Source: an uncultured cyanobacterium
GTDB lineage: Bacteria > Cyanobacteriota > Cyanobacteriia > PCC-6307 > Cyanobiaceae
NCBI GenBank assembly: GCA_903917565.1
Contig: CAIXBB010000007.1
Coordinates: 1 to 64,000 of the forward strand
Length of the DNA: 64,000 nt
Direction: 5' to 3'
A program made the translations under genes and the position numbers. This document shows, in pieces, positions 1-64,000 of the stretch (positions within the stretch are counted from its first letter, which is position 1; each line of letters opens with the position of its first letter). A model generated the notes under the pieces. That model was not told the DNA's origin, searched no databases, and was given only the letters and a program-made list of their open reading frames with translations.

Positions 1-518
1 ATCCAGCCGCCGCCACCGCCCTTGCGATAGCCGAGCTCGACCCGGTAGTCGCGGTCGGAGAGGGGAACGGGGAGGTACCACTCGGTGGCATGGCTGTCGA
101 CCACCACCTCCTGGAGGGTGTGGGGATGGGAGGAGCCACCGGCCAGGCCGGTCACGTCGGCGACGCGCAGGCAGAGCTGGGAGGCGCCGGCATGGAGGGC
201 CTCGCTGCGGTCGTCCTCGGAGATGTCCCAGAAGACATAGGCCCACTGGGGATCACGGGGCAGGAAGACGACGCGGGTTTCAGCGGCGGGCCGCGGTGCC
301 GGGGGCATCTCCTCCTCCAGGGCCGCGACCGTGCGTCCCGCCCGGGCTGGAGTTTCCTGCGGCACCGCGCCGGCCTCGCCCGAGCGATCGGCGATGGCCT
401 CTGCCAGACCGCCCTTGTCCTGGGCGCTGTAGCGCCGGATGCCCAGGGTCCTGGCCAGCTCGCGCAACTGGCGCATACTGAGGTCGGCCAGGTTCGCGAA
501 TGGGTTAGTTCTGGCCAT
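1..518 (-). CDS. DUF4912 domain-containing protein, 3' end outside window
   Basis: The reverse strand reads from an ATG at 518 into the window edge, giving about 172 residues without a stop; the C-terminus lies beyond base 1. Residues 1-45 form a Rho N-terminal/SAP-like helical segment (LADLSMRQLREL, then LGIRRYSAQDKGGL). From about residue 75 there is a DUF4912-type beta domain with the marker LPRDPQWAYVFWDI. DUF4912 proteins are common in cyanobacteria and have no settled biochemical role; the N-terminal segment suggests nucleic-acid binding, which is inference. The 60 bases upstream are AT-rich for this genome and hold a GTTACATC motif at 534-541. Confidence 0.8.
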   Translation of the reverse strand, partial: MARTNPFANLADLSMRQLRELARTLGIRRYSAQDKGGLAEAIADRSGEAGAVPQETPARAGRTVAALEEEMPPAPRPAAETRVVFLPRDPQWAYVFWDISEDDRSEALHAGASQLCLRVADVTGLAGGSSHPHTLQEVVVDSHATEWYLPVPLSDRDYRVELGYRKGGGGGW

Positions 519-580
519 CGTATTTTAACAATCGTTACATCCCAATAATCCCCGATGGGATCAGGGCGGGATCACTGCTG

Positions 581-925
581 TCAGCGGATGGCAACAACCC
601 CGAAGCGGCCCGGATCGCCCGGCGGCGGTGGCATGGGGCCCCGCGTCAGGTCGGATCCACGGCGCTCCGGGGGCCGGGTTGGCCGCTCCGGAACACTCGC
701 CAGCAGGGCCGAGACCGTCAGCAGGGATCCCAGCGTCAGCCAGAGGCCCCAGCGACGGGGCAGGGCCAGGGCGTTGCCGCGCCCCTGCCCCCGGCGCCGC
801 GTGCCGCTGGCGATCCGGCGGGCACTGCCGATCCCCAGCGGCTCTCCACAGCGGGCACAGACCATGCGACCCGCCAGGCTGCGGTCGGCGCGCACAGCCC
901 AACTGCCGCACTTCGGACAGCCCAT
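581..925 (-). CDS. Small zinc-ribbon membrane protein, hypothetical
   Basis: This encodes a 114-residue protein. The first 30 residues carry two CxxC pairs (CPKC and CARC), spaced like a zinc ribbon. An Arg-rich stretch leads to one hydrophobic segment near residues 58-77 (LWLTLGSLLTVSALLA), and the tail is rich in proline and glycine. The layout is a cytoplasmic zinc knuckle tethered to the membrane. I do not recognise a named family. It sits between the DUF4912 gene and the cupin gene on the same strand, with a 41-base gap to the cupin stop codon. Longer overlapping frames on both strands here have no comparable motif structure. Confidence 0.6.
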   Translation of the reverse strand: MGCPKCGSWAVRADRSLAGRMVCARCGEPLGIGSARRIASGTRRRGQGRGNALALPRRWGLWLTLGSLLTVSALLASVPERPTRPPERRGSDLTRGPMPPPPGDPGRFGVVAIR

Positions 926-966
926 CCCTCACCCGATCCATCGCCCCTCCATGGTGGCGGAACGAC

Positions 967-1476
967 CTAGAGCAGTGCCGGATCGGCGCCGGCAGGTCGC
1001 TCGGCCGGCTGGAGGTCGGCCATCAGCCGGAAATCCTCGAACGCGAATCCCGGCCCCACGCAGCAGTGCAGCAGGCTCCATCGCCCCAGGCTGCGGGCCG
1101 CCTGCCACCAGCCCGCCGGCACGATCTGCAGGGGGCTCGGCTCCGGATCACCGGCAGCCCCATGGGCCCTGTGACCCACGGCGAGGGGGGCGAGGGCCAG
1201 CCGTTCGGCCGTGCCTCCCTCTGGCGGCAGCCGCCAGAGGTCGAGGGGATCACCGCCGGCGTGGTGCCAGACCTCATCGGCCCCCGCGACCCGGTGCCAA
1301 CGGCTGAGCTGACCCTCCGTCAGCAGGAAGGCGATCACCGTGAGTCCGGCACGTTGGCGCCCGTCATCGCTGCGGCACACCTGGCCGGCGGAGCGGTGCA
1401 GCTCCCGGTACCAGCCCCCCTCCGGGTGGGGCTGCAGAGCGAAGTGGGCGATCAACGCCTCCGGACTGGAAGCCAT
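967..1476 (-). CDS. Cupin, DUF985 family
   Basis: The 169-residue protein starts MASSPEALIAHF and contains HPEGGWYRE, the signature of the DUF985 cupin family (yeast YML079W-like). It continues with FLLTEGQLSRWHRV and a second cupin motif near GPGFAFEDF. Structurally characterised members are small beta-barrels with an unknown ligand, thought to bind a small sugar or nucleotide-like molecule. The frame stays open 45 codons upstream to 1611, but that extension lacks family similarity and would run across the divergent UmuD-like gene start, so the ATG at 1476 is preferred. The intergenic space to the UmuD-like gene is short and must hold both promoters. Confidence 0.8.
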   Translation of the reverse strand: MASSPEALIAHFALQPHPEGGWYRELHRSAGQVCRSDDGRQRAGLTVIAFLLTEGQLSRWHRVAGADEVWHHAGGDPLDLWRLPPEGGTAERLALAPLAVGHRAHGAAGDPEPSPLQIVPAGWWQAARSLGRWSLLHCCVGPGFAFEDFRLMADLQPAERPAGADPALL

Positions 1477-1556
1477 GGCCTGACGGCAGGGGGTCACTGC
1501 CGATGATCCCGCGGCAGGGGCCGCCCGGAGTAGAACATCCGTACTGCAGCGGGCCG

Positions 1557-2039
1557 ATGCTTCCCCTCCCTCCCCGGTCACCGCTGCCCCCACGGCAAGG
1601 AGCCGCGGCACTCTTCTGTCTCCTGGCCACCGAGGCCGTCAGCGCCGGCTTCCCCAGCCCCGCCGACGACTACGTGGAGGCCCGCATCGATCTCAACGTC
1701 GAACTGATCCCCCGCCCGCTGTCCACCTTCTTCATGCGCGTCAGCGGCGATGCCATGCAGGGGGACGGCATCGTCGACGGCGACCTGCTGGTGATCGACC
1801 GCAGCGTCGATCCCCGTCCCGGCATGGTGGTGGTGGCGGTGCATGCCGGCGCCTTCCTGCTGCGCCGCCTGGCCCGGCGCGGCGCCGAACTGTGGCTGGT
1901 GGCCAGCGACGGCACCAGTCCGCCCCTGGTGCTCGTCAGCGACGAAGGGAGCGGTGGCGATGGTGCAGGCGCGGACCTCTGGGGCGTCGTGATCCACGCC
2001 GTGCATCACCTGGCGGGCGCCCCTTCCAGGCGTCACTGA
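1557..2039 (+). CDS. UmuD-like S24 family protein with altered catalytic lysine
   Basis: From the ATG at 1557 this is 160 residues; an in-frame ATG at 1503 is an alternative. The sequence AGFPSPADDYVEARIDLN matches the UmuD self-cleavage region, with the scissile bond at Ala30-Gly31. The nucleophile motif SGDAMQGDGI supplies Ser64, and GVVIHAVHHL closes the S24 fold. At the position of the general-base lysine (VKKL in E. coli UmuD, VKRL in LexA) this protein has FLLRRL, so Arg103 replaces lysine. UmuD normally works with UmuC in translesion synthesis during the SOS response, but no umuC-like gene is adjacent. The family assignment is firm; self-cleavage activity is doubtful. Confidence 0.8.
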   Translation: MLPLPPRSPLPPRQGAAALFCLLATEAVSAGFPSPADDYVEARIDLNVELIPRPLSTFFMRVSGDAMQGDGIVDGDLLVIDRSVDPRPGMVVVAVHAGAFLLRRLARRGAELWLVASDGTSPPLVLVSDEGSGGDGAGADLWGVVIHAVHHLAGAPSRRH

Positions 2040-2236
2040 TCGGCGCGGTGGGGCAGGGCGCGCGAATCGCTGGGAAGCGCGGGAGGGGTCATCAGCAGGC
2101 CGCGCCGGCGCAGCTCACGCCGGAATTCACCGGCCAGTCCGTCCGCCATCCAGAGCTTGCGCAGATGGCCGAAGATCACCATGCAGCGCAGGGCGATGGT
2201 GACGCAGACAAGCACCTGCAGGCAGAGTTTCAGCAC
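2033..2236 (-). CDS. Small hypothetical protein with N-terminal hydrophobic segment
   Basis: This 67-residue frame starts MLKLCLQVLVCVTIAL, a probable membrane or signal-anchor helix. It is followed by a basic amphipathic stretch (HLRKLWM, FRRELRRRG) and a polar tail. Its stop overlaps the 3' end of the convergent UmuD-like gene by seven bases. I recognise no family, and support is limited to its sensible composition and tight fit between neighbours. It could be spurious, since this GC-rich genome has many open shadow frames. Confidence 0.4.
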   Translation of the reverse strand: MLKLCLQVLVCVTIALRCMVIFGHLRKLWMADGLAGEFRRELRRRGLLMTPPALPSDSRALPHRADQ

Positions 2237-2374
2237 GGTGGAAAAAGGTGCAGCGCTGCGCTAGGTCCAGCCTAGGGGCGCCAGCGGCGAGCGGGCGCAG
2301 CGGGGCGGCGGGAAAACGCCATCCAGGCGTCATGCTGGGGGCGATGAGCGGCAACGCCGCCCCAGCCTGCTTCG

Positions 2375-2656
2375 ATGATCGAGCCTCTGCCGGAGCTGAG
2401 CACCGCCGAACTGGAGACCCTGCTGGCCGCCCTCGATCCGCTGCTGGATGGCTTCGGCGAGGGGGGCTCCTGCCTCGACGATGCCAGCGCCTTCCTGGAA
2501 CGACTGGGCCTGGGCCAGCCCAGCGACGACGGGGGGACGACCTCGCCCCTGCTGCAGTGGCTGGAAAGCTGGCGGGCCGCCGGCGGCAACCGGGCGACCC
2601 TGCGGCTGATGGTGCAGACCCTCCTGACGGGACGTCAGGAGGGTCTGCCGGACTGA
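2375..2656 (+). CDS. Conserved hypothetical acidic protein
   Basis: The 93-residue, acidic and largely helical protein (LSTAELETLLAAL, then LLQWLESWRAAGG) has no signal peptide, membrane segment or recognised motif. Codon use is typical of the surrounding genes, with GC-rich third positions. Its last dozen codons are embedded in a perfect inverted repeat (2614-2648), so the RNA encoding the C-terminus (TLLTGRQEGL) also folds as a hairpin. The gene converges with folP. Function unknown; being a real gene is the best reading of this interval. Confidence 0.6.
   Translation: MIEPLPELSTAELETLLAALDPLLDGFGEGGSCLDDASAFLERLGLGQPSDDGGTTSPLLQWLESWRAAGGNRATLRLMVQTLLTGRQEGLPD
2614..2648. terminator. Perfect 16-bp inverted repeat, likely bidirectional terminator
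   Basis: Bases 2614-2629 and 2633-2648 are exact reverse complements, separated by the three-base loop GGA. The hairpin covers the 3' codons of the 2375-2656 gene and lies 36 bases past the folP stop on the other strand. There is no T-tract, so it may act as a transcription barrier or RNA 3'-end stabiliser rather than a classical intrinsic terminator. Confidence 0.6.
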
Positions 2657-2682
2657 TCTGCAGGACTGATCTGCAGGACTGA
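2651..2682. repeat. 13-bp tandem repeat, about 2.5 copies
   Basis: The unit GACTGATCTGCAG occurs twice in full (2651-2663 and 2664-2676) and is followed by the first six bases of a third copy. Each unit holds a TGA; the first is the stop codon of the upstream gene. It fills the space between two convergent genes and looks like replication slippage. Confidence 0.8.
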
Positions 2683-2683
2683 A

Positions 2684-3547
2684 TCAGTGGCGGCTGAGGG
2701 CTTCGGCCATGCGGGCCGTCTGCACGATCGGCCCGACATCGTGCACCCGCAGCACATCGGCACCGGCGGCGATGGCCTGGACGCAGACCGCCGCGGTGCC
2801 CCAGAGGCGGGCCCGGGGGCGGGGCTCGGCCAGGACCTCGCCGATGAAACGCTTGCGGGACGGCCCCACCAGCAGGGGGAAACCCTCTGCCCGCAGCTGG
2901 GCCAGTCCCCGCAGCAGGGTGAGGTTGTGGGCGGCGGTCTTGGCGAAACCCAGCCCCGGATCCCAGACGATCCGCTCCGGGCGCACCCCCGCGGCCAGGG
3001 CCCGGTCGGTGGCGCGCAGCAGCTCCTGGCGCACCTCCGCGACCACATCGCCGTAGTGGGCCAGGGCGTCCATCGTGCGGCTGTCGCCACGGCTGTGCAT
3101 CAGCACGCAGGGGCAGTCGGCGGCCGCCACCACCGTCAGCAGGGCGGGATCACGGCGGCCGGCGCTGACATCGTTGATCCAGTGCGCCCCGGCCGCCAGG
3201 GCCGCCTCGGCCACCGGGGCGAGGAAGGTGTCGATCGAGAGCAGGGGGCCTCCGGCCTCCGGGGGCGGCAGCGTCGCCAGGATTCGCCGCAGGCCGGGCA
3301 GCACCCGGGCGATCTCGACCTCGGCACCGACCTCGGGCGCCCCGGGCCTGGTGCTCTGGCCCCCCAGGTCGAGCAGGTCGGCACCTTGACGGTGCAGCAG
3401 ACGGGCCCGCCGCAGGGCCGCGTCGGGGGCCTCGAAACGGCCGCCGTCACTGAAGGAATCGGGGGTGAGGTTGAGGACCCCCATCACGAGGGTGCGATCC
3501 CCCCAGCGGAAACCGGGTGGTGCGGCGAGAGGTGCGGCATCGCTCAC
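2684..3547 (-). CDS. folP: Dihydropteroate synthase
   Basis: DHPS condenses p-aminobenzoate with dihydropterin pyrophosphate in folate synthesis and is the sulfonamide target. The 287-residue product shows the family motifs in order: MGVLNLTPDSFSDGG near the N-terminus, DLGGQSTRPGA (Gln where most have Glu), SIDT, INDVSA, DPGLGFAKTAAHN, and GPSRKRFIG near the C-terminus. A GTG at 3547 is chosen as start because it gives the normal N-terminus. The frame is open to 3655, but that extension lies inside tpiA. It is 25 bases downstream of tpiA on the same strand and is probably co-transcribed with it. Confidence 0.93.
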   Translation of the reverse strand: MSDAAPLAAPPGFRWGDRTLVMGVLNLTPDSFSDGGRFEAPDAALRRARLLHRQGADLLDLGGQSTRPGAPEVGAEVEIARVLPGLRRILATLPPPEAGGPLLSIDTFLAPVAEAALAAGAHWINDVSAGRRDPALLTVVAAADCPCVLMHSRGDSRTMDALAHYGDVVAEVRQELLRATDRALAAGVRPERIVWDPGLGFAKTAAHNLTLLRGLAQLRAEGFPLLVGPSRKRFIGEVLAEPRPRARLWGTAAVCVQAIAAGADVLRVHDVGPIVQTARMAEALSRH

Positions 3548-3572
3548 GGCGTTCGGAGCGGCGACAGGAGGC

Positions 3573-4313
3573 TCAGACCGCCACCGGCACCTGGTAGTTG
3601 GCAATGCGGGCGAAGCTGATCGGATCGAGGGAGGCGCCACCCACAAGCACACCATCGATGTCGCTCTGGGCCATCAGCATGTCGATGGTGGCGGGGTTGA
3701 CCGAACCGCCGTACTGCACCACCACCTCAGGGTGGCCCACCCAGCCGCGGATCAGGCCGCAGATGCGGTTGGCCTCCTCGGGGGCGCAGGTCTTGCCGGT
3801 GCCGATCGCCCAGATGGGCTCGTAGGCCACGATCAGGTGCAGGGGGTCGACGCCCTCCAGCCCCTGCTCCACCTGACGGTGGATCACCCGCTCGGTTTCG
3901 CGGGCTTCGCGCTGGTCGTCGCTCTCGCCCACGCACAGGATCGGAATCAGGCCCGTCTTCTGGGCCGTGCGGGCCCGCAGATTGATCTGCTCGTCGGTTT
4001 CGCTGAAGTACTTGCGCGGCTCGCTGTGGCCCACGATCGCGTGGGTGACCCCGTGCTCTAGGAGCATGGGGGCGGAGATCATGCCGGTGTAGGCACCGCT
4101 CTCCTCCCAGTGGACGTTCTGGCCGGCGATGGCGACGCCGGCGCCGGCCAGGTGACGGCAAAGGGTGGGGATGGCCGTGAACGGAGGGGCCAGCACCACC
4201 TCCCTGTCATCGGGCAGATCGGCGATCAGGGGCCGGAAGGTGGCCGCAAAAGCCCGCGCCTGGGCGCAGGTCATGTGCATCTTCCAGTTGCCTGCGATGA
4301 CGGCCTTGCGCAC
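3573..4313 (-). CDS. tpiA: Triosephosphate isomerase
   Basis: TIM interconverts dihydroxyacetone phosphate and glyceraldehyde 3-phosphate in the Calvin cycle and glycolysis. Starting at GTG 4313 the protein is 246 residues, the usual length, beginning [13 protein letters not shown] with catalytic Lys11. The catalytic His is in IVGHSEPR (about residue 96) and the catalytic Glu in [11 protein letters not shown] (about 165), followed by the phosphate-binding YGGSVNP and GVLVGGASL. An upstream in-frame ATG at 4334 would add seven residues. It lies between the S4-domain gene and folP in a probable three-gene operon. Confidence 0.95.
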
Positions 4314-4344
4314 GTGGTCTCCTGGCAGCGACATTCGAGGCAGG

Positions 4345-4563
4345 TTAAGGCGTGATGCTGCCATCCCCCCCACCGCCCAGCCGCCTGGAGAGCATCAGCA
4401 CCTCGTGGCCGTCGATGACCACCGCATCGCCAGGAGCCAGCTGGCGACCGCGCCGGGTCTCGATCGTGCCGTTCACGGTCACATCCCCCCGCTGGATGCG
4501 CTGCTTGGCCTCGCCGCCGGTGCCGACGAGGCCCTGCCATTTGAGGAACTGATCCAGCTTCAA
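4345..4563 (-). CDS. S4-domain RNA-binding protein (YbcJ/RqcP-like)
   Basis: The S4 fold is clear: [30 protein letters not shown], then the RGRQLAPGD and VVIDGHEV strands (shown here in pieces of one contiguous domain). Single-domain S4 proteins of about 70 residues bind structured RNA, often on the ribosome. A TTG at 4563 gives the usual compact 72-residue product. No ATG or GTG lies nearby, and the frame stays open to 4659 across the start of the divergent ABC gene. The start is therefore uncertain while the domain is not. It precedes tpiA by about 30 bases on the same strand. Confidence 0.75.
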
Positions 4564-4602
4564 CGTCAGGGGACGCCCGGAGAGCGCTGATAGGGTTCGT
4601 CG

Positions 4603-6342
4603 ATGCTTGCACCCTCGCCGGCCGGCTTCCGCAGGCTCTGGCCGCTGCTGAAGCCCCACCGGCGACCCCTGCTGTTCGGGGGGTTGTGCATGCTGGTGTT
4701 TGTGGCCTGCTGGCCCCTGCTGGCCTGGCTGGCGGGCCAGCTAATCCCGGCCATCGGCGCCGGCGATTTCTCCACGGTGCTGCGCAGCGTGGCCGCGGCC
4801 CTGGCGGTGTTCCTGGTGCAGAAGATCGCCCAGTTCGGGCAGGACACCCTGCTGGCGGGTCCGGCCCTGCAGGTGAGCCAGGAGCTGCGGCGCCAGCTGT
4901 TCGCCCGGCTGCAGCGGCTCGACTTCGGGGCCCTCGAGAAGCTGTCCGCCGGCGATCTCACCTACCGGCTCACCGAAGATGCCGACCGGGTGGGGGAGGT
5001 GATCTACAAGACGATCCAGGACACCACCCCCAGCGCCCTGCAGCTGGTCGTGGTGCTGGGGTACATGGTCTGGCTGGACTGGCCCCTGGCCCTGGCCACG
5101 CTGCTGCTGGCCCCGCTGGTGGCGCTGATGGTGAGCGCCTTCGGGGCCCGGGTGATGAACTCCGCCGAGCGCAGCCAGAAGCAGGTCAGCGATCTGGCGG
5201 CCCTTCTGGCTGAGGCGATCGGCGGACTGCCCCTCGTGCGGGCCTTCGCCGCGGAGCCCTGGCTGCAGGAGCGCTTCGACACCGAGATCGACCTGCACCG
5301 TCGCGCCCGCTACCGCACCCTGGAACTCCTGGCCCTGCAGCACCCGGTGGTGGGTTTCATCGAAGCGGCGGGCATCCTCTCGGTGCTGCTGATCGGGGCG
5401 GCGCGGATCAAGGCCGGCGGCCTCGACAGCCAGGGATTCAGCAGCTATGTGGCCGCGTTGCTCATGCTGATCGATCCGATCTCCCACCTCACCACCAACT
5501 TCAACGAGTTCCAGCAGGGCCAGGCCTCGCTCAATCGCCTGCGGGCGATCGAGAACGAGCCGGTGGAACCGCCCGACCACCCCGATGCCAGGCCCCTGGG
5601 AGCCGTGTCCGGGGAACTGGTGCTGGAAGGGGTGAGCTTCGGCTACCAGAGCGGCAGCCCGGTGCTGCGCCAGCTTGATCTTCAGATCCGGCCCGGCCAG
5701 GTGGTGGCCCTGGTGGGACCCTCCGGAGCCGGCAAGAGCACCCTGTTCTCGCTGCTGCTGCGCTTCAACACAGCCCAGAGCGGCCGGGTGCTGCTCGATG
5801 GCCAGAACCTGGCCGACCTGCGCGCCCGGGACCTGCGCCGGGCCGTGGCCCTGGTGCCCCAGCAGAGCAGCGTGTTTTCAGGCACGGTGGCCGAGGCGAT
5901 CGCCTTCGGTCGCCCCGCCAGCGGTGAACAGATTCGCCAGGCCGCACGGCTGGCCAATGCGGCGGACTTCATCGAGACCCTCCCCGGCGGCTATGACAGC
6001 CGCCTCGAGGAACGGGGCAGCAACTTTTCCGGCGGCCAGCTGCAGCGGCTGGCGATCGCCCGGGCCGTGCTGGGCAACCCGGCGGTGATGCTCCTCGACG
6101 AGGCCACCAGCGCCCTGGATGCGGAGGCCGAAGAGGCGGTGCAGCAGGGCCTGCAGCAGGCCATGGCCGGTCGCACCGTGCTGGTCATCGCCCACCGGCT
6201 CGCCACCGTGCAGGAGGCCGATCTGATCGTCGTGCTCGACGGCGGTCGCATCGTCCAGCAGGGCAGCCACGATCAACTCATGGCCAGCGGCGGCCGCTAC
6301 CGGGAGCTGTGCGAGCGCCAGTTCATCCGTCTGGAGGCCTGA
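4603..6342 (+). CDS. ABC exporter, fused permease and ATPase (MsbA/multidrug type)
   Basis: The 579-residue protein is a type I exporter half-transporter. Residues about 20-310 form six membrane segments, and 340-579 the nucleotide-binding domain. The motifs are Walker A GPSGAGKST (near 372), Q-loop LVPQQSS, signature NFSGGQLQRLAIARA (near 473), Walker B MLLDEATSALD (near 495) and switch His in VIAHRLATV. Such proteins dimerise and export lipids or amphipathic compounds; the substrate cannot be read from sequence. It is divergent from the S4-tpiA-folP set, with overlapping 5' regions. Two HIP1 palindromes (near 5894 and 6051) lie inside. Confidence 0.9.
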   Translation: MLAPSPAGFRRLWPLLKPHRRPLLFGGLCMLVFVACWPLLAWLAGQLIPAIGAGDFSTVLRSVAAALAVFLVQKIAQFGQDTLLAGPALQVSQELRRQLFARLQRLDFGALEKLSAGDLTYRLTEDADRVGEVIYKTIQDTTPSALQLVVVLGYMVWLDWPLALATLLLAPLVALMVSAFGARVMNSAERSQKQVSDLAALLAEAIGGLPLVRAFAAEPWLQERFDTEIDLHRRARYRTLELLALQHPVVGFIEAAGILSVLLIGAARIKAGGLDSQGFSSYVAALLMLIDPISHLTTNFNEFQQGQASLNRLRAIENEPVEPPDHPDARPLGAVSGELVLEGVSFGYQSGSPVLRQLDLQIRPGQVVALVGPSGAGKSTLFSLLLRFNTAQSGRVLLDGQNLADLRARDLRRAVALVPQQSSVFSGTVAEAIAFGRPASGEQIRQAARLANAADFIETLPGGYDSRLEERGSNFSGGQLQRLAIARAVLGNPAVMLLDEATSALDAEAEEAVQQGLQQAMAGRTVLVIAHRLATVQEADLIVVLDGGRIVQQGSHDQLMASGGRYRELCERQFIRLEA

Positions 6343-6444
6343 ATCAGGCCCCCTGGTCGGTTGGCAAAAACGGATCTGGCCTGCCCCCTAGGCTGGCCCG
6401 GAACTGCGCCGACCACCTTGGAATCACCCAGCCAGCAACCTCCC

Positions 6445-6639
6445 GTGCTGACCTTCGAGGGCCTGCGCTACGACCTCAACGGCCTGCCGGACGACGTCAA
6501 GGAGCTGGTGCGGGGGATGCAGGTGGCCGATGCCCAGCTGCGCATGCACGAAGACACCCTGAAGGTGCTGGCCGTGGGCCGGCAGGCGATGGCCAGCCAG
6601 CTCAACGACAAGCTGAAGACCATCACGCCGCTGCCCTGA
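6445..6639 (+). CDS. Small conserved cyanobacterial protein (DUF6447-like)
   Basis: From GTG 6445 this encodes 64 residues starting VLTFEGLRYDLNGLPDDVKELV, with a helical body (RMHEDTLKVLAVGRQAM) and a short tail. Proteins of this build, with a beta strand of form LTFEGxxYDL and then a coiled helix, occur in cyanobacteria as DUF6447; the match is from memory and moderate. An ATG at 6361 is in frame, but the added 28 residues look like untranslated leader. It converges with the DUF3386 gene with nine bases between them. Confidence 0.6.
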   Translation: MLTFEGLRYDLNGLPDDVKELVRGMQVADAQLRMHEDTLKVLAVGRQAMASQLNDKLKTITPLP

Positions 6640-6648
6640 ACCCGGGGC

Positions 6649-7326
6649 CTAACCCAGGGGGGAGAGATCCTCGAAGCGAAACACCTGGCGGCCGGCAGGA
6701 GTGTCACCGTGGGCGTCTGTCTCCACCACCCGCTCACTCAGCACCCAGGGGCCCACGCCCGCCAGGGGCACAAAGGTGTCGGTGAAGCGGCTGGTGCCGC
6801 CGCGGGCCTCGCCGGTGGCGGGGTCGCTGTAACGGCTCGTGTAGCTGTGGCTCAGGTAGCCGCTGCCGGTGTCGGTGGTGCTTTCGGTGTAAATCGTCAC
6901 CACGGTGCCGTGGATGTGGCGGTGCACCATCGTCACCACGTTGTCCTTGATGCGGTAGCGGTCACCCTCGGCCTTGCCCCCCATGATCACCTCGGTGCCC
7001 ACCGCATCGGTGTCGCCGGCGGTGAAGGTGTTGGCGCCGTGGGTCTGCTCGAAGGGGCGGCGCACCCGGTGGATCGCCACTTCCCAGAGCTGGGAAGCCA
7101 CCGCCTTGTGCACCTCCTCGTCGGTGAGGCCCTCCACCACCGCCTTGAGGTCGGCCCCGACCTGAAAGGTGCCTTCCAGGCACCGGTCCCCCTGCTCCCA
7201 GACGCAACGGCCGCTGTAGCCGCCGAAGCCTGGCTCCCAGGTGTAGCGGTTCTCGTAGGCGGCGCGGAAGGCCTCGCGCAGGTCGGTGCCGGGGGCGACG
7301 GGGTGGGCAGCCAGGGTGCTGGTCAC
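6649..7326 (-). CDS. DUF3386 domain-containing protein
   Basis: The 225-residue soluble protein matches the cyanobacterial DUF3386 family: LREAFRAAYENRYTWEPGF at the N-terminus, YSGRCVWEQGDRCLEGTF, a long central domain with AIHRVRRPFEQTHGANTF, and a beta-rich C-terminus ending VFRFEDLSPLG. There is no signal peptide or membrane helix. The biochemical function is unknown. It starts 22 bases after the carB stop on the same strand, which suggests co-transcription. Confidence 0.85.
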   Translation of the reverse strand: MTSTLAAHPVAPGTDLREAFRAAYENRYTWEPGFGGYSGRCVWEQGDRCLEGTFQVGADLKAVVEGLTDEEVHKAVASQLWEVAIHRVRRPFEQTHGANTFTAGDTDAVGTEVIMGGKAEGDRYRIKDNVVTMVHRHIHGTVVTIYTESTTDTGSGYLSHSYTSRYSDPATGEARGGTSRFTDTFVPLAGVGPWVLSERVVETDAHGDTPAGRQVFRFEDLSPLG

Positions 7327-7348
7327 GGGGGAAGGGGCGATCGGGGGA

Positions 7349-10672
<3,324 letters not shown>

Positions 10673-10795
10673 AGGGCGTCGGTTGGGCAAACCCGCCCAG
10701 CCTCTCACGGTCGCCGTCCCGACCGGCCTGTCCGGGGCACTGGCACCGCAGGCAATCGCTAATCTGACGGGATACCTTCGCCCGAGACGCCGCCG

Positions 10796-11431
10796 ATGAG
10801 CGAACTCCAGCGCCTGAAGGGGTTGCTGCCCCCTGAGATGCAGAGCTGGGTGTTCGTGGAAGCCGCCGCCTCCGTGGACCCTCCCCTGGTCACCATCGAG
10901 GAGATCGGCCGCGACGAGGTGGAGATTCAGGTGGATCTCGAGAAATGGGATGGCCTGGCCCTCGACCACCGCAACCTGCTCTTCTGGCACGAAGTGGGCC
11001 GCGTCCAGAACGATGCGATCCCCCGCGACGGCTGGGAGATGGCGGCGCTGGCCATCGGCCTGGGCGGAGCCATCGGCGAACTCTGGGTGCAGGACGGACT
11101 GCTGCTGGTGATGGCCCTGGGCCTGTCCGGCTTCGCTGGCTACCGCCTCTATCTCAAGAACAATTCCGAGAAGCGTCTGCAGGACGCGATTCTGGCCGAC
11201 GAGCGGGCCATTGACCTGGCCTGTCGCTTCGGCTACAGCCTTCCCAACGCCTACAAGAGCCTGGGGGGTGCCCTCAAGGAGCTGGTGGAGCAGACCCGCA
11301 AGAAGCGGCGTCGCACCTTCTACGAAGACCGCCTCGAGGCCCTGCGCAAGAGTGCCGGCAAGGCCCGTGCCGAAATGGCGCAGCAACAGGGCTCCCGCCA
11401 GTCGGTCACCAGTGAGAATGTTTATGGATAG
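10796..11431 (+). CDS. DUF3318 domain-containing membrane protein
   Basis: The 211-residue protein belongs to the cyanobacterial DUF3318 family: [22 protein letters not shown] at the start, [23 protein letters not shown] in the middle, and a hydrophobic hairpin ([14 protein letters not shown] and [19 protein letters not shown]). A long basic helix ends the protein. LFWHEVGR has the look of a zinc-metalloprotease-like helix but lacks a full HExxH. Its stop overlaps the rsfS start by eight bases, so the two are translationally coupled. The divergent carB start is 123 bases away. Confidence 0.85.
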
Positions 11432-11810
11432 TCGCGACTTCGCCCTGCTGGCCGCCGAGGCCTGCGACGACCGCAAGGCGGTCGACATCCGCCTGATCCG
11501 GGTGGACGAGGTGTCCTCCCTGGCCGACTGGTTCGTGATCTGCAGCGGCCTCAGCGACGTGCAGGTGCGGGCCATCGCCCGTTCCGTCGAAGACCGGCTC
11601 GAGACCGACGCCACACGGTTGCCCCTGCGGCGCGAGGGCCAGAGCGAAGGCCGTTGGGTGCTGCTCGACTACGGCGAACTGATCGTTCATGTGCTCACCC
11701 CCCAGGAACGCAGCTACTACGACCTCGAATCCTTCTGGGGCCACGGGGAGCAGGAGCGCTTCGTCGGCTCCCCGATCGAGGTGAGCGGCGGTAGCCAGAT
11801 CGGCGGCTGA
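11424..11810 (+). CDS. rsfS: Ribosome silencing factor RsfS (Iojap)
   Basis: RsfS binds ribosomal protein uL14 on the large subunit and blocks subunit joining in starvation or stationary phase. The 128-residue protein has the family core: [70 protein letters not shown] second ATG at 11418 is two codons upstream in frame. The start lies inside the 3' end of the DUF3318 gene. The order DUF3318-rsfS-CGLD27-asparaginase is, as I recall, shared with other picocyanobacteria. Confidence 0.92.
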
Positions 11811-11821
11811 GGAGATCCCGG

Positions 11822-12331
11822 ATGGCCGCCGGCACACCCAGCCAGGACACCCCTTGTCCGGTGCCTCCAACCCAGCGCCCCCTGCAGGAATACGACCAGC
11901 TCAGCCGGTCCTGGTTCTTTCGCTGGCCTGCCTCAGGCCCCAGAAGTCTCTGGCGCGCCCTCGCCCTCACCTGGCTGCTGTCCTTCCCCCTGGCGTTGCT
12001 GGTAGCCGGGGGGAGCATTCCCCTGCGCCACGACCCACCCCGGTTGGTGATCGCCGCGGGCGCCGCTGCGGTGATGCTCCCGATGTTCCTGCTGCTGCGT
12101 CAGTGGCTCGGTTGGACCTACGTCCAGAAGAGGCTGGTCTCGGAAACGGTCGCGTACGAGGAATCAGGCTGGTACGACGGCCAGGTGTGGGAGAAGCCGA
12201 TCACCTGGCGCCACCAGGATCTGCTGGTGGCCCGCCACCAGGTGCAACCGGTCCTGGCCCGCCTGCGCCAGGCGATCGTTATCGCCATCGGCCTGATGCT
12301 GCTCGGGACGGGGCTCTGCCAGGCTCTCTGA
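11822..12331 (+). CDS. CGLD27/DUF1230 membrane protein
   Basis: This 169-residue protein matches CGLD27 (conserved in the green lineage and diatoms). Markers are QRPLQEYDQLSRSWFFRWP at the N-terminus, two membrane helices (LTWLLSFPLALLVAGG and LVIAAGAAAVMLPMFLLL), then LGWTYVQKRLVSETVAYEESGWYDGQ. A C-terminal hydrophobic segment near 150-165 follows. The plant and algal homologue is chloroplast-located and has been linked to iron and photosynthesis homeostasis; the bacterial role is unknown. It starts 11 bases after rsfS. Confidence 0.88.
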   Translation: MAAGTPSQDTPCPVPPTQRPLQEYDQLSRSWFFRWPASGPRSLWRALALTWLLSFPLALLVAGGSIPLRHDPPRLVIAAGAAAVMLPMFLLLRQWLGWTYVQKRLVSETVAYEESGWYDGQVWEKPITWRHQDLLVARHQVQPVLARLRQAIVIAIGLMLLGTGLCQAL

Positions 12332-12362
12332 GGTCGGCCTCCTGGGCCCCTCTTCCTCCGCC

Positions 12363-13346
12363 ATGACCCTGTCCTCCAGCTTCGCCGGCCCGGGCCGCCC
12401 CGGCATTCCCCCCCTGGAGGTCCGCCTGTTGCGCAACGGCATCGTGGAATCGCGGCACCGGGTGCATGCAGTGGTCTGCGACCAGCGGGGCCGGGTCCTG
12501 ATGCGCGCCGGCGACCCCCAGCAACTGAGCTTCGTGCGCTCAGCCCTCAAGCCCTTCCAGGCCACCGTCTTCGTGGGCAGCGGTGCTGCGGATCGGATGG
12601 GGGCCGGGGAGCGGGGGCTGGCGATCGCCTGCGCCTCCCATGCCGGCACTGCCCAGCAGGCCCGCGAAGCGTTCAAGCTGCTCTGGGGGGCCGAACTCGA
12701 CACCGAGGACCTCCAGTGCCCCACCCCCGCCGGAGGCAGCAGTCCACTGCAGCACAACTGTTCCGGCAAGCACGCGGCCTTCCTGGCCGCCTGCCGGCAG
12801 ATGCACTGGCCCCTGGAGAGCTATCTCCAGGCCGACCATCCCCTGCAGCAGGCGGTTGTCAAGCGGGTCGGGGAGCTGCTGGGACTACCCGGCGCCGAGC
12901 TGATCAGCGCCCGGGACGACTGCGGTGCCCCCACCCTGCAGCTGCAGCTGGCCCAGATGGCCCTGCTGTTCGCCCATCTCGGTGGCGGGGAGCAGGCCGA
13001 CCTGGAACGGCTGAGCCGGGCGATGCTGGCCCACCCCGATCTGATCGCCGGCGAAGGGGCGTTCGACACCGAAGTGATGCGCCTCGGTCACGGCCAGGTG
13101 CTGAGCAAGGGAGGGGCGGAGGGAATCCAGTGCCTGAGCCGGGTGGGCGAGGGCATGGGGGTAGCCATCAAGGTCGACGACGGGGCCAGACGAGCCAAGC
13201 AGGCCGTGGCCCTGCACCTGCTCGAACAGCTGGAATGGCTCACCCCCACCACCCTGGCGGAGCTGCGCCAGCGCTACCTGGCACCGGCCGACCACCTGCG
13301 CCTCGAGGTGATCGGCGAACTCCGCTTCGATGGCGCCCGCTCCTGA
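12363..13346 (+). CDS. Asparaginase, AnsA/thermolabile type (PF06089)
   Basis: The 327-residue protein belongs to the Rhizobium etli type II asparaginase family, unrelated to E. coli AnsB. Conserved blocks include RNGIVESRHRVHAVV, SFVRSALKPFQA, GLAIACASHAG, HNCSGKHAAFLA, ISARDDCGAPT and ECSHG-like VLSKGGAEGIQC. It hydrolyses asparagine to aspartate and ammonia. The protein is cytoplasmic with no signal peptide. It ends the plus-strand operon that starts at DUF3318, 31 bases after CGLD27, and is followed by tRNA-fMet. A HIP1 palindrome lies near 12619. Confidence 0.88.
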   Translation: MTLSSSFAGPGRPGIPPLEVRLLRNGIVESRHRVHAVVCDQRGRVLMRAGDPQQLSFVRSALKPFQATVFVGSGAADRMGAGERGLAIACASHAGTAQQAREAFKLLWGAELDTEDLQCPTPAGGSSPLQHNCSGKHAAFLAACRQMHWPLESYLQADHPLQQAVVKRVGELLGLPGAELISARDDCGAPTLQLQLAQMALLFAHLGGGEQADLERLSRAMLAHPDLIAGEGAFDTEVMRLGHGQVLSKGGAEGIQCLSRVGEGMGVAIKVDDGARRAKQAVALHLLEQLEWLTPTTLAELRQRYLAPADHLRLEVIGELRFDGARS

Positions 13347-13423
13347 GGCTTGCTGCCGATCCCCATGGCCCCATCAGGTGATCCGGGGGCGGGGGCATCG
13401 GCTGATACGATCTGTTTGTGCGA

Positions 13424-13500
<77 letters not shown>

Positions 13501-13537
13501 ACTCAGGGAACCCTCTTCAACGAGGTTTTCATCCATC

Positions 13538-13564
13538 AACCCTCCAGCCCCAGGCTGGGGGGTT
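13538..13564 (+). terminator. Rho-independent-like terminator after tRNA-fMet
   Basis: A 12-bp stem (13538-13549 with 13553-13564, one G-T wobble) closes a CCA loop. It is followed by GTTGTTGTATGG, a T-rich but interrupted tail. It lies 37 bases after the tRNA and before the next gene. Confidence 0.7.
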
Positions 13565-13615
13565 GTTGTTGTATGGCCTCGAGCACCGCCTCGAACAACG
13601 CCACGAGCCCCGTCC

Positions 13616-14110
13616 ATGCTGCCGGCCCTCCCCTTTCTGCTGGCTCAGGTGCCGGTGGTGGCACCTCTGGCGCCAAAACCCTTGAGCGCCATGCCGGCGG
13701 ACCTGCAGCCCCTGGTACGGGAATTGCAGCGGTTCGGGTTCAGGCTCCAGATCAGCGCACCACCGGTGCGTGGGGCCTACGGAATGTTTGAGGCCGGTTC
13801 GCGGCGGATCTGGATCGCCCCCATCAGCTTCGAGCTGGGCATCGTCCGTCAGACCTTCCTCCACGAAGCGGTGCATGCGGTGCAGAGCTGTCCGACCGGC
13901 AAGGTGACACCGATCGGCTGGACCCTGCCGCCGATGCCGCCGGTGGTGCGTCAGGAGATCGGGGGGATTCTCACCACCCGGTACCACGGCCATCGGTTGG
14001 CCGAACAGGAGGCCTTCTACCTCCAGGGTCAGCCGGACGCCGTGGCCCGGCTGATGGAGGCCCTGCGCCGCTGCTGTGGCCTTCAGCGGCCAGCCGCCGC
14101 TCCTGCATGA
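13616..14110 (+). CDS. Conserved hypothetical protein with HExxH motif, probable secreted metalloprotease-like
   Basis: The 164-residue protein starts with a hydrophobic leader (MLPALPFLLAQVPVV), a plausible weak signal sequence. Near residue 82 it has QTFLHEAVHAVQSC, an HExxH zinc motif in a helix. A Glu in VVRQEIGG or LAEQEAF further on could be the third ligand. The middle section (FGFRLQISAPPVRGAYG and RRIWIAPISFELG) is beta-rich. I do not recognise a named peptidase family; the zinc-protease reading is inference from the motif. The stop overlaps the next gene as ATGA, so the two are coupled. Confidence 0.7.
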   Translation: MLPALPFLLAQVPVVAPLAPKPLSAMPADLQPLVRELQRFGFRLQISAPPVRGAYGMFEAGSRRIWIAPISFELGIVRQTFLHEAVHAVQSCPTGKVTPIGWTLPPMPPVVRQEIGGILTTRYHGHRLAEQEAFYLQGQPDAVARLMEALRRCCGLQRPAAAPA

Positions 14111-15804
14111 TGCCCGGACCGGTTCGCCTGCCGATGTCCACCGCCCCATCCCCCTTCACCGGCAGCGAGACCCCCTGGGACGCTGTGGTGGTGGGAGCGG
14201 GGGCCAACGGATCGGTGGCCGCCATGGTGCTGGCGGAGGCGGGGCTGCGGGTGCTGGTGCTCGAGGCGGGCCCTGAGCTTTCCGCCCGGCGGGCCCTGGG
14301 CAGCGAGCCGCTCAACAGCCTGCGCCGCCTCGCCCACCTCAGCAGCGGCCGCCAGCGCCTGCAGCGGCACCACCCGGGGTTCTGGAAACATAACCCTGAG
14401 CTGTTCGTCGACGAGCGCCAGAACCCCTACAGCACCCCCCCGGATGCTCCCTTCCTGTGGACCCGCGGCCGCCAGGTGGGCGGCAAGAGCCTCACCTGGG
14501 GGGGTATCACCCTGCGCCTCTCGGAAACAGAGTTCCAGGCGGCCCGGCGGGATGGCCACGGTCGCGCCTGGCCGATCGGCAGCATCGAGCTGGCCCCCTT
14601 CTACGACCGGCTGGAAACCCTGCTCGGAGTCCATGGCCAACGGGATGGCCTGAGCCAGCTCCCGGACGGCAACTTTCTGCCGCCACTGCCGTTCACACCG
14701 GGTGAGCGGCACCTGCAGGGGGCGATCGCCAGGGACCTGGGTCTGCCGCTGATCCACTCACGCGGATTCCGCCTGCACCGGCCCACCGCGGCGACGCCCT
14801 GGCCCCGCTCCAGCGCCCAGGGCCTCAGCCTGGCCCGGGCGCTGGCCACCGGCCGGGTGCAGCTGCGCAGCGGGGCGGTGGTCAGCCATCTGGAGATGGG
14901 GGCAGGGGGGCGCCTGGCCGAAGCGGTGGTGCTGGTGGAGGCCGCCACCGGCCGGCGGGAGCGGATCGCCGCCCCCCTGGTCGTGCTCTGCGCCTCGACG
15001 ATCGAAACGCTGCGGCTGCTGCTGCATTCGAGTGATGCCATCCGCAGCGGTGGCCTCAGCGATCCCTCCGGCAGCCTGGGCCGCTTCCTGATGGACCACA
15101 TCTCCACCAGCCGGTTCTTCTCGATCCCCGCCATCGAAGCGCCGGCCGAACCCGCTGAGCTCTCCGGTGCCGGGAGCTGCTTCATCCCCAACACGGTGAA
15201 TCTGGACGAGCGCAGCCAGGAGGACTTTCTGCGGGGCTATGGGATCTGGGCGGCCCTGCAACGCTTCGATCCCCCCGCCCTGCTCCGGCGCCGCCCTGGG
15301 GAGGCGGTGGGATTCCTGATCGCCCATGGAGAAGTGCTGGCCCGGGAAGGGAACCGGGTGAGCCTCGATGGCTCCCGCACCGATGCCTGGGACCTGCCCA
15401 TCCCCCACATCGACTGCCGCTGGGGCGCGAACGAGCGGGCGATGGTGGCCCACATGCAGGGGCGCATGGAGACCGTGGTGGCCTCAGCGGGAGGCCGCAT
15501 CCGGCCCATTGAGGAGCTGTTCGTGCTGCCCCTGCTGGAGCCCCTGATCCGCAACAGCCTGGCCGTGCGCCCCGAGGCGCCGCCGCCCGGGTACTACATC
15601 CACGAGCTGGGCGGGGCCCGCATGGCCGACCGCCCCGAGGAGGGCGTCGTCGACGCCTGGAACCGGTGCTGGGGAGCCCGCAACGTGCTGGTGACCGATG
15701 GAGCCTGCTGGCCCAGCGCCGGCTGGCAGAGCCCCACCCTCACCGAGATGGCGATCACCTGGCGGGCCTGCGCCGCCGCCGCCACTCGCATGCGACGCCG
15801 CTGA
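14107..15804 (+). CDS. GMC-family FAD-dependent oxidoreductase
   Basis: The 565-residue protein has the Rossmann FAD motif VVVGAGANGSVAAMVLAEAG near residue 28 followed by LVLEAGPE. It then has the GMC N-terminal element VGGKSLTWGGITLRL and a C-terminal GMC domain ending YYIHELGGARMADRPEEG and LVTDGACWPSAGWQSPTLT. The family oxidises alcohols or sugars; the usual His/Asn pair may be in HELGGARM and the terminal block, but the substrate is unreadable. The ATG overlaps the previous stop (ATGA); an internal ATG at 14140 is possible. A terminator lies about 130 bases downstream. Confidence 0.87.
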   Translation: MMPGPVRLPMSTAPSPFTGSETPWDAVVVGAGANGSVAAMVLAEAGLRVLVLEAGPELSARRALGSEPLNSLRRLAHLSSGRQRLQRHHPGFWKHNPELFVDERQNPYSTPPDAPFLWTRGRQVGGKSLTWGGITLRLSETEFQAARRDGHGRAWPIGSIELAPFYDRLETLLGVHGQRDGLSQLPDGNFLPPLPFTPGERHLQGAIARDLGLPLIHSRGFRLHRPTAATPWPRSSAQGLSLARALATGRVQLRSGAVVSHLEMGAGGRLAEAVVLVEAATGRRERIAAPLVVLCASTIETLRLLLHSSDAIRSGGLSDPSGSLGRFLMDHISTSRFFSIPAIEAPAEPAELSGAGSCFIPNTVNLDERSQEDFLRGYGIWAALQRFDPPALLRRRPGEAVGFLIAHGEVLAREGNRVSLDGSRTDAWDLPIPHIDCRWGANERAMVAHMQGRMETVVASAGGRIRPIEELFVLPLLEPLIRNSLAVRPEAPPPGYYIHELGGARMADRPEEGVVDAWNRCWGARNVLVTDGACWPSAGWQSPTLTEMAITWRACAAAATRMRRR

Positions 15805-15930
15805 CCGCGCCGGTCAGGAAGCCGTCACAGGAGGGGGAAGGTGGTGTCGATCACCACAGTCTTCCCAGCGGGGCGTGCGCACAATGATCGGGCGACCTCC
15901 AAAGGGGTCGGGCAAGGGAGAAAACCATGA

Positions 15931-15957
15931 GCGGGGGTTGGCACCCTCGCTTTTTTT
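15931..15957 (+). terminator. Rho-independent terminator
   Basis: GCGGGGG (15931-15937) pairs with CCCTCGC (15944-15950), with one G-T wobble, around a six-base loop. Seven T residues follow directly (15951-15957). This is a textbook intrinsic terminator for the plus-strand GMC gene. Confidence 0.85.
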
Positions 15958-15958
15958 C

Positions 15959-16192
15959 TCAGGGCTTCTGGAAAAGTCCGTCAAGGTAGTGCTGGGAAAC
16001 AACGGGCTCTTGGCAGCCGTTCTGAAACAGGAATCCAGCCAAAGCTGAAGTGATGACGCTGTACTGATCCCAGTGCGGATGGCTGTTGATGAAATCCCGC
16101 ATGCCTTCGTAGAGCACCTCCGGCACCTCCGCTTCGAGACTGACGCTGGCCTCGTCGCCGACACACCCACGGCACTCTGGATCCATGGCCAT
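15959..16192 (-). CDS. DUF2811 domain-containing protein
   Basis: This 77-residue cyanobacterial protein starts MAMDPECRGC and has the DUF2811 core VSLEAEVPEVLYEGMRDFINSHP, then WDQYSVITSALAGFLFQNG, ending YLDGLFQ. The amphipathic ribbon-helix-like pattern suggests a small DNA- or protein-binding module, but the role is unknown. The frame continues upstream to 16384 without family similarity, so ATG 16192 (or 16186) is chosen. It converges with the GMC gene, sharing the terminator region. The long upstream interval holds a repeat array. Confidence 0.8.
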   Translation of the reverse strand: MAMDPECRGCVGDEASVSLEAEVPEVLYEGMRDFINSHPHWDQYSVITSALAGFLFQNGCQEPVVSQHYLDGLFQKP

Positions 16193-16438
16193 GCTGTTGG
16201 GGGTCTGCTGAGGTCGCCCCAGTACGCCACAGCAAAACCTCGGCGTCAAAATCGCCTTCACTGGGGGACGCATCGGCTCAGGCCGATGAGACTCGTTGCC
16301 GCGGCTGGGGCATCGTGAAGGTGTCCCACAACACGGCTGGGGCCGAGGGGCGCCAGCGGGGAGTGTCAAGGCTGATCCGAGCAATCATCCACTTTCCCCA
16401 GCACCCGCGTCCCAGCGCGGCCGAGACGGCACCATCTG

Positions 16439-16502
16439 TGGAAAAAGCCCCATGAATCGGGGGAAAACGCCCTCGATGTGGGGGAAAGCCCCGATCCATC
16501 GG
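16439..16502. repeat. Three imperfect 21-22 bp tandem repeats
   Basis: Units at 16439-16460, 16461-16481 and 16482-16502 share the pattern GGGAAAA-GCCCC-ATCGG. They lie in the 390-base non-coding interval between the cbiX terminator and the DUF2811 gene. Apart from these repeats and the hairpin beside them I see nothing coding in 16193-16581. The 76-residue minus-strand frame through them is just the repeat translated. Confidence 0.7.
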
Positions 16503-16512
16503 AAACATTGAT

Positions 16513-16535
16513 CAAATAAGAGTCTCTTTGGACTC
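16513..16535 (-). terminator. Possible terminator of the CbiX gene
   Basis: Read on the minus strand, GAGTC and GACTC (16535-16531 and 16524-16520) form a short stem around CAAAGA and are followed by TTATTTG. It lies about 47 bases after the cbiX stop. The stem is only five pairs, so confidence is moderate. Confidence 0.4.
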
Positions 16536-16581
16536 ACTGTTGGATGAGACCATCGAGGCCAGCGGCCCCTGACGCGGACAC

Positions 16582-17691
16582 TCAGTCGGAAGGGCGTCGC
16601 AGGGTGAGGGGACCCAGCGGATGGTCGGCGTGGGGATAGATCGGGTGGTGGTGGTGACCCTCCTGGCCGTGGCCTCCGGCCGGGCCACCCACCGGCAGGG
16701 ACACCCCATCGGGCTGGCAGGCGCCGGTGCACTCCCGCTCGCAGAGGGTGCAGCTCTCGACCAGCCCCTCCACATGGTGGTGGTGACTGTGCTGGGGCGC
16801 ACCGACCTCCCTCTCGAAGCCGAGCACCTGGGCCCGGTACTTGCACAGGGAGCAGTTCATGTTGGCCTCACCCCCAAGCACCTCAGCGACCCGCTCCCGG
16901 AAGGTGTCCAGCACCAGCGGATGGTCGCCGAGATAGCCGGCCTGGACCATCTCCACCTCGGGATGGTCGACAGCCACCCGCTCGCTGTGCTGCCGGATCC
17001 GGCTCACCAGCACCCCGGAGAAGAGGAAGTAGGGGAAGACGACAATGCGCCTGTGGCCGAGCTTGACCGCCTGGCGCAGGCCCGGCTCCACCAGGGGGAA
17101 GGTGACACCGGAATAGAGCGTTTCCCCCCAGCCGAAGCCGAAGCCCTCCACCAGCATCCGGGTCACCTTGGCCACGTTGGAATTGGCATCCGGATCGGAG
17201 GAGCCACGCCCCACCACCGCCAGGAGAGTCTCGTGCAGGGGAACGGGGCTGCGACCGTCCGCCAGGGCGGCGGCATCAGCGGCCTCGAGGGAGGCGCGGA
17301 TGCGGGCCGCGGCGGCCTGGATCATCTTGAGATCCACCCCCAGCTCCCGGCCGTAGTCGATGCGCAGACCTGTCTCGGCGGCGTAGGTGTTCAGCACCGA
17401 AGGAATGTCGTTCTTGGCATGACCGGCGGCGAACAGCATCGCCGGCACCGCCAGCACATGGCGCACGCCACGCTGGCGCAGGGCCTCGAGGCCATCACGG
17501 AGGATCGGCCGGGCGAACTCCAGGTAGCCGTGGTCCACCGGCACCGGATCGAGGTGATGCTGGAGCTGGTGGGCCAGGGAGGCGAATTCGGCCACCGCCA
17601 GACGGTTGCGACTGCCATGGCCGCAGACCAGAACGCCGATCGGGCCGTGGGGTCCCGCCAGGGCGCCGTCTCGGTCAGGGGCGGTGGTCAT
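16582..17691 (-). CDS. cbiX: Sirohydrochlorin chelatase, long CbiX type with His-rich Cys-rich tail
   Basis: The 369-residue protein has two chelatase half-domains. The first starts IGVLVCGHGSRN with the metal-accepting His and continues VPAMLFAAGHAKND; the second has AVVGRGSSDPDAN and FPYFLFSGVLV. The C-terminus has MNCSLC (an MxCxxC motif), CTLCERECTGAC and two His clusters (HSHHHH and GHHHHPIYPHADHP). Long CbiX enzymes insert cobalt into sirohydrochlorin for B12 and carry a redox centre plus a His-rich metal store at this end, so cobalt is the likely metal, though nickel or iron cannot be excluded. The start is ATG 17691; a longer open frame to 18192 is a shadow. Confidence 0.85.
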   Translation of the reverse strand: MTTAPDRDGALAGPHGPIGVLVCGHGSRNRLAVAEFASLAHQLQHHLDPVPVDHGYLEFARPILRDGLEALRQRGVRHVLAVPAMLFAAGHAKNDIPSVLNTYAAETGLRIDYGRELGVDLKMIQAAAARIRASLEAADAAALADGRSPVPLHETLLAVVGRGSSDPDANSNVAKVTRMLVEGFGFGWGETLYSGVTFPLVEPGLRQAVKLGHRRIVVFPYFLFSGVLVSRIRQHSERVAVDHPEVEMVQAGYLGDHPLVLDTFRERVAEVLGGEANMNCSLCKYRAQVLGFEREVGAPQHSHHHHVEGLVESCTLCERECTGACQPDGVSLPVGGPAGGHGQEGHHHHPIYPHADHPLGPLTLRRPSD

Positions 17692-17775
17692 GAACGTCTG
17701 CACCTGGGTCGACCCTATTCCCGCAACTGGGACAGGGCGGGAAGCCGTCAGGATGGGGTTCAGCCACCGGCACCC

Positions 17776-18426
17776 ATGAGCCTGCACCTTCCCCCCTACC
17801 GGCCTTTGCCCCCACCGGGACCGAGGGCGGAACTGCTCACCGTCGCCATCGCCGACCTCCAGCCCACCCAGATGTGTGTGGGTCTGGCGGAGGTGCTCAG
17901 TCGCCAGCAGGATTTCGCCCAGGAAACGTCCGAGCAGCGGCTGCGCTATCTGCGCGGCAAACCCGTGCCCCTCGTGCGCGGCGGGGACGGGGTGTTCTGG
18001 ATGGTCGACCGCCACCACCGCCTGCGGGGGCTGATCGAAATCGATCCGGCCGCCCTGGCCTACGGCTACCTGGTGCTGGACCTGCCTGGCAAACCCTCGG
18101 AGGCGGTACTGGCCGAACTGCAGGCGCGGGGCTGGCTGTACCTCTATGACGGCCGCGGCCATGGTCCCCTCTCCCCCGAGTCCCTGCCCCACCGGCTGCC
18201 GGAGTTACAGGACGATCCCTACCGCTCCCTGGTGTGGAGACTCAAGAAGGAGGGAATGATCGATCCGGCGCCGCTGATCCCGTTCCACGAGTTCCGCTGG
18301 GGAGCCTGGCTGCGGCGCCGCCCCCTGCCCCCCTTCAGCTCCAGCAATCTGGCGCCAGCCCTGCCCGCCGCCCGTTCCCTGGTGCGCTCCGGCTCCGCCT
18401 CCCACCTGGCCGGCTGGAAGGGCTGA
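17776..18426 (+). CDS. ParB-like nuclease-fold protein (ParBc_2/PF08857 type)
   Basis: The 216-residue protein starts MSLHLPPYRPLPPPGPRAE and has the ParB-like pattern LLTVAIADLQPTQMCVGLAEV, VPLVRGGDGVFWMVDRHHRLRGL and FHEFRWGAWLRRRPLPPF. DRHHRL is the family catalytic-like motif. Related stand-alone proteins are annotated as putative ParB-like nucleases of unknown target. It is divergent from cbiX with an 84-base intergenic region. Its stop sits in the arm of an inverted repeat shared with the convergent Rieske gene. Confidence 0.8.
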   Translation: MSLHLPPYRPLPPPGPRAELLTVAIADLQPTQMCVGLAEVLSRQQDFAQETSEQRLRYLRGKPVPLVRGGDGVFWMVDRHHRLRGLIEIDPAALAYGYLVLDLPGKPSEAVLAELQARGWLYLYDGRGHGPLSPESLPHRLPELQDDPYRSLVWRLKKEGMIDPAPLIPFHEFRWGAWLRRRPLPPFSSSNLAPALPAARSLVRSGSASHLAGWKG

Positions 18427-18449
18427 GGCTCCCTCCGCAGAGGCCTCAG
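18423..18449. terminator. Inverted repeat spanning both convergent stop codons
   Basis: CTGAGGC (18423-18429) and GCCTCAG (18443-18449) pair around a 13-base loop. The plus-strand stop TGA and the minus-strand stop (TCA at 18446-18448) each sit inside an arm. It is a plausible weak bidirectional terminator without a T-tract. Confidence 0.4.
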
Positions 18450-19753
18450 TCGGGCCTGTTGCGGGGCGGTTCGCCATCCCCGGCCAGCAGCAGCCGTTCC
18501 CAGCGATCGAAGCGTCGGGCCAGCAGCAGGGCAGCCCCGGCCAGCGGCAGCGCCACAACCAGAGCCTGGGGGGTCTGCCACCAGGTGATCGCCAGCAGGG
18601 CCAGCCAGGGAGTCGCCTGCAGCAGCGGCCGCCAGCGCCGCAGCCCACTCCGGGCGCCTCGGCAGGCGGCGCAGTGCTCCCCGTGGCTGGACCAGCGATC
18701 CATCAGCGCCGGCTGGTCGAGGCGGGGGGGCAGGGGCTGGCCGGGGAAGGGGTCCCCGTCGTGGCGGTTGACCCAGTCGTAAAGGGCCCTGACATAGACA
18801 TCAGCGCCCGTGGCCAGAAAGAACGCCCGCTCGGCCCCACCGCTGCGACCCCGCTGCTCCAGCACCCGCTCCTGCCAGTGCAGGAACACCTGGTCGTCCT
18901 CCAGCACGGTGTGGTTGGCGATGTGCTGCAGCCAGAGGGGACGCAGACCCAGCAACAGGGGGGGCAGCCGGGATTCGAACTGGAAGGGGAAACGGGCGAA
19001 CAGGCGGCACTCGCCCCGGCGGATCGGCGTCGCATAGACCACCGTGAGGATGCGGGCAAAGCCCGGCGCCGTGAGTTCATGCCACATCAGGCCGGGGGCG
19101 GCGAAGGTGGTGGACTGGCTGCCGAGTGTCCCCTTGCGGGGCCCTTCCTCCCACAGGGCCGTGAAGCCCTCCGGGCCGGCACTGGTGATCGATGCCACCA
19201 CCGGTGCGGCGTTGTCCCGCTTGCCCACGGTGCGGTGGTGGGTGAAGGGCACGTGGCTCACGTCAAGGACGTTCTCCAGCAGGGTGAGGGCATCCATGGG
19301 CAGATCCCGGAAGGTGTCCTGCACGAACCAGTCCGGCTCCTCCAGCACCGGCACCAGGGGCAGGGGTACCGCCGCGGCCGCCGCCGCCTCGCCGACGAAC
19401 ACGAACAGCAGGCCCTGGCCTTCGGCGGTGGCATGGGCCCGGCAGCTGGAGCGCATGGCGCTGGGGGTCGCCCCCGCCTCGGCCTGGGGGATGGCCGTGC
19501 AGTGGCCATCGCCCGCGAAGGTCCAGCCGTGGTAAGGGCATTCCAGCTCGCCGGCCCCATTGAGGCGCCCCTGGCTGAGGGGCACCAGACGGTGCGGGCA
19601 GACATCGGAGAAGGCACGCCAGCTCTGAGCCCTGCCATCCCACCAGAGCACCAGATCCTCCTCCAGGAGGGTGAAGGCGGTGGGCCTGGTGCGGTCGAGG
19701 TCCCGTAGATAGGCCACCGGATACCAGTGCTGCTGCCAGGCGGAGTTCGTCAT
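18446..19753 (-). CDS. Rieske-type oxygenase, PaO/Tic55-like
   Basis: The 435-residue protein is a Rieske non-heme iron oxygenase. The [2Fe-2S] ligands are Cys52 and His54 (CPHRLVPLSQG) and Cys72 and His75 (CPYHGWTF). The mononuclear iron site is ENVLDVSHVPFTHH. The C-terminal CAAC near SSHGEHCAAC, followed by two hydrophobic helices (LALLAITWW and LVVALPLAGAALLL), is typical of the pheophorbide a oxygenase/Tic55/PTC52 group, which acts on chlorophyll derivatives at membranes. The exact substrate is unknown. ATG 19753 is chosen because the upstream open frame lacks similarity. It is divergent from the universal stress gene. Confidence 0.87.
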   Translation of the reverse strand: MTNSAWQQHWYPVAYLRDLDRTRPTAFTLLEEDLVLWWDGRAQSWRAFSDVCPHRLVPLSQGRLNGAGELECPYHGWTFAGDGHCTAIPQAEAGATPSAMRSSCRAHATAEGQGLLFVFVGEAAAAAAVPLPLVPVLEEPDWFVQDTFRDLPMDALTLLENVLDVSHVPFTHHRTVGKRDNAAPVVASITSAGPEGFTALWEEGPRKGTLGSQSTTFAAPGLMWHELTAPGFARILTVVYATPIRRGECRLFARFPFQFESRLPPLLLGLRPLWLQHIANHTVLEDDQVFLHWQERVLEQRGRSGGAERAFFLATGADVYVRALYDWVNRHDGDPFPGQPLPPRLDQPALMDRWSSHGEHCAACRGARSGLRRWRPLLQATPWLALLAITWWQTPQALVVALPLAGAALLLARRFDRWERLLLAGDGEPPRNRPD

Positions 19754-19859
19754 GCAGCCGATTCTGCTGGGGGGGCCGGCCGGCTGCGCGGGCCTGATCG
19801 CTGGGGCGGCTGCACGGTTCAAGGGCCTTGACTAGACAGAGGACAGCCCCGCCTCTGCC

Positions 19860-20306
19860 ATGTCCTACAGCCATCTCCTGGTGCCCAGCGACGGTTCCGA
19901 CCTCTCGATGCAGGCCGTGCGCCACGCCGTGGCGCTGGCCGCCGCCCTCGGGGCCCGCATCAGCTTCTTCCATGCCCAGGCCAGCGTGCCGGTGCAGGTG
20001 GTGGGACTCGGCGAGATGCTCGACGCCAACACAATGGAGGCCCTGATGAGCGCCAGCCGCAAGGATGGGGAACGTATTCTGGCAGAGTCCCTGGCGGTGG
20101 CCCGAGCGGCCGGCGTCAGCGCCGAGGCCGAAAAGGTGACCAGCGACCTGCCCCACCAGGCCATCGTCGAGGCCGCCACCCGCCTGGGCTGCGACCTGAT
20201 CCTGATGGCCTCCCACGGCCGCCGCGGCCTGGTGGGCCTGCTGATCGGCAGCGAGACCCAGCGGGTGCTCGTCCAGTCCCCCTGCCCGGTCCTGGTGGTC
20301 CGATGA
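19860..20306 (+). CDS. Universal stress protein (UspA family)
   Basis: The 148-residue protein starts [22 protein letters not shown], and ends with the ATP-binding pattern [35 protein letters not shown], the G-2x-G-9x-G(S) motif of nucleotide-binding Usp proteins. Usp proteins bind ATP or cAMP-like ligands and modulate stress responses. Its stop overlaps the start of the 941-residue synthetase/acetyltransferase gene by four bases (ATGA). That coupling supports a joint role in stress-linked metabolic control. Confidence 0.93.
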
Positions 20307-23128
20307 GCGCGAACGCCTCCGGTGGGGGCGACGGCGCCACGGATCGGACCTACGACATCCTGCGCTCCCAGCACCAGCCCCTGGCGGCCCTTTTCTCGCC
20401 CCGCAGCGTGGCGGTGATCGGGGCCTCCGACCGGGAGGGCAGCGTCGGGCGTGGCGTCCTCTGGAACCTGATCAGCCATCCCTTCGGTGGAACGGTCTAT
20501 CCCGTCAACCCCAGGCGAGCGAGTGTGCTGGGGATCCGGGCCCACCCAACGGTGGCGGCGGTGCCCGAACCGGTGGATCTGGCGGTGATCGCCACCCCCG
20601 CCGCCACGGTGCCAGCACTGATCGAGGAGTGCGCGGCGGCAGGGGTGAAGGGCGTGATCGTGCTTTCGGTGGGGTTCCGGGAGATCGGCGCCGCCGGCAT
20701 CACCCTGGAAGCCCGCATCCGTGATGGCCTGCGCCGCACCGGCATGCGGCTAGTGGGCCCCAACTGCCTGGGGCTGATGAATCCCCACACCGGCCTGAAT
20801 GCCACCTTCGCCGGCGCCATCGCCAGGCCCGGTCATGTGGGCTTCCTCAGCCAGTCGGGGGCCATCTGCACCGCCGTCCTCGACTGGAGCCTGCAGGAGA
20901 ACGTGGGCTTCAGCGCCTTCGTGTCGATGGGCTCCATGCTCGATGTCGACTGGGGGGATCTGATCACCTACCTGGGGGACGACCCCCAGACCCACAGCAT
21001 CGTCATCTACATGGAATCGATCGGCGACCCCCGCTCGTTCCTTTCCGCGGCACGGGAGGTGGCCCTCACCAAGCCGATCGTGGTGATCAAGTCCGGGCGC
21101 ACCGCGGAGGCGGCCCAGGCGGCGGCCTCCCACACCGGAGCCCTGACCGGCAGTGACGCCGTGCTGGATGCCGCCTTCCGGCGCTGCGGCGTGCTGCGGG
21201 TGGACAGCATCGCCGACCTCTTTGACCTGGCCGAAGTGCTGGCCAAGCAACGCCGCCGGCCCAAGGGGCCGCGGCTGACGATCCTCACCAACGCCGGGGG
21301 ACCCGGCGTGATCGCCACCGATGCCCTGGTGCGCCACGGCGGTCAGCTGGCCTCGCTCACCCCGGCGACCCTGACGGCCCTTGATGCCGTGCTGCCGGAG
21401 CACTGGAGCCGGGCCAACCCCATCGACATCCTGGGGGATGCCGATCCGGAACGCTACGAACGGGCCATCCGCCTCGCCCTCGACGACCCCGACAGCGACG
21501 GCCTGCTGGTGGTGCTCACCCCGCAGGCCATGACCGACCCGACCCGCACCGCCGAACGGCTGGTGGCCCTGGCGGCGACCAGCACCAGGCCGCTGCTGGC
21601 CAGCTGGATGGGGGGCCAGGACGTGGAGGCGGGGGAGCGGCTGCTCAATGCCGCCGGCATCGCCACCTACCGCTACCCGGACGCGGCGGTGCAGCTGTTC
21701 GATGTGATGTGGCGCTACAGCGACAACCTGCGCGCCCTCTACGAAACGCCGGCCCTGGTGCCCGAGACGGAGGCGACGGCAGCCGGGGAACCCCACACCG
21801 ATCGCCAGCGGGTGGAAACGCTGCTGGCCGGGGTGCTGGCCCAGGGGCGCACCCTGCTCAACGAATGGGAAGCCAAGCAGGTGCTGGAGGCCTATGGCAT
21901 TCCCACGGTTCCCACCCAGATGGCCACCAGTGCCGAGGCGGCAGCGGCGGCGGCCGACGCCATGGGGTACCCGGTGGTGGTGAAGCTGCTCTCCGCCGAG
22001 CTCACCCACAAAAGTGACGTCGGTGGGGTGCAGCTGAATCTGCGCGAGGGCACCGCGGTGGCCCAGGCATTCGACACCATGCAGGCCGCGATCGTGGCGC
22101 AGCACGGGGAGAACGCCTTCGGTGGGGTGACCGTCCAGCCGATGCTGGAGTTGACGGGCGCCTACGAACTGATCGTCGGCAGCAGCATCGACCCCCAGTT
22201 CGGCCCGGTGATCCTGTTCGGGACCGGTGGCCTGCTGGTGGAGGTGTTCCGCGACAGCGCCGTGGCCCTGCCGCCGTTGAACACCACCCTGGCCCGGCGG
22301 CTGATGGAACGTACCCGCATCTATGCGGCGCTGCAGGGCGTGCGCGGCCGGCCGCCGGTGGATCTGGCGGCGCTGGAGCGGCTGCTGGTGCGCCTGAGCC
22401 GGCTGGTGCTGGAGCACCCGGCGATTCTCGAACTCGACATCAATCCCCTGCGCGTGGCACCGGGCGACGGAAAGGGATCCATCGTGGCCCTGGATGCCCG
22501 GGTGTTGCTGCAGGAGTCCTCCGGGGCCATCTGTTTCACCCCCAGACCGGCGATCCGGCCCTATCCCAGCGAGTACGTGCGCCGCTGGCACCTGAGCGAC
22601 GGCTCAGCGGTGACGCTCAGGCCGATCCGGCCGGAGGACGAACCCATGCTGGTGGTCTTCCACCGCACCCTCTCCGAGCAGAGCGTCTACTTCCGCTACT
22701 TCCATCTGATGACCCTGGGCTACCGCATCGCCCACGAACGACTCACCAGGATCTGCTTCACCGACTACGAGAGGGAGCTGGCCCTGGTGGCGGAGCGCGC
22801 GGGCGAGAACGGCGCCGACGCCGAGCTGCTGGGGGTGGGCCGGCTCAGCAGGATCCACGACGAGAACGCGGCCGAGTTCTCGATGCTGATCGCCGATCCC
22901 TGGCAGCGGCAAGGATTGGGCACCGCCTTACTGGGCCTGCTGATCGAGATCGGCCGTGCGGAGGGGCTCGAGCGGATCTGCGCCGAGATCCTCCACGAGA
23001 ACAGGGGCATGCAGCACATCTGCCAGAAGCTGGGCTTCCGGCTCCGGCCCACTGCCGAGTGCGTCCATGCCGAGATCAGCCTGCTTGATGCTGCAGCAGC
23101 CAGGCCCGCTGCAGATCCACCCGGGTGA
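20303..23128 (+). CDS. Acyl-CoA synthetase (NDP-forming)/GNAT acetyltransferase fusion, Pat-like
   Basis: The 941-residue protein has, in order, a CoA-binding Rossmann domain ([21 protein letters not shown]), succinyl-CoA-synthetase-like domains ([16 protein letters not shown]), an ATP-grasp domain ([26 protein letters not shown], about 500-720) and a C-terminal GNAT domain ([18 protein letters not shown] to [19 protein letters not shown]). This is the layout of Pat/PatZ lysine acetyltransferases, which control acyl-CoA synthetases. The segment [11 protein letters not shown] keeps a His at the site equivalent to the phosphohistidine of ADP-forming synthetases, which I recall is lost in enteric Pat. 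Real synthetase activity is therefore possible. Translationally coupled to the universal stress gene. Confidence 0.88.
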
Positions 23129-23255
23129 CGCGAAAGCCCATCCGGCGGGCGGCCAGCAGCAGTTCCGGGCTGGAGCGGCAATGGCGCAGCCCGCGACGGA
23201 TCATCGGATCGGTCTCGGCCTCTTCGACGAGGCGCTCCAGTTCGCTCCAGCTCAT
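23076..23255 (-). CDS. Nif11-like leader-type peptide
   Basis: From ATG 23255 this is 59 residues: [26 protein letters not shown], then [25 protein letters not shown]. This is the Nif11 pattern of a helical N-terminal half followed by LLxxARxxGFxxTxxDL. The start is decided by GGAGG five bases upstream; an ATG at 23321 is less likely. Nif11-type peptides serve as leaders of cyanobacterial lanthipeptide-like products, but no modification enzyme is nearby and there is no Cys-rich core. A stand-alone regulatory or orphan copy is the likelier reading. The last 53 bases lie antisense to the end of the Pat-like gene. Confidence 0.65.
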
Positions 23256-23458
23256 CGGGTCCTCCAACCCTCTCGCCCAGGCTGGCAAGGGAAGGGCGAT
23301 CTGGCCAGGGGTCGAAAACAAGTGATGCAGGCAGCGATGCCGCCTCCAGTCGCATCGTGTTGGACATCAGCGGGGGTCCGTTCATGGGCCAGTCACATCA
23401 CTTCGCTTGATTGATGTCACCCCCACCCCAGGGGTCGCTCCTCACACCGCGAACCACC

Positions 23459-23914
23459 ATGAACACCTTCCTTCGTCAGGGCTCCCGCCGCCTAACGGGC
23501 CTGCTGGGCTCGACCGGCATCGTGGCCCTTCTCGCCACCCCCCTTGAGGCCTGGGCCGGTCCCTGGGGCGAGCCTTACGGCGTCCCCCGTCAGGTCGACA
23601 GCCGCCGGGTTCCCTATCCCCTGCCCACCGTGCCCAGCGCCTCTTCCTATGGGGATGGCTATGGCGGCGGCTACCGGGCCGACTACGACGTCGACCGCTA
23701 CCGGGCCAACCTGCCGGTGGCTCCCGAGTACATCCAGGCCCAGACGGCCCAGCGCTGCAACGTGGGCCGGCTGGTGGGCGGCATCATCGGCGGCGGGCTG
23801 GGCTACGCCGCCTCCCGCCAGGACGGCCGCACCTGGGCCGTTCCCCTCGGGGCCCTGCTCGGCCAGCAGATGGGCTGCAGCATCGGCGCCCAGCGGGCTC
23901 CCCTGCCCTGGTGA
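23459..23914 (+). CDS. Secreted glycine-zipper protein
   Basis: The 151-residue protein starts with a signal peptide (MNTFLRQGSRRLTGLL, then GIVALLATPLEAWAG, cut near residue 33). A Tyr/Gly/Pro-rich region follows (SYGDGYGGGYRADY). The C-terminal glycine-zipper segment is VGRLVGGIIGGGLGYAASR, then WAVPLGALLGQQMGCS, as in the 2TM glycine-zipper family of periplasmic or outer-membrane-associated proteins. Specific function unknown. It converges with the Gly-rich secreted gene, their stops lying within a short palindrome. Confidence 0.75.
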   Translation: MNTFLRQGSRRLTGLLGSTGIVALLATPLEAWAGPWGEPYGVPRQVDSRRVPYPLPTVPSASSYGDGYGGGYRADYDVDRYRANLPVAPEYIQAQTAQRCNVGRLVGGIIGGGLGYAASRQDGRTWAVPLGALLGQQMGCSIGAQRAPLPW

Positions 23915-23926
23915 GCCAGGGGCTCA
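23912..23926. terminator. Short palindrome containing both convergent stop codons
   Basis: TGAGCC (23912-23917) and GGCTCA (23921-23926) form a six-pair hairpin with an AGG loop. The first arm starts with the plus-strand stop and the second ends with the minus-strand stop. It is too short to be a confident terminator. Confidence 0.35.
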
Positions 23927-24913
23927 TGAAGCGGTGCCGAAGGCCACCTGACAGGCGGCGTTAAGCAGTTCCGCTTCCTGGGCCGTTTGCGGCTCCTGGC
24001 CATTCAGCAGACCAGACTGGCAGTCGGCCGAGAGCTGATAGGTGCTGTCGCCGGCACTGACATCAAAGGAGACCGCAGAGGTGCCGGAAGGCTGGATCGT
24101 CCCGAAGAGCAGCTGGTAGTCGGTATTGGGCACCACGATCGTGGTCTGGTTGCTGGCCACCGCCGCATCCACCGCACTGTTGATGATGGCGGCGGTCGCC
24201 AGGGTGCCCACGCCCCAGGCGGCGGCCCTGGCTCCCCACCATCCCCAGGAGGGGGTGGCCCAGCCGCCATACCAGCCATGGTTCCAGGGTCTGGCGACCC
24301 CCCAGCCAGGGCGTGCCCAGCCCGGTCTGACGCCGATGGCGTTGACGTTGACAGCGCGGTTCCAGTTGCGGTTGACGTTGACGTTCCGGCTCAGGTTGGC
24401 GTTGACGTTGCGATTCAGGCTGGCGTTGCGGTTGATGGTTCCGGCCCCGCCGACTCTGTTCACGCCCGGGGTGCCGACTCCACCCGGTCGGTTGAGTCCG
24501 GGTGTTCCTACGCCACCAGGGCGGTTGGCACCGATGGAGCCGGCACCACCCGGCCGGCTGACGGGACGATCCAGCGAAGGACGCCCCATCCCGCCGGCGA
24601 CACCGCCACTCCAGCCGCCTGCGGGCCTGGTCGCGCCGCGGTTGAGGCCGCCGGCGCCACCGGATCCCTGGAAACCACTGTGGGCCCTGGTGCCGCCGCC
24701 GCCGCCGCGAGCCGCACCACCGGCCCGAGCCCCACCAGCGCCCCCGCCGGCTCTACCAGCTCCGCCACCGCCACCTCCTCTGCCACCGCCGCCACCGCGA
24801 GCGATCAGATCAGGGGTGAGAGAAGCAGAGGATCGATCCAGGGCCAGGGCAGAGCCGACCGGCGAAGCGATCACACCGGCCATCAACAGAGCGATTCCAG
24901 CGTGGATCTTCAT
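23924..24913 (-). CDS. Secreted Gly/Asn-rich low-complexity protein
   Basis: The 329-residue protein has a signal peptide (MKIHAGIALLMAGVIASPVGSALA). A poly-Gly/Ala/Arg region follows (residues 40-90), then a repeat block of GGVGTPGLNRP units (about 125-160) and an Asn-rich block with NVNxN units (NRNVNANLSRNVNVNRNWNRAVNV in pieces, about 165-195). A folded C-terminus (YQLLFGTIQPSGTSAVSFDV, YQLSADCQSGLL, LLNAACQVAFG) ends the protein. The repeats suggest an extracellular or surface role. The start overlaps the preceding stop by four bases (ATGA), so it is coupled to the 24910-25476 gene. No family recognised. Confidence 0.7.
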   Translation of the reverse strand: MKIHAGIALLMAGVIASPVGSALALDRSSASLTPDLIARGGGGGRGGGGGGAGRAGGGAGGARAGGAARGGGGGTRAHSGFQGSGGAGGLNRGATRPAGGWSGGVAGGMGRPSLDRPVSRPGGAGSIGANRPGGVGTPGLNRPGGVGTPGVNRVGGAGTINRNASLNRNVNANLSRNVNVNRNWNRAVNVNAIGVRPGWARPGWGVARPWNHGWYGGWATPSWGWWGARAAAWGVGTLATAAIINSAVDAAVASNQTTIVVPNTDYQLLFGTIQPSGTSAVSFDVSAGDSTYQLSADCQSGLLNGQEPQTAQEAELLNAACQVAFGTAS

Positions 24914-25476
24914 TTGCGGAGCAGCGCGCAGGCGTCGTCGTAGCAGCTGGCATCCACCCGGCCGTCCTGGCCGAAGTGGACCATCACCAGGTCACGGCCC
25001 TGAAGGCGGGTATTGGCGCGATCCTCCCGGACACTGTTGAGGTAATTGGGGTTGACCACACACAGTTCCTTGCCGTTGAAGCAGACCGTGTTGGTGGAGA
25101 ACCGTGCGGAAGCACCGCTCAGCGGGCGCCATTGCTTGGTGTCGTTGGCCCAGATCGCCATGGTCACCGGTTCAGCCGTGATGCGGACCGTTTCGGTGAC
25201 ATTGCCGATGCGATGGCGATAAAGGGTGGCCCCTCCCTCGTCCACCGCTTCCACCGTGCAGGGGACCGGAGCCGCCCCCTGAAGGGAGCACTGGGTGGAC
25301 AGGGTGTAGAGCAGCTGCTCCGCGGCCGCGGGCTGGGCTGCGGGAGCCGCCTGGGGGGCCAGCAGGGCCGTGGCCATCTGGACGGCCAGGATCCCGCCAC
25401 CGAGCATGGCCAGACGGTATCCGATGCCGCCAGGGTGGCGGCCACTGGGGCGAAGGCTGATCCGGCGCTGGGGCAT
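24910..25476 (-). CDS. Hypothetical signal-anchored protein
   Basis: From ATG 25476 this is 188 residues: a basic N-terminus (MPQRRISLRPSGRHPGG), one hydrophobic anchor (YRLAMLGGGILAVQMATALLAP), an Ala/Pro linker, then a beta-rich domain with four Cys residues. That domain includes LSTQCSLQGAAPVPCTVEAVDEGG and ASCYDDACALLRK. It probably lies in the periplasm. An ATG at 25581 overlaps the DUF1622 stop as ATGA, so a 223-residue coupled form is a real alternative. Function unknown; it pairs with the downstream secreted protein. Confidence 0.65.
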   Translation of the reverse strand: MPQRRISLRPSGRHPGGIGYRLAMLGGGILAVQMATALLAPQAAPAAQPAAAEQLLYTLSTQCSLQGAAPVPCTVEAVDEGGATLYRHRIGNVTETVRITAEPVTMAIWANDTKQWRPLSGASARFSTNTVCFNGKELCVVNPNYLNSVREDRANTRLQGRDLVMVHFGQDGRVDASCYDDACALLRK

Positions 25477-25577
25477 GGGGAAAGCAATCAAGGGGGTTCC
25501 CGCAGGACGGGTGGCGTCAAAGAAAGAGTGACCACCAAGGCTCTCGGCGATGGCGCGCCTCTTGCAAAACGTTGTAA

Positions 25578-25979
25578 TCATTCGCGTTGGTGGGGATCCG
25601 CTCGCTGGGCCTCCAGCCGTTGCTCCGCATCGATCTCCCGGGCGAGAAACAGATTCAGGAAGGTCCGGATCACGGCGACCACCGCCAGCTGAATGAGGTT
25701 CTGACCCGACGGCGCGGTGGTGGTGGCCACGATGTCGGCGCCAAGTTGAAATTCCAGGGCCATCGACAGCCAGCTGCCGAAGGTGAGCCGGATCCTGCTC
25801 GACGGGCGGCGGCCGCCGTGGCGCAGGAAGGGCAGGTAGGGCCAGGCCAGGCGAAAGGTGGCGATCACCCCACCCACCACACAGAGCACCGAAAGCGTTT
25901 CCAGGGCGAAGCGGACAACACCCGCCAGCCCCTGGAGCAGGGCTTCGGGGGATTCAGGCCAGGGCATCGAGGGGATCAT
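25578..25979 (-). CDS. DUF1622 membrane protein
   Basis: The 133-residue protein matches DUF1622: helix 1 GVVRFALETLSVLCVVGGVIAT, then IRLTFGSWLSMALEFQLGADIV and LIQLAVVAVIRTFLNLFLAREID. These three helices with conserved ALEFQLGADI are the family signature. Members are small inner-membrane proteins of unknown function. The start overlaps the stop of the SBF-family transporter gene by four bases (25976-25979), so the two are coupled. Confidence 0.87.
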   Translation of the reverse strand: MIPSMPWPESPEALLQGLAGVVRFALETLSVLCVVGGVIATFRLAWPYLPFLRHGGRRPSSRIRLTFGSWLSMALEFQLGADIVATTTAPSGQNLIQLAVVAVIRTFLNLFLAREIDAEQRLEAQRADPHQRE

Positions 25980-26842
25980 GCGGCCTGCTGCCTCTGACGC
26001 TGCCAGCGCAGGAAGGGAATCGAGAGCATCACCGTGACCACCAGATAGGCGAGCACCGCGAGTTTCAGGCCAACCATGCCGGCGCCGTAGGTCGTGGCGA
26101 ACAGCAGGGCCAGTCCCGGGTTGCGCATCGAGGTGACCAGGGCGATCGTGGTGCTCTCCCGGGGATCGGGACCGGCGAGCCCATAGCCGATGGCCAGCGC
26201 CGCCAACACCATCACCGCCATGAAGCCCAGGGCCAGCAGGTTGGCGGCGGCAAAGGGCACCAGCAGCGGCAGCGACTTGACCATCACCAGCAGGATCAGC
26301 AACAGCAGCAGGCCATTGGCCAGCTTGTCGAGCGGACCTGACAGTCGCTGCGCCCAGGAGGGCTGCCAGCGCCTGAGTACCAGACCCGTCAGCAAGGGCA
26401 GCACCTGGGCCTTGCCCACCTGCAGAGCCACCTCCTTCGGGCCGATGTCCCAGCCGGTGATCCCAAAGGAGGATTGGAACAGATCGGCGATCAGCGGAAT
26501 CGAAACGATCGCGGCCACGGCCGCGCAGGCCTGCAGCACCGCCGCCAGCTCGCGGTCGCCACCCGTCTTGCCGGCCTTGCGCAGGGTGAGGGGAGCGCTC
26601 GGAGACGCCGCCATCAGGGCGATGCCGAACCTGGCCGGCTGGGACAGAGCCAGGCTCAGGGGCAGTTTCAGCAGCAGAAGGGCCACCAGGGGCACCAGCA
26701 CGCAGGAGCCGATCAGCACCCGAAGCACCAGGGCCGGCCTGCGGCGCAGCTGGACGATGGCGTCTCCCTTGAGGCCAACCCCCAGGGCGAACATGATCGT
26801 GAACAAGGTGGCGCTGACGAGCAGCAGGGGGGCCTGGGCCAT
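25976..26842 (-). CDS. Bile acid:sodium symporter family (SBF/BASS) transporter
   Basis: The 288-residue protein has about nine membrane segments and starts LLLVSATLFTIMFALGVGLKG, the usual BASS N-terminus. It has SPSAPLTLRKAGKTGGD and a conserved helix TIALVTSMRNPGLALLFA. Members move organic anions such as pyruvate, bicarbonate-like or sulfonated compounds with sodium; the substrate here is unknown. Because the upstream genes on this strand include a sulfatase, a sulfonated or desulfated organic anion is conceivable, which is inference only. Coupled to DUF1622. Confidence 0.85.
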   Translation of the reverse strand: MAQAPLLLVSATLFTIMFALGVGLKGDAIVQLRRRPALVLRVLIGSCVLVPLVALLLLKLPLSLALSQPARFGIALMAASPSAPLTLRKAGKTGGDRELAAVLQACAAVAAIVSIPLIADLFQSSFGITGWDIGPKEVALQVGKAQVLPLLTGLVLRRWQPSWAQRLSGPLDKLANGLLLLLILLVMVKSLPLLVPFAAANLLALGFMAVMVLAALAIGYGLAGPDPRESTTIALVTSMRNPGLALLFATTYGAGMVGLKLAVLAYLVVTVMLSIPFLRWQRQRQQAA

Positions 26843-26888
26843 GGCGTCGAGTTGATGGGGCGAGGTGGGTCTCGGGGCTGTGAGCGGA

Positions 26889-27506
26889 TCAGGGCCGCCG
26901 CCTGGGCGCCATGGGGGGCGGCCGATCCAGCAGATGGGTCAGCCATCCCGGCACCGTCACCGTGGCCACCAGAATGGTCAGGGAGGTGCTGAGCGGGCTG
27001 GAGAAGGTGCGGGCCGTGTCCAGGCCGAAAAACAGAAACGTGAAGGTGACCAGCACCGCGAAGATGCCGGTGGTGAGCGCACTGGCCGAACGCAGCAGAT
27101 CCCTGGGGTGACGGGCCGAATCGCCAGCGGCATCGCGGCTGAGGCTGCGTCCGGCGATGCAACCGGCCAGGGCGAAACAACCGAGCAGGAGGGCCCTGGT
27201 GGTGAGATCTCCCTGCGGGTCGCTCTGCTGAAATTTCGCCGCCAGGACAACGGCGGTGACCAGCACCGCGCCACAGGTGCTGCTGAGAAGGGCCCACCAG
27301 CGCAGCGGGCAGTGAATCCGGCCGATGAACGTGGAGGTGGCGGCCAGGACCAGGGAACTCAGCAGCGTGGACGGCAGAAAGGGCAGATGACGGGTGATGG
27401 CGTAGGCCGCAGCGATGCCAAGAAAGGCCCCGATGACCCGTTTCGCCTGGGCGGAAGGGGAACCGGCGTCAGCCGCTGCAGCAGGGGAGGGCATGGGGAT
27501 CGGCAT
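26889..27506 (-). CDS. Hypothetical polytopic membrane protein
   Basis: From ATG 27506 (or 27494) this is 205 residues, with about five or six hydrophobic segments: VIGAFLGIAAAYAIT, TLLSSLVLAATSTFIG, WWALLSSTCGAVLVTAVVLAA, ALLLGCFALAGCIAG, GIFAVLVTFTFLFFGL and LTILVATVTVPGWLTHLL. No family is recognised. It lies 14 bases after the pentapeptide-repeat gene on the same strand and is probably co-transcribed. A longer open frame to 28550 is a shadow of the neighbour. Confidence 0.65.
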   Translation of the reverse strand: MPIPMPSPAAAADAGSPSAQAKRVIGAFLGIAAAYAITRHLPFLPSTLLSSLVLAATSTFIGRIHCPLRWWALLSSTCGAVLVTAVVLAAKFQQSDPQGDLTTRALLLGCFALAGCIAGRSLSRDAAGDSARHPRDLLRSASALTTGIFAVLVTFTFLFFGLDTARTFSSPLSTSLTILVATVTVPGWLTHLLDRPPPMAPRRRP

Positions 27507-27520
27507 GGCGTTCGATCGGA

Positions 27521-28246
27521 TCACGCTCCACCGCTGGAGGTGCCTGCCCTGGGGTCGAGGCCGGTGCCCGTGAGATCCGCATCCTCGAAGCAGGCACCGG
27601 TGAGGAGTGCACCGGAGAGATCGGCGTAGGCAAGGCTGGCGCGGGTGAAGTTGGCCTGGGTGAGGTCCGCTCCGCTGAGATCGGCTCCGCTGAGATCGGC
27701 CGCCGTGAAGTTGGCCCGCTGCAGATCCGCAGCGTGCAGCTTCGCATTGCGCAGCACGGTGTTGGCGAAGTTGCCTCCGCGCCAGCGGCTGAACGGCATC
27801 CTGATTCCCTCCAGATCGGCACCCTGCAGATCGAAATCGTCCTGCCAGATGCCATCGGAAACGAGATCCTCGAGCATGCGGATCCTGCCCAGACTGACGG
27901 AGATGCGAGCTTCCCGCAACGCCAGCAGCAGGCTCAGCTGTTCGTGGTGATCGCGCTCCTTGCGACGGCCCGCCTCGAGGATGTAGACGATCCCCGCTGT
28001 GACGATGCTGAACGATTCCACATTGGCGATGCTGATCACATCCAGGAAGTTGCTGGTCAGGCAGTTCTCTGGTGCTTCGGCTCCGTGGCAGTTGTCGAAG
28101 CGATTGACGATGGAGAGCAGCACAAACGCCAGACCGGCGGCGATCAGCACCCGGAAACCGAAGGAGCGATCCAGCAGCAGAAAGAACGGCGAGGAGCGAC
28201 GACGCTGCTGGCGCGTGAACCAGGTGGATCGCTTGGGAGTTGACAT
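27521..28246 (-). CDS. Pentapeptide-repeat membrane protein
   Basis: From ATG 28246 this is 241 residues. Two membrane helices occupy the N-terminal half (FRVLIAAGLAFVLLSIVNRF and ANVESFSIVTAGIVYIL). A charged linker (RRKERDHHEQLSLLLALREARI) leads to a right-handed pentapeptide repeat from about residue 150, with units such as ADLQR ANFTA ADLSG ADLSG ADLTQ ANFTR. Such helices often act as protein-interaction scaffolds or DNA mimics; the membrane anchoring is common in cyanobacteria. The gene follows the FGE gene with a 45-base gap. Confidence 0.85.
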   Translation of the reverse strand: MSTPKRSTWFTRQQRRRSSPFFLLLDRSFGFRVLIAAGLAFVLLSIVNRFDNCHGAEAPENCLTSNFLDVISIANVESFSIVTAGIVYILEAGRRKERDHHEQLSLLLALREARISVSLGRIRMLEDLVSDGIWQDDFDLQGADLEGIRMPFSRWRGGNFANTVLRNAKLHAADLQRANFTAADLSGADLSGADLTQANFTRASLAYADLSGALLTGACFEDADLTGTGLDPRAGTSSGGA

Positions 28247-28291
28247 CAGAGGATTGATCGCCAGCGGCAAGCTCCAGGAAAGGGGAAGGGG

Positions 28292-29272
28292 TCAGAATCC
28301 ATGGCTGGCGGGGCGCACGATGCAGCGAAAGCCCATGTGGCAGGTGGAGGTGTCGATGCCCTGGGCCATGCGTGCCGCCGGCCGGTAGCGGCGGCAATAG
28401 CTGGGGGCACACAGAAACGAGCCACCCTTCACCACCTTGCGAGGCATCGTTCCGTGCTGGCTGTTCGGGTCGATGCTGGCCTCGCGGGCAGCTGCCGCCC
28501 CGCCGCAGCATCCGCCGGGGGCATGGTCGCCATACCAGCTGTCGGTCCATTCCCAGACGTTGCCGATGCAGTCGACCAGACCGAAACCGTTGACGGGAAA
28601 AGCGCCCACCGGCGAGGTGCCCGCGTAGCCATCCAGCAGGCTGTTGTGATGGGGGAAATCGCCCTGGAAGGTGTTGGCCACAGGGCGGCCCCCCGGGTGC
28701 AGCTCCTCCCCCCAGGCGAACTCGGAGCCTTCACGGCCGCCCCAGGCGGCCCGCTCCCATTCGGCCTCGCTGGGCAGCTGCTTGCCGCACCAGGCGGCGT
28801 AGGCCGCCGCATCCCCATGGGCCACGTGCACCACAGGATGGTTTGGGCGGTTCCGGATCGAGCTGCCGGGGCCCTCCGGATGGCGCCAGTCGGCAGCGGG
28901 GATGTACTGCCACCAGCTGTAGGGATCGCCCTGGCCCACCGGCCCCGGCGGGGGCACGAACACGATCGAGGCGGGCGCCAGCAGCTCCGGCAGCGCCTCG
29001 GGGTAGAGGGCGGGATCGGCGGGCCGCTCGGCCAGGGTGCGGTGGCCCGTGGCCTTGACGAACTTCAGGAACAGGGCATTGGTGACCGGTGAGCGATCGA
29101 TCCAGAACCCCTCTACGCTGACCCGATGCGCTGGGGCCTCTTCGGGGTAATGGGCGTCGGAGCCCATGGTGAAGGTGCCGCCCGGAATCCACACCATGTC
29201 CCGCGCCGGAGGGCGACCCGGCCGATGGGACGGCTCGGATCGCGCTGGGGCAGGAGAGCGATCCGAGATCAT
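28292..29272 (-). CDS. Formylglycine-generating enzyme (SUMF1/FGE)
   Basis: FGE oxidises the active-site Cys of type I sulfatases to formylglycine with oxygen and copper. The 326-residue protein shows WIPGGTFTMGSDAHYPEEAP, PSEAEWERAAWGG, GNVWEWTDSWY and the C-terminal GGSFLCAPSYCRRYRPAAR. Cys288 and Cys293 match the copper-binding catalytic pair (Cys336/Cys341 in the human enzyme), so this is likely an active FGE, unlike the many FGE-fold proteins lacking the pair. No signal peptide is visible. It starts 26 bases after the sulfatase stop, and that sulfatase is the obvious client. Confidence 0.92.
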   Translation of the reverse strand: MISDRSPAPARSEPSHRPGRPPARDMVWIPGGTFTMGSDAHYPEEAPAHRVSVEGFWIDRSPVTNALFLKFVKATGHRTLAERPADPALYPEALPELLAPASIVFVPPPGPVGQGDPYSWWQYIPAADWRHPEGPGSSIRNRPNHPVVHVAHGDAAAYAAWCGKQLPSEAEWERAAWGGREGSEFAWGEELHPGGRPVANTFQGDFPHHNSLLDGYAGTSPVGAFPVNGFGLVDCIGNVWEWTDSWYGDHAPGGCCGGAAAAREASIDPNSQHGTMPRKVVKGGSFLCAPSYCRRYRPAARMAQGIDTSTCHMGFRCIVRPASHGF

Positions 29273-29298
29273 CAGGCTGGCTCCGGGCGCGTCGCCCC

Positions 29299-30804
29299 TC
29301 AGTGGCCGCCGCTGGCCGCGGCGGTCATCTTGTCCATCACCTCCTCCAGGGAGAAGCTGGCAGCCTTCTGGCGGGGCGGATAGGCCTGGAAGGTGGCCAG
29401 GAACCGCCCGACGATGACCTGGGCGGGCACCAGCGCAAAGGCGTGATCCAGCATCCAGTCCCAGTAGGTGTTGGAAGTGATGTCGGCCCGCTCGTAGGGA
29501 TCGGTGAGCAGGTTGAAGATCTTCGGCAGACGCAGCACTGTGAAGGGTTCAGCCCAGATCTGGCAGGTGCCGGCCTGGCGCTGCTCCATGAACACGAACT
29601 TCCAGTTGTCGTAGCGCAGGCCTGTGAGATCGCCGTCGTCAGAGAAGTAGAAGAAGTCCACCCGCGGACTCTTCTGTGTCTGGCCCGTCCAGTAGTCGAG
29701 CATGTTGTAGCCATCCAGGTGAATCTTGAAGGTTTTCGATCCCACCTGATGGCCCGTGAGCAGCTTCTCCTTGATCTCCGGCTCTCCCGCCGCCGCCACC
29801 AAGGTCGGCAGCCAGTCGAGGTGGCTGACGATGCCGGTGAACAGGGTGCCGGGCGCAATCTTGCCGGGCCAGCGCACCAGGGCCGGCACCCGGTAGGCGC
29901 CCTCCCAGTTGGAGTTCTTCTCGTTGCGGAAGGGGGTCATGCCGGCATCGGGCCAGCTGTTCATATGGGGACCGTTGTCGGTGCTGTACATCACGATCGT
30001 GTCATCGGCGATGCCCAGCTCATCGAGCAGGTTGAGCATCTCGCCGATGCAGTTGTCGTGATAGATCATCACGTCGTGATACTCCGACTGCCAGCGGCCC
30101 GACTGACCCACATCCTGCGGCCGGGCATGGGTGCGGAAGTGCATGTGGGTGGTGTTGAACCACACAAAGAAGGGCTCACCGGAGGCCACCGCATCACGGA
30201 TGAAGCGCTTGGCTTCCACCATGAACTCTTCGTCGCAGGTTTCCTGGCGTTTCTTGGTGAGCGGCCCGGTGTTCTCGATCCTCTGGGTGCCATCGCCATT
30301 GGCCCAGCAGTGCAATACGCCGCGGGGTCCGAAGTTCTTCTTGAAGTCGGGGAAATCTTCCGGCTTGGGATAATCACGCAGTTCCGGTTCCTCCTCGGCG
30401 TTGAGGTGGTAGAGGTTGCCGAAGAACTCATCGAAGCCGTGCATTGTCGGCAGATGTTCGTCGCGGTCGCCGAAGTGGTTCTTGCCGAACTGGCCGGTGC
30501 GGTAGCCCAGGGGCTGGAGCAACTCGGCGATGGTGGGATCCTCGGAGCGGAAGCCCTGCTCGGCACCGGGAAGCCCCACCTTGCTGAGGCCGGTGCGGAA
30601 GACGCTCTGGCCGGTGATGAAGGCAGCGCGGCCGGCGGTACAGCTCTGCTCGGCGTAGTAGTGGATAAACTTGCCTCCCTCCTTGGCGACCCGGTCGATG
30701 TTGGGGGTCTGGTACCCCATCAAGCCATCGCTGTAGCAGCTGAGGTTGCTCTGGCCGATGTCGTCGCCCCAGAGGATCAGGATGTTGGGTTGGCCGTTGG
30801 GCAT
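29299..30804 (-). CDS. Type I (arylsulfatase-family) sulfatase
   Basis: The 501-residue protein starts NILILWGDDIGQSN, giving the metal-binding Asp pair. It has the formylglycine site SCTAGRAAF (Cys55, CxAxR variant), then TGQFGKNHFGD, YSTDNGPHMNSWPD and NEKNSNWEGAYRVP, which supply further active-site Lys, Asp, Asn and Lys. Type I sulfatases cleave sulfate esters. There is no signal peptide, so it probably acts in the cytoplasm on an imported ester. It lies directly upstream of its probable activating FGE and is divergent from an AraC regulator. A sulfate-scavenging role is the likely context. Confidence 0.92.
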   Translation of the reverse strand: MPNGQPNILILWGDDIGQSNLSCYSDGLMGYQTPNIDRVAKEGGKFIHYYAEQSCTAGRAAFITGQSVFRTGLSKVGLPGAEQGFRSEDPTIAELLQPLGYRTGQFGKNHFGDRDEHLPTMHGFDEFFGNLYHLNAEEEPELRDYPKPEDFPDFKKNFGPRGVLHCWANGDGTQRIENTGPLTKKRQETCDEEFMVEAKRFIRDAVASGEPFFVWFNTTHMHFRTHARPQDVGQSGRWQSEYHDVMIYHDNCIGEMLNLLDELGIADDTIVMYSTDNGPHMNSWPDAGMTPFRNEKNSNWEGAYRVPALVRWPGKIAPGTLFTGIVSHLDWLPTLVAAAGEPEIKEKLLTGHQVGSKTFKIHLDGYNMLDYWTGQTQKSPRVDFFYFSDDGDLTGLRYDNWKFVFMEQRQAGTCQIWAEPFTVLRLPKIFNLLTDPYERADITSNTYWDWMLDHAFALVPAQVIVGRFLATFQAYPPRQKAASFSLEEVMDKMTAAASGGH

Positions 30805-30896
30805 GACGGGAGAAGGGGAGCGGGTGCCTGATGGTCACTCTGCCCACCAAGGCAGAATCGGTGCATTCAAAAAGTGCAGTTCTCAATCCAAATCCC

Positions 30897-31955
30897 ATGC
30901 TGCGCTTCGGCTGTGTGGTGGAACTGGCCGAATCCCTTGCGGGGCTTGGGCTCCCCCTGGAGCTGACCCAGTTGGCACCAGGAGCGCTCCAGGGCGATCT
31001 GCTCGCACTGAGCTTTGGGTGCCTGCAGGTGCTGCGGGTGCGCTTCGATCGGGCGCTGCACATCGCCGGAGCCAAGCCAGGGGATCGCCAGTTGTTCACC
31101 CTGGAGCTGGATCCGGCTCCTCAGGCCGGCCCGCTCCGCTCCCACGGCCAGACCCTTCCCGCCAACGCGGTCTTCGGCATGGCGACCCATGGGGAGGTGC
31201 ATCTCACCGCCACAGGCCGGCGGTCGGTGGCGGTCCTGGCGATCGATCCAACCCGGTTCCAGCAGGAGGCCACGGCCTTGGGCCATGCCTGCCTCGATGA
31301 ACTGCTGTTGCGGGCCAACTGGCTGCCGATCGAGACCGGGCGATTCCAGCGGCTGTGCCGCCGTCTGCACCAGCTCTTCGCCCTCTCGGAAGCACCCTGG
31401 CCGCAACTGAGCGGGCCTTCGAACCATTCTTGGTGGCAGACGGATCTGCTTTCCCTGCTGATCGAAGCTCTGGCCCACGCCGCCGAGGACGGACCCAGCC
31501 TCCCGCGACCGCCGGCGAGGATCGAAATTGTCAAGCAGGCCCAAGCTTGGATGGCCCGGCACCAGGGCCAGTCGATCAGCCTGGATGGAATCTGCCGGGA
31601 GGTGTGCAGCAGCCGTCGCAGCCTGATTCAGGGTTTTCAGGACCATCTCGGCCTGGGGCCGATGGCCTTTCTCAAGCTGCAGCGGCTGCATGGTGTGCGG
31701 CAGACCTTGCTCGCCGCCGACCCGCAGGGGACGATGATCGCAGCGGTGGCGGCCCGGTACGGCCTTCACAACGCCGGCCATTTCGCCCGGGATTACCGGA
31801 TGCTGTTCGGTGAGTTGCCCAGCCTCACGCTGGCGACTGGGCCGAAGTCACTGTCCCAGTCGCGTCGGGCACTGACCACGGCGCAGCCTTGCCTGCGCGG
31901 GGCTCCAGGCGACGCAAACCCAGGCGGATGGATACCGGAAGATAGGGTCCGTTGA
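30897..31955 (+). CDS. AraC-family transcriptional regulator
   Basis: From ATG 30897 this is 352 residues; an ATG at 30831 is also in frame but would leave only 26 bases to the sulfatase start. The N-terminal 200 residues are a ligand-sensing region without clear cupin motifs. The C-terminal AraC HTH pair is clear: HQGQSISLDGICREVCSSRRSLIQGFQDHLGLGP for the first helix set, then MIAAVAARYGLHNAGHFARDYRMLFGELPS for the second. Divergence from the sulfatase/FGE pair suggests it regulates them. The intergenic 30805-30896 would hold the operator, though I cannot pick out a specific site. Confidence 0.88.
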   Translation: MLRFGCVVELAESLAGLGLPLELTQLAPGALQGDLLALSFGCLQVLRVRFDRALHIAGAKPGDRQLFTLELDPAPQAGPLRSHGQTLPANAVFGMATHGEVHLTATGRRSVAVLAIDPTRFQQEATALGHACLDELLLRANWLPIETGRFQRLCRRLHQLFALSEAPWPQLSGPSNHSWWQTDLLSLLIEALAHAAEDGPSLPRPPARIEIVKQAQAWMARHQGQSISLDGICREVCSSRRSLIQGFQDHLGLGPMAFLKLQRLHGVRQTLLAADPQGTMIAAVAARYGLHNAGHFARDYRMLFGELPSLTLATGPKSLSQSRRALTTAQPCLRGAPGDANPGGWIPEDRVR

Positions 31956-31973
31956 CCGTCGTGACGAAGCATC

Positions 31974-33653
31974 GTGGGTCACTCCGAGCCATGGGGGCTT
32001 CGCCCACGCCCCCGATGGGCGCGCGTCATCCTGCCCCTGCTGGCCGCTCTGCTGGCGGCCCAACTGCTGGTGGCGACCCCCCTTGTCCGGGCGGGTGAAT
32101 CTCCACCACCGGCCTTCATCGAACTGGATGGCCGCCAGGTGCTGGAGATCCGCGCCGGCGTCGGTGCCCAGACCCCGGCACAGATGGCGCGGCGGGGCAG
32201 CCAACGGCTGGCCGAACTGGCCGGGAACTACTCGATCGAGCCGGGGCAGATCGTCGTGCAGGAGGACCCCCCCTACACCACCATCGGCCGGATGCAGGAC
32301 GGCGTGTTCGAGCCCAGGATCTCGGTTGACGACCGCAACGCGGCCCGCTTTCAGCTCAACCGCCAGCAGCTGGCCCAGCGCTACCTGGAGCAGATCCGCG
32401 CGGCGATCGTGCGCTACCGCCAGACCCACCGGCGCTCCGACTGGCTGCGGGGCACCGCCCTGGCCCTGCTGGCTCTGGGCTTCTACATCCTCTGGCTGCG
32501 GGGCCAGATGGCCCTCAACCAGCGCCTGGAGCGCTGGATCAACGACCCCGCCAACCGCCGGATCCGAGGACTGCAGGTGGGGGGCAACCAGTGGCTCACC
32601 GCGGATCAGGAGCGCAGCCTCCTCGATCCCCTGCGCCGGATCGTGCATGGGTCCGTGCTGCTGCTGGTCAGTTATCTCTCCATCCCCCTGTTCCTGGGGC
32701 TGTTCCCCCCCACCCAGGGCCTCTCCGAAACCCTGCGGGGCCAGATCACCGGCCTTGTGGTGGGCGGCGCCCAGGCCTTTTCGAGGGCCATCCCCGACCT
32801 GATCTCGGTGGCGGTGATCCTGGGCCTCAGCGTGCTGCTGATGCGGGCCAGCAACGCCTGGTTCCGGGCGGTGGAACTGGGCAACCTCCGCCTGCGCTGG
32901 TTCTATCCCGAATGGGCCCGGCCCACCGCCCGGCTGGTGGGGATCGGCATCCTGCTGCTCGGCGTCGTGCTGGCCTACCCCTACATCCCAGGGGCCAACA
33001 GCAAGGCCTTCCAGGGGGCCGGGCTGTTCGTGGGGGTGCTGGCGGCCCTGGGCTCGAGTGCCGTGGCCGCCAACCTGATCGGCGGGCTGATGCTCACCTA
33101 CACCCGGGCCTACCAGGAAGGCGACCGGGTCAGCATCAACGGCACCGTCGGCATCGTTCACGACTGCGCCCTGCTGGTGACCCGCCTGCGCACCCCCCGC
33201 AATGAGGTGGTGAGCATCCCCAACGCCACCGTGCTGGGGGCCTCGATCGTCAATTACAGCCTGGCCCGCCGCGAGATCGCCCAGCCCGTGGTGATCGCCA
33301 CCACCGTCACCATCGGCTACGACGTGCCCTGGCGCCAGGTTCACCGGCTGATGCTGGACGCGGCCGGCGCCACCGCAGGCATCAGCCGGGAGATGCCCCC
33401 GTTCGTGCTCCAGACCTCCCTGAACGACTTCCATATCAGCTACGAGCTCAGCGCCTACGTGGAGGATGTGGACACCTACCGCAGCACCCTCTCCGACCTG
33501 CTGGGGGCCATCCAGGATCAGTTCGCTGGCGCCGGCGTCGAGATCCTCTCCCCCGTGTACCACGCCATGCGCAACGGGAACGGCAGCACGGTGCCCCCCT
33601 GGCCTTCCGAGTCCTTCGGCACCCCGACCCCCACTCCACCCGCCGCCGGTTGA
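31974..33653 (+). CDS. Mechanosensitive ion channel, MscS family
   Basis: The 559-residue protein starts at a GTG with a signal sequence (WARVILPLLAALLAAQLLVATP), followed by a roughly 110-residue periplasmic domain. Membrane segments then come at about 163-182, 225-245, 272-290 and 320-340. The MscS pore and beta domain reads GLFVGVLAALGSSAVAANLIGGLMLTYTRAYQEGDRVSING, VVSIPNATVLGASIVNYS, with a C-terminal cytoplasmic domain. MscS channels open at high membrane tension to release solutes in osmotic downshock. The periplasmic extension marks a larger MscS subtype. It begins 18 bases after the AraC gene. Confidence 0.88.
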   Translation: MGHSEPWGLRPRPRWARVILPLLAALLAAQLLVATPLVRAGESPPPAFIELDGRQVLEIRAGVGAQTPAQMARRGSQRLAELAGNYSIEPGQIVVQEDPPYTTIGRMQDGVFEPRISVDDRNAARFQLNRQQLAQRYLEQIRAAIVRYRQTHRRSDWLRGTALALLALGFYILWLRGQMALNQRLERWINDPANRRIRGLQVGGNQWLTADQERSLLDPLRRIVHGSVLLLVSYLSIPLFLGLFPPTQGLSETLRGQITGLVVGGAQAFSRAIPDLISVAVILGLSVLLMRASNAWFRAVELGNLRLRWFYPEWARPTARLVGIGILLLGVVLAYPYIPGANSKAFQGAGLFVGVLAALGSSAVAANLIGGLMLTYTRAYQEGDRVSINGTVGIVHDCALLVTRLRTPRNEVVSIPNATVLGASIVNYSLARREIAQPVVIATTVTIGYDVPWRQVHRLMLDAAGATAGISREMPPFVLQTSLNDFHISYELSAYVEDVDTYRSTLSDLLGAIQDQFAGAGVEILSPVYHAMRNGNGSTVPPWPSESFGTPTPTPPAAG

Positions 33654-33657
33654 GGGC

Positions 33658-33723
33658 TCAAGCCGCCTCCAGCTGGGCGAGGGCCTCGATCTGCAGACCC
33701 AGCCCGAGGGCGAACAGGATCAT
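33658..33723 (-). pseudogene. Possible remnant of a BASS-type transporter N-terminus
   Basis: A 21-codon minus-strand frame, MILFALGLGLQIEALAQLEAA, resembles the first helix of SBF transporters (compare TIMFALGVGLKG in the 25976-26842 gene). The frame is open upstream into the DUF202 gene but out of phase with it. It fills the gap between the convergent MscS and DUF202 genes. Fragment or chance; the support is weak. Confidence 0.2.
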
Positions 33724-33752
33724 GAACAGGCTGAGGACGGGTGGAGCGGGAG

Positions 33753-34142
33753 TCAGAGCGACAGCCCCCCGTAGGCCAGCATCGCCAGGGCGACGGCGCC
33801 GATCAGGGTGAGGCTCAAGGCCGTGGCCGTGGCGATCGAGCGTTGCTCGCGATAGACGAACACATCACTGTTGAGGCGGCGCAGATCACGCCGGTGCTGG
33901 ACGGTGGCCGCCGCCATCGCCACCATGCCGGTGAGCACGAAGGCCATCGACACCAGCCTCACCCCCAGGCCTGCGTGGCCGACGACACCGTCGCCCTGGC
34001 TCCTGATCGCGGCGACGATCTTGTCGAGACCGAAGCCGAAGCTGATCAGGGAGAGACAGGTGCGGATCCAGGCCATCAGGGTGCGCTCGGCGGCGTCACG
34101 GTTGCGCTGCTTGGCCAGTTCGTTGGTGAGATTGACGGTCAT
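33753..34142 (-). CDS. DUF202 (YidH-like) membrane protein
   Basis: The 129-residue protein matches DUF202: NELAKQRNRDAAERTLMAWIRTCLSLISFGFGLDKIV, with the conserved ERTLMAWIRT. A second helix (VRLVSMAFVLTGMVAMAAAT), a basic loop and a third helix (ATALSLTLIGAVALAMLAY) complete the three-helix topology. Members are inner-membrane proteins of unknown function. It converges with MscS and is divergent from the 34264 gene. Confidence 0.9.
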   Translation of the reverse strand: MTVNLTNELAKQRNRDAAERTLMAWIRTCLSLISFGFGLDKIVAAIRSQGDGVVGHAGLGVRLVSMAFVLTGMVAMAAATVQHRRDLRRLNSDVFVYREQRSIATATALSLTLIGAVALAMLAYGGLSL

Positions 34143-34263
34143 GGCAGGTGTGGGGAGGCCTCCTGAGGAGGGCGGCGGCGCCGCAGGCTCAGATCCATGG
34201 TTTCACCCATGCCCCCTCTTCCCTGCCTCGCTAGCGTTCCATCACCCCCCTGGCATACCGAGG

Positions 34264-34638
34264 ATGGCCGTTCTCAACCGCTGTGGGATCGCAGTGGCGC
34301 CGCGGCAGCCCATGGTCGACTGGACGCGACCCTTCTGGACCCGCGAGGACATGGAAGGGCTGGGGGAGGACCACAGCCTCTACCTGATTCCCACCTACGA
34401 CACCGAAGCGGAAGCCCAGGACCGGCTCCTGGACAGCTACGGACAGATCTTCGCCGCTGAACTCGACCTCTGGTGCCGCGACCGCAGCCGCTGGCCCCAG
34501 CCCCGCAGCCTTGAACTCTTCGAGGCCTGGTTCTCTGTTCGCTTCTTCCCCCTCGTCGAGGACCTGGACACCGATCCGTTGCACACCTACGTCATCGATG
34601 ACCACTTCCAGGACGCCCTGCGTGAGGCCATGGGCTGA
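34264..34638 (+). CDS. Conserved hypothetical protein beside transglutaminase
   Basis: The 124-residue acidic protein has no membrane segment or known motif. It is rich in aromatic residues and acidic pairs (WTRPFWTREDMEGLGEDH, LYLIPTYDTEAEAQ, LDLWCRDRSRWPQP). It ends three bases before the transglutaminase start, so the two are almost certainly co-transcribed and probably act together. I recall similar small proteins in other picocyanobacteria but no assigned function. Confidence 0.7.
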   Translation: MAVLNRCGIAVAPRQPMVDWTRPFWTREDMEGLGEDHSLYLIPTYDTEAEAQDRLLDSYGQIFAAELDLWCRDRSRWPQPRSLELFEAWFSVRFFPLVEDLDTDPLHTYVIDDHFQDALREAMG

Positions 34639-34641
34639 GCG

Positions 34642-35535
34642 ATGTTCTTCCGAATCCACCATCGGCTCAGTTACACCTACGACCGGCCCGTCTTCCTGGA
34701 GCCCATGACCCTGCGGCTGACCCCCCGCCAGGACGGCAGCCAGAGAATCCTCGAGCATCATCAGAAGCTGGTGGATCCGCCGGCGGGCCTGACCCGGGTG
34801 CTCGAGCCCGATGGCACCGACGCCATGGTGGCCTGGTTCCAGCAGGAGCGGGACCACCTCACGATCGAAGTGGACATGCTGGTGGAAACCCTGCGCAGCA
34901 ACCCCTTCGACTGGATCGTGACCCACAGGGAGGCGCAGCATCTGCCGGTGACCTACCCGGAGGCGGAGGCCAGCTCCCTGGCGGGATGTCTGCAGGATCA
35001 GACCGATCCCGCCGTGCGTGCCTGGGCCCAGGCCATCGCTGAACGGGTCGACGGATCGGCCACCGCCTTCCTCAGCGCCCTGGCCGATGACATCCACCAT
35101 GGCTTCCACCATGTCGGTCGGCTGGAAGGGGAGCCGACCTCAGCGGCGGAGACACTTGCGACGCTCACCGGGGCCTGCCGGGACACCGCCATGCTCTTCA
35201 TCGCGGCCTGCCGCAGCCAGGGCCTGGCGGCACGGTTCGTGAGCGGCTACTCGATGCACCATCCCCCCGAGGTGAGCGAACACGAGCTGCATGCCTGGGC
35301 TGAGGTGTACCTCCCGGGAGGGGGATGGAGGGGGTTCGATCCCAGTCTGGGCCTGGCGGTGGCCGATGGCCATGTGGTGCTCGCCGCCGCACCGGATCAC
35401 CATCTGGCGGCGCCGGTCAGCGGCCGCTACCGGGGAACCGGCGTGGGCTCCAACCTCACCTATCTGATCCAGCTGAAGGCCGCCTCCAGGCGCGAGGAGC
35501 TGGAGGAAAACGCTCAGCCGATGGTCCCGAGCTGA
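34642..35535 (+). CDS. Transglutaminase-like protein (bacterial N-terminal domain type)
   Basis: The 297-residue protein starts MFFRIHHRLSYTYDRPVFLEPMTLRLTPR, the bacterial transglutaminase-like N-terminal domain. It then has the papain-like catalytic core with TGACRDTAMLFIAACRSQGLAARFVSGYS (Cys) and HELHAWAEVYLPGGGWRGFDPS (His and Asp). The triad is intact, so a protease, amidase or cross-linking activity is possible. It closely resembles the protein at 60050-60928. No signal peptide. Linked to the 34264 gene; the 3' end overlaps a small convergent gene. Confidence 0.87.
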   Translation: MFFRIHHRLSYTYDRPVFLEPMTLRLTPRQDGSQRILEHHQKLVDPPAGLTRVLEPDGTDAMVAWFQQERDHLTIEVDMLVETLRSNPFDWIVTHREAQHLPVTYPEAEASSLAGCLQDQTDPAVRAWAQAIAERVDGSATAFLSALADDIHHGFHHVGRLEGEPTSAAETLATLTGACRDTAMLFIAACRSQGLAARFVSGYSMHHPPEVSEHELHAWAEVYLPGGGWRGFDPSLGLAVADGHVVLAAAPDHHLAAPVSGRYRGTGVGSNLTYLIQLKAASRREELEENAQPMVPS

Positions 35536-35726
35536 AGCCAGCAGCCCGCAGGGGCCAGCTTTTCGACGATCACCGGTGCCTGGTGGCTCAGGACCAACGT
35601 TCTGGCATAGCGTTCGGCCTCGTCGCGATGGTCGAAGAGGGGGCCGAGCACCTCGTTGGGAACGGTGGTCTCGTTCTGGTCGGCGGGTCGGACCCGGTAG
35701 CGGCCACGAGGGCTGGGTTCACTCAT
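35514..35726 (-). CDS. Small hypothetical protein
   Basis: From ATG 35726 this is 70 residues: MSEPSPRGRYRVRPADQNETTVPNEV, then HRDEAERYARTLVLSHQAPVIVEKLAPAGCWLQLG. The C-terminal half has a beta-alpha-beta look, with EAERYARTL as a helix and PVIVEKL as a strand. It overlaps the end of the transglutaminase gene by 22 bases. No family recognised. The frame is open to 35834, but the extension looks non-coding. Confidence 0.5.
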   Translation of the reverse strand: MSEPSPRGRYRVRPADQNETTVPNEVLGPLFDHRDEAERYARTLVLSHQAPVIVEKLAPAGCWLQLGTIG

Positions 35727-35835
35727 GCCACCAATCTGCTCCCCACCCCCCGCAAGTCGCCCCAGCAGCAGAGTGTCTTCCAATCCTGCGCGGACTCCCC
35801 ACCGGCGCGGACCACCCCGGCAGGGACCGACCATG

Positions 35836-35864
35836 AAAAAACCGCCCCGGAAGAACCGGGGCGG
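35836..35864 (-). terminator. Rho-independent terminator of the RNA-binding protein gene
   Basis: On the minus strand, CCGCCCCGG and CCGGGGCGG (35864-35856 and 35850-35842) form a nine-pair stem with a five-base loop. Six T residues follow (35841-35836). It lies about 40 bases after the stop of the RRM gene. Confidence 0.9.
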
Positions 35865-35902
35865 CCAGAGATGAAACAGGGACCTGGGGAGGACCCGGAG
35901 AC

Positions 35903-36253
35903 TCAGTAACGGCTGCGGCCGCCGCCACCGCCGCCATAGCCGCCGCCGCCACCACCGCCGTAGCCACCGCCACCGCCGCCGGAGCGACCGCCGCCACCGC
36001 CGCCGCCACCGGTGCGGGGCTCAGCCTTGTTGACGCGGATACTGCGACCCATCCACTCCACATCCTGGAGATCGTCGATGGCCTTGGTCTCGTCGGCGTC
36101 GTTCGTCATCTCAACGAAGGCGAAGCCCCTCTTGCGGCCGGTGTCGCGATCAAGAGGGAGGGTGCATTGGCGAAGCTCGCCGTACTGGGCAAACAGATTT
36201 TTGACGTCTTCCACTTCGGCGTCGAAGGAAAGATTTCCGATGTAAATGGTCAT
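35903..36253 (-). CDS. RRM-type glycine-rich RNA-binding protein (Rbp)
   Basis: The 116-residue protein has one RRM. RNP2 is IYIGNL at residues 3-8, RNP1 is RGFAFVEM near 42-49, and the fold ends SIRVNKAEPR. A C-terminal tail of about 35 residues is nearly all glycine with Tyr and Arg (GGGGGYGGGGG). Cyanobacterial Rbp proteins of this type respond to cold and light, bind mRNA, and some localise thylakoid-protein transcripts. The T-run just upstream of the start (TTTTTTTCTGG) lies in the 5' leader. A strong terminator follows. Confidence 0.93.
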   Translation of the reverse strand: MTIYIGNLSFDAEVEDVKNLFAQYGELRQCTLPLDRDTGRKRGFAFVEMTNDADETKAIDDLQDVEWMGRSIRVNKAEPRTGGGGGGGGRSGGGGGGYGGGGGGGYGGGGGGRSRY

Positions 36254-36414
36254 GAACCAGAAAAAAAACTATGAACCGATCCTTCGACAGCCCTTTTAGA
36301 AAGTGATGAGCTCGCTGGAGAGAAATCTTGGAATCTTCCCTACCCTACAGCCCCCATGGGCCCGGGAGGTCCCATGGCCAGGGGTCGGGATGACCGTCCC
36401 TGACGGCCGCCGCC

Positions 36415-36573
36415 TCAGTGCTGCACATGTGCAGCCTCCATGCCCACAGCAGCCCCACCGGCTGCGCCCCTGCCACGGGGACAGGCGGAGCGATCCGGGA
36501 TGGGGCTGCCTTTGCCCTGGCCCATGAGCAGCTCGGACCCAAGGCCGATCACGAAGCCAGCCACCAGCTCCAT
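36415..36573 (-). pseudogene. Truncated high-light-inducible protein remnant next to frp
   Basis: The frp stop is followed at once by an ATG (TGAATG) opening a 52-codon frame: MELVAGFVIGLGSELLMGQG, then an unrelated basic tail. GFVIGLGSELLMGQG matches the second half of an HLIP helix (GFVIGLGTEILTGQG in the intact gene at 47917-48072). The chlorophyll-binding part ExxNGRLAM is absent because frp coding sequence sits where it should be. A decayed hli gene is the simplest reading; a functional micro-membrane-protein co-translated with frp is the alternative. Confidence 0.5.
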
Positions 36574-36900
36574 TCACATGCGGGACATGGCCACAATCTT
36601 TGTGAGCTTGTCCTTGTCCAGTCCTTCCAGTTCTTCCACCTGGAGCAATCCGTCCTTCATAAGGCTGGCGAACACGAACAGGAGCCCTGGCAGGCGGAAG
36701 TCAAAGCGGCCCTCGATTTCGTGGCGTTGAATGCTGAGGAAATCATGGAGTTTCCAGCACTCCTCCACAGAGTCCATGCGGCTGGCGTGGGCCTGGGCAG
36801 CACGGATGATTCCCAAGGCGGCTCGGGAATGGGCCTTGTCGAAGGCACGACGTGCCACATCCTGCTCCTGGTCCGTCCACCCCAAAACCGCAGTCACCAT
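36574..36900 (-). CDS. frp: Fluorescence recovery protein
   Basis: FRP binds photoactivated OCP, releases it from the phycobilisome and speeds its return to the orange state. From ATG 36900 this is 108 residues, matching the active 109-residue Synechocystis form. The key segment is CWKLHDFLSIQRHEIEGRFD: Trp49, His52, Asp53 and Arg59 align with functional Synechocystis residues Trp50, His53, Asp54 and Arg60. LLFVFASLMKDGLLQVEEL and DKLTKIVAMSRM complete the family pattern. Starts at 36912 and 36948 are also in frame. It follows crtW on the same strand with a 26-base gap. Confidence 0.92.
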   Translation of the reverse strand: MVTAVLGWTDQEQDVARRAFDKAHSRAALGIIRAAQAHASRMDSVEECWKLHDFLSIQRHEIEGRFDFRLPGLLFVFASLMKDGLLQVEELEGLDKDKLTKIVAMSRM

Positions 36901-36926
36901 GGGTCTCAACATCTGATTTTTTGACC

Positions 36927-37661
36927 TTAACGCGCGACCCTCAGCCACCGCGAGCCATCCCCCTGTCCGTGATCAAGAGAAACGCGCCGCCTCAACTCCG
37001 GCAGCCGAAACCAGGGCACCGCCGGGTAGGCATGGTGCTCCCAGTGGTAGCCGAAGTGATAACAAGCCAGCAGGGAGAGAAGGTGGGAGTACTCCAGACT
37101 CCGGACGGCATGGCTGCCGGCAGCGGTAGAGGCTTCGCTGCGATGGGGGAGGTAGGTGCCGAAGAGGAACAGCTGAAACGAGCTCAGCACCAGCGGCAGA
37201 ACCCAGAAAGCGATCACATTCATCGCCCGCTGGGGCTCCAGCCCCATCAGCAGTCCCGCCGCAGCGATCCAGGTGATCAGCAACAGGCCCAGCTGGTTCA
37301 AGGAGAGATAGTTCCCCATGAAACGCACATACCAATGCAGGGCACCATCGCCGCTGGCCAAACGGAAATCGGGATCCCGGAGGCTGCCGGGGGAATGGTG
37401 ATGACGCAGATGCTGCCGGCGGCAGCGACCAAAGGGCAGGCCGGCGTAGAGCATCAAGGCCAGACGACCCAGGCCGTCGTTGAGGCCTGGATGCCCGGGC
37501 ACCAGGGTGCGATGCATGGCGTCGTGACCCAGGATGAACAGGCCCGTCTGGAGGAAGGTGCGTCCAGCGACGGCCAGTACCACGGCCAGCGGGGACCAGT
37601 GGTCCGGAGGGGCGAGAAGCAGGCCGATGAGGGTGGCGAACCACCCCCAGAAGATCATCAT
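36927..37661 (-). CDS. crtW: Beta-carotene ketolase, CrtW type
   Basis: CrtW adds 4-keto groups to beta-carotene, giving echinenone and canthaxanthin, the OCP pigments. The 244-residue membrane enzyme has the three histidine clusters that bind the di-iron centre: LGHDAMHRTL, RRQHLRHHHSPG and HWEHHAYPAVPW, with about four membrane helices. The ATG at 37661 falls just at the first helix. The open frame continues upstream through GRGFWLGMM, so a non-ATG start slightly upstream is possible. Its position between ocp and frp matches its role in supplying the OCP carotenoid. Confidence 0.92.
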   Translation of the reverse strand: MMIFWGWFATLIGLLLAPPDHWSPLAVVLAVAGRTFLQTGLFILGHDAMHRTLVPGHPGLNDGLGRLALMLYAGLPFGRCRRQHLRHHHSPGSLRDPDFRLASGDGALHWYVRFMGNYLSLNQLGLLLITWIAAAGLLMGLEPQRAMNVIAFWVLPLVLSSFQLFLFGTYLPHRSEASTAAGSHAVRSLEYSHLLSLLACYHFGYHWEHHAYPAVPWFRLPELRRRVSLDHGQGDGSRWLRVAR

Positions 37662-37711
37662 TCCAAGCCAAAACCCCCTGCCCAGAGGGGCAGGCTGAAT
37701 GGGAGATCTCT

Positions 37712-38668
37712 TCAGCGTGCGAATTTGAGCAGCTCGGCCGGGGAGGCCAGCAGATCGATCGCCACGAAATAGATCTTGCCTTCGGGATCGAGCAGGAAGC
37801 GCCAGGCCACGTTCATGCCGACACCAGCGCCGAACCAGGGGGTCTGGACCTTTCCGGTGACCTTGATCTGGGTGAAGCCACCATCGGAGGGCTCGCTGGC
37901 GCCACTCTCGGGGAGGAGTTTGAGGTTCTGGCAGTCCTCGCGGAAAAAGCGCAGCACGGCATCGGTGCCGACGATGGGGCGCTGGAAGGGGGGCTGCAGG
38001 GCGCCGTCGGGAAGGAACAGCTTGATCAGCTGGTCGAAATCGTTGGCATTCAGCAGATCCATGTAGGACAGGATCGTGGGGTTGTCGATTCCCGCGATCG
38101 CCACCTTGGTGCGCTGCTCAGGAGCCGTGGGCAGCACGATCGGCTCAACGATGCGCTCGGCCCCATCCACTTTGCTGGGATCGAAGCCCATGTCGACGAC
38201 GAAGTTGCGCAGAACGGTGATCTGTTGACCCGCATCGATACCCTTGAGCGAGGACAACACCGAGGCCGCATTGGCCGAGAGCTGATAGCCCTCGGGGATG
38301 GGGGCGACGAGGCCTTCCTCCATCCACTCGCCGAGGCGATACCAGAACCCCAGCTTGATGTTGACCGACCAGATGGCGTAGGTACGGCAGATGTCGGTGT
38401 CGGCCCTGTTGGCCAGATCCACCATCACCTGGCTCTGCTCGGCGAAGGTCATGGCCTTGATCCGATTGAGCACCGGCTCGGCGAACTGCATGCGGGCCGC
38501 GCCGGGGGCGGCGATGGTGATGGTCTTGCCCATCTCGAGGTAGGCGAACCAGATCAGCGCCAGCTGATCCTCCGCGTTCAGCAGGGCGAATCGAGCGGTG
38601 AGCGCGGGCACCACATCGGCCGAAAGGGTGTCCGGAAAGATCTGGGACGCTTTGTCGAGCGTGAACAT
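37712..38668 (-). CDS. ocp: Orange carotenoid protein (OCP1-like)
   Basis: OCP is a blue-light-sensing keto-carotenoid protein that quenches phycobilisome excitation. The 318 residues match the family length. The all-helical N-terminal domain contains LIWFAYLEMGKTITIAAPGAA and KLGFWYRLGEWM. The linker is followed by an NTF2-like C-terminal domain with LSYMDLLNANDFDQLI and GMNVAWRFLL. The Tyr and Trp that hydrogen-bond the keto group (201 and 288 in Synechocystis) and the interdomain Arg in VLRNFVVDMG are conserved. FRP in the same operon points to the OCP1 group. GGAG lies upstream of the ATG. Confidence 0.97.
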   Translation of the reverse strand: MFTLDKASQIFPDTLSADVVPALTARFALLNAEDQLALIWFAYLEMGKTITIAAPGAARMQFAEPVLNRIKAMTFAEQSQVMVDLANRADTDICRTYAIWSVNIKLGFWYRLGEWMEEGLVAPIPEGYQLSANAASVLSSLKGIDAGQQITVLRNFVVDMGFDPSKVDGAERIVEPIVLPTAPEQRTKVAIAGIDNPTILSYMDLLNANDFDQLIKLFLPDGALQPPFQRPIVGTDAVLRFFREDCQNLKLLPESGASEPSDGGFTQIKVTGKVQTPWFGAGVGMNVAWRFLLDPEGKIYFVAIDLLASPAELLKFAR

Positions 38669-38853
38669 GACAGGAAAACTCCGGAGGTCAAGTAATCTTT
38701 ACAAATCCTAATCCATGACGGCACTGGCTCTGGGGCCGCCTTCTACCTAGGGAAGCACGATTCCGTGTCCGTCAGCACAGCGGGCAGTAAGCGGATAACC
38801 CTCGCAAGGATTTGGATGGGTCCCTGGAGGCGATCGCCCCCAGGGACCCTCGA

Positions 38854-39621
38854 TCAAGGCGCGGCGGTGCTCAGCATGGCCGCCGCTGTCCAGAGCACCA
38901 GGCCCGTGATCGCGAAGCCTCCGGCGGTGACCAACCCCTGCCAGATCTGGCGCGCCAGGGGCGAGGGCTGCTCCCCGAGCCAGGCGGGGCGAGGGGTGCC
39001 AGGCGACCAGGGGCTGGTGCCGCGGGGCGCCCTGCTCGCGATCACGTCGCGCCAGCGGCCGTCATAGCGGGGAGCCTGCTGGTTGAAGGGGCGTTCACCC
39101 TGGGCCCGGCCCGGCAGCACCCGGGAGCGCTGATAGGGCACCGTGTCATAACCGAAGGCGTCGAGATACTCGGCCGAGTCAAGCAGGGAGTCCACCAACG
39201 TCATAAGCCCATGCTGGGCGATCAGGATCGAATAGCTGATGCGTTCCTGTTCGCCATAGACAGGCCGGCCCAGAAGTCGGCCAACCAGCTGCTCAACCAG
39301 GCGATAGTTGCTGTTGCAGTCATAGAAACCCTCACGGAATCGCCTGGAAAGCAGAAGCCCGCGGATGAAATCCCTCATGGTGATCTGTCCGCTGCGAAGC
39401 TGGGATTCCAGCACCACTTCACGATCCACCTTGAAGGCATGGAAGAAGATCTGGCGGTAGGCCTGCTCGATCTGAACATCAAGAGCGAGGCGATCTCCAG
39501 CGGCCTGGCGCGTCTCCAGGCTGGCGACGGCCTGGCGGGGAGATTCCTCATTGGCGATCGCAAAACTCGGCACCCTGGCGTTGAGGCTCGAGGGTCGGGC
39601 GGCGAGCAGGGGAAGGGCCAT
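38854..39621 (-). CDS. cpcL: Phycobilisome rod linker with C-terminal membrane anchor (CpcL/CpcG2)
   Basis: The 255-residue protein starts [20 protein letters not shown], the CpcG N-terminus, and has the Pfam00427 linker domain: [54 protein letters not shown] and [19 protein letters not shown]. Near 228-250 a hydrophobic helix ([21 protein letters not shown]) replaces the soluble tail of CpcG1. CpcL-type linkers anchor small rod phycobilisomes to the thylakoid next to PSI (and NDH-1). It lies 185 bases upstream of ocp on the same strand, an interval that holds the ocp promoter. Confidence 0.93.
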
Positions 39622-39694
39622 GGAGGGCTGCAGGGGGAATGACCCGGAAAGATACCGAAGATCAAAAGTGGGCTTGGGCAGGCGGCCCGATCCC

Positions 39695-40024
39695 TCACAC
39701 AGCTTTACTTTTCTGGCCGACCACGGGTGGCTCCTGCGGGGCCCGGGGCAGCTGGGGAGCGGGAAGATCGGAGAGCTCGCAGTCCATTCTGAGCACCCGC
39801 TCGAGGGTCTGGTTGCGGTAAGTGCGCAGGCAGTACTTACAACCCCCGGTGGTCTGCAGATGGCGCTCGGGGGTGATCACCACCTCCCTGACAGGATGCT
39901 CGACACAACGGATCTTGATGGGAGTGCGAAAACTCTTGTAGATCATCAGAGAATAGTCATATCGCGCGCCGAATCGAGAGATGGCTCGCTCAAGAAACGT
40001 GGCTTCGTCAATCCGTAAACCCAT
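39695..40024 (-). CDS. Small zinc-ribbon-like hypothetical protein (DUF723-like)
   Basis: The 109-residue protein has [35 protein letters not shown] followed by [16 protein letters not shown]. This is the pattern of a small domain seen next to homing-endonuclease and very-short-patch-repair-like proteins (FxxRAxxxHGxxYDYS, then CxxHG, HL, GCxxC). The Cys and His residues could bind zinc. The domain is here alone, without a nuclease. Function unknown; family resemblance moderate. The following interval 40025-40288 holds nothing I can support. Confidence 0.6.
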
Positions 40025-40288
40025 TGTTCAGTCCGCGGGAATCTATTCATAGTGCCCAACTGAGGGTTGCTCCAGAACCCTTTGCCATGGACGGTTCACC
40101 GATGGACTCCCCATGTCAGAGCGGCGTCTCAGCCGACTGTCAGGGGGATTGGCTCGACGGGTTCGACAGCCGCGGGTCTCCTGAGGATTATGTCGCCTGC
40201 GTCAGGCAGGCAGGCGCAGCGCAAAAATTCTGCACACTTCGGGGCACCCGCCTGAAGGCGCGGCGGCGTGAGCGGATCGCTCCGGGCC

Positions 40289-41116
40289 TCAGTGGGGGGT
40301 GCTCTCGGAGGGCGCCATCTCCTCGGTGATGACCCGGAATCCTGTGAGCTGGTGATCGCCGAAGGAGCGCAGGAAGGGCACGTCCGCCGCATCCCTGCCG
40401 CGGGCGATCAGCACCCGGCCGATCCGGGGCGTGTTGTGACGGGCATCGAAGACATACCAGCGATCCTCGAGGAAGGCCTCGAACCAGGCCGAGTAGTCAA
40501 TCGGATCCGGCAGGGCCGCCATGCCCGAGTAACCCAGGTAGCCGGTGCAATACCGCGCCGGGATGTTGAGGCAGCGGCAGAGGCTGATGGCCAGATGGGC
40601 AAAATCCCGGCAGACCCCGCGCCCCTCCCGCAGGGCGTCGTGGGCGGTTTTGTCGCTGCGGGCGGCGCCGTAGTCGAAGCGGAGCTGCTCGTGAGCCCAG
40701 TCGCAGATGGCCTGCACCCGCAACCAGCCGGGCCGGACCCCGCCGAAGCGCCCCCAGGCGACCTGGGCCAGGCGATCGGTGTCGCAGTAGCGGCTGGGGT
40801 TGAGGTAGGGGTAGGTGCCGATCGGCAGCGCCCCCACCGGGCACTCACCCACATCCGCTGCCACCGGATCGGGATGGCCGTCATCCGTCACCACGACCTC
40901 AAACCCCAGGGTGGTGCTTCCGGCGGAGGCCATGAAACGGCAGGCCCGGTTGCCCTCCGCGTCGGTGAGCACTTCGGCGATGCGATCCGGGCTCAGCCAC
41001 AACCGCTCGGGACTGCGACGATCCTCCAGACGGCTGCCATGGGGATGGATCAGGGCCAGCACCGGTGTCGGGGCCCAGCAGGACAGGGTCAGTTCGCAAC
41101 CGAGCCGGATCAGCAT
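40289..41116 (-). CDS. Transglutaminase-like protein with altered His site
   Basis: From ATG 41116 this is 275 residues. It has an N-terminal beta domain (LIRLGCELTLSCWAPTPVLALI) and the papain-like core RFDYGAARSDKTAHDAL, GVCRDFAHLAISLCRCLNIPARYCTGYLGY. Then DYSAWFEAFLEDRWYVFDARHNTPRIGR follows. The Cys and Asp are present, but the catalytic-His position (HAWFEAYL in the paralogue at 58351) is Ser. It is a close paralogue of 58351-59190, sharing the end motif ARGRDAADV. The upstream frame to 41242 is not needed. Confidence 0.85.
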   Translation of the reverse strand: MLIRLGCELTLSCWAPTPVLALIHPHGSRLEDRRSPERLWLSPDRIAEVLTDAEGNRACRFMASAGSTTLGFEVVVTDDGHPDPVAADVGECPVGALPIGTYPYLNPSRYCDTDRLAQVAWGRFGGVRPGWLRVQAICDWAHEQLRFDYGAARSDKTAHDALREGRGVCRDFAHLAISLCRCLNIPARYCTGYLGYSGMAALPDPIDYSAWFEAFLEDRWYVFDARHNTPRIGRVLIARGRDAADVPFLRSFGDHQLTGFRVITEEMAPSESTPH

Positions 41117-41229
41117 GGAGAAGGCATGACGGACGGCACCACCCCGATGGCCGATTTTGGCCCCCCGGCGGAGGATCCGTGGCGACCCTGACAAGGAAGC
41201 GCTAGTACGGGTGTACTCGGGCCTTGGCC

Positions 41230-41490
41230 ATGTCCACGACACCGCAAGCCACCTTGACCCTCGCGTCCTGGCCCTACCTGGGGCCGGAGCAGCTGCTGCC
41301 CAGCCGCAGTCGGTACGTCTGCCTCACCTGCCACTGGTTCCGTCACCAAGCCGATGCCGACAGCCTCCCCCTGCTCAGCTGCCAGTGGCATCAGGCCCTG
41401 ATCTGCCACGGTGACCACCTCACCCAGCGCTGCCCCTGCTGGATCGAGCCCCTCCATGTCGGCGGCGGTTGGTGCCCGGAAGCCCCCTGA
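41230..41490 (+). CDS. Small Cys-rich hypothetical protein
   Basis: The 86-residue protein has two Cys clusters: YVCLTCHWFRHQ, then LLSCQWHQALICHGDHLTQRCPCW. With several His residues this suggests a zinc-binding fold. There is no signal peptide. No named family is recognised. It is divergent from the 40289-41116 transglutaminase gene and precedes the ABC-2 cluster by 61 bases, so it may be the first gene of that operon. Confidence 0.65.
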   Translation: MSTTPQATLTLASWPYLGPEQLLPSRSRYVCLTCHWFRHQADADSLPLLSCQWHQALICHGDHLTQRCPCWIEPLHVGGGWCPEAP

Positions 41491-41551
41491 CGCCCTGCTC
41501 CAGGGGAGGCATGGCCCTCGATAGGGTGGGCCCTGCCCCCACGCCGTCCGC

Positions 41552-42535
41552 ATGGCCATCGTCTGCGCGCAGGGCCTCGGCAAGACCTATCGGGTGGCCG
41601 ACAAGCAACCCGGACTGGCCAATACCCTGCGTCACTTCGTGAGCCGCCGCGAGCGCACGATCGAGGCGGTGCGGGAGGTGAGCTTCTCGATCGAGCCGGG
41701 AGAGTTCGTTGGCTTTCTGGGGGCCAACGGTGCCGGCAAGACCACCACCCTCAAGATGCTCACGGGGCTGATCCACCCCACCAGTGGCACGGTGGAGGTG
41801 GCCGGCTGCCTGCCCCATCGCCGCCAGGCGGCCTTCCTCGGCCAGATCACCCTGGTGATGGGCCAGAAGCAGCAGCTGATCTGGGATCTGCCCCCCCTCG
41901 ATTCCCTGCGGGTCAATGCCGCCGTCTACGGCATCCCCCCGGCGGAAAGCCGGCGTCGGATCGAGGAGCTGGCGGAGATGCTCGAACTGGGCGATGAACT
42001 GCGCCGGCCGGTGCGCAAGCTCTCCCTCGGCCAGCGGATGAAGGCGGAGCTCCTGGCGGCCTTGCTGCACCGGCCGGCGGTGCTCTTCCTGGATGAACCC
42101 ACCCTGGGGCTGGATGTGAACGCCCAGGCCCGGGTGCGCAGTTTCCTGGCCGACTACAACCGCCGCTTCGGCGCCACCGTGCTGCTCACCAGCCATTACA
42201 TGGCCGACATCACCGCCCTCTGCCCCCGGGTGCTGCTGATCCACGAAGGCCGCCTCTTCTACGACGGCGGCCTGGAGACGCTCACCCAGCGGCTGGCCCC
42301 CTGCCGCGAGGTGCGCCTCGAGCTGCACGAGCCCATGGGGGCAGGCGCCTTCGTCAGCTACGGCGAGGTGGAGGCCATCCAGGGGCGGGAGGTGCGGCTG
42401 CTGATCCCGCGGGAACGGCTCACCGAGCAGGTGGGACGCCTGCTGGCCGATCACGCCGTGGTGGATCTCTCGATCTCCGACCCGCCGATCGAGGACATCA
42501 TCGGGCGGCTCTTCCACCAAGGGGCCCTGGCATGA
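41552..42535 (+). CDS. ABC-2 transporter ATP-binding protein
   Basis: The 327-residue ATPase has Walker A LGANGAGKTTTLKML (near 66), signature LSLGQRMKAELLAALL, Walker B VLFLDEPTLGLDVNAQ and switch His in LLTSHYMADI. The C-terminal extension after 240 (EVRLELHEPMGAG) is typical of daunorubicin/NatA-like ABC-2 exporters. The N-terminal insertion (RHFVSRRERTIEAV) is typical of the subgroup with two DUF990-like permeases. It pairs with the two permeases downstream. The stop lies in a tandemly duplicated junction. Confidence 0.92.
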   Translation: MAIVCAQGLGKTYRVADKQPGLANTLRHFVSRRERTIEAVREVSFSIEPGEFVGFLGANGAGKTTTLKMLTGLIHPTSGTVEVAGCLPHRRQAAFLGQITLVMGQKQQLIWDLPPLDSLRVNAAVYGIPPAESRRRIEELAEMLELGDELRRPVRKLSLGQRMKAELLAALLHRPAVLFLDEPTLGLDVNAQARVRSFLADYNRRFGATVLLTSHYMADITALCPRVLLIHEGRLFYDGGLETLTQRLAPCREVRLELHEPMGAGAFVSYGEVEAIQGREVRLLIPRERLTEQVGRLLADHAVVDLSISDPPIEDIIGRLFHQGALA

Positions 42536-42554
42536 GGGGGGCCCTGGCATGAGG
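42521..42554 (+). repeat. Perfect 17-bp tandem duplication at ABC gene junction
   Basis: The sequence GGGGCCCTGGCATGAGG occurs at 42521-42537 and again at 42538-42554. The first copy carries the ATPase stop (within ATGA), the second the permease start ATG. It looks like a duplicated 4-base stop/start overlap. Confidence 0.9.
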
Positions 42555-43361
42555 CGCCCTCTCCGCCAGCGGCTGGCCCACGGCCGCCGCATCGCCGCCG
42601 TTCTGCTCTCCAGCCAGTACGCCTACATGCTGGAGTACCGGGCCGAGATCGTGCTCTGGGCCCTCTCCGGCGTTCTGCCCTTCATCATGCTGGGCCTCTG
42701 GAGCGCCGTTGATGCCGGTGGCGGCCTGGGCATGGGCCCCCTGCAGCTGGCCCGCTACTTCCTGGCGGCCTTCGTGGTGCGGCAGTTCACGATCGTGTGG
42801 GTGATGTACACCTTCGAGGAGGACAACCTCAACGGCCGCCTGTCGCCCTACCTGCTCCAGCCCCTGCCCCTGGTGTGGCGCTATGTGGCCGCCCACCTGT
42901 CTGAGCAGGTCACCCGCCTGCCGTTCGTGGCGCTGCTGGTGGGGCTGTTCTTTCTCCTCTATCCCGCCGCCTTCTGGTGGCCCTCGCTGTCGTCGCTGCT
43001 GCTGGGGATGCTGGCCACCCTGGCTGCCTTCGCCCTGCGCTTCCTGATGCAGTTCACCCTGACCATGGTGTGCTTCTGGAGCGAGAAAGCCAGCGCCCTG
43101 GAACGCCTCCTCTACCTCCCCTATCTGTATCTCTCAGGGCTGGTGGCCCCCCTGGCGCTCTATCCGGAGGGGGTGCGGAACGTCGCCTTCTGGACCCCCT
43201 TTCCCTACATGATCGACGTCCCCGCCAGGATCCTGGCCGGTGAGACGGTGCCGGTGGGCCAGAGCTTCGCGGCCATGGCCGCCTGGGCCGCCCTGTTCCT
43301 GCCGATCAACCTGCTGCTGTGGCGCCGGGGGCTGCGCCACTATTCGGCCATGGGGGCCTGA
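42549..43361 (+). CDS. ABC-2 type permease, first subunit
   Basis: The 270-residue protein has six predicted membrane helices, starting after a basic N-terminus (MRRPLRQRLAHGRRIAAVL). It includes AEIVLWALSGVLPFIMLGLW, YFLAAFVVRQFTIVWVMYTFEEDNLNGRLSPYLLQPLPLVW, and a C-terminal helix ending LWRRGLRHYSAMGA. The motif NGRLSPYLLQP is characteristic of DUF990-like ABC-2 permeases. It forms the transmembrane part with the next gene. Its stop overlaps the next start by one base (TGATG). Confidence 0.9.
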   Translation: MRRPLRQRLAHGRRIAAVLLSSQYAYMLEYRAEIVLWALSGVLPFIMLGLWSAVDAGGGLGMGPLQLARYFLAAFVVRQFTIVWVMYTFEEDNLNGRLSPYLLQPLPLVWRYVAAHLSEQVTRLPFVALLVGLFFLLYPAAFWWPSLSSLLLGMLATLAAFALRFLMQFTLTMVCFWSEKASALERLLYLPYLYLSGLVAPLALYPEGVRNVAFWTPFPYMIDVPARILAGETVPVGQSFAAMAAWAALFLPINLLLWRRGLRHYSAMGA

Positions 43362-44149
43362 TGGGCCGTTATCTCACCACCTTGAGGGTCTTCTGGATCG
43401 CCTCGCTGACGGCGGAACTGGAATACCAGGCGAATTTCCTGATCGAGCTGGTGGCCACGGCCGGTAATCTGCTGGGCAGCATCTTCGTGCTGTCGCTCTT
43501 CTACGGGCGTGGTCAATCGCTGGGGGGCTGGAGCTGGGAAGGGGCCCTGGTGGTGCTGGGGGTCTACACCCTGCTGGAGGGGGTCACCAGCACCCTGCTG
43601 CAGCCCAACCTCAGCACGATCGTGGCCCACGTGCGCACCGGCAGCCTGGACTTCGTCCTGCTCAAGCCGATCGACAGCCAGTTCTGGCTGTCGGCCCGCA
43701 CCTTCTCCCCTTGGGGCCTGCCCGGCATCGCCCTGGGGGCCGCCCTGATCGGCTACGCCGCCTGGAAGGCCGGCGCCAGTCCGGCGCCCCTCACCCTGTT
43801 GGCGGCGGCCCTGATGCTGATCGCCAGCCTGCTGATCCTGTACAGCCTCTGGTTCGTGCTGGCGGCCAGCAGCATCTGGTTCGTGAAGATTTGGAACGCC
43901 ACCGAGGTGCTGCGCAGCGTGCTGGTGGCGGGCCGGTTTCCTGTGAGTGCCTTCCCGGCGGGGTTGCGCGCCTTCTTCACCTTCGTCGTCCCGGTGGCCT
44001 TCCTCACCACCGTGCCCGCCGAGGCGATCCTGGGGAGGGCCACCGGCCCCTGGCTGCTGGCCGGGGGCACGGTCGCCGCTGGCTCCCTGGTGGTGAGCCG
44101 CTGGTTCTGGAGATTCGCCCTGGGCTTCTACACCTCCGCCTCCAGCTGA
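43361..44149 (+). CDS. ABC-2 type permease, second subunit (DUF990)
   Basis: The 262-residue protein has six membrane helices and the same subgroup motif, VAHVRTGSLDFVLLKPIDSQFWLS. It starts YLTTLRVFWIASLTAELEYQANFLIELV and ends VSRWFWRFALGFYTSASS. Together with the ATPase and first permease it forms a complete exporter of unknown substrate. The stop is followed at once by the PfkB start (TGAATG). Confidence 0.9.
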   Translation: MGRYLTTLRVFWIASLTAELEYQANFLIELVATAGNLLGSIFVLSLFYGRGQSLGGWSWEGALVVLGVYTLLEGVTSTLLQPNLSTIVAHVRTGSLDFVLLKPIDSQFWLSARTFSPWGLPGIALGAALIGYAAWKAGASPAPLTLLAAALMLIASLLILYSLWFVLAASSIWFVKIWNATEVLRSVLVAGRFPVSAFPAGLRAFFTFVVPVAFLTTVPAEAILGRATGPWLLAGGTVAAGSLVVSRWFWRFALGFYTSASS

Positions 44150-45034
44150 ATGGAGCCGCTCACCCCCCTTCCCCTGGAATCCCTGCCGGCCCTGCCGCCC
44201 CTGGCCCTGGCGGTGGTGGGCCATGTGGAGATGGTCAGCTTCATCGGCGTGGAGCACCTGCCGTTGGCCGGGGAGATCCTCCACGCCGACGATTTCAGTG
44301 AGCTTCCCGCCGGGGGCGGCGCCGTGGTGGCGGTGCAGATGGCCCGCCTCACAGGGCAGCGCCTCCCGTTTTTCACCGCCCTGGGCCAGGACGCGCCCGG
44401 GCGCCGGGCCGCCGAAGAACTCGATGCCCTGGGGCTGGAGCTGCACATCGCCTGGCGGGAGGCCCCGACCCGGCGGGGGATCACCTTCATCGACGCCGAA
44501 GGCGAGCGGACCATCACGGTGATCGGCGAGCGGCTGATGCCCACCGGCGCCGATGGGCTGCCGTGGGAGCGCCTGGGCCGATCCGACGGCGTGTTCGTCA
44601 CCGCCACCGATGCCGCTGGCCTGCGCCTGGCGCGGCGGGCCCGGGTGCTGGCCGCCACGCCACGGGTGCGTCTGCCCACCCTGCAGGCGGCTGGCATCAG
44701 CCTGGACGCCCTGATCGGCAGCGCCACCGATCCCGGCGAGGCGTATGAGCCGGGGGATCTGGATCCAGCGCCCCGGCTCCGCATCGGCACCGAGGCTGAA
44801 AGGGGCGGGGTGCTGGTCCCCGGCGGGCGCTATGCCGCCGTGTCGCGCCAGGGGCCGGTGCTGGATGCCTACGGCGCCGGCGACAGTTTCGCTGCCGGGG
44901 TCACCACGGGCCTGGCCGCCGGCTGGAGCCTGCGGCAGGCCATCAGCCTTGGCGCCCATTGCGGCGCGGCCTGCCTCGATGGCCGCGGCCCCTACGCCAG
45001 CCAGCTGAAGCTGGGGGTGGATGGACGACATTGA
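44150..45034 (+). CDS. PfkB-family carbohydrate kinase
   Basis: The 294-residue protein has the PfkB core: N-terminal VVGHVEMVSFIGVEHLP, then GGGAVVAVQMARLTGQRLPFFTALGQD, and the C-terminal signature DAYGAGDSFAAGVTTGLA with the catalytic Asp. It phosphorylates a sugar or nucleoside with ATP; the substrate is not readable. It starts directly after the ABC-2 permease, so the exporter and kinase are probably co-expressed. Confidence 0.9.
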   Translation: MEPLTPLPLESLPALPPLALAVVGHVEMVSFIGVEHLPLAGEILHADDFSELPAGGGAVVAVQMARLTGQRLPFFTALGQDAPGRRAAEELDALGLELHIAWREAPTRRGITFIDAEGERTITVIGERLMPTGADGLPWERLGRSDGVFVTATDAAGLRLARRARVLAATPRVRLPTLQAAGISLDALIGSATDPGEAYEPGDLDPAPRLRIGTEAERGGVLVPGGRYAAVSRQGPVLDAYGAGDSFAAGVTTGLAAGWSLRQAISLGAHCGAACLDGRGPYASQLKLGVDGRH

Positions 45035-45044
45035 TCGGCGGGCC

Positions 45045-45437
45045 TCAGGCGGCGCTGACCAGCAACAGCAAGCGGTTGTCCTCCGGATCGGCCAGCCAGG
45101 CCTCGGCGCCGAAGGGTTCCTGCCGCGGCGGCTCCACAGGCACCGCCCCCAGGGCCAGCACCGCAGCCTGCCAGTCGTGGAGCACCTGCAGGGGTGGGGC
45201 CTCCCCCGCCGGGCGGGAGAAGCAGAGGGCCAGCCGGCCCTCGCCACGGGGACGGGGACGCCGGCGCGACGGGGCGTAGATCTCCAGCCGCCCCTCACCC
45301 GGCCCCAGCAATCGCCAGTGCCGGGTACTGGACCCAACCAGTGGGGTGGTCTGGAGCAGGACGCCGTAGAAGACGGCCAGCCGCTCGGGGTCGTCGGCGG
45401 CCAGCACCAGGAAGGGGGGCTGAACGGCAGGAGTCAT
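45045..45437 (-). CDS. VOC-superfamily (glyoxalase-like) protein
   Basis: From ATG 45437 this is 130 residues with the paired beta-alpha-beta-beta-beta modules of the VOC fold: FLVLAADDPERLAVFYGVLLQ, HWRLLGPGEGRLEIY, then LALCFSR, LQVLHDWQAAVLALGAVPVEPP and EAWLADPEDNRLLLL. Metal ligands (His and Glu) are partly recognisable. Many VOC proteins are lyases or binding proteins; the function is not assigned. It converges with the PfkB gene and is divergent from the methyltransferase gene. Confidence 0.82.
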   Translation of the reverse strand: MTPAVQPPFLVLAADDPERLAVFYGVLLQTTPLVGSSTRHWRLLGPGEGRLEIYAPSRRRPRPRGEGRLALCFSRPAGEAPPLQVLHDWQAAVLALGAVPVEPPRQEPFGAEAWLADPEDNRLLLLVSAA

Positions 45438-45503
45438 GGCAAAAAGCACCGCCTCGGGCGCAGCGATTCGCCACCATGGCAGCAGAACGGATCTCCGAGA
45501 GCC

Positions 45504-46157
45504 ATGGCGGTGTTGGTGCTGAACGAGGCGGAGCGGCGCAAGATCGACGGCTCCGACGACGCCCTCTTCTATGCCGCGCCGCGCTTCGTGCAGCACCTCG
45601 ACGGCGCCTTCCGCCGCCGGCTCACGGCGCTCTACCGCGAGCGGATCCCCCCCTGTGCGGTGGTGCTGGATCTGATGAGCAGCTGGGTGAGCCACCTGCC
45701 GGAGGACATCCGCTACGAGCAGGTGATCGGCCACGGCCTCAACGGGGCCGAGCTCGCGGCCAACCCCCGCCTGGATCGGCACTGGCTGCAGAACCTCAAC
45801 CAGGACCAGCGCCTTCCCCTGGCGGACGCCAGCGTGGATGCGGTGCTGATGGTGGCGGGATGGCAGTACCTGCAGCGGCCCGAACCGGTGGCGGCCGAGT
45901 TGCTGCGGGTGGTGCGCCCCGCCGGCCAGGTGATCGTGGCGTTCTCCAACCGGATGTTCTTCCAGAAGGCGCCCCAGGTCTGGACCGACGGCAGCGACCG
46001 GGATCACCTCGCCTACATCAGCCGGGTGCTGCAGGCCCAGGGCTGGCCAGCCCCGCAGCTGATCGCCGAGTCGACCCGGGCCGAGGGGCCCCTGGGCTGG
46101 CTGGCTGGTCAGGGGGACCCGTTCTTCGCCGTGGTGGCCGAAAAGCCCATCCCTTAG
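45504..46157 (+). CDS. SAM-dependent methyltransferase-like protein
   Basis: The 217-residue protein starts MAVLVLNEAERRKIDGSDDALFY and has a class I methyltransferase-like Rossmann core: VVLDLMSSWVSHLP (motif I variant without the usual GxGxG), IGHGLNGAELAANPRL, LPLADASVDAVLMVAGWQYLQ and ELLRVVRPAGQVIVAFSNRMF. The missing glycine-rich loop leaves SAM binding uncertain. Cyanobacterial homologues of this type are usually annotated simply as methyltransferases. The next gene begins ten bases downstream. Confidence 0.8.
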   Translation: MAVLVLNEAERRKIDGSDDALFYAAPRFVQHLDGAFRRRLTALYRERIPPCAVVLDLMSSWVSHLPEDIRYEQVIGHGLNGAELAANPRLDRHWLQNLNQDQRLPLADASVDAVLMVAGWQYLQRPEPVAAELLRVVRPAGQVIVAFSNRMFFQKAPQVWTDGSDRDHLAYISRVLQAQGWPAPQLIAESTRAEGPLGWLAGQGDPFFAVVAEKPIP

Positions 46158-46167
46158 GCAAGTAGCC

Positions 46168-46761
46168 ATGCCGCCTTCGAACCCCATGCCACCCGCTGCA
46201 GAGTCGCTCCCCCCGTGGCGCCCGCTGCTGCGCGGTGCGCTGGAGCGGCAGGGACGCTCCCCCCAGGCCCGCTGGCTGCAGCTGGCCAGCCTGGCCCGGG
46301 ACGGCACCCCCCGGGTGCGGACCCTGGTGTTCCGCTGCTGGGTCGGGGCGGCGGCGCTCGATCTGCTCACCGACAGCCGCAGCGCCAAGAGCGGCGAAAT
46401 GAAAGGCGGGGCACCTCTTGAACTCTGCTGGGTGCTCCCGAAGGCCCGCAGTCAGTTCCGCCTGCGGGGCCATCGACTGCAGCTCGCCGGCGACGAGGGG
46501 CTGCAGGCCCTGGACCGCCACTGGCAGGCCCTCACCCCCAGGGGCCGCGCCCTCTGGGGCTGGCCGGCGCCGGGGGAACCCCTTCAGCCGGAAGGGCCAT
46601 TCCCCAAGGAACTCGAAGACGGTGTGCCGAGGCCGGAGCATTTCGAACTGCTGCGGGTGCAGCTGCAGCGGGTGGAGCTGCTGGAGCTGCTGGGTCACCC
46701 GCACCATCGCCGTTGCTGGCGGGCCGACACGGGCTGGCAGGAGGAATGGCTCAACCCCTGA
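46168..46761 (+). CDS. Pyridoxamine 5'-phosphate oxidase-like FMN-binding protein (Alr4036 family)
   Basis: The 197-residue protein has the PNPOx split-barrel pattern: WLQLASLARDGTPRVRTLVFR, LDLLTDSRSAKSGEM, ELCWVLPKARSQFRLRGH, then FELLRVQLQRVELLEL and a terminal CWRADTGWQEEWLNP. This is the cyanobacterial Alr4036-type FMN-binding family. It likely uses FMN in a redox or oxidase reaction, but not necessarily vitamin B6 synthesis. It follows the methyltransferase gene by ten bases. Confidence 0.85.
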   Translation: MPPSNPMPPAAESLPPWRPLLRGALERQGRSPQARWLQLASLARDGTPRVRTLVFRCWVGAAALDLLTDSRSAKSGEMKGGAPLELCWVLPKARSQFRLRGHRLQLAGDEGLQALDRHWQALTPRGRALWGWPAPGEPLQPEGPFPKELEDGVPRPEHFELLRVQLQRVELLELLGHPHHRRCWRADTGWQEEWLNP

Positions 46762-46789
46762 AGCCCCGCACCCGGCGCAGGGCCCACGG

Positions 46790-46807
46790 TTAACAGATCT
46801 TTACATT
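46790..46807 (+). promoter_or_regulatory. HLR1-like direct repeat upstream of the small membrane protein
   Basis: TTAACAGA, a two-base spacer and TTTACATT lie 24 bases upstream of the ATG at 46832. The second half matches the HLR1 half-site consensus (G/T)TTACA(T/A)(T/A), bound by RpaB at light-regulated cyanobacterial promoters; the first half is a poor match. Assignment is tentative. Confidence 0.3.
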
Positions 46808-46831
46808 AGCTTGGGTGAAAGCGAGAGACCC

Positions 46832-47044
46832 ATGCTGGAAGCCCTGTTCCCCATCGTTTACATGATCAGCTTCGCGGTGATCGCCGGCGGGGCCTTTGCC
46901 CTGATGACCCAGAACCTTCGCAGCGCCGCCACCACGCCTTCGCCGCGGCAACCCCACCCCGAAGCCCCGGCCCCGGGAGAAGAGGTTCTCTATGTGGACC
47001 TCAGCCGCGAGCGGCTCGAGCAGCTCTACGAGCAGGCCAGCTGA
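46832..47044 (+). CDS. Small membrane protein, DUF2973-like
   Basis: The 70-residue protein has an N-terminal membrane helix (LFPIVYMISFAVIAGGAFALM), a Pro-rich linker, then a short conserved tail (EEVLYVDLSRERLEQLYEQ). Small cyanobacterial proteins with this helix-linker-tail build belong to or resemble DUF2973; the match is moderate. The spacer upstream is AT-rich and holds a possible HLR1 half-site, suggesting light-linked control. Confidence 0.65.
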   Translation: MLEALFPIVYMISFAVIAGGAFALMTQNLRSAATTPSPRQPHPEAPAPGEEVLYVDLSRERLEQLYEQAS

Positions 47045-47054
47045 CGCGGGCCCC

Positions 47055-47834
47055 TCAGCCGGGAAACACCGTGATGCTCGAAGTTTCCCGGTAGTTGTCA
47101 TCCGCCATGCTGTCGATCCGGAACGAGGTCCAGGTGGCGAAGGGTTCCGGGTCAGTGGCGGCCACCGGCCATTCGATCCGTCGCCTCTGATAGGTGAGGC
47201 CGACGCAGGTCAGGGCCTGGTCGTCGGCCATCAGGGACCAGAGCAGCCGTAGATCGCTGCGTTCGAAACGGATCTCCGCCTCCTGAATGCAGGGATCGGC
47301 CGGATACCCAGGGGACAGCTCAAGCGTTCGCTGGTTCTCCCAACAGAGATAGTCGCCGTTTTCGGTGGGATAGAACCAACAGGTTTCGTTGTCGGCGTCC
47401 CTCAGGGAGAACTGGTCGAGACAGCGAATCGTTTCGATGCCAAGCCGATCAGCCGGATGGCCGGTGCGTCCCTGCAGCTCAGGACCGCGGAGTTCGTAGG
47501 CCCCGAGCCAGAGAGAACGGGGCTCCAGATGGGGCACCAAGGCATCACAGATCAGCCGGCGCCCTGACCCCCCATCCGTGGAGGGGGCGGAAGGATCGTC
47601 CTGGCAGGGATCGGTGCGGAGGGGCTCGAACGGGTCGGCGCCACTGACAGTCGCCTGTCCGCAGGCAACCAGGTCGTCAAGATTCTGCTCGGTCGGCGCA
47701 GCCACCCTGAACATTCGCAAGGCGATGCCGCTGCCGATCCCCAGACGCTGGGCCGCCAGGAGCTCGTCCCAGGCCGCGCCATCGAGCGGGAGAGATTCCT
47801 GGGGGGCCAGTACGAAAACGAGAGCGTGCGCCAT
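47055..47834 (-). CDS. Conserved hypothetical protein
   Basis: From ATG 47834 this is 259 residues: MAHALVFVLAPQESLPLDGAAWDELLAAQ, a central Cys-containing region (TIRCLDQFSLRDADNETCWFYP), WENQRTLELSPGYPADPCI, and a beta-rich end (ALTCVGLTYQRRRIEWP, YRETSSITVFPG). No signal peptide or membrane helix. No family recognised. It converges with the 46832 gene with ten bases between them. Confidence 0.65.
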   Translation of the reverse strand: MAHALVFVLAPQESLPLDGAAWDELLAAQRLGIGSGIALRMFRVAAPTEQNLDDLVACGQATVSGADPFEPLRTDPCQDDPSAPSTDGGSGRRLICDALVPHLEPRSLWLGAYELRGPELQGRTGHPADRLGIETIRCLDQFSLRDADNETCWFYPTENGDYLCWENQRTLELSPGYPADPCIQEAEIRFERSDLRLLWSLMADDQALTCVGLTYQRRRIEWPVAATDPEPFATWTSFRIDSMADDNYRETSSITVFPG

Positions 47835-47916
47835 GGCGGAACGGGGTGAACGCTTCACACATCAAAGCCCGGATGGCAGAACCACCCGGGCCGATATGGG
47901 CAAAGGTTCCGACTGA

Positions 47917-48072
47917 TCAGCCGAGGCCGATCTGGGCAAGGATTCCCTGGCCGGTGAGGATCTCAGTGCCGAGGCCGATCACGAAACCGAGCATGGCCAG
48001 GCGGCCGTTCCAGGTTTCAGCGAAGGCGACGAAGCCGAAGCGGGAGGTGGAAGCGGAGGTGGAGTTCGTCAT
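47917..48072 (-). CDS. High-light-inducible protein (HLIP)
   Basis: The 51-residue protein has a short Ser/Thr-rich N-terminus and one membrane helix, with ETWNGRLAMLGFVIGLGTEILTGQG carrying the chlorophyll-binding motif ExxNGR (Glu19, Asn22, Arg24). HLIPs bind chlorophyll and carotenoid and protect photosystem assembly in high light. The upstream region has TTTACACT, an HLR1-type half-site, in line with RpaB control. The short open frame falls below usual prediction cut-offs. Confidence 0.92.
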   Translation of the reverse strand: MTNSTSASTSRFGFVAFAETWNGRLAMLGFVIGLGTEILTGQGILAQIGLG

Positions 48073-48136
48073 GGGGATGGGTTTGTTTGCGAAACTTGAT
48101 CGGAGTGTAAACGATCATGAAGCGTTGTGACTGTCG

Positions 48137-48397
48137 TCAGCGATGCCGTTGACGACCCAGGGGTTCGATCCCCTCATCCAGGACACCTGCGGCGGGCGCC
48201 TGGGACACAGGGGTGTCGGAACACACCAGTCGGCATCCCAGCTGGATGTCGCCCTGATCGAGCAGGCGACCGAGCCTCAGGGCGGTGGCTTCCTCCAGAC
48301 GGGAAAAGTGGTCCTGCCCGTGGGTGAGCCAGGAGAGTTCGGTGGGGGTGATGATCCCGGTGGACAGGGATTCGAGGTAAAGCTCGCCGACCGTCAT
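48137..48397 (-). CDS. Small conserved cyanobacterial protein
   Basis: From ATG 48397 this is 86 residues: MTVGELYLESLSTGIITPTELSWLTH, then FSRLEEATALRLGRLLDQGDIQLGCRL. The pattern recurs in other picocyanobacteria as I recall it, but has no named function. No membrane helix. A motif resembling HLR1 lies four bases upstream of the ATG. The T-arm-like bases near 48160 are part of its coding sequence, not a tRNA. Confidence 0.7.
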   Translation of the reverse strand: MTVGELYLESLSTGIITPTELSWLTHGQDHFSRLEEATALRLGRLLDQGDIQLGCRLVCSDTPVSQAPAAGVLDEGIEPLGRQRHR

Positions 48398-48401
48398 GGC
48401 T

Positions 48402-48419
48402 GATGTAACGGAACGTAAA
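48402..48419 (-). promoter_or_regulatory. HLR1-like direct repeat
   Basis: On the minus strand TTTACGTT, a CC spacer and GTTACATC read from 48419 to 48402. This is two imperfect (G/T)TTACA(T/A)(T/A) repeats with the canonical two-base spacing, each with one mismatch. RpaB binds HLR1 at light-responsive promoters. Being so near the ATG, it would act as an operator if real. Confidence 0.4.
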
Positions 48420-48506
48420 GATTCTGGCGCGCCGGGGCGGTGGTCGTGGCGGTGCTGCGACCCAGCGATCTGTCGAACCACTGAAGGGGATCCCTAGCCT
48501 GCGGCA

Positions 48507-50081
48507 ATGGCGCTTCAGGTGGTCTGGTTCAAGCGCGATCTGCGCATCCATGACCACCGCCCGCTGGTGGAGGCGGTCCGTTGCGGTCCGGTGCTGCCCC
48601 TCTACGTGGTGGAACCCGAGCTGTGGCAGCGCCCGGACTGCTCAGAGCGGCAGTGGAACTTCTGCCTGGAGTCGCTGCAGGAGCTACGTGACGCGCTGGC
48701 CGGCCTGGGGCAGCCCCTGGTGGTGCGTACCGGTGATGTGGTGGCCGTGCTTGAGGCCGTCCATCGCCGCCATGGCCTTGCTGGACTCTGGAGCCACCAG
48801 GAGACCGGCAACCTCTGGACCTACGACCGGGACCGCCGGGTGGCCGCCTGGGCCAGGGATCGGGGGATCCCCTGGCGGGACTTCGCCAGCTTCGGAGTGA
48901 TCCGGGGCCTTAAGGATCGCCGCGGCTGGGCCCGGGCATGGGAGCAACGCATGGCCGAACCCCTGCTGGCCCCTCCCGCGGCCCTGCCCCCCCTGGTCGG
49001 CATCGCCGCCCCCCCGGCTCTGCCCAGCGCCGGCGAGCTGGGCCTGGCGGCGGACCCCTGCCCCCAGCGGCAGCCGGGCGGCCGCCAAGCCGGCCGGGAA
49101 CTGCTGGAGGGGTTCCTGCGCCAACGGGGACGGGGCTACCACCGCAGGCTCTCCAGTCCCCTGACCGCCTTCGAGGCCTGCTCGCGCCTCTCGCCCCACC
49201 TGGCCTGGGGCACCCTGTCGATGGGGGAGGTGGTGCAGGAGGCCCGGGCCAGACGGCTGGCCCTGGCCACGCTGCCGGCCAACGCCAACGCCGGATGGTC
49301 CCGGGCCCTGGACGCCTTCGTCTCGCGCCTGCACTGGCACTGCCACTTCATTCAGAAGCTGGTACGCCAGCCCTCGATCGAAATCCAGGAGCTCCATCCC
49401 GCCACCCGGGGGCTGCGGCGCACCGCTCCCGAACGGCTGGCGGCCTGGAGCGAAGGGCGCACCGGGGTGCCGTTCGTGGATGCCTGCATGCGAGCCCTGC
49501 ACCACAGCGGCTGGATCAACTTCCGCATGCGGGCCATGCTGCTGTCCTTCGCCAGCCATCACCTCTGGATCGACTGGCGCGACAGCGGCCTTCACCCGGC
49601 TTGCCAGTTCGTGGACTACGAGCCCGGCATCCACTAAGAGCCAGTGTCAGATGCAGAGCGGCACCTCGGGCATCAACCCCATCCGGACGGCCTGTGTCTG
49701 GGGCGCTGGCTCCCCGAACTGGCGGCGGTGCCAGCCGTCTGGCGCCATGAGCCCTGGCGGATGGATCCCACCACCCAGGCGGCCAGCGGCTGCCGCATCG
49801 GCCTCGACCATCCGGCCTCGATCGTGGAAGTGGCCGCCGCCGCCAGAGAGGCCCAGGAACGGCTCTGGGGCCTGCGACGCCAACCCGGTTTCGATGCTGC
49901 CGCGGACGCGATCCAGGAACGGCATGGCTCCAGGCGATCCGGACTGCCCCCATCCGGCGAGGGCGGGGGCCCCCGGCGGCGGCGGATCGCCGACGGCCAG
50001 CTCTGCCTGGATCTGGGCCTGGGCGATGGCCAGGGGTTAGAGCCGGCGCAGGTGGCGAACGCTTCACGTTTCGTTACCTGA
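48507..50081 (+). pseudogene. Cryptochrome/photolyase family protein, disrupted
   Basis: The frame 48507-49637 (376 residues) starts LQVVWFKRDLRIHDHRPLVEAV (alpha/beta antenna domain) and has FAD-domain motifs: GYHRRLSSPLTAFEACSRLSPHLAWGTLS, SRLHWHCHFIQKL, GWINFRMRAMLLSFASHHLWIDWR. It stops at CQFVDYEPGIH, in the FAD site, where family members continue with YSQxQMQSG. In the next 40 bases QCQMQSGTSGINPIR is read in another frame. Then HPDGLCLGRWLPELAAVPAVW resumes in the original frame, to 50081. A one-base insertion and a roughly 40-base deletion explain this. Sequencing error is the alternative. Photolyases repair UV dimers; the product here would be truncated. Confidence 0.8.
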
Positions 50082-50113
50082 GGCGACAGAATCTTCATAA
50101 TTCTCCTGCCGCC

Positions 50114-50782
50114 ATGACCACCACGCTTCTGCTCGAGATCTTCGCGGGCTTTTTCACCGCCTTCATCGCGCTCTGGATGCTCGCCCTCAACCGGCCCACA
50201 GCAGCCGTCACCGCCACGCTGGAATCCGGCACCGCCCCGACGGCTTCCGGGTCCTCCATCGCCGCCAACCTGCGCCGGGAGCTGCAGACCTACTTCCTGC
50301 GGGAGGGGCGCCTGGCCAACACCGGCCTGCTGATCCTGCGTCTGGCGATCGGGGCGATGATGATCCACCACGGCCAGGACAAGCTGGCCGATCCACAGTC
50401 CTTCGCGGACAACTACATGGTGCCCCTGCATCTGCCCTTTCCGCTGTTCTTCGCCTATGTGGCGGGTTACTCCGAGATCCTGGGCAGCTGGCTGCTGATC
50501 CTCGGTCTGCTCTCACCTCTGGGGGCCCTGGCCCTTACCGGCACCATGACCGTGGCGGCCTACAACCACATCCTCACCAGCGGGTTCAACATCTACGTTC
50601 TCGAACTCGTGGTGCTGTATCTGGGCGGCAGCCTGGCCCTGCTCCTGGTCGGCCCAGGCCGGTACTCCTTTGATGCCGGCATGGTGGCCGGAATGTTTGA
50701 CGACTCCGTCGACCCTGCCACGAAGTCCCCGAGCACCAGCGCCACGGCCTCCTCCTACGACCTGGTGGCCGAAGCCAGCTGA
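50114..50782 (+). CDS. DoxX-family membrane protein
   Basis: The 222-residue protein has an N-terminal helix (LLEIFAGFFTAFIALWMLAL), then a DoxX core of four helices: LLILRLAIGAMMIHHGQDKLAD, LFFAYVAGYSEILGSWLLILGLLSPLGALAL, VAAYNHILTS and LVVLYLGGSLALLLVGPGRYSFD. DoxX proteins are membrane components linked to thiosulfate or redox metabolism, but most have no assigned reaction. No neighbour suggests a substrate. Confidence 0.88.
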   Translation: MTTTLLLEIFAGFFTAFIALWMLALNRPTAAVTATLESGTAPTASGSSIAANLRRELQTYFLREGRLANTGLLILRLAIGAMMIHHGQDKLADPQSFADNYMVPLHLPFPLFFAYVAGYSEILGSWLLILGLLSPLGALALTGTMTVAAYNHILTSGFNIYVLELVVLYLGGSLALLLVGPGRYSFDAGMVAGMFDDSVDPATKSPSTSATASSYDLVAEAS

Positions 50783-50860
50783 GCGATGCCCGATGTACCG
50801 GGGAGGCCAGATCCTCAGGCCCGCCTGTGGCAGGCTTGATGTACGGCTCCTTTGACCACC

Positions 50861-51379
50861 ATGACCCGCGAGCACGACCCCTTCCGCATCCCCCGCGCCG
50901 GCTGGGAAGCCGCCCCTCTGGCGGGCCTGGCCTCCGTGGATCTGAACCACAACGGTGGTGCCTTCAGTGGCGGGGAGTTCGTTTCGGAATCCACCGTGGG
51001 TGGGGTGGTGCTTTATGCCACCTACCAGGCCCTGCTCACCGCCCTGCGCACCGAGGCCCTGCGTCAACGGGGCGAGATCAACCGGATCACCCAGGTGCAG
51101 CTGGTGCTGGGCACGAGCCTTGAATCCGCCAAGACCGGGGTGGCCGTGGGTGCCGTGTTCTCGGTGCTGCTGCTGGTGTTCCCCTGGCTGACGGCACCGA
51201 TGGCTGTGATGGGGGTGGTGGGCAGTGCCAAGGCCTCCCTGGATCTGTTCCATGCCTTCTGGGATGGTCTCGACGCGGAGCAGAAACTCCAGGTCACCGT
51301 GGCCGCCCACGAAGCCGGCGTGAACCTGCGTCGGTTCTTCAGCAAGGCTTCCGGTGGCCTGGACACCGTGGCGGGTTGA
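50861..51379 (+). CDS. Hypothetical protein with one hydrophobic segment
   Basis: From ATG 50861 this is 172 residues. The hydrophobic region near 112-140 (AVGAVFSVLLLVFPWLTAPMAVMGVVGS) could be one or two membrane helices. The rest is helical, with TTVGGVVLY-like VGGVVLYATYQALLTAL and LQVTVAAHEAGVNLRRFF. No family recognised. The end coincides with a perfect palindrome shared with the convergent gene. Confidence 0.6.
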   Translation: MTREHDPFRIPRAGWEAAPLAGLASVDLNHNGGAFSGGEFVSESTVGGVVLYATYQALLTALRTEALRQRGEINRITQVQLVLGTSLESAKTGVAVGAVFSVLLLVFPWLTAPMAVMGVVGSAKASLDLFHAFWDGLDAEQKLQVTVAAHEAGVNLRRFFSKASGGLDTVAG

Positions 51380-51388
51380 CGGCCGTCA
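51377..51388. terminator. 12-bp palindrome containing both convergent stops
   Basis: TGACGGCCGTCA reads the same on both strands. The plus-strand stop is its first three bases and the minus-strand stop its last three. It has no loop, so it cannot form a usual hairpin. It is noted for its stop-sharing geometry. Confidence 0.3.
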
Positions 51389-52420
51389 CTGGCCGCCGAA
51401 CAGTTGCTGCAGCAGCCCGCCGAGGGCCTGCCCCAACCCTTCGGAATCGCTGCCCTGCACCACCTGCCCATAGGCATCCACCGGCTGCAGGGCCTGATTC
51501 AGCTGGGCCGTGGTGGCCTGGGTGGAGCTCCTGAAGCTCAGGTTGAACACGTTGCTCCAGCCCAGTTGGATGTCGGTGCGGTACTGGTCGGCATTGACGT
51601 TGGACTGAACGGCGGCGGTGGAGCCGTTCGGCAACTGGATGCTCCATGGGTTGCTGCCCTGGGCCGTGAAACGAATGGTACGCAACGGGTTTGAGATCGG
51701 CAGCCTGTCGAAGGTGAACGCCAGGGTCTTGGAGCCATTGCCGTTGTTCTGGACGATCTCGTAGCGGCAGGTGCCGTTGTAGATCGAGATCCCCGCATTG
51801 GTCCAGGCGCAGGTCCCGTTCTGGCGGGTGCGGGTGAACGGGGGACGGAAGCTGTAGTTGGGTTGCTGTCCGGGGTTCATGCCGCTGCCCTGACCCCAGG
51901 TGGATCCGGCCCCACCGATCACCGTGCCCTGGCCGCCCTGGTTGCCGCCTCCGGGATTGGAGCCGAACACCCAGGGGTTCAGCCGTGGATCGAAGCTGGT
52001 GCGCTGGCTGTTCGTCCAGCAACCGCGCATGTTGAAGTTGCAATAGCGCCCATCGGCGAAGGTCACGTCAACGATGGGATTGTTAACAAGATTGTTTTCC
52101 AGATTGCGGCGCGCACGACGACCGAATTCACGCTCCGTCTCGGCCAGGGCGGCACCGTTGGCATTGAAACAGACGCTCACGGAGCTGTCACAGACCACCC
52201 CCTGCATGGGGAAGGACAGTGATGGGTAGTTGGGCCGACCATAGCTGGGGCCCGTGGATCCCCCACCGCTGCCACCCCAGGGGTTGCCCTGGGCAAGAGC
52301 ATCAGGGGACATCGCAACAACGGGCAGGGCGACGAACAGAACGGACGCACACGTGAACGCCCTCGAAAGAGGCTGGGCAAGAGTGCGCTTGAACGACCCG
52401 TTGAAGAGACTCTTCATCAT
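51386..52420 (-). CDS. Secreted hypothetical protein
   Basis: From ATG 52420 this is 344 residues with a clear signal peptide (FTCASVLFVALPVVAMSPDALAQG, cut after Ala). A Gly/Ser/Pro linker follows, then a domain with Cys pairs (VVCDSSVSVCFNANG, RYCNFNMRGCWTNSQRTSFDPRLNPWVF). A second Gly/Gln-rich linker precedes a beta-sandwich-like C-terminal half (TRQNGTCAWTNAGISIYNGTCRYE, FTFDRLPISNPLRTIRFTAQG). It looks periplasmic or extracellular. No family recognised. Confidence 0.75.
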   Translation of the reverse strand: MMKSLFNGSFKRTLAQPLSRAFTCASVLFVALPVVAMSPDALAQGNPWGGSGGGSTGPSYGRPNYPSLSFPMQGVVCDSSVSVCFNANGAALAETEREFGRRARRNLENNLVNNPIVDVTFADGRYCNFNMRGCWTNSQRTSFDPRLNPWVFGSNPGGGNQGGQGTVIGGAGSTWGQGSGMNPGQQPNYSFRPPFTRTRQNGTCAWTNAGISIYNGTCRYEIVQNNGNGSKTLAFTFDRLPISNPLRTIRFTAQGSNPWSIQLPNGSTAAVQSNVNADQYRTDIQLGWSNVFNLSFRSSTQATTAQLNQALQPVDAYGQVVQGSDSEGLGQALGGLLQQLFGGQ

Positions 52421-53200
52421 GCCTTGATCACTGGAATCCAGGATACCAGGATAGGCCTTTGGCTTCTCACTTCCCTGACAATCTGCAGCATCAAAGCAGA
52501 ACAAATGTCCATGGCTTTGATCACAAGCCGTTCGCGATCCCCTGCCAGGGCGGCCCAGTCCGGGCCTGTGCTTCATGGTCGCCACCTCACTCCGCTGCAA
52601 GGCTGCCGCGCACCATGTTCATGCCGCAGTGGAACGGAGGAGGGCGCCGGTCAGCCTTCACCAGCGCCGTGGCGGCCCAGAAACCCCCAGAGTTAAGCGG
52701 CACCAGGGCCAGGAGCTTCTGGACCGGCAGATGGCCAAGCGGAGGCGTCGAAAACGGTCACCTCGGGCTGGCCGATGCTGAGGGTGGCGGTCCTTTCGAG
52801 CACGATGGTGCACAGCCCACCGGCCGTCTCCAGCGCCACGGCGCGGCAGTGGAAGCCCCAGCCGCTCTCGCTCCCAGGACTGGCCAGGACCTTGGACGGC
52901 TCGATGACGCGGGGATCGAGGAGCTGGGAACCCCGAAAGTTTGATGGCCACTTCGACTCTGCACCTGAACCGTAAGGGTCAGAGGCCTGGTTCCTTTCCA
53001 CACCCTGAGGAGAACGTCCGGCAGCCAATCACCCGCAGCAGATTGATCCCGTCTTCAGGCGGATGACCCATCCTTCAGATCAGCCAGACGCAGCGCATGC
53101 GGGCCGATCAGGGTGAACCCCGTACGAATCTGATGCTGTGCCGCGATCCACCCCTGGCGGCGGAAAGGTCGACAGGAAGCGCCGCACCTAGGCTGCATGG
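52421..53200. other. Sparse interval between the secreted gene and the GH3 gene
   Basis: The first 270 bases look like promoter or leader sequence of the secreted gene on the minus strand. Next comes a minus-strand frame listed separately (52693-53028). The last 170 bases are non-coding as far as I can see. I find no RNA gene or clear terminator. Confidence 0.5.
52693..53028 (-). CDS. Hypothetical protein, doubtful
   Basis: This 111-residue frame has a plausible mixed composition: SKWPSNFRGSQLLDPRVIEPSKVLASPG, then GWGFHCRAVALETAGGLCTIVLERTATLSIGQPEVTVFDAS. The second half alternates like beta strands. No family is recognised, and competing frames overlap. It is kept because its C-terminal half looks more protein-like than its alternatives. 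Confidence 0.35.
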   Translation of the reverse strand: MAAGRSPQGVERNQASDPYGSGAESKWPSNFRGSQLLDPRVIEPSKVLASPGSESGWGFHCRAVALETAGGLCTIVLERTATLSIGQPEVTVFDASAWPSAGPEAPGPGAA

Positions 53201-55384
53201 GTGCCCACACAACACGACTGGAGCCATCTGGAGGAGCAAGCCCGGACCCTGCTGGATCGGCTCAGCCTGGACGAGAAACTCGGCCTGCTCGACGGTGACA
53301 CCCCGTTCTGGGGCGGCCTGGCGGAGATCGCCCTGCACGATGCCTCCCACCGCCGCCCCTGGCCGGCCGGGGTGGTGAGCCGCCTGGGCATCGGTGGGCT
53401 GCACTTCGTCGATGGCCCGCGCGGGGTGGTGCTTGAAGGCGGCGCCACCACCTTTCCGGCGCCCATCGGGCGCGGAGCCAGCTGGGACGTCGATCTGGAG
53501 GAAAGGATCGGTGAGGCCATGGGCAAGGAGGCCAGGTCCTTCGGAGCCAACCTGTTCGGCGGCATCTGCGTGAATCTCCTGCGCCACCCCGGCTGGGGCA
53601 GGGCCCAGGAGACCTACGGCGAGGACCCGCTGCATGTGGGCGCCATGGGGGCCGCCGCCACCCGGGGCGTGCAGCGCCACGCCATCGCCTGCGTCAAGCA
53701 TTTCGCCCTCAACTCGATTGACAGCGCCCGCTTCCGGGTTGATGTGGTCGCCAGCGAGCGGGTTCTGCAGGAGCTTTACCTGCCCCAGTTCCGCGACTGC
53801 ATCGAGGCCGGGGCCCTGGCGGTGATGAGTGCCTACAACAGTGTCAACGGGGCCTGGTGCGGCCAGCACCCCCATCTGCTGCGGGAGATCCTCAAGCAGC
53901 GCTGGGGCTTTCGCGGCTTCGTTCTCACCGACTTCATCTTCGGAATCCGCGATGGAGAGGCCGCCATCGCGGCCGGTCAGGACCTGGAGATGCCGTTTCG
54001 GATGATCTTCCAGGCCACGCTTCCGGCGGCGGTGGCCGCTGGACGGGTGCCGATGGCGCGGATCGGTGACGCCGTGCTGCGGCTGCTGCTGGCCCAGGAA
54101 ACGGTGCCCCGGAGCGTCTATCCGGTGACCCTGAGGCGCTGCCGCGAACACCGGGCGCTGGCGCTGGAAGCCGCCACCAGCTCGATCGTGCTGCTCAGAA
54201 ACGCTGGTGACGTGCTTCCCCTCACCGGGGTCGGCTCCCTGGCGGTGATCGGCCCGCTGGCGGACACCGTCAACCTGGGGGACCACGGGTCCTCCGACAC
54301 CCGCCCAGCGCCGGGGTCGGTGGTGACGCCCCTGGCCGGCCTGCGGGCGGCGGCGCCGGAGATCAGCCTGCATCACACCGATGGCACCGATCTGGCCATG
54401 GCCACGTCTCTGGCGGCCCGCAGCGACGCGGCGCTGGTGGTGGTGGGTCTGGACTGGCGCCACGAGGGCGAGCACATCCACCCCGGCGACCTCGCTCCGA
54501 TCCTGGGCCAAGCCCCCCCACCCGATGGGCTGCTGCGCCTGTTCGGTCGCCGCCGGGTGCTGCCGTTGTGGTCGCGGGTGGCAGCCTCGATCGCCCAGGT
54601 GACACGCGTGGGGTCGGCGCGTGCCGGCGGCGCCTTCGCCTCTGGCGATCGCACCATGCTCCAGCTTCCTGCTGAACAGGAGGCCCTGATCCTGGCCGTC
54701 GCCGCCGCCAACCCGCGCACGGTGGTGGTGCTGATGGGGGGCGGGGCGATTCTGAGCGAAGGGTGGCGCCAGCGGGTGCCAGGGCTGCTGATGCTCTGGT
54801 ACCCCGGCCAGCAGGGCGGGGAGGCCCTCGCCGAGGTGCTCCTGGGACGGGTGTCGCCCTCGGGGCGGATGCCCTATGCGATCCCCACCGATCCCAGCCA
54901 CCTGCCGCCGTTCGATCCCCGGGCCCGGCAGATCACCTACGACCTCTGGCACGGCTACCGGCGGCTGGAACGCCACCACCACCCGGCGGCCTTTCCCTTC
55001 GGATTTGGGTTGTCCTACAGCAGCTTCAGCCACAGCGACCCTGTGGCCCAGCGGCTTCCCGGGGCGCTGGAGCTCAGGGTGACGGTGGCGAACACGGGGA
55101 CGATGGGCGCTGCGGAAGTGGTGCAGATCTACGCCGAGCCCCCCGGCCAGGCCGTGGAACGGCCGCGACGCAGCCTGGTGGGCTTCCGCCGGCTGAGCCT
55201 CCAGCCTGGCCAGAGCGAGCGGGTGGCGATCCAGATCCCGCTGCGGCGCCTGGCCTGGTTCGATGAATCCCGCGACGCGTTCGTGCTGGAGGGGGGGCCT
55301 CACCGGCTACTGGTGGCTCGCCACGCCGAGGAGCACGGGATCGGCGTGGACCTTGAGCTGGAGGCTGGGGTGGTGGGCCGCTGA
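53201..55384 (+). CDS. Glycoside hydrolase family 3 protein (beta-glucosidase-like)
   Basis: The 727-residue protein starts at a GTG and has the GH3 layout: an N-terminal TIM-barrel domain (LSLDEKLGLLDG, HFVDGPRG, ETYGEDPLHVG, CVKHFALNS, YNSVNGAWC) with the nucleophile in VLTDFIFGIRDG (about Asp244). The C-terminal alpha/beta domain (SIVLLRNAGDVLPL, VVVLMGGGAILS, WYPGQQGGEALAEVLLGRVSPSGRMPYAIP) and a fibronectin-III-like end (LRVTVANTGTMGAAEVVQIYAEPP) follow. GH3 enzymes release glucose, or sometimes GlcNAc or xylose, from beta-linked ends. No signal peptide. Confidence 0.93.
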   Translation: MPTQHDWSHLEEQARTLLDRLSLDEKLGLLDGDTPFWGGLAEIALHDASHRRPWPAGVVSRLGIGGLHFVDGPRGVVLEGGATTFPAPIGRGASWDVDLEERIGEAMGKEARSFGANLFGGICVNLLRHPGWGRAQETYGEDPLHVGAMGAAATRGVQRHAIACVKHFALNSIDSARFRVDVVASERVLQELYLPQFRDCIEAGALAVMSAYNSVNGAWCGQHPHLLREILKQRWGFRGFVLTDFIFGIRDGEAAIAAGQDLEMPFRMIFQATLPAAVAAGRVPMARIGDAVLRLLLAQETVPRSVYPVTLRRCREHRALALEAATSSIVLLRNAGDVLPLTGVGSLAVIGPLADTVNLGDHGSSDTRPAPGSVVTPLAGLRAAAPEISLHHTDGTDLAMATSLAARSDAALVVVGLDWRHEGEHIHPGDLAPILGQAPPPDGLLRLFGRRRVLPLWSRVAASIAQVTRVGSARAGGAFASGDRTMLQLPAEQEALILAVAAANPRTVVVLMGGGAILSEGWRQRVPGLLMLWYPGQQGGEALAEVLLGRVSPSGRMPYAIPTDPSHLPPFDPRARQITYDLWHGYRRLERHHHPAAFPFGFGLSYSSFSHSDPVAQRLPGALELRVTVANTGTMGAAEVVQIYAEPPGQAVERPRRSLVGFRRLSLQPGQSERVAIQIPLRRLAWFDESRDAFVLEGGPHRLLVARHAEEHGIGVDLELEAGVVGR

Positions 55385-55403
55385 GGGATCAGGGCACTGG
55401 GGA

Positions 55404-55904
55404 TCAGGGAACCGTGGCGCGACTGTCCAGGAGCGCCAGGGTTCCCTGGACCCGGAGGTGGTTGTAGCGCTGCAGCCAGATGAAGGGCAGGTTGAACAGC
55501 GTCGCGAAGATCAGGTTGATCAGCACCCCCACCGGCGGTAGCCACAGGGCCGTCACGATCCAGAAGGGCCAGAGCGCCAGATGCACCAGCTCGGCCCGGC
55601 GGGTCTCCTCCAGCAGGCGCTGCAGGGTGGCGCGATCCCGGCCCACCAGGCTGTTCTTGGCCACACCGCCTGGAAAAGCGGTGCCGGCATCCGGCAGCAG
55701 GGATTTCCAGCGGTGAATGCCGAGCCGTTGCTCAAAGCCCTCCTTGGTCTCCGGCCAGGGGCGTCGACCGGTGAGCCAGGTGTCGCGCGCCAGGGCCGGC
55801 TGGGGCAGTCGGTGGGCCAGCCAGCCGATCAGCAGCGACCACAGCAGCCAGCCCAGGCCGCAGGCCAGGACCGCTAGCGCGTCGAAAACCGTCTGCCTTT
55901 CCAT
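55404..55904 (-). CDS. CrtO-like acyltransferase (glycosyl-diaponeurosporenoate acyltransferase family)
   Basis: The 166-residue protein has an N-terminal helix (VLACGLGWLLWSLLIGWLAHRL), the motif IHRWKSLLPDAG, GGVAKNSL, and ETRRAELVHLALWPFWIV. A C-terminal helix INLIFATLFNLPFIWLQRYNHLR follows. These match staphylococcal CrtO in order (RKWKHKILDG, TKRAELIHW, VPIIIVQRYNRPR). CrtO acylates the sugar of a glycosylated carotenoid. The acceptor in this organism is unknown and may be a carotenoid or glycolipid. It overlaps the CrtQ-like gene by 31 bases and is last in the eight-gene string. Confidence 0.78.
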   Translation of the reverse strand: MERQTVFDALAVLACGLGWLLWSLLIGWLAHRLPQPALARDTWLTGRRPWPETKEGFEQRLGIHRWKSLLPDAGTAFPGGVAKNSLVGRDRATLQRLLEETRRAELVHLALWPFWIVTALWLPPVGVLINLIFATLFNLPFIWLQRYNHLRVQGTLALLDSRATVP

Positions 55905-56965
55905 TCAATCGTGCCACGCTCAAGATTCAGGATCGCCAGTGCGAACACCCCCAGAAAGAACAGCACGGGAATCGGGAAAATCAGGCAGATCCAGCCGAAG
56001 TCGCCGATCCGCCGGGTGACCACCAGCAGTTGCGCGGCAAAGGCGAGGTAGAGGAGCAAGTTGGGCAGCAAGGAGGCATCCCCCTGCATCGGCCAGCCCA
56101 GCAGCGAGGCCGGCAGGCACCAGGCCGACCAGAACAGACCGGAGATCCAGAGCACCACACCCAGCATCCAGAGCCAGCGCACCTCCCCAGCGGCGGTGGC
56201 GAAGTTCTTGGCAAAGCCCACCACCATGTCCTGAAAACCGCCGGGATACATGCGGTACTCGAGCAGGCCCTGGCCGATGTAGGCGCTCACCCGGAGGCCT
56301 GCCTTCTCGTAGAGATGGCCCAGGAACCAGTCCTCCACCACCTTGCCGGCGACCGCCGCATGGCCACCGATGTGGTCGTAATCGGCCCGGCTGGTGGCCA
56401 TGGCCGGACCAAAGGCCACCCCGCAGCCCTTTCCCATCGGCACCGCCATCAGCCCCACGAGGTTGAACAGCACCGAGAGCTGCTCGTAGGGCTTCTCGGT
56501 GCGATGGAAAGGCTGGACCGAAACCAGCCCGCCCAGCTCCTGCTGCGCCGCCACGAGGCGCTTCAGGAACTCGGGGTGGGGCTCGGTGTCGGCGTCGAGG
56601 AAGAGCAGAAGCTCGCCTGCGCTGGCGCGAACGCCATGGTGCAGGGCCCACGTCTTGCCGCACCAGCCCTCCTCCAGGGGCGGTGGCTGCATCACCCTGG
56701 CCCCGGCTTCAGCAGCGATGGCGGCGGTGCGATCGCTGGAGTGATCGTCGATCACGATCACTTCCAAGGGGGTGAAGCTCTGGAGATGCAGGGCGGAGAG
56801 CAGTTTCGGGAGGGTGTGTTCCTCGTTGCGGGCCGGAATCAGCACCGAAACAGAGGGTTGGCCCTGAACCCTGGACGCGGGGAGGCGCGGCATGCGCAGG
56901 CAGAGGGCCCAGCCGATCAGCCAGCGCACCAGCAGGGAGATGGCCAGCAGATTCACGGTTGGCAC
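55874..56965 (-). CDS. Glycosyltransferase family 2, CrtQ/CruG-like
   Basis: The 363-residue protein has an N-terminal helix, then the GT2 core VSVLIPARNEEHTLPKLLSAL, PLEVIVIDDHSSDRT, LLLFLDADTEPHP (DxD-type site), VEDWFLGHLYEKAG and a C-terminal membrane region of three or four helices. It matches the CrtQ family (4,4'-diaponeurosporenoate glycosyltransferase); cyanobacterial relatives include CruG of myxol glycosylation. The overlap with the CrtO-like acyltransferase mirrors the staphyloxanthin operon order. The likely product is an acylated glycoside of a carotenoid or lipid. Confidence 0.85.
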   Translation of the reverse strand: MPTVNLLAISLLVRWLIGWALCLRMPRLPASRVQGQPSVSVLIPARNEEHTLPKLLSALHLQSFTPLEVIVIDDHSSDRTAAIAAEAGARVMQPPPLEEGWCGKTWALHHGVRASAGELLLFLDADTEPHPEFLKRLVAAQQELGGLVSVQPFHRTEKPYEQLSVLFNLVGLMAVPMGKGCGVAFGPAMATSRADYDHIGGHAAVAGKVVEDWFLGHLYEKAGLRVSAYIGQGLLEYRMYPGGFQDMVVGFAKNFATAAGEVRWLWMLGVVLWISGLFWSAWCLPASLLGWPMQGDASLLPNLLLYLAFAAQLLVVTRRIGDFGWICLIFPIPVLFFLGVFALAILNLERGTIEWKGRRFSTR

Positions 56966-56984
56966 AGCTCCTCGTGCATCCAGG

Positions 56985-57599
56985 CTAAGGACGCAGCAGC
57001 TCGTCGACCAAGGCCTCCAGGGCGGCCGGGTGGCTCATGAGCTGGTGGTGGTATCGCACCGGCAGGTTCTTCCCTGGCCCGATCGGCAGCACCGCACGCC
57101 AGGCCGGCATCACCATCAGATCAGGCTCGCAGTAGAAGCTGCAGCAATCCACGTCCTGCAGAGTGATGAGGTTCGAATTGAGCCGATGCAGCAATGGGCT
57201 GTCCGGTTTCAGATCGGCGATGCCGGCCAGGGGCCAGCGGGGCCAGGGCCCGGCCGTGAGGGTGCCCTGCTGCGGGCTGCCCACGCTGATCAGCCGCCGG
57301 GTGCGCCGATCGCCGCCCAGCAACTGAATCCAGGCGCGAGCAATCACCCCGCCCATCGAAAAGCCCAGCAGATCGATGGGTTGCTCCAGGCCGAAGGACG
57401 CGTCGATGTGGGTGCCGAGCAGGGCGGCCTGCAGCTCGATCGGCGTCAGCCCGAAGCGATGGGGCAGGTGCGGGATCAACAGGGGGGCGCGGCGCCCTGC
57501 CAACTGCCGCTTGAGCGGGTCGAAAACGCCGGGTGTGTCCCACATGCCGTGGATCAGCACCAGCGGTGGGAAAGGGTGAGGCCGATCCTGGGTGGACAT
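56985..57599 (-). CDS. Alpha/beta-hydrolase (lipase-like)
   Basis: The 204-residue protein has PPLVLIHGMWDTPGVFDPLKR (oxyanion HG), the nucleophile elbow LLGFSMGGVIARAW (Ser in GFSMGG), and VGSPQQGT. A late His is likely in RYHHQLMSHPAALEALV. Such short hydrolases are esterases or lipases of varied substrate. There is no signal peptide. It starts 26 bases after Anbu and ends 19 bases before the GT2 gene, which makes it part of the same transcription unit. Confidence 0.87.
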   Translation of the reverse strand: MSTQDRPHPFPPLVLIHGMWDTPGVFDPLKRQLAGRRAPLLIPHLPHRFGLTPIELQAALLGTHIDASFGLEQPIDLLGFSMGGVIARAWIQLLGGDRRTRRLISVGSPQQGTLTAGPWPRWPLAGIADLKPDSPLLHRLNSNLITLQDVDCCSFYCEPDLMVMPAWRAVLPIGPGKNLPVRYHHQLMSHPAALEALVDELLRP

Positions 57600-57625
57600 C
57601 AACCTGTCACTCCGTGAGATGTCGC

Positions 57626-58354
57626 CTACCAGACCAGCTCCGGCAGCTCCCGGAACACCTGCCGGACGCCCACGCTCCACTCCCGGCTCAGTTCCTTGAA
57701 ATAGGCGTCTCCCTCGCTGAAGCGGCGCCGGTGGATGATCTCCAGGCGATCCCGCTCGTACAGCAGCAGGTCGATCGGCATCCCCACCGACAGGTTGCTG
57801 CGCATGGTGGAATCGAACGACACGAGCACGCACTTGGCCGTTTCCGCCAGCGTGGTGTCGGAATGGATCACCCGGTCGATGATCGGCTTTCCGTACTTCG
57901 CCTCGCCCGTCTGCAGAAACGGCGTGTCCTCGCCGGCTTCGATGAAATTGCCCTCGGCGTACATCCGGAACAGCCTGGGTGCTTCGCCCCTGATCTGCCC
58001 TCCCACCAGGAAGGAGGCATTGAAACTGGAGCCGGACGCTTTGAGATAGGGGCCGTCCCGCTCCTCGATCGCCCGCACCGCCTCCGACACCAGGCCCATC
58101 ACCTCGAACATGCTCTGCGCCGTCCATACGGAGGCACCCCCATCGCCGGCTTCGGCCCGTTGGCGCAGCAGACCGATCACCGCCTGGGTGCCGGCCAGGC
58201 TGCCGGAGCTGAGCAGCACGAGCACCCGATCGCCCTTGCGCTCGAACACCGTCATCTTGCAGAAGCTGGCGAAATCGTCCAGGCCAGCATTGGTGCGCGA
58301 ATCCGAGGCGAACACCATCCCGCCCTCCAGCAATACGGCCACGCAGTAGGTCAT
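57626..58354 (-). CDS. Anbu, proteasome-like peptidase
   Basis: Anbu is an ancestral beta-type 20S-like peptidase that self-assembles into open helical rings. The 242-residue protein starts MTYCVAVLLEGGMVFASDSRTNAG: Thr2 becomes the N-terminal nucleophile after Met removal, and ASDSRTNAG carries the following conserved Asp. Further family blocks are KMTVFERKGDRVLVLLSSGSLAGTQAV, FLVGGQIRGEAPRLFRMYAEGNFIEAG and YGKPIIDRVIHSDTTL. The ATG at 58354 overlaps the transglutaminase stop (ATGA), which is the normal Anbu-operon linkage. The three-codon-longer start MDG is not compatible with a Thr2 nucleophile. Confidence 0.93.
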   Translation of the reverse strand: MTYCVAVLLEGGMVFASDSRTNAGLDDFASFCKMTVFERKGDRVLVLLSSGSLAGTQAVIGLLRQRAEAGDGGASVWTAQSMFEVMGLVSEAVRAIEERDGPYLKASGSSFNASFLVGGQIRGEAPRLFRMYAEGNFIEAGEDTPFLQTGEAKYGKPIIDRVIHSDTTLAETAKCVLVSFDSTMRSNLSVGMPIDLLLYERDRLEIIHRRRFSEGDAYFKELSREWSVGVRQVFRELPELVW

Positions 58355-59190
58355 GCCGTCCACACCTGAAACGATTCCAGCTCCGACGGGCCGAAGGTGG
58401 TGGTGAGCGCCACATCCGCCGCATCGCGGCCCCGGGCGATCAGGATCCGGCCGATCCGGGGTGTGTTGTTGCGAGGGTCGAACACGTGCCAGCCATCACC
58501 GAGGTAGGCCTCGAACCAGGCATGGAAGTCCATGGCCGTATGGGGCGGCGGCACCTCGATGTCGCTCAGGTAACCCGTGCAGTATCGCGCCGGGATGTTC
58601 ATGCAGCGGCACAGGGCAATCGCCAGATGGGCGAAGTCACGGCAGACCCCTTCCCGGCTGTCAAGCGTCTGGAGCGCCGATTTCGTCGGGCTCGAGCGGC
58701 CGTAATCGAAACGCACATGCTGGTTGACGAAATCGCAGATCGCCTGCACCCGCTCCCAGCCGCCAGCCCCCCCCTCGAAGCGGGACCAGGCCATGGGCGA
58801 GAGCAGGTCGGACTCGCAGTAGCGGCTGGCCAGGAGGAACAGCAGCGCCTCCTCCGGCAGCTCCTCCACCGGCTGCTGCTGCAACCAGGGCAACACCGGA
58901 TCAGGCCGACCGGAATCGGCCACTAGCCCACTGCCCCGCAGTCGCAGCACGCCGGCCGGTGCCACCAGCCGGTTGCATTGGTTGCCGTAGGAATCCACGT
59001 ACAAGCTCAGTGGCACCTCCGGCTCCACCCGAAGCACGTCGGGCTCCAGCAGATCCCCCGATCGACTGGAATGCACACCCAGGGTGACGATCATGGGAGT
59101 CGCCGCAGGGAAGCGCAGCGCCACATCGAATCCCACCCGGATTTCTAGGGGCTGCGTCGGCAGCGGCGTGGCGCTCTGGGGTTGATCCAT
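58351..59190 (-). CDS. Transglutaminase-like protein, Anbu-linked
   Basis: The 279-residue protein has an N-terminal beta domain with LEIRVGFDVALRFPAATPMIVTLGV and a papain-like core: VRFDYGRSSPTKSALQTLDSREGVCRDFAHLAIALCRCMNIPARYCTGYL (Cys) and MDFHAWFEAYLGDGWHVFDPRNNTPRIGR (His and Asp). The triad is complete. This family regularly accompanies Anbu; together they are proposed to handle a peptide or amide-linked substrate. It is coupled to anbu by a 4-base overlap and follows the amidohydrolase gene by eight bases. Paralogue of 40289-41116. Confidence 0.92.
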   Translation of the reverse strand: MDQPQSATPLPTQPLEIRVGFDVALRFPAATPMIVTLGVHSSRSGDLLEPDVLRVEPEVPLSLYVDSYGNQCNRLVAPAGVLRLRGSGLVADSGRPDPVLPWLQQQPVEELPEEALLFLLASRYCESDLLSPMAWSRFEGGAGGWERVQAICDFVNQHVRFDYGRSSPTKSALQTLDSREGVCRDFAHLAIALCRCMNIPARYCTGYLSDIEVPPPHTAMDFHAWFEAYLGDGWHVFDPRNNTPRIGRILIARGRDAADVALTTTFGPSELESFQVWTA

Positions 59191-59198
59191 ACATCACC

Positions 59199-59996
59199 CT
59201 AGGAACGTGGGCGACTCTCGAGCGGCGGGAATTCCTCCGCCAGGGCAACCTCCAGCACACCGGCGAGGCGCTCCGCCCATTCCTGCTGGCCGGCTTCGGT
59301 GGCCAGCAGGTCCTGGCGGATCTCCAGCTCCACGTGGGGAATACGGCGACGCTCCCCGTGCACCACCACCGTGTAATCGCTCGCATCGCTCACCGCATAG
59401 GGCTCGTTGTTCCCCACCCGCAGACCCCGCTCACGCTCCAGCTCCTGGCGCATCCGCCAGGCCAGGCGGGCATCACGGCCATAGAGCACCCCCACATGCC
59501 AGGGGCGCACCTCCGGCCCGAGCACCGGCGTGAAGCTGTGCAGGGTCACCAGCACGCTGGGCTGGCCGCGCACGCGTCGGGCCTCCAGCTCCGCCCCGAT
59601 ACGGCGGTGGTAGGGGTGGAAGAGCTCTTCGAGCCGCTGCTGCCGCTCGGCCGGGGGGAGGTTGGCGTTGGCGGCGATGGCGCCGGCCTCGCTGTGGCTG
59701 ACGATCGAATCCGGTGCTTCCGGTGGCCGGTTGGCGTCGATCACCAGCCGCGAGTAGTTGTGCAGGATCAGAAAGGCGTCGAGCCGCTCCGAGAGGTTCA
59801 GGGCCATCCCGTCCACGCCCAGATCCAAGGCCACATGGGTGTCGAGCACCCGATCATCCAGGCCCAGGCCGTCCAGACGGCGGGGGATGGCGCGGCCGGC
59901 GTGGTCGGCCGTGAGCAGCACGGCCGAGCGCCCGGAGGGGCGGACGATCCGGAAGACGGCCGGGTCAGCGGCCCCCAGAAGGGGTTCTAGGTGCAC
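59199..59996 (-). CDS. N-formylglutamate amidohydrolase-family protein
   Basis: From GTG 59996 this is 265 residues: VLLTADHAGRAIPRRL (zinc-type His region), LDTHVALDLGVDGMALNLSERL, YSRLVIDANRPP, VTLHSFTPVL and LYGRDARLAWRMRQELERERG. These match the FGase family, which in other organisms hydrolyses N-formylglutamate in histidine degradation. Here it lies between two transglutaminase genes, so an amidase acting on a peptide or gamma-glutamyl bond in the same pathway is more likely. The frame is open to 60095, over the previous gene. Confidence 0.83.
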   Translation of the reverse strand: MHLEPLLGAADPAVFRIVRPSGRSAVLLTADHAGRAIPRRLDGLGLDDRVLDTHVALDLGVDGMALNLSERLDAFLILHNYSRLVIDANRPPEAPDSIVSHSEAGAIAANANLPPAERQQRLEELFHPYHRRIGAELEARRVRGQPSVLVTLHSFTPVLGPEVRPWHVGVLYGRDARLAWRMRQELERERGLRVGNNEPYAVSDASDYTVVVHGERRRIPHVELEIRQDLLATEAGQQEWAERLAGVLEVALAEEFPPLESRPRS

Positions 59997-60049
59997 CGTT
60001 GAATCCCTGATTCGAAGCCGCCAACCAGGCCAGCATGGCGTGGGGACGC

Positions 60050-60928
60050 TCAGGTTTCGACGTTCGCCGTGGAGCCCTGGAGCTCCGTGACCCACACGCC
60101 CACTTCCATTGACAGCAGCGAGGCTCCACCGAAGCTGCCGGCGATGGGCGGAACCGACTCGAGCCTTCGGGCCACCGCGACAGGGATGTGAGTGTCGCCG
60201 ACAATGACGCCATGGGTGGGATCAAAGCCCTTCCAGCCAGCTCCCGGCAGAAAGACCTCCGCCCAGGCGTGCATGCTGCCGGCTTCCTGCGGTGGCAGCG
60301 CGGTGAAGCTGTACCCGCTGACGAAACGGGCGGCGAACCCGAATCCCCTGGCCGCTTCCATGAACAGAAAAGCAATGTCACGACAGGAGCCCCAGCCGCT
60401 GTTGAGCGTCTCGGCAGTGGTCTGGACGCCAGGCTCGTCGCGTTTGCGATAGGAGACACGCTGATGGGCCGCAAGATTCAGACGTTTCAACAAGGCATAG
60501 CTCTCGATGACTTCACCCGGCCGCCAGACCGTTGCCATCCACTGCATCAATGGATGGCAAGGCTCTGCGGGCGTCGCCGACAGATAGGCCGCCAGCACGG
60601 GACGGTCCTTGGCAGCATACTGAAAGGGATAGGAAACGGCGTCATCATCCACAAGAAAGTCCAGTGGAACATGGTCGTACTGCTGGATGATCAGGCTGCT
60701 TTCGATCAGCAACCTGTCAGCGTCATCGCGGAACGAGGCGATGGCAAGACAATTGCTCTCAACATCACGGTGCCAGCGCAGGATCGCGGCCGGGAGAATG
60801 GATAATGAGGAGGTTTCGATACGCAGATCGTGGCCCTCCCGTGGACGAAGGCGCAGCGTATGCGTGCCGAGCTGAACAGGTGCGCTGTAGGTGTATGTGG
60901 TGCGATGAAGGATGTTGAAGCGTCTCAT
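60050..60928 (-). CDS. Transglutaminase-like protein, bacterial N-terminal domain type
   Basis: The 292-residue protein starts MRRFNILHRTTYTYSAPVQLGTHTLRLRPR, the bacterial transglutaminase-like N-terminal region. It has the catalytic core GWGSCRDIAFLFMEAARGFGFAARFVSGYS and MHAWAEVFLPGAGWKGFDPTHG. The Cys/His/Asp triad is complete. It is a close paralogue of 34642-35535 and a more distant one of 58351-59190. It begins 28 bases after the GH13 stop and lies just upstream of the amidohydrolase. Confidence 0.9.
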   Translation of the reverse strand: MRRFNILHRTTYTYSAPVQLGTHTLRLRPREGHDLRIETSSLSILPAAILRWHRDVESNCLAIASFRDDADRLLIESSLIIQQYDHVPLDFLVDDDAVSYPFQYAAKDRPVLAAYLSATPAEPCHPLMQWMATVWRPGEVIESYALLKRLNLAAHQRVSYRKRDEPGVQTTAETLNSGWGSCRDIAFLFMEAARGFGFAARFVSGYSFTALPPQEAGSMHAWAEVFLPGAGWKGFDPTHGVIVGDTHIPVAVARRLESVPPIAGSFGGASLLSMEVGVWVTELQGSTANVET

Positions 60929-60956
60929 CGGCTCCGCCTCGATAGGGGAGGGAAGG

Positions 60957-62741
60957 TCATTGGGAATAGATCAGAACGCTGTAGGGACCCATACGGAAAG
61001 AGGCGTGATAGGGAAACCCATCCCACTCCCCTGGAACGGCTTCAACATCACCGCTTTGGTAGCCGTTAAAGATCTCACTGTAGCCGTGCCAATCGCTGTT
61101 GAAGCGGAGCTTCCAGCCATCGCCCGCCGGCAAGCCCACGATGTAGTCCTCCTGGGGCTCGTGAAAAAAATTGGCGATCACCACAACATCATCCCCTGGC
61201 CCTCCCCTGTCCCAGCGGTGAAAGGCCAGCACGTTCCGTTTGGTATCGAGGTGAAAAACCTGGGTGAACTGACCGCAGAGCCCACGGGAAACGCCCTCCC
61301 GATCAAGGCGGAGACGGATCAGATCCCGATACAGGCGCACAATGCCGCGAAACTCCTGACGCTGGTCCCAGTCAACGGGAACCGTATCGCGGAACCAGCC
61401 ACCCTCAAGAAACTCCTGTCCCTGAAACAGCATGGGAATCCCGGGCGCGGTGAACACCATGGCGGCGGCCAGGGTGGAACGCTTCTGGGCATGCCAGCCG
61501 GTGGGATCGGCCGGATTGACATCCTGGGGAATCCGCGACTGCCCATTGGCAACATCGTCATGGGATTCGCTGTAGATCACGCGCTCAAAGGCATCGTCGT
61601 TGTAGCGATAGAGGATCGCGTCTCGGATGTCCCCCAGAGCACGGTCTTCATCCTGGGAGGCAACCACGGCCTGACGGATCGGTTGGACGAAGTGGGGATC
61701 CCACTGGGATCCAAACCCTGCACCGCCGGCGCCGACGTCCTTGGTCAACCAGTCATTGCTGCGCAGGTCTTCAGCGATGGTGAGTCGACCCGGGTGATTC
61801 CGTGCCACGGATTCGTTGATGGCCTGGAGCATACTCCAGCCATCGGGGATCTCCGCGGTTCCCGCTTCTCCGATGTTGCGGATATAACCAGTACTGTCAA
61901 ATCGGATGCCGTCAAGATGATAGTCATCAAGCCACATGCTGACGTTATCAAGGATGTATTGACGAACTTCCCCTCGACCGTAGTCGGGCCGCGTCTCCCC
62001 CCATGGCGTCAAAGCACGATCATCGTTATAGAAATAGATTCCCCCCTTCCCATTCTCAGACCAGCCATCGAATCTCCAGAGGTCAAGGTCACTGGGGCCG
62101 AAATGATTAAAAACAACATCCAGAATCACGGCAATGCCCACTTGATGGGCGCGCTTGATGAATCGCTTGAAGCCCAAGGAGCCGCCATAGTCTGTATCGA
62201 CGGCAAAGATATGGGATGGGTTGTAGCCCCAGGAGCGCTGGCCGGCAAATTGACCAACAGGCATGATCTGAATGGCATTGATGCCAAGCCGCTTCAGGTG
62301 CTGCAGTCGAGCCGTGATGGAGTTGAATTGTCCAGGCAGATTGAGATCATCATCATTGAACGTGCCGACGTGCAATTCGTAAATGACAAGCTCATTCCAG
62401 CTCATCATGGAGAAGTCATCATCGTCCCAGCAGAAGTCAGGATCATGAATAATGGCATTACCGACCGAGTTAGTCACCTCACGGGCATAGGGATCAATGC
62501 GCTTGAACACTCCCCACGGCGTGCAGAGCAGGTATTTGTATTGGTCGCCGATCCTGGCGCTTTCCACGTTGATCGACCAGAAACCGCGCTGCTCTGGATG
62601 CATCGGATGGGCGGCAGCCTCCCAGTTGTTGAAGGAACCGATGACGGAGACCTGTATGGCATGGGGCGCCCAGACACGGAACACCACCCCATCAGCAGAG
62701 GGGATCGATCCCATACCTGCATGGATCAGCGGCTTGTCCAT
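60957..62741 (-). CDS. GH13 alpha-amylase-family enzyme with N-terminal CBM48, branching-enzyme-like
   Basis: The 594-residue protein starts with a CBM48-like beta domain (VFRVWAPHAIQVSVIGSFNNWE). The GH13 barrel follows with region I ILDVVFNHFG, region II GIRFDSTGYI (nucleophile Asp), region III LTIAEDLR (acid Glu) and region IV YSESHDDVANG (Asp). WELVIYELHVGTF-like ELVIYELHVGTFND precedes the barrel. A C-terminal beta domain completes it. Relatives include branching enzymes and maltooligosyltrehalose trehalohydrolase; the length is shorter than most GlgB. It is the first gene of the eight-gene minus-strand run and so probably the promoter-proximal one. No signal peptide. Confidence 0.87.
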   Translation of the reverse strand: MDKPLIHAGMGSIPSADGVVFRVWAPHAIQVSVIGSFNNWEAAAHPMHPEQRGFWSINVESARIGDQYKYLLCTPWGVFKRIDPYAREVTNSVGNAIIHDPDFCWDDDDFSMMSWNELVIYELHVGTFNDDDLNLPGQFNSITARLQHLKRLGINAIQIMPVGQFAGQRSWGYNPSHIFAVDTDYGGSLGFKRFIKRAHQVGIAVILDVVFNHFGPSDLDLWRFDGWSENGKGGIYFYNDDRALTPWGETRPDYGRGEVRQYILDNVSMWLDDYHLDGIRFDSTGYIRNIGEAGTAEIPDGWSMLQAINESVARNHPGRLTIAEDLRSNDWLTKDVGAGGAGFGSQWDPHFVQPIRQAVVASQDEDRALGDIRDAILYRYNDDAFERVIYSESHDDVANGQSRIPQDVNPADPTGWHAQKRSTLAAAMVFTAPGIPMLFQGQEFLEGGWFRDTVPVDWDQRQEFRGIVRLYRDLIRLRLDREGVSRGLCGQFTQVFHLDTKRNVLAFHRWDRGGPGDDVVVIANFFHEPQEDYIVGLPAGDGWKLRFNSDWHGYSEIFNGYQSGDVEAVPGEWDGFPYHASFRMGPYSVLIYSQ

Positions 62742-63136
62742 GGATCAACCCTGCTGAAACCACTCTTTCACAAGGATTCCCTGTGAGAGCATCCATTCAG
62801 AAACCTTGAGCATCACGCCAAGGACGGATGCAGAGACGCTGCCAAGGCGCTGCAGGCTGATGCAGAAGGCCTCTGCAGCGCCATTCATCGTCACTGGCCT
62901 GGGTGCCCTTGCCACCACTCGGCTGGCGTTCTGCTGAGCGCTTCAAGGGGACGATTGCATCCCGATTCCACACGCATGACGCTCTACCTTGACTAGGCTT
63001 TAAGGGCAGCCTCAGAGCGGGTGCGAACGCTGTGAGTTCATTCGGATTCACCCATGATCTCGTTGCCCCTCATTGCCAGCATCAAGTTGGCACACATGTT
63101 CTGAGCCATGCTGATTCTCCATCGCTAACAGGAACC
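62742..63136. other. Divergent promoter interval
   Basis: This interval separates the GH13-Anbu gene run (minus strand) from the CsbD-like gene (plus strand). It must contain both promoters. I see no convincing open frame. The 84-residue minus-strand frame here (to 63051) has unlikely composition. AGGAACC lies directly upstream of the CsbD ATG. Confidence 0.5.
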
Positions 63137-63355
63137 ATGTCAAACAAAGCTGACGCCTTAGCCAAAGACGCCGAAGGCAAACTTGAAGCTGCCCTGGGTG
63201 AACTGAGTGGTGACACTGGCCACCAGATCAAGGGCAAGGCCAAACAGGTCCAGGCCTCTGCCATGAACGCTGCAGAAGATCTGAAGGATGGCGCCAGAGC
63301 TGTGGCCCAAAAGGTCAGTGATGCTGCCGCGAAACTGGCCGACGGTCAGGGCTGA
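63137..63355 (+). CDS. CsbD-family stress protein
   Basis: The 72-residue protein starts MSNKADALAKDAEGKLEAALGELSGDTGHQIKGKAKQVQASAMNAAEDLK. This is the CsbD pattern of charged amphipathic helices (KxEGxxxxAxGExxGD, then KGKxxQ). CsbD-like proteins are small, often abundant under general, osmotic or nutrient stress, and have no assigned reaction. AGGA just ahead of the ATG fits a ribosome-binding site. It is divergent from the GH13 gene. Confidence 0.87.
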   Translation: MSNKADALAKDAEGKLEAALGELSGDTGHQIKGKAKQVQASAMNAAEDLKDGARAVAQKVSDAAAKLADGQG

Positions 63356-63965
63356 CAGGGCCGGGCCGAACGGAGACTCGCCGCAGATTCTCTCCAACGG
63401 ACATCCCCTGACAAGGACATTCAGGTGGCTGTGCAGGGCATCTGCGGCGCTGTCATGACCCTGCAACACCCATAGAGGCCGTGACACCCAAGGATCCCTT
63501 CTTCATAGCTGATACGAGCAAATCCTTTGCGCAGGCGAGCGCTGATTGCAGGCCGCCATTGTGGCCCAGGACTTCGTCGTGATGGCGGTCCATGACGTCG
63601 GCCAAGCCGCAGATAGGCTCAACTCTTCAGCCGAGTGGAGACCATCCGGTGAGGCTTCTGCCCGAGGCCCCCTGCGCCCCAGCAGTTTCTCCACTGCCTT
63701 GATCAATACGATCGACGAACTGACGGTGGCAGCCCCGGTCCTGGCCCAGGAACACGGCGGCACGAACCAGGCCCAGATCGATGGGATGCGGATGGTGGAC
63801 GACGCGCGCACGCGGGAGAACCGGCTGGCGTCGTTCCTCGAGGGCATGCTTGAACACCACGGTGGGGCGCTGATGGCCTGTTCGCCCTGTGATCAGGACG
63901 TCTGCTGACGTCGTGCCATCGGCTACGCCGCCCTGTCACCAATGAACCGACGGCGAGCCGCTGCC
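63356..63965. other. Poorly coding interval
   Basis: Two overlapping frames compete here: 63546-63908 plus (120 codons, [15 protein letters not shown]) and 63503-63847 minus (114 codons). Neither has a recognised motif. The plus-strand frame is slightly more protein-like at its acidic end (NRLASFLEGMLEHHGG). I see no RNA gene or terminator. The interval may hold a decayed gene. Confidence 0.35.
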
Positions 63966-64000
63966 ATGACTCACTGGAAACAACCCCTCCAGCCGCAGAA
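63966..64000 (+). CDS. Possible gene start running off the window
   Basis: An ATG at 63966 opens MTHWKQPLQPQ with no stop before the window ends. Too short to identify, and no ribosome-binding site is evident. Confidence 0.2.
   Translation, partial: MTHWKQPLQPQ

Follow-up and report, generated by a model that had tools for sequence, protein, structure and literature searches.

Gene order at the frp locus

The window, by which we mean the whole 64,000-nucleotide stretch of contig CAIXBB010000007.1 (assembly GCA_903917565.1) of an uncultured cyanobacterium of the Cyanobiaceae, carries on its minus strand the gene order ocp-crtW-frp-(hli relic)-RRM, whose features are collected in Table 1. The crtW-like gene reaches 210.8 bits against NF045690, below the model cut-off of 350.

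Table 1. Features of the ocp-frp region and a comparison gene (positions of the window; G003 is the nearest relative in the tree described below).
Feature	Position	Strand	Remarks
ocp (orange carotenoid protein)	37712..38668	-	Pfam Carot_N and NTF2
crtW-like beta-carotene ketolase	36927..37661	-	NCBIfam NF045690, E 2e-62; FA_desaturase
frp (fluorescence recovery protein, FRP)	36574..36948	-	FRP domain at 36574-36915, Pfam PF18032, E 1.2e-32
Open frame, 52 codons and stop	36415..36573	-	very probably a chance frame over an hli relic; stop at 36417-36415
DNA from the 3' half of an hli gene, 48 nt	36512..36559	-	nhmmer E 1.3e-8; profile positions 72-119 of 144
Putative deletion junction 1	36560..36562 (approximate)	.	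about 115 nt missing with respect to G003; pairwise and multiple alignment
Putative deletion junction 2	36495..36496 (approximate)	.	64 nt missing with respect to G003; pairwise and multiple alignment
RNA-binding protein (RRM) gene	35903..36253	-	Pfam RRM_1; 3' border of the relic
Intact hli paralogue, comparison gene	47917..48072	-	

An RRM gene is found downstream of frp in 17 of 199 frp loci (L009-L025). It is preceded in the window by a leader of about 85 nt (36254-36339, minus strand), near-identical in 16 congeneric loci and recognisable in the 17th, with 34 of 94 alignment columns invariant across the 17 loci and a T-run just 5' of the ATG. By eye the leader is far more alike between loci than the remaining frp-RRM spacer, and it could be a regulatory leader. 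The Rfam scan of window positions 35800-37000, leader included, gave nothing close to a gathering score. No promoter or terminator was found in a scan of window positions 36200-36700, a result that carries no information either way. The corresponding terminator scans gave one terminator-like site in G003, no excess over shuffles, and three sites in the congener G027 against a shuffle mean of 1.3, the best being a 10-pair hairpin with a T-run after its hli gene.

The open frame behind frp

The frp stop TGA (36576-36574) directly abuts an ATG at 36573 in the same reading frame, and the frame opened there is translated as MELVAGFVIGLGSELLMGQGKGSPIPDRSACPRGRGAAGGAAVGMEAAHVQH. The TGAATG junction and the 52 open codons are thus as an earlier note on this DNA had described them; its word "fused" holds for the abutting position and the common frame, but not further, as the frp stop stands between the two. 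The frame overlaps a region rich in such openings, with 70 ORFs of at least 30 residues overlapping 33000-39500, and its openness therefore carries no weight as evidence.

At the protein level the 52-residue product shows no match in Pfam (E 1), PHROGs or NCBIfam, and it is absent from the eight own-genome matches to the chlorophyll a/b-binding model PF00504. The ExxNGR chlorophyll-binding motif, which belongs to the first half of the HLIP helix, is missing from the frame, as had been pointed out earlier, and the profile match described below accordingly begins only at position 72 of 144. With the protein-family libraries empty for this frame, DNA-level tests were used.

DNA-level likeness to hli

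The residues GFVIGLGSELLMGQG (window 36514-36558) correspond to GFVIGLGTELLTGQG in the second helix half of the intact hli consensus, with agreement in 13 of 15 residues and 40 of 45 nt, which bears out the earlier reading of this piece as a C-terminal HLIP helix half. The surviving 45 nt are 89% like the consensus, three of the five changes falling at third positions; so small a number of differences does not suffice to test for selection and would be compatible with former or weak constraint, while nothing in the sequence speaks for selection on the 52-codon frame as such.

A DNA search of 186 nt of the minus strand against the own genome (3,024,678 bases, or 3.02 Mb; 40 of 81 first-look candidates scored) placed two intact hli genes at ranks 2 and 3 among the 42 matches listed at E up to 10, rank 1 being the query itself. 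They match at 80% over 44 nt (E 4.8e-4) and 78% over 46 nt (E 8.9e-4), belong to the FAETWNGR subtype and are aligned at the expected segment.

A DNA profile was built from 32 hli sequences of the window's genus, the G027 gene included and one window gene represented twice (rows L003 and L134), and applied, in 77 frp loci, to the 703 nt that begin at the frp stop. The window piece is found with E 1.3e-8 among these 77 loci and 3.3e-8 among the 199. The ranking over the 77 is headed by G027 (2e-45, as a profile member), followed by G146 (1e-17), G040 (2.1e-14), G003 (1.5e-12), G025 (3.5e-11), the window and G041 (0.0024), all others standing at 0.09 and worse. Scanned from -1100 to -400 relative to the frp end, a mostly coding stretch and hence a weak control, the profile gave no match at E 1. 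Local alignment to the profile consensus scored 78 in the window, with none of 500 dinucleotide shuffles exceeding 44, and with gaps the match extends to 36482-36561.

Convergence or chance could also bring 15 residues to resemble an HLIP helix, and the protein-level match of the frame to hli, taken alone, is weak enough (E 0.049 and 0.12) to suit that explanation. The own-genome search, the DNA profile and the shuffle-tested alignment all argue against it, as do the intact or decayed hli genes at the same place in relatives, and we consider its probability negligible: the HLIP likeness is real at the DNA level.

As a side observation on other hli copies, five congeneric loci (L109, L110, L111, L113 and L123) show, a few bases behind an hli gene, a small gene whose product starts with M(G/A)TDYTPAI and which may be psbN-like.

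Intact and decayed hli at the same place in relatives

FRP is present in 77 of the 149 genomes of the relatives set (own genome included) and in 40 of the 42 of the genus. The search of related genomes for an intact hli after frp that had been proposed earlier was successful in G027, a congener in which an intact hli of 47 residues starts about 155 nt past the frp stop, in the same orientation as frp and ahead of the RRM gene. Three further relatives carry decayed copies, none more than about 240 nt from frp and all on its strand. In G040 the 5' part survives, with a frameshift at the WNGR codons; G003 has a frameshift in the helix and no hli start; G025 keeps most of the length, matching profile positions 10-120 without indel, but its ExxNGR motif is degraded (WNGR to WKCR) and a stop follows GTE. 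A decayed hli behind frp, one of the two origins suggested earlier for the frame, is hence what relatives of the window display.

These assignments were examined with 500 dinucleotide shuffles per locus in the 17 loci having the RRM gene. The local alignment beats all 500 shuffles in the window, G003, G025, G040 and G027, while the score of G041 is reached by 2 of 500 and those of the other 11 loci by 34 to 473 of 500. As the G041 trace is placed at 25-110 by the DNA profile and at 213-318 by local alignment, we call this locus doubtful.

A degenerate HLR1-like pair was seen by eye before the G027 hli, and clearer TTTACA-N4-GTTACA pairs stand before many other hli genes; pairs of this type are what we take the name HLR1 to designate.

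Phylogeny of the locus

In a tree of crtW-frp DNA with 24 rows, the window pairs with G003 (support 100/96), and both belong, with G025, G040 and G041, to a clade of 8 rows (100/100). G027 is not part of that clade but falls in a larger one of 16 rows (100/100), which comprises one intact, four clearly decayed and one doubtful hli, together with ten loci without clear trace. Between frp and RRM lie 321-722 nt where hli or a clear relic is present (five loci); in the ten traceless loci the distance already spans 221-515 nt, so that distance alone is no marker of a lost hli.

Under unordered parsimony four changes are needed, G041 being scored as carrying a trace, and a single ancestral copy is not obligatory. 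A single ancestral frp-linked hli followed by repeated loss would be the simplest account of the sequences if gain is rare. The patchy distribution and the four changes could also be read as separate insertions of hli behind frp in several lineages of the genus, and the G326 genome of another genus, g45, whose frp-linked hli is of another subtype, adds to that reading, since it means that the placement arose more than once between genera. Within the genus, however, the clear traces are of one subtype, on one strand and in one place, between frp and RRM, and both their spacer sequence and their membership of the 8-row clade unite the window, G003, G025 and G040. Repeated insertion is thus unlikely, though it keeps some weight, and a single ancestral gene is the account we follow below.

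Origin of the 52-codon frame

Alignment of the window to G003 shows a gap of about 115 nt between the first 14 nt, which include the frp stop, and the helix segment and, past the TGQG codons, another of 64 nt. What follows GQG in the frame matches G003 DNA lying beyond the hli stop; this tail is therefore probably a chance reading of non-hli sequence, in line with the non-HLIP tail of the earlier note. In an alternative gapped alignment the tail begins with a frame-shifted hli end. Where the spacer of the window reads TGAATGGAGC, G025 and G040 have TGAGTGGAGC, which points to an ATG derived from the spacer by one G to A change; G003 shares the ATG.

We propose, with a probability of roughly 0.92, that the 52-codon frame is a chance frame over a decayed hli relic, the ancestral frp-linked hli having been lost by deletion. 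The ancestor of this Cyanobium/Synechococcus-like clade would have had the order ocp-crtW-frp-hli-RRM, its frp-linked hli being an intact gene of the FAETWNGRLAMLGFVIGLGTELLTGQG type. This hli would have lost its function in the lineage of the window; one deletion, of about 115 nt, may have taken its 5' half with the preceding spacer, and another, of 64 nt, its end, its stop and the DNA following. TGAATG would have arisen as G was replaced by A in the spacer codon next to the frp stop, and the outcome would be a chance frame that keeps 15 codons of the later HLIP helix. We infer this direction of change, and likewise the single ancestral copy and the absence of function. Neither the plasmid nor the phage collections gave a match at E 0.01, hence no sign of a mobile source in those collections.

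The same features can be read in another way, also raised earlier: the relic might have been co-opted as a new micro-protein coupled to frp, made by termination-reinitiation at TGAATG as a small membrane or regulatory peptide. The junction at the frp stop, the 52 open codons and the 15 hli codons retained in frame at high DNA identity would suit such a product. Against it stand the lack of a family match, the frequency of ORFs of such length in the GC-rich DNA here and the tail aligned with G003 DNA downstream of hli; moreover, no Shine-Dalgarno-like stretch is evident by eye 5' of the ATG. Neither the frame nor its sequence is conserved among the relatives compared, the same ATG opening an unrelated 27-codon frame in G003, and G025 and G040 having GTG at its position and other frames. 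With a frame not kept in the nearest relative, a start lying in spacer and a tail that is probably non-hli, we read the piece as a relic and hold a new micro-protein to be very improbable. HLIP chlorophyll binding requires the ExxNGR half, and the relic, from which this half is missing, should not act as an HLIP and is most likely non-functional. If re-initiation after frp occurs at all, it would yield a short peptide with half a helix, presumably a by-product.

The relic itself is a case of ordinary gene decay. It serves as a warning that a frame linked through TGAATG to the gene before it can be what a deletion has left behind, and, as a fossil, it indicates that the OCP cluster of the window's lineage probably once contained an hli that was then lost.

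Pairing of frp and hli across cyanobacteria

More interesting than the relic is the pairing of frp with hli in a few cyanobacterial groups. A six-frame scan covered 199 frp loci in 196 genomes (77 + 105 + 17 loci; five duplicates dropped), the added 105 and 17 being a subset of a wider FRP match set. Thirteen of the 199 loci, from three genera, have an intact hli no more than about 500 nt downstream of frp, and a fourth genus has an altered copy; the earlier idea would have fallen had intact HLIPs never stood next to frp, which is not the case. The 13 loci are that of G027 in the window's genus, that of G326 (window's family, genus g45), where a same-strand hli of another subtype starts 9 nt past the frp stop, and 11 of genus g125 (family f12), in which hli faces frp in 11 of the 14 loci read (15 genomes). 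The convergent g125 genes, of one or two subtypes, lie about 110-350 nt behind frp (L181, L213, L214, L216, L217, L234, L239, L252, L255, L267 and L268).

The fourth genus is represented by G146 (family f12, genus g61), with a same-strand hli-like stretch that is open over the core and has KTWNGH in place of ExWNGR. This replacement, together with the lack of ATG, GTG or TTG before the core, ruled it out as an intact frp-linked hli; it was counted as altered, and to judge from its sequence it may itself be decaying. Hli-like stretches flank ocp-frp on both sides in this genome.

In g45, hli is found behind frp in 1 of 16 genomes, and an intact hli lies 0.6-0.9 kb upstream of ocp in all six loci read widely, a set that includes G326 and G085, chosen for a prior family match there. 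This upstream gene is on the ocp strand in five loci and on the opposite strand in G326. The widely read loci of g45 and G146 are L291, L292, L294-L297 and L273.

A general rule that hli lies near OCP-FRP was rejected: 20 further genera, each sampled at one locus over 7.3 kb, yielded no hli at E 0.05, with ocp found in 18 of the loci. At L298 (G219), two successive ocp-like stretches were noticed upstream of frp (2474-3424 and 4354-5298).

For the background, 78 hli family matches in about 48.6 Mb (ten genomes, some picked for showing the pairing) correspond to about 0.16% of genes, one gene per kb being assumed. Over 212 loci (the 199 and 13 more of g45), treated as independent, about 0.34 hli neighbours are expected, and at a mean of 0.37 the Poisson tail amounts to 6e-3 when three lineages are counted and 6e-4 when four are. 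Given the few lineages, a pairing beyond chance is suggestive, though the test was named beforehand. The association of the two photoprotection systems put forward earlier therefore stands in part, with intact hli beside frp in three genera and its absence from most loci examined.

Tentatively, OCP-FRP loci could have recruited hli repeatedly in separate cyanobacterial lineages. This reading, which we put forward as a possibility with the odds against it, is based on ocp-crtW-frp-hli in the window's genus (intact in G027, otherwise as relics), on the like order with an hli of another subtype in G326 of g45 together with the hli upstream of ocp in that genus, on the hli pair that frp faces in g125 and on the altered hli copies on either side of ocp-frp in G146. 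If true, it would speak for selection favouring a common regulation of phycobilisome quenching and chlorophyll protection. The relic and the other frp-hli pairings in any case lead to a testable question, namely whether the OCP and HLIP systems are ever co-expressed.

Comparison with known systems

A placement of hli beside frp was not found in the titles and abstract openings of the literature searched, from which subscription journals are mostly absent. For Limnospira strain P2, PMC8400943 lists repression of both an FRP gene (30213) and an HLIP gene (40644) under irradiation. The window has the same gene order and strand as the ocp-crtW-frp operon of Synechococcus WH7803, as given in the accessible part of PMC7393227; that part names three genes for the operon, no hli or hli relic behind frp among them, and mentions nine hli genes in the strain without drawing a link.

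Compared with the HLIP/small CAB-like proteins of the FAETWNGRLAMLGFVIGLGTELLTGQG subtype, the likeness lies in the 48 nt of the relic that fall on positions 72-119 of the 144-position genus profile, and the differences are the lacking hli start, ExxNGR half and hli stop. With bacterial pseudogenes formed by deletion and frameshift the locus has in common a partial copy where a relative has an intact gene; it differs from them in the chance frame left by the relic, which begins directly after the stop codon of the preceding gene.
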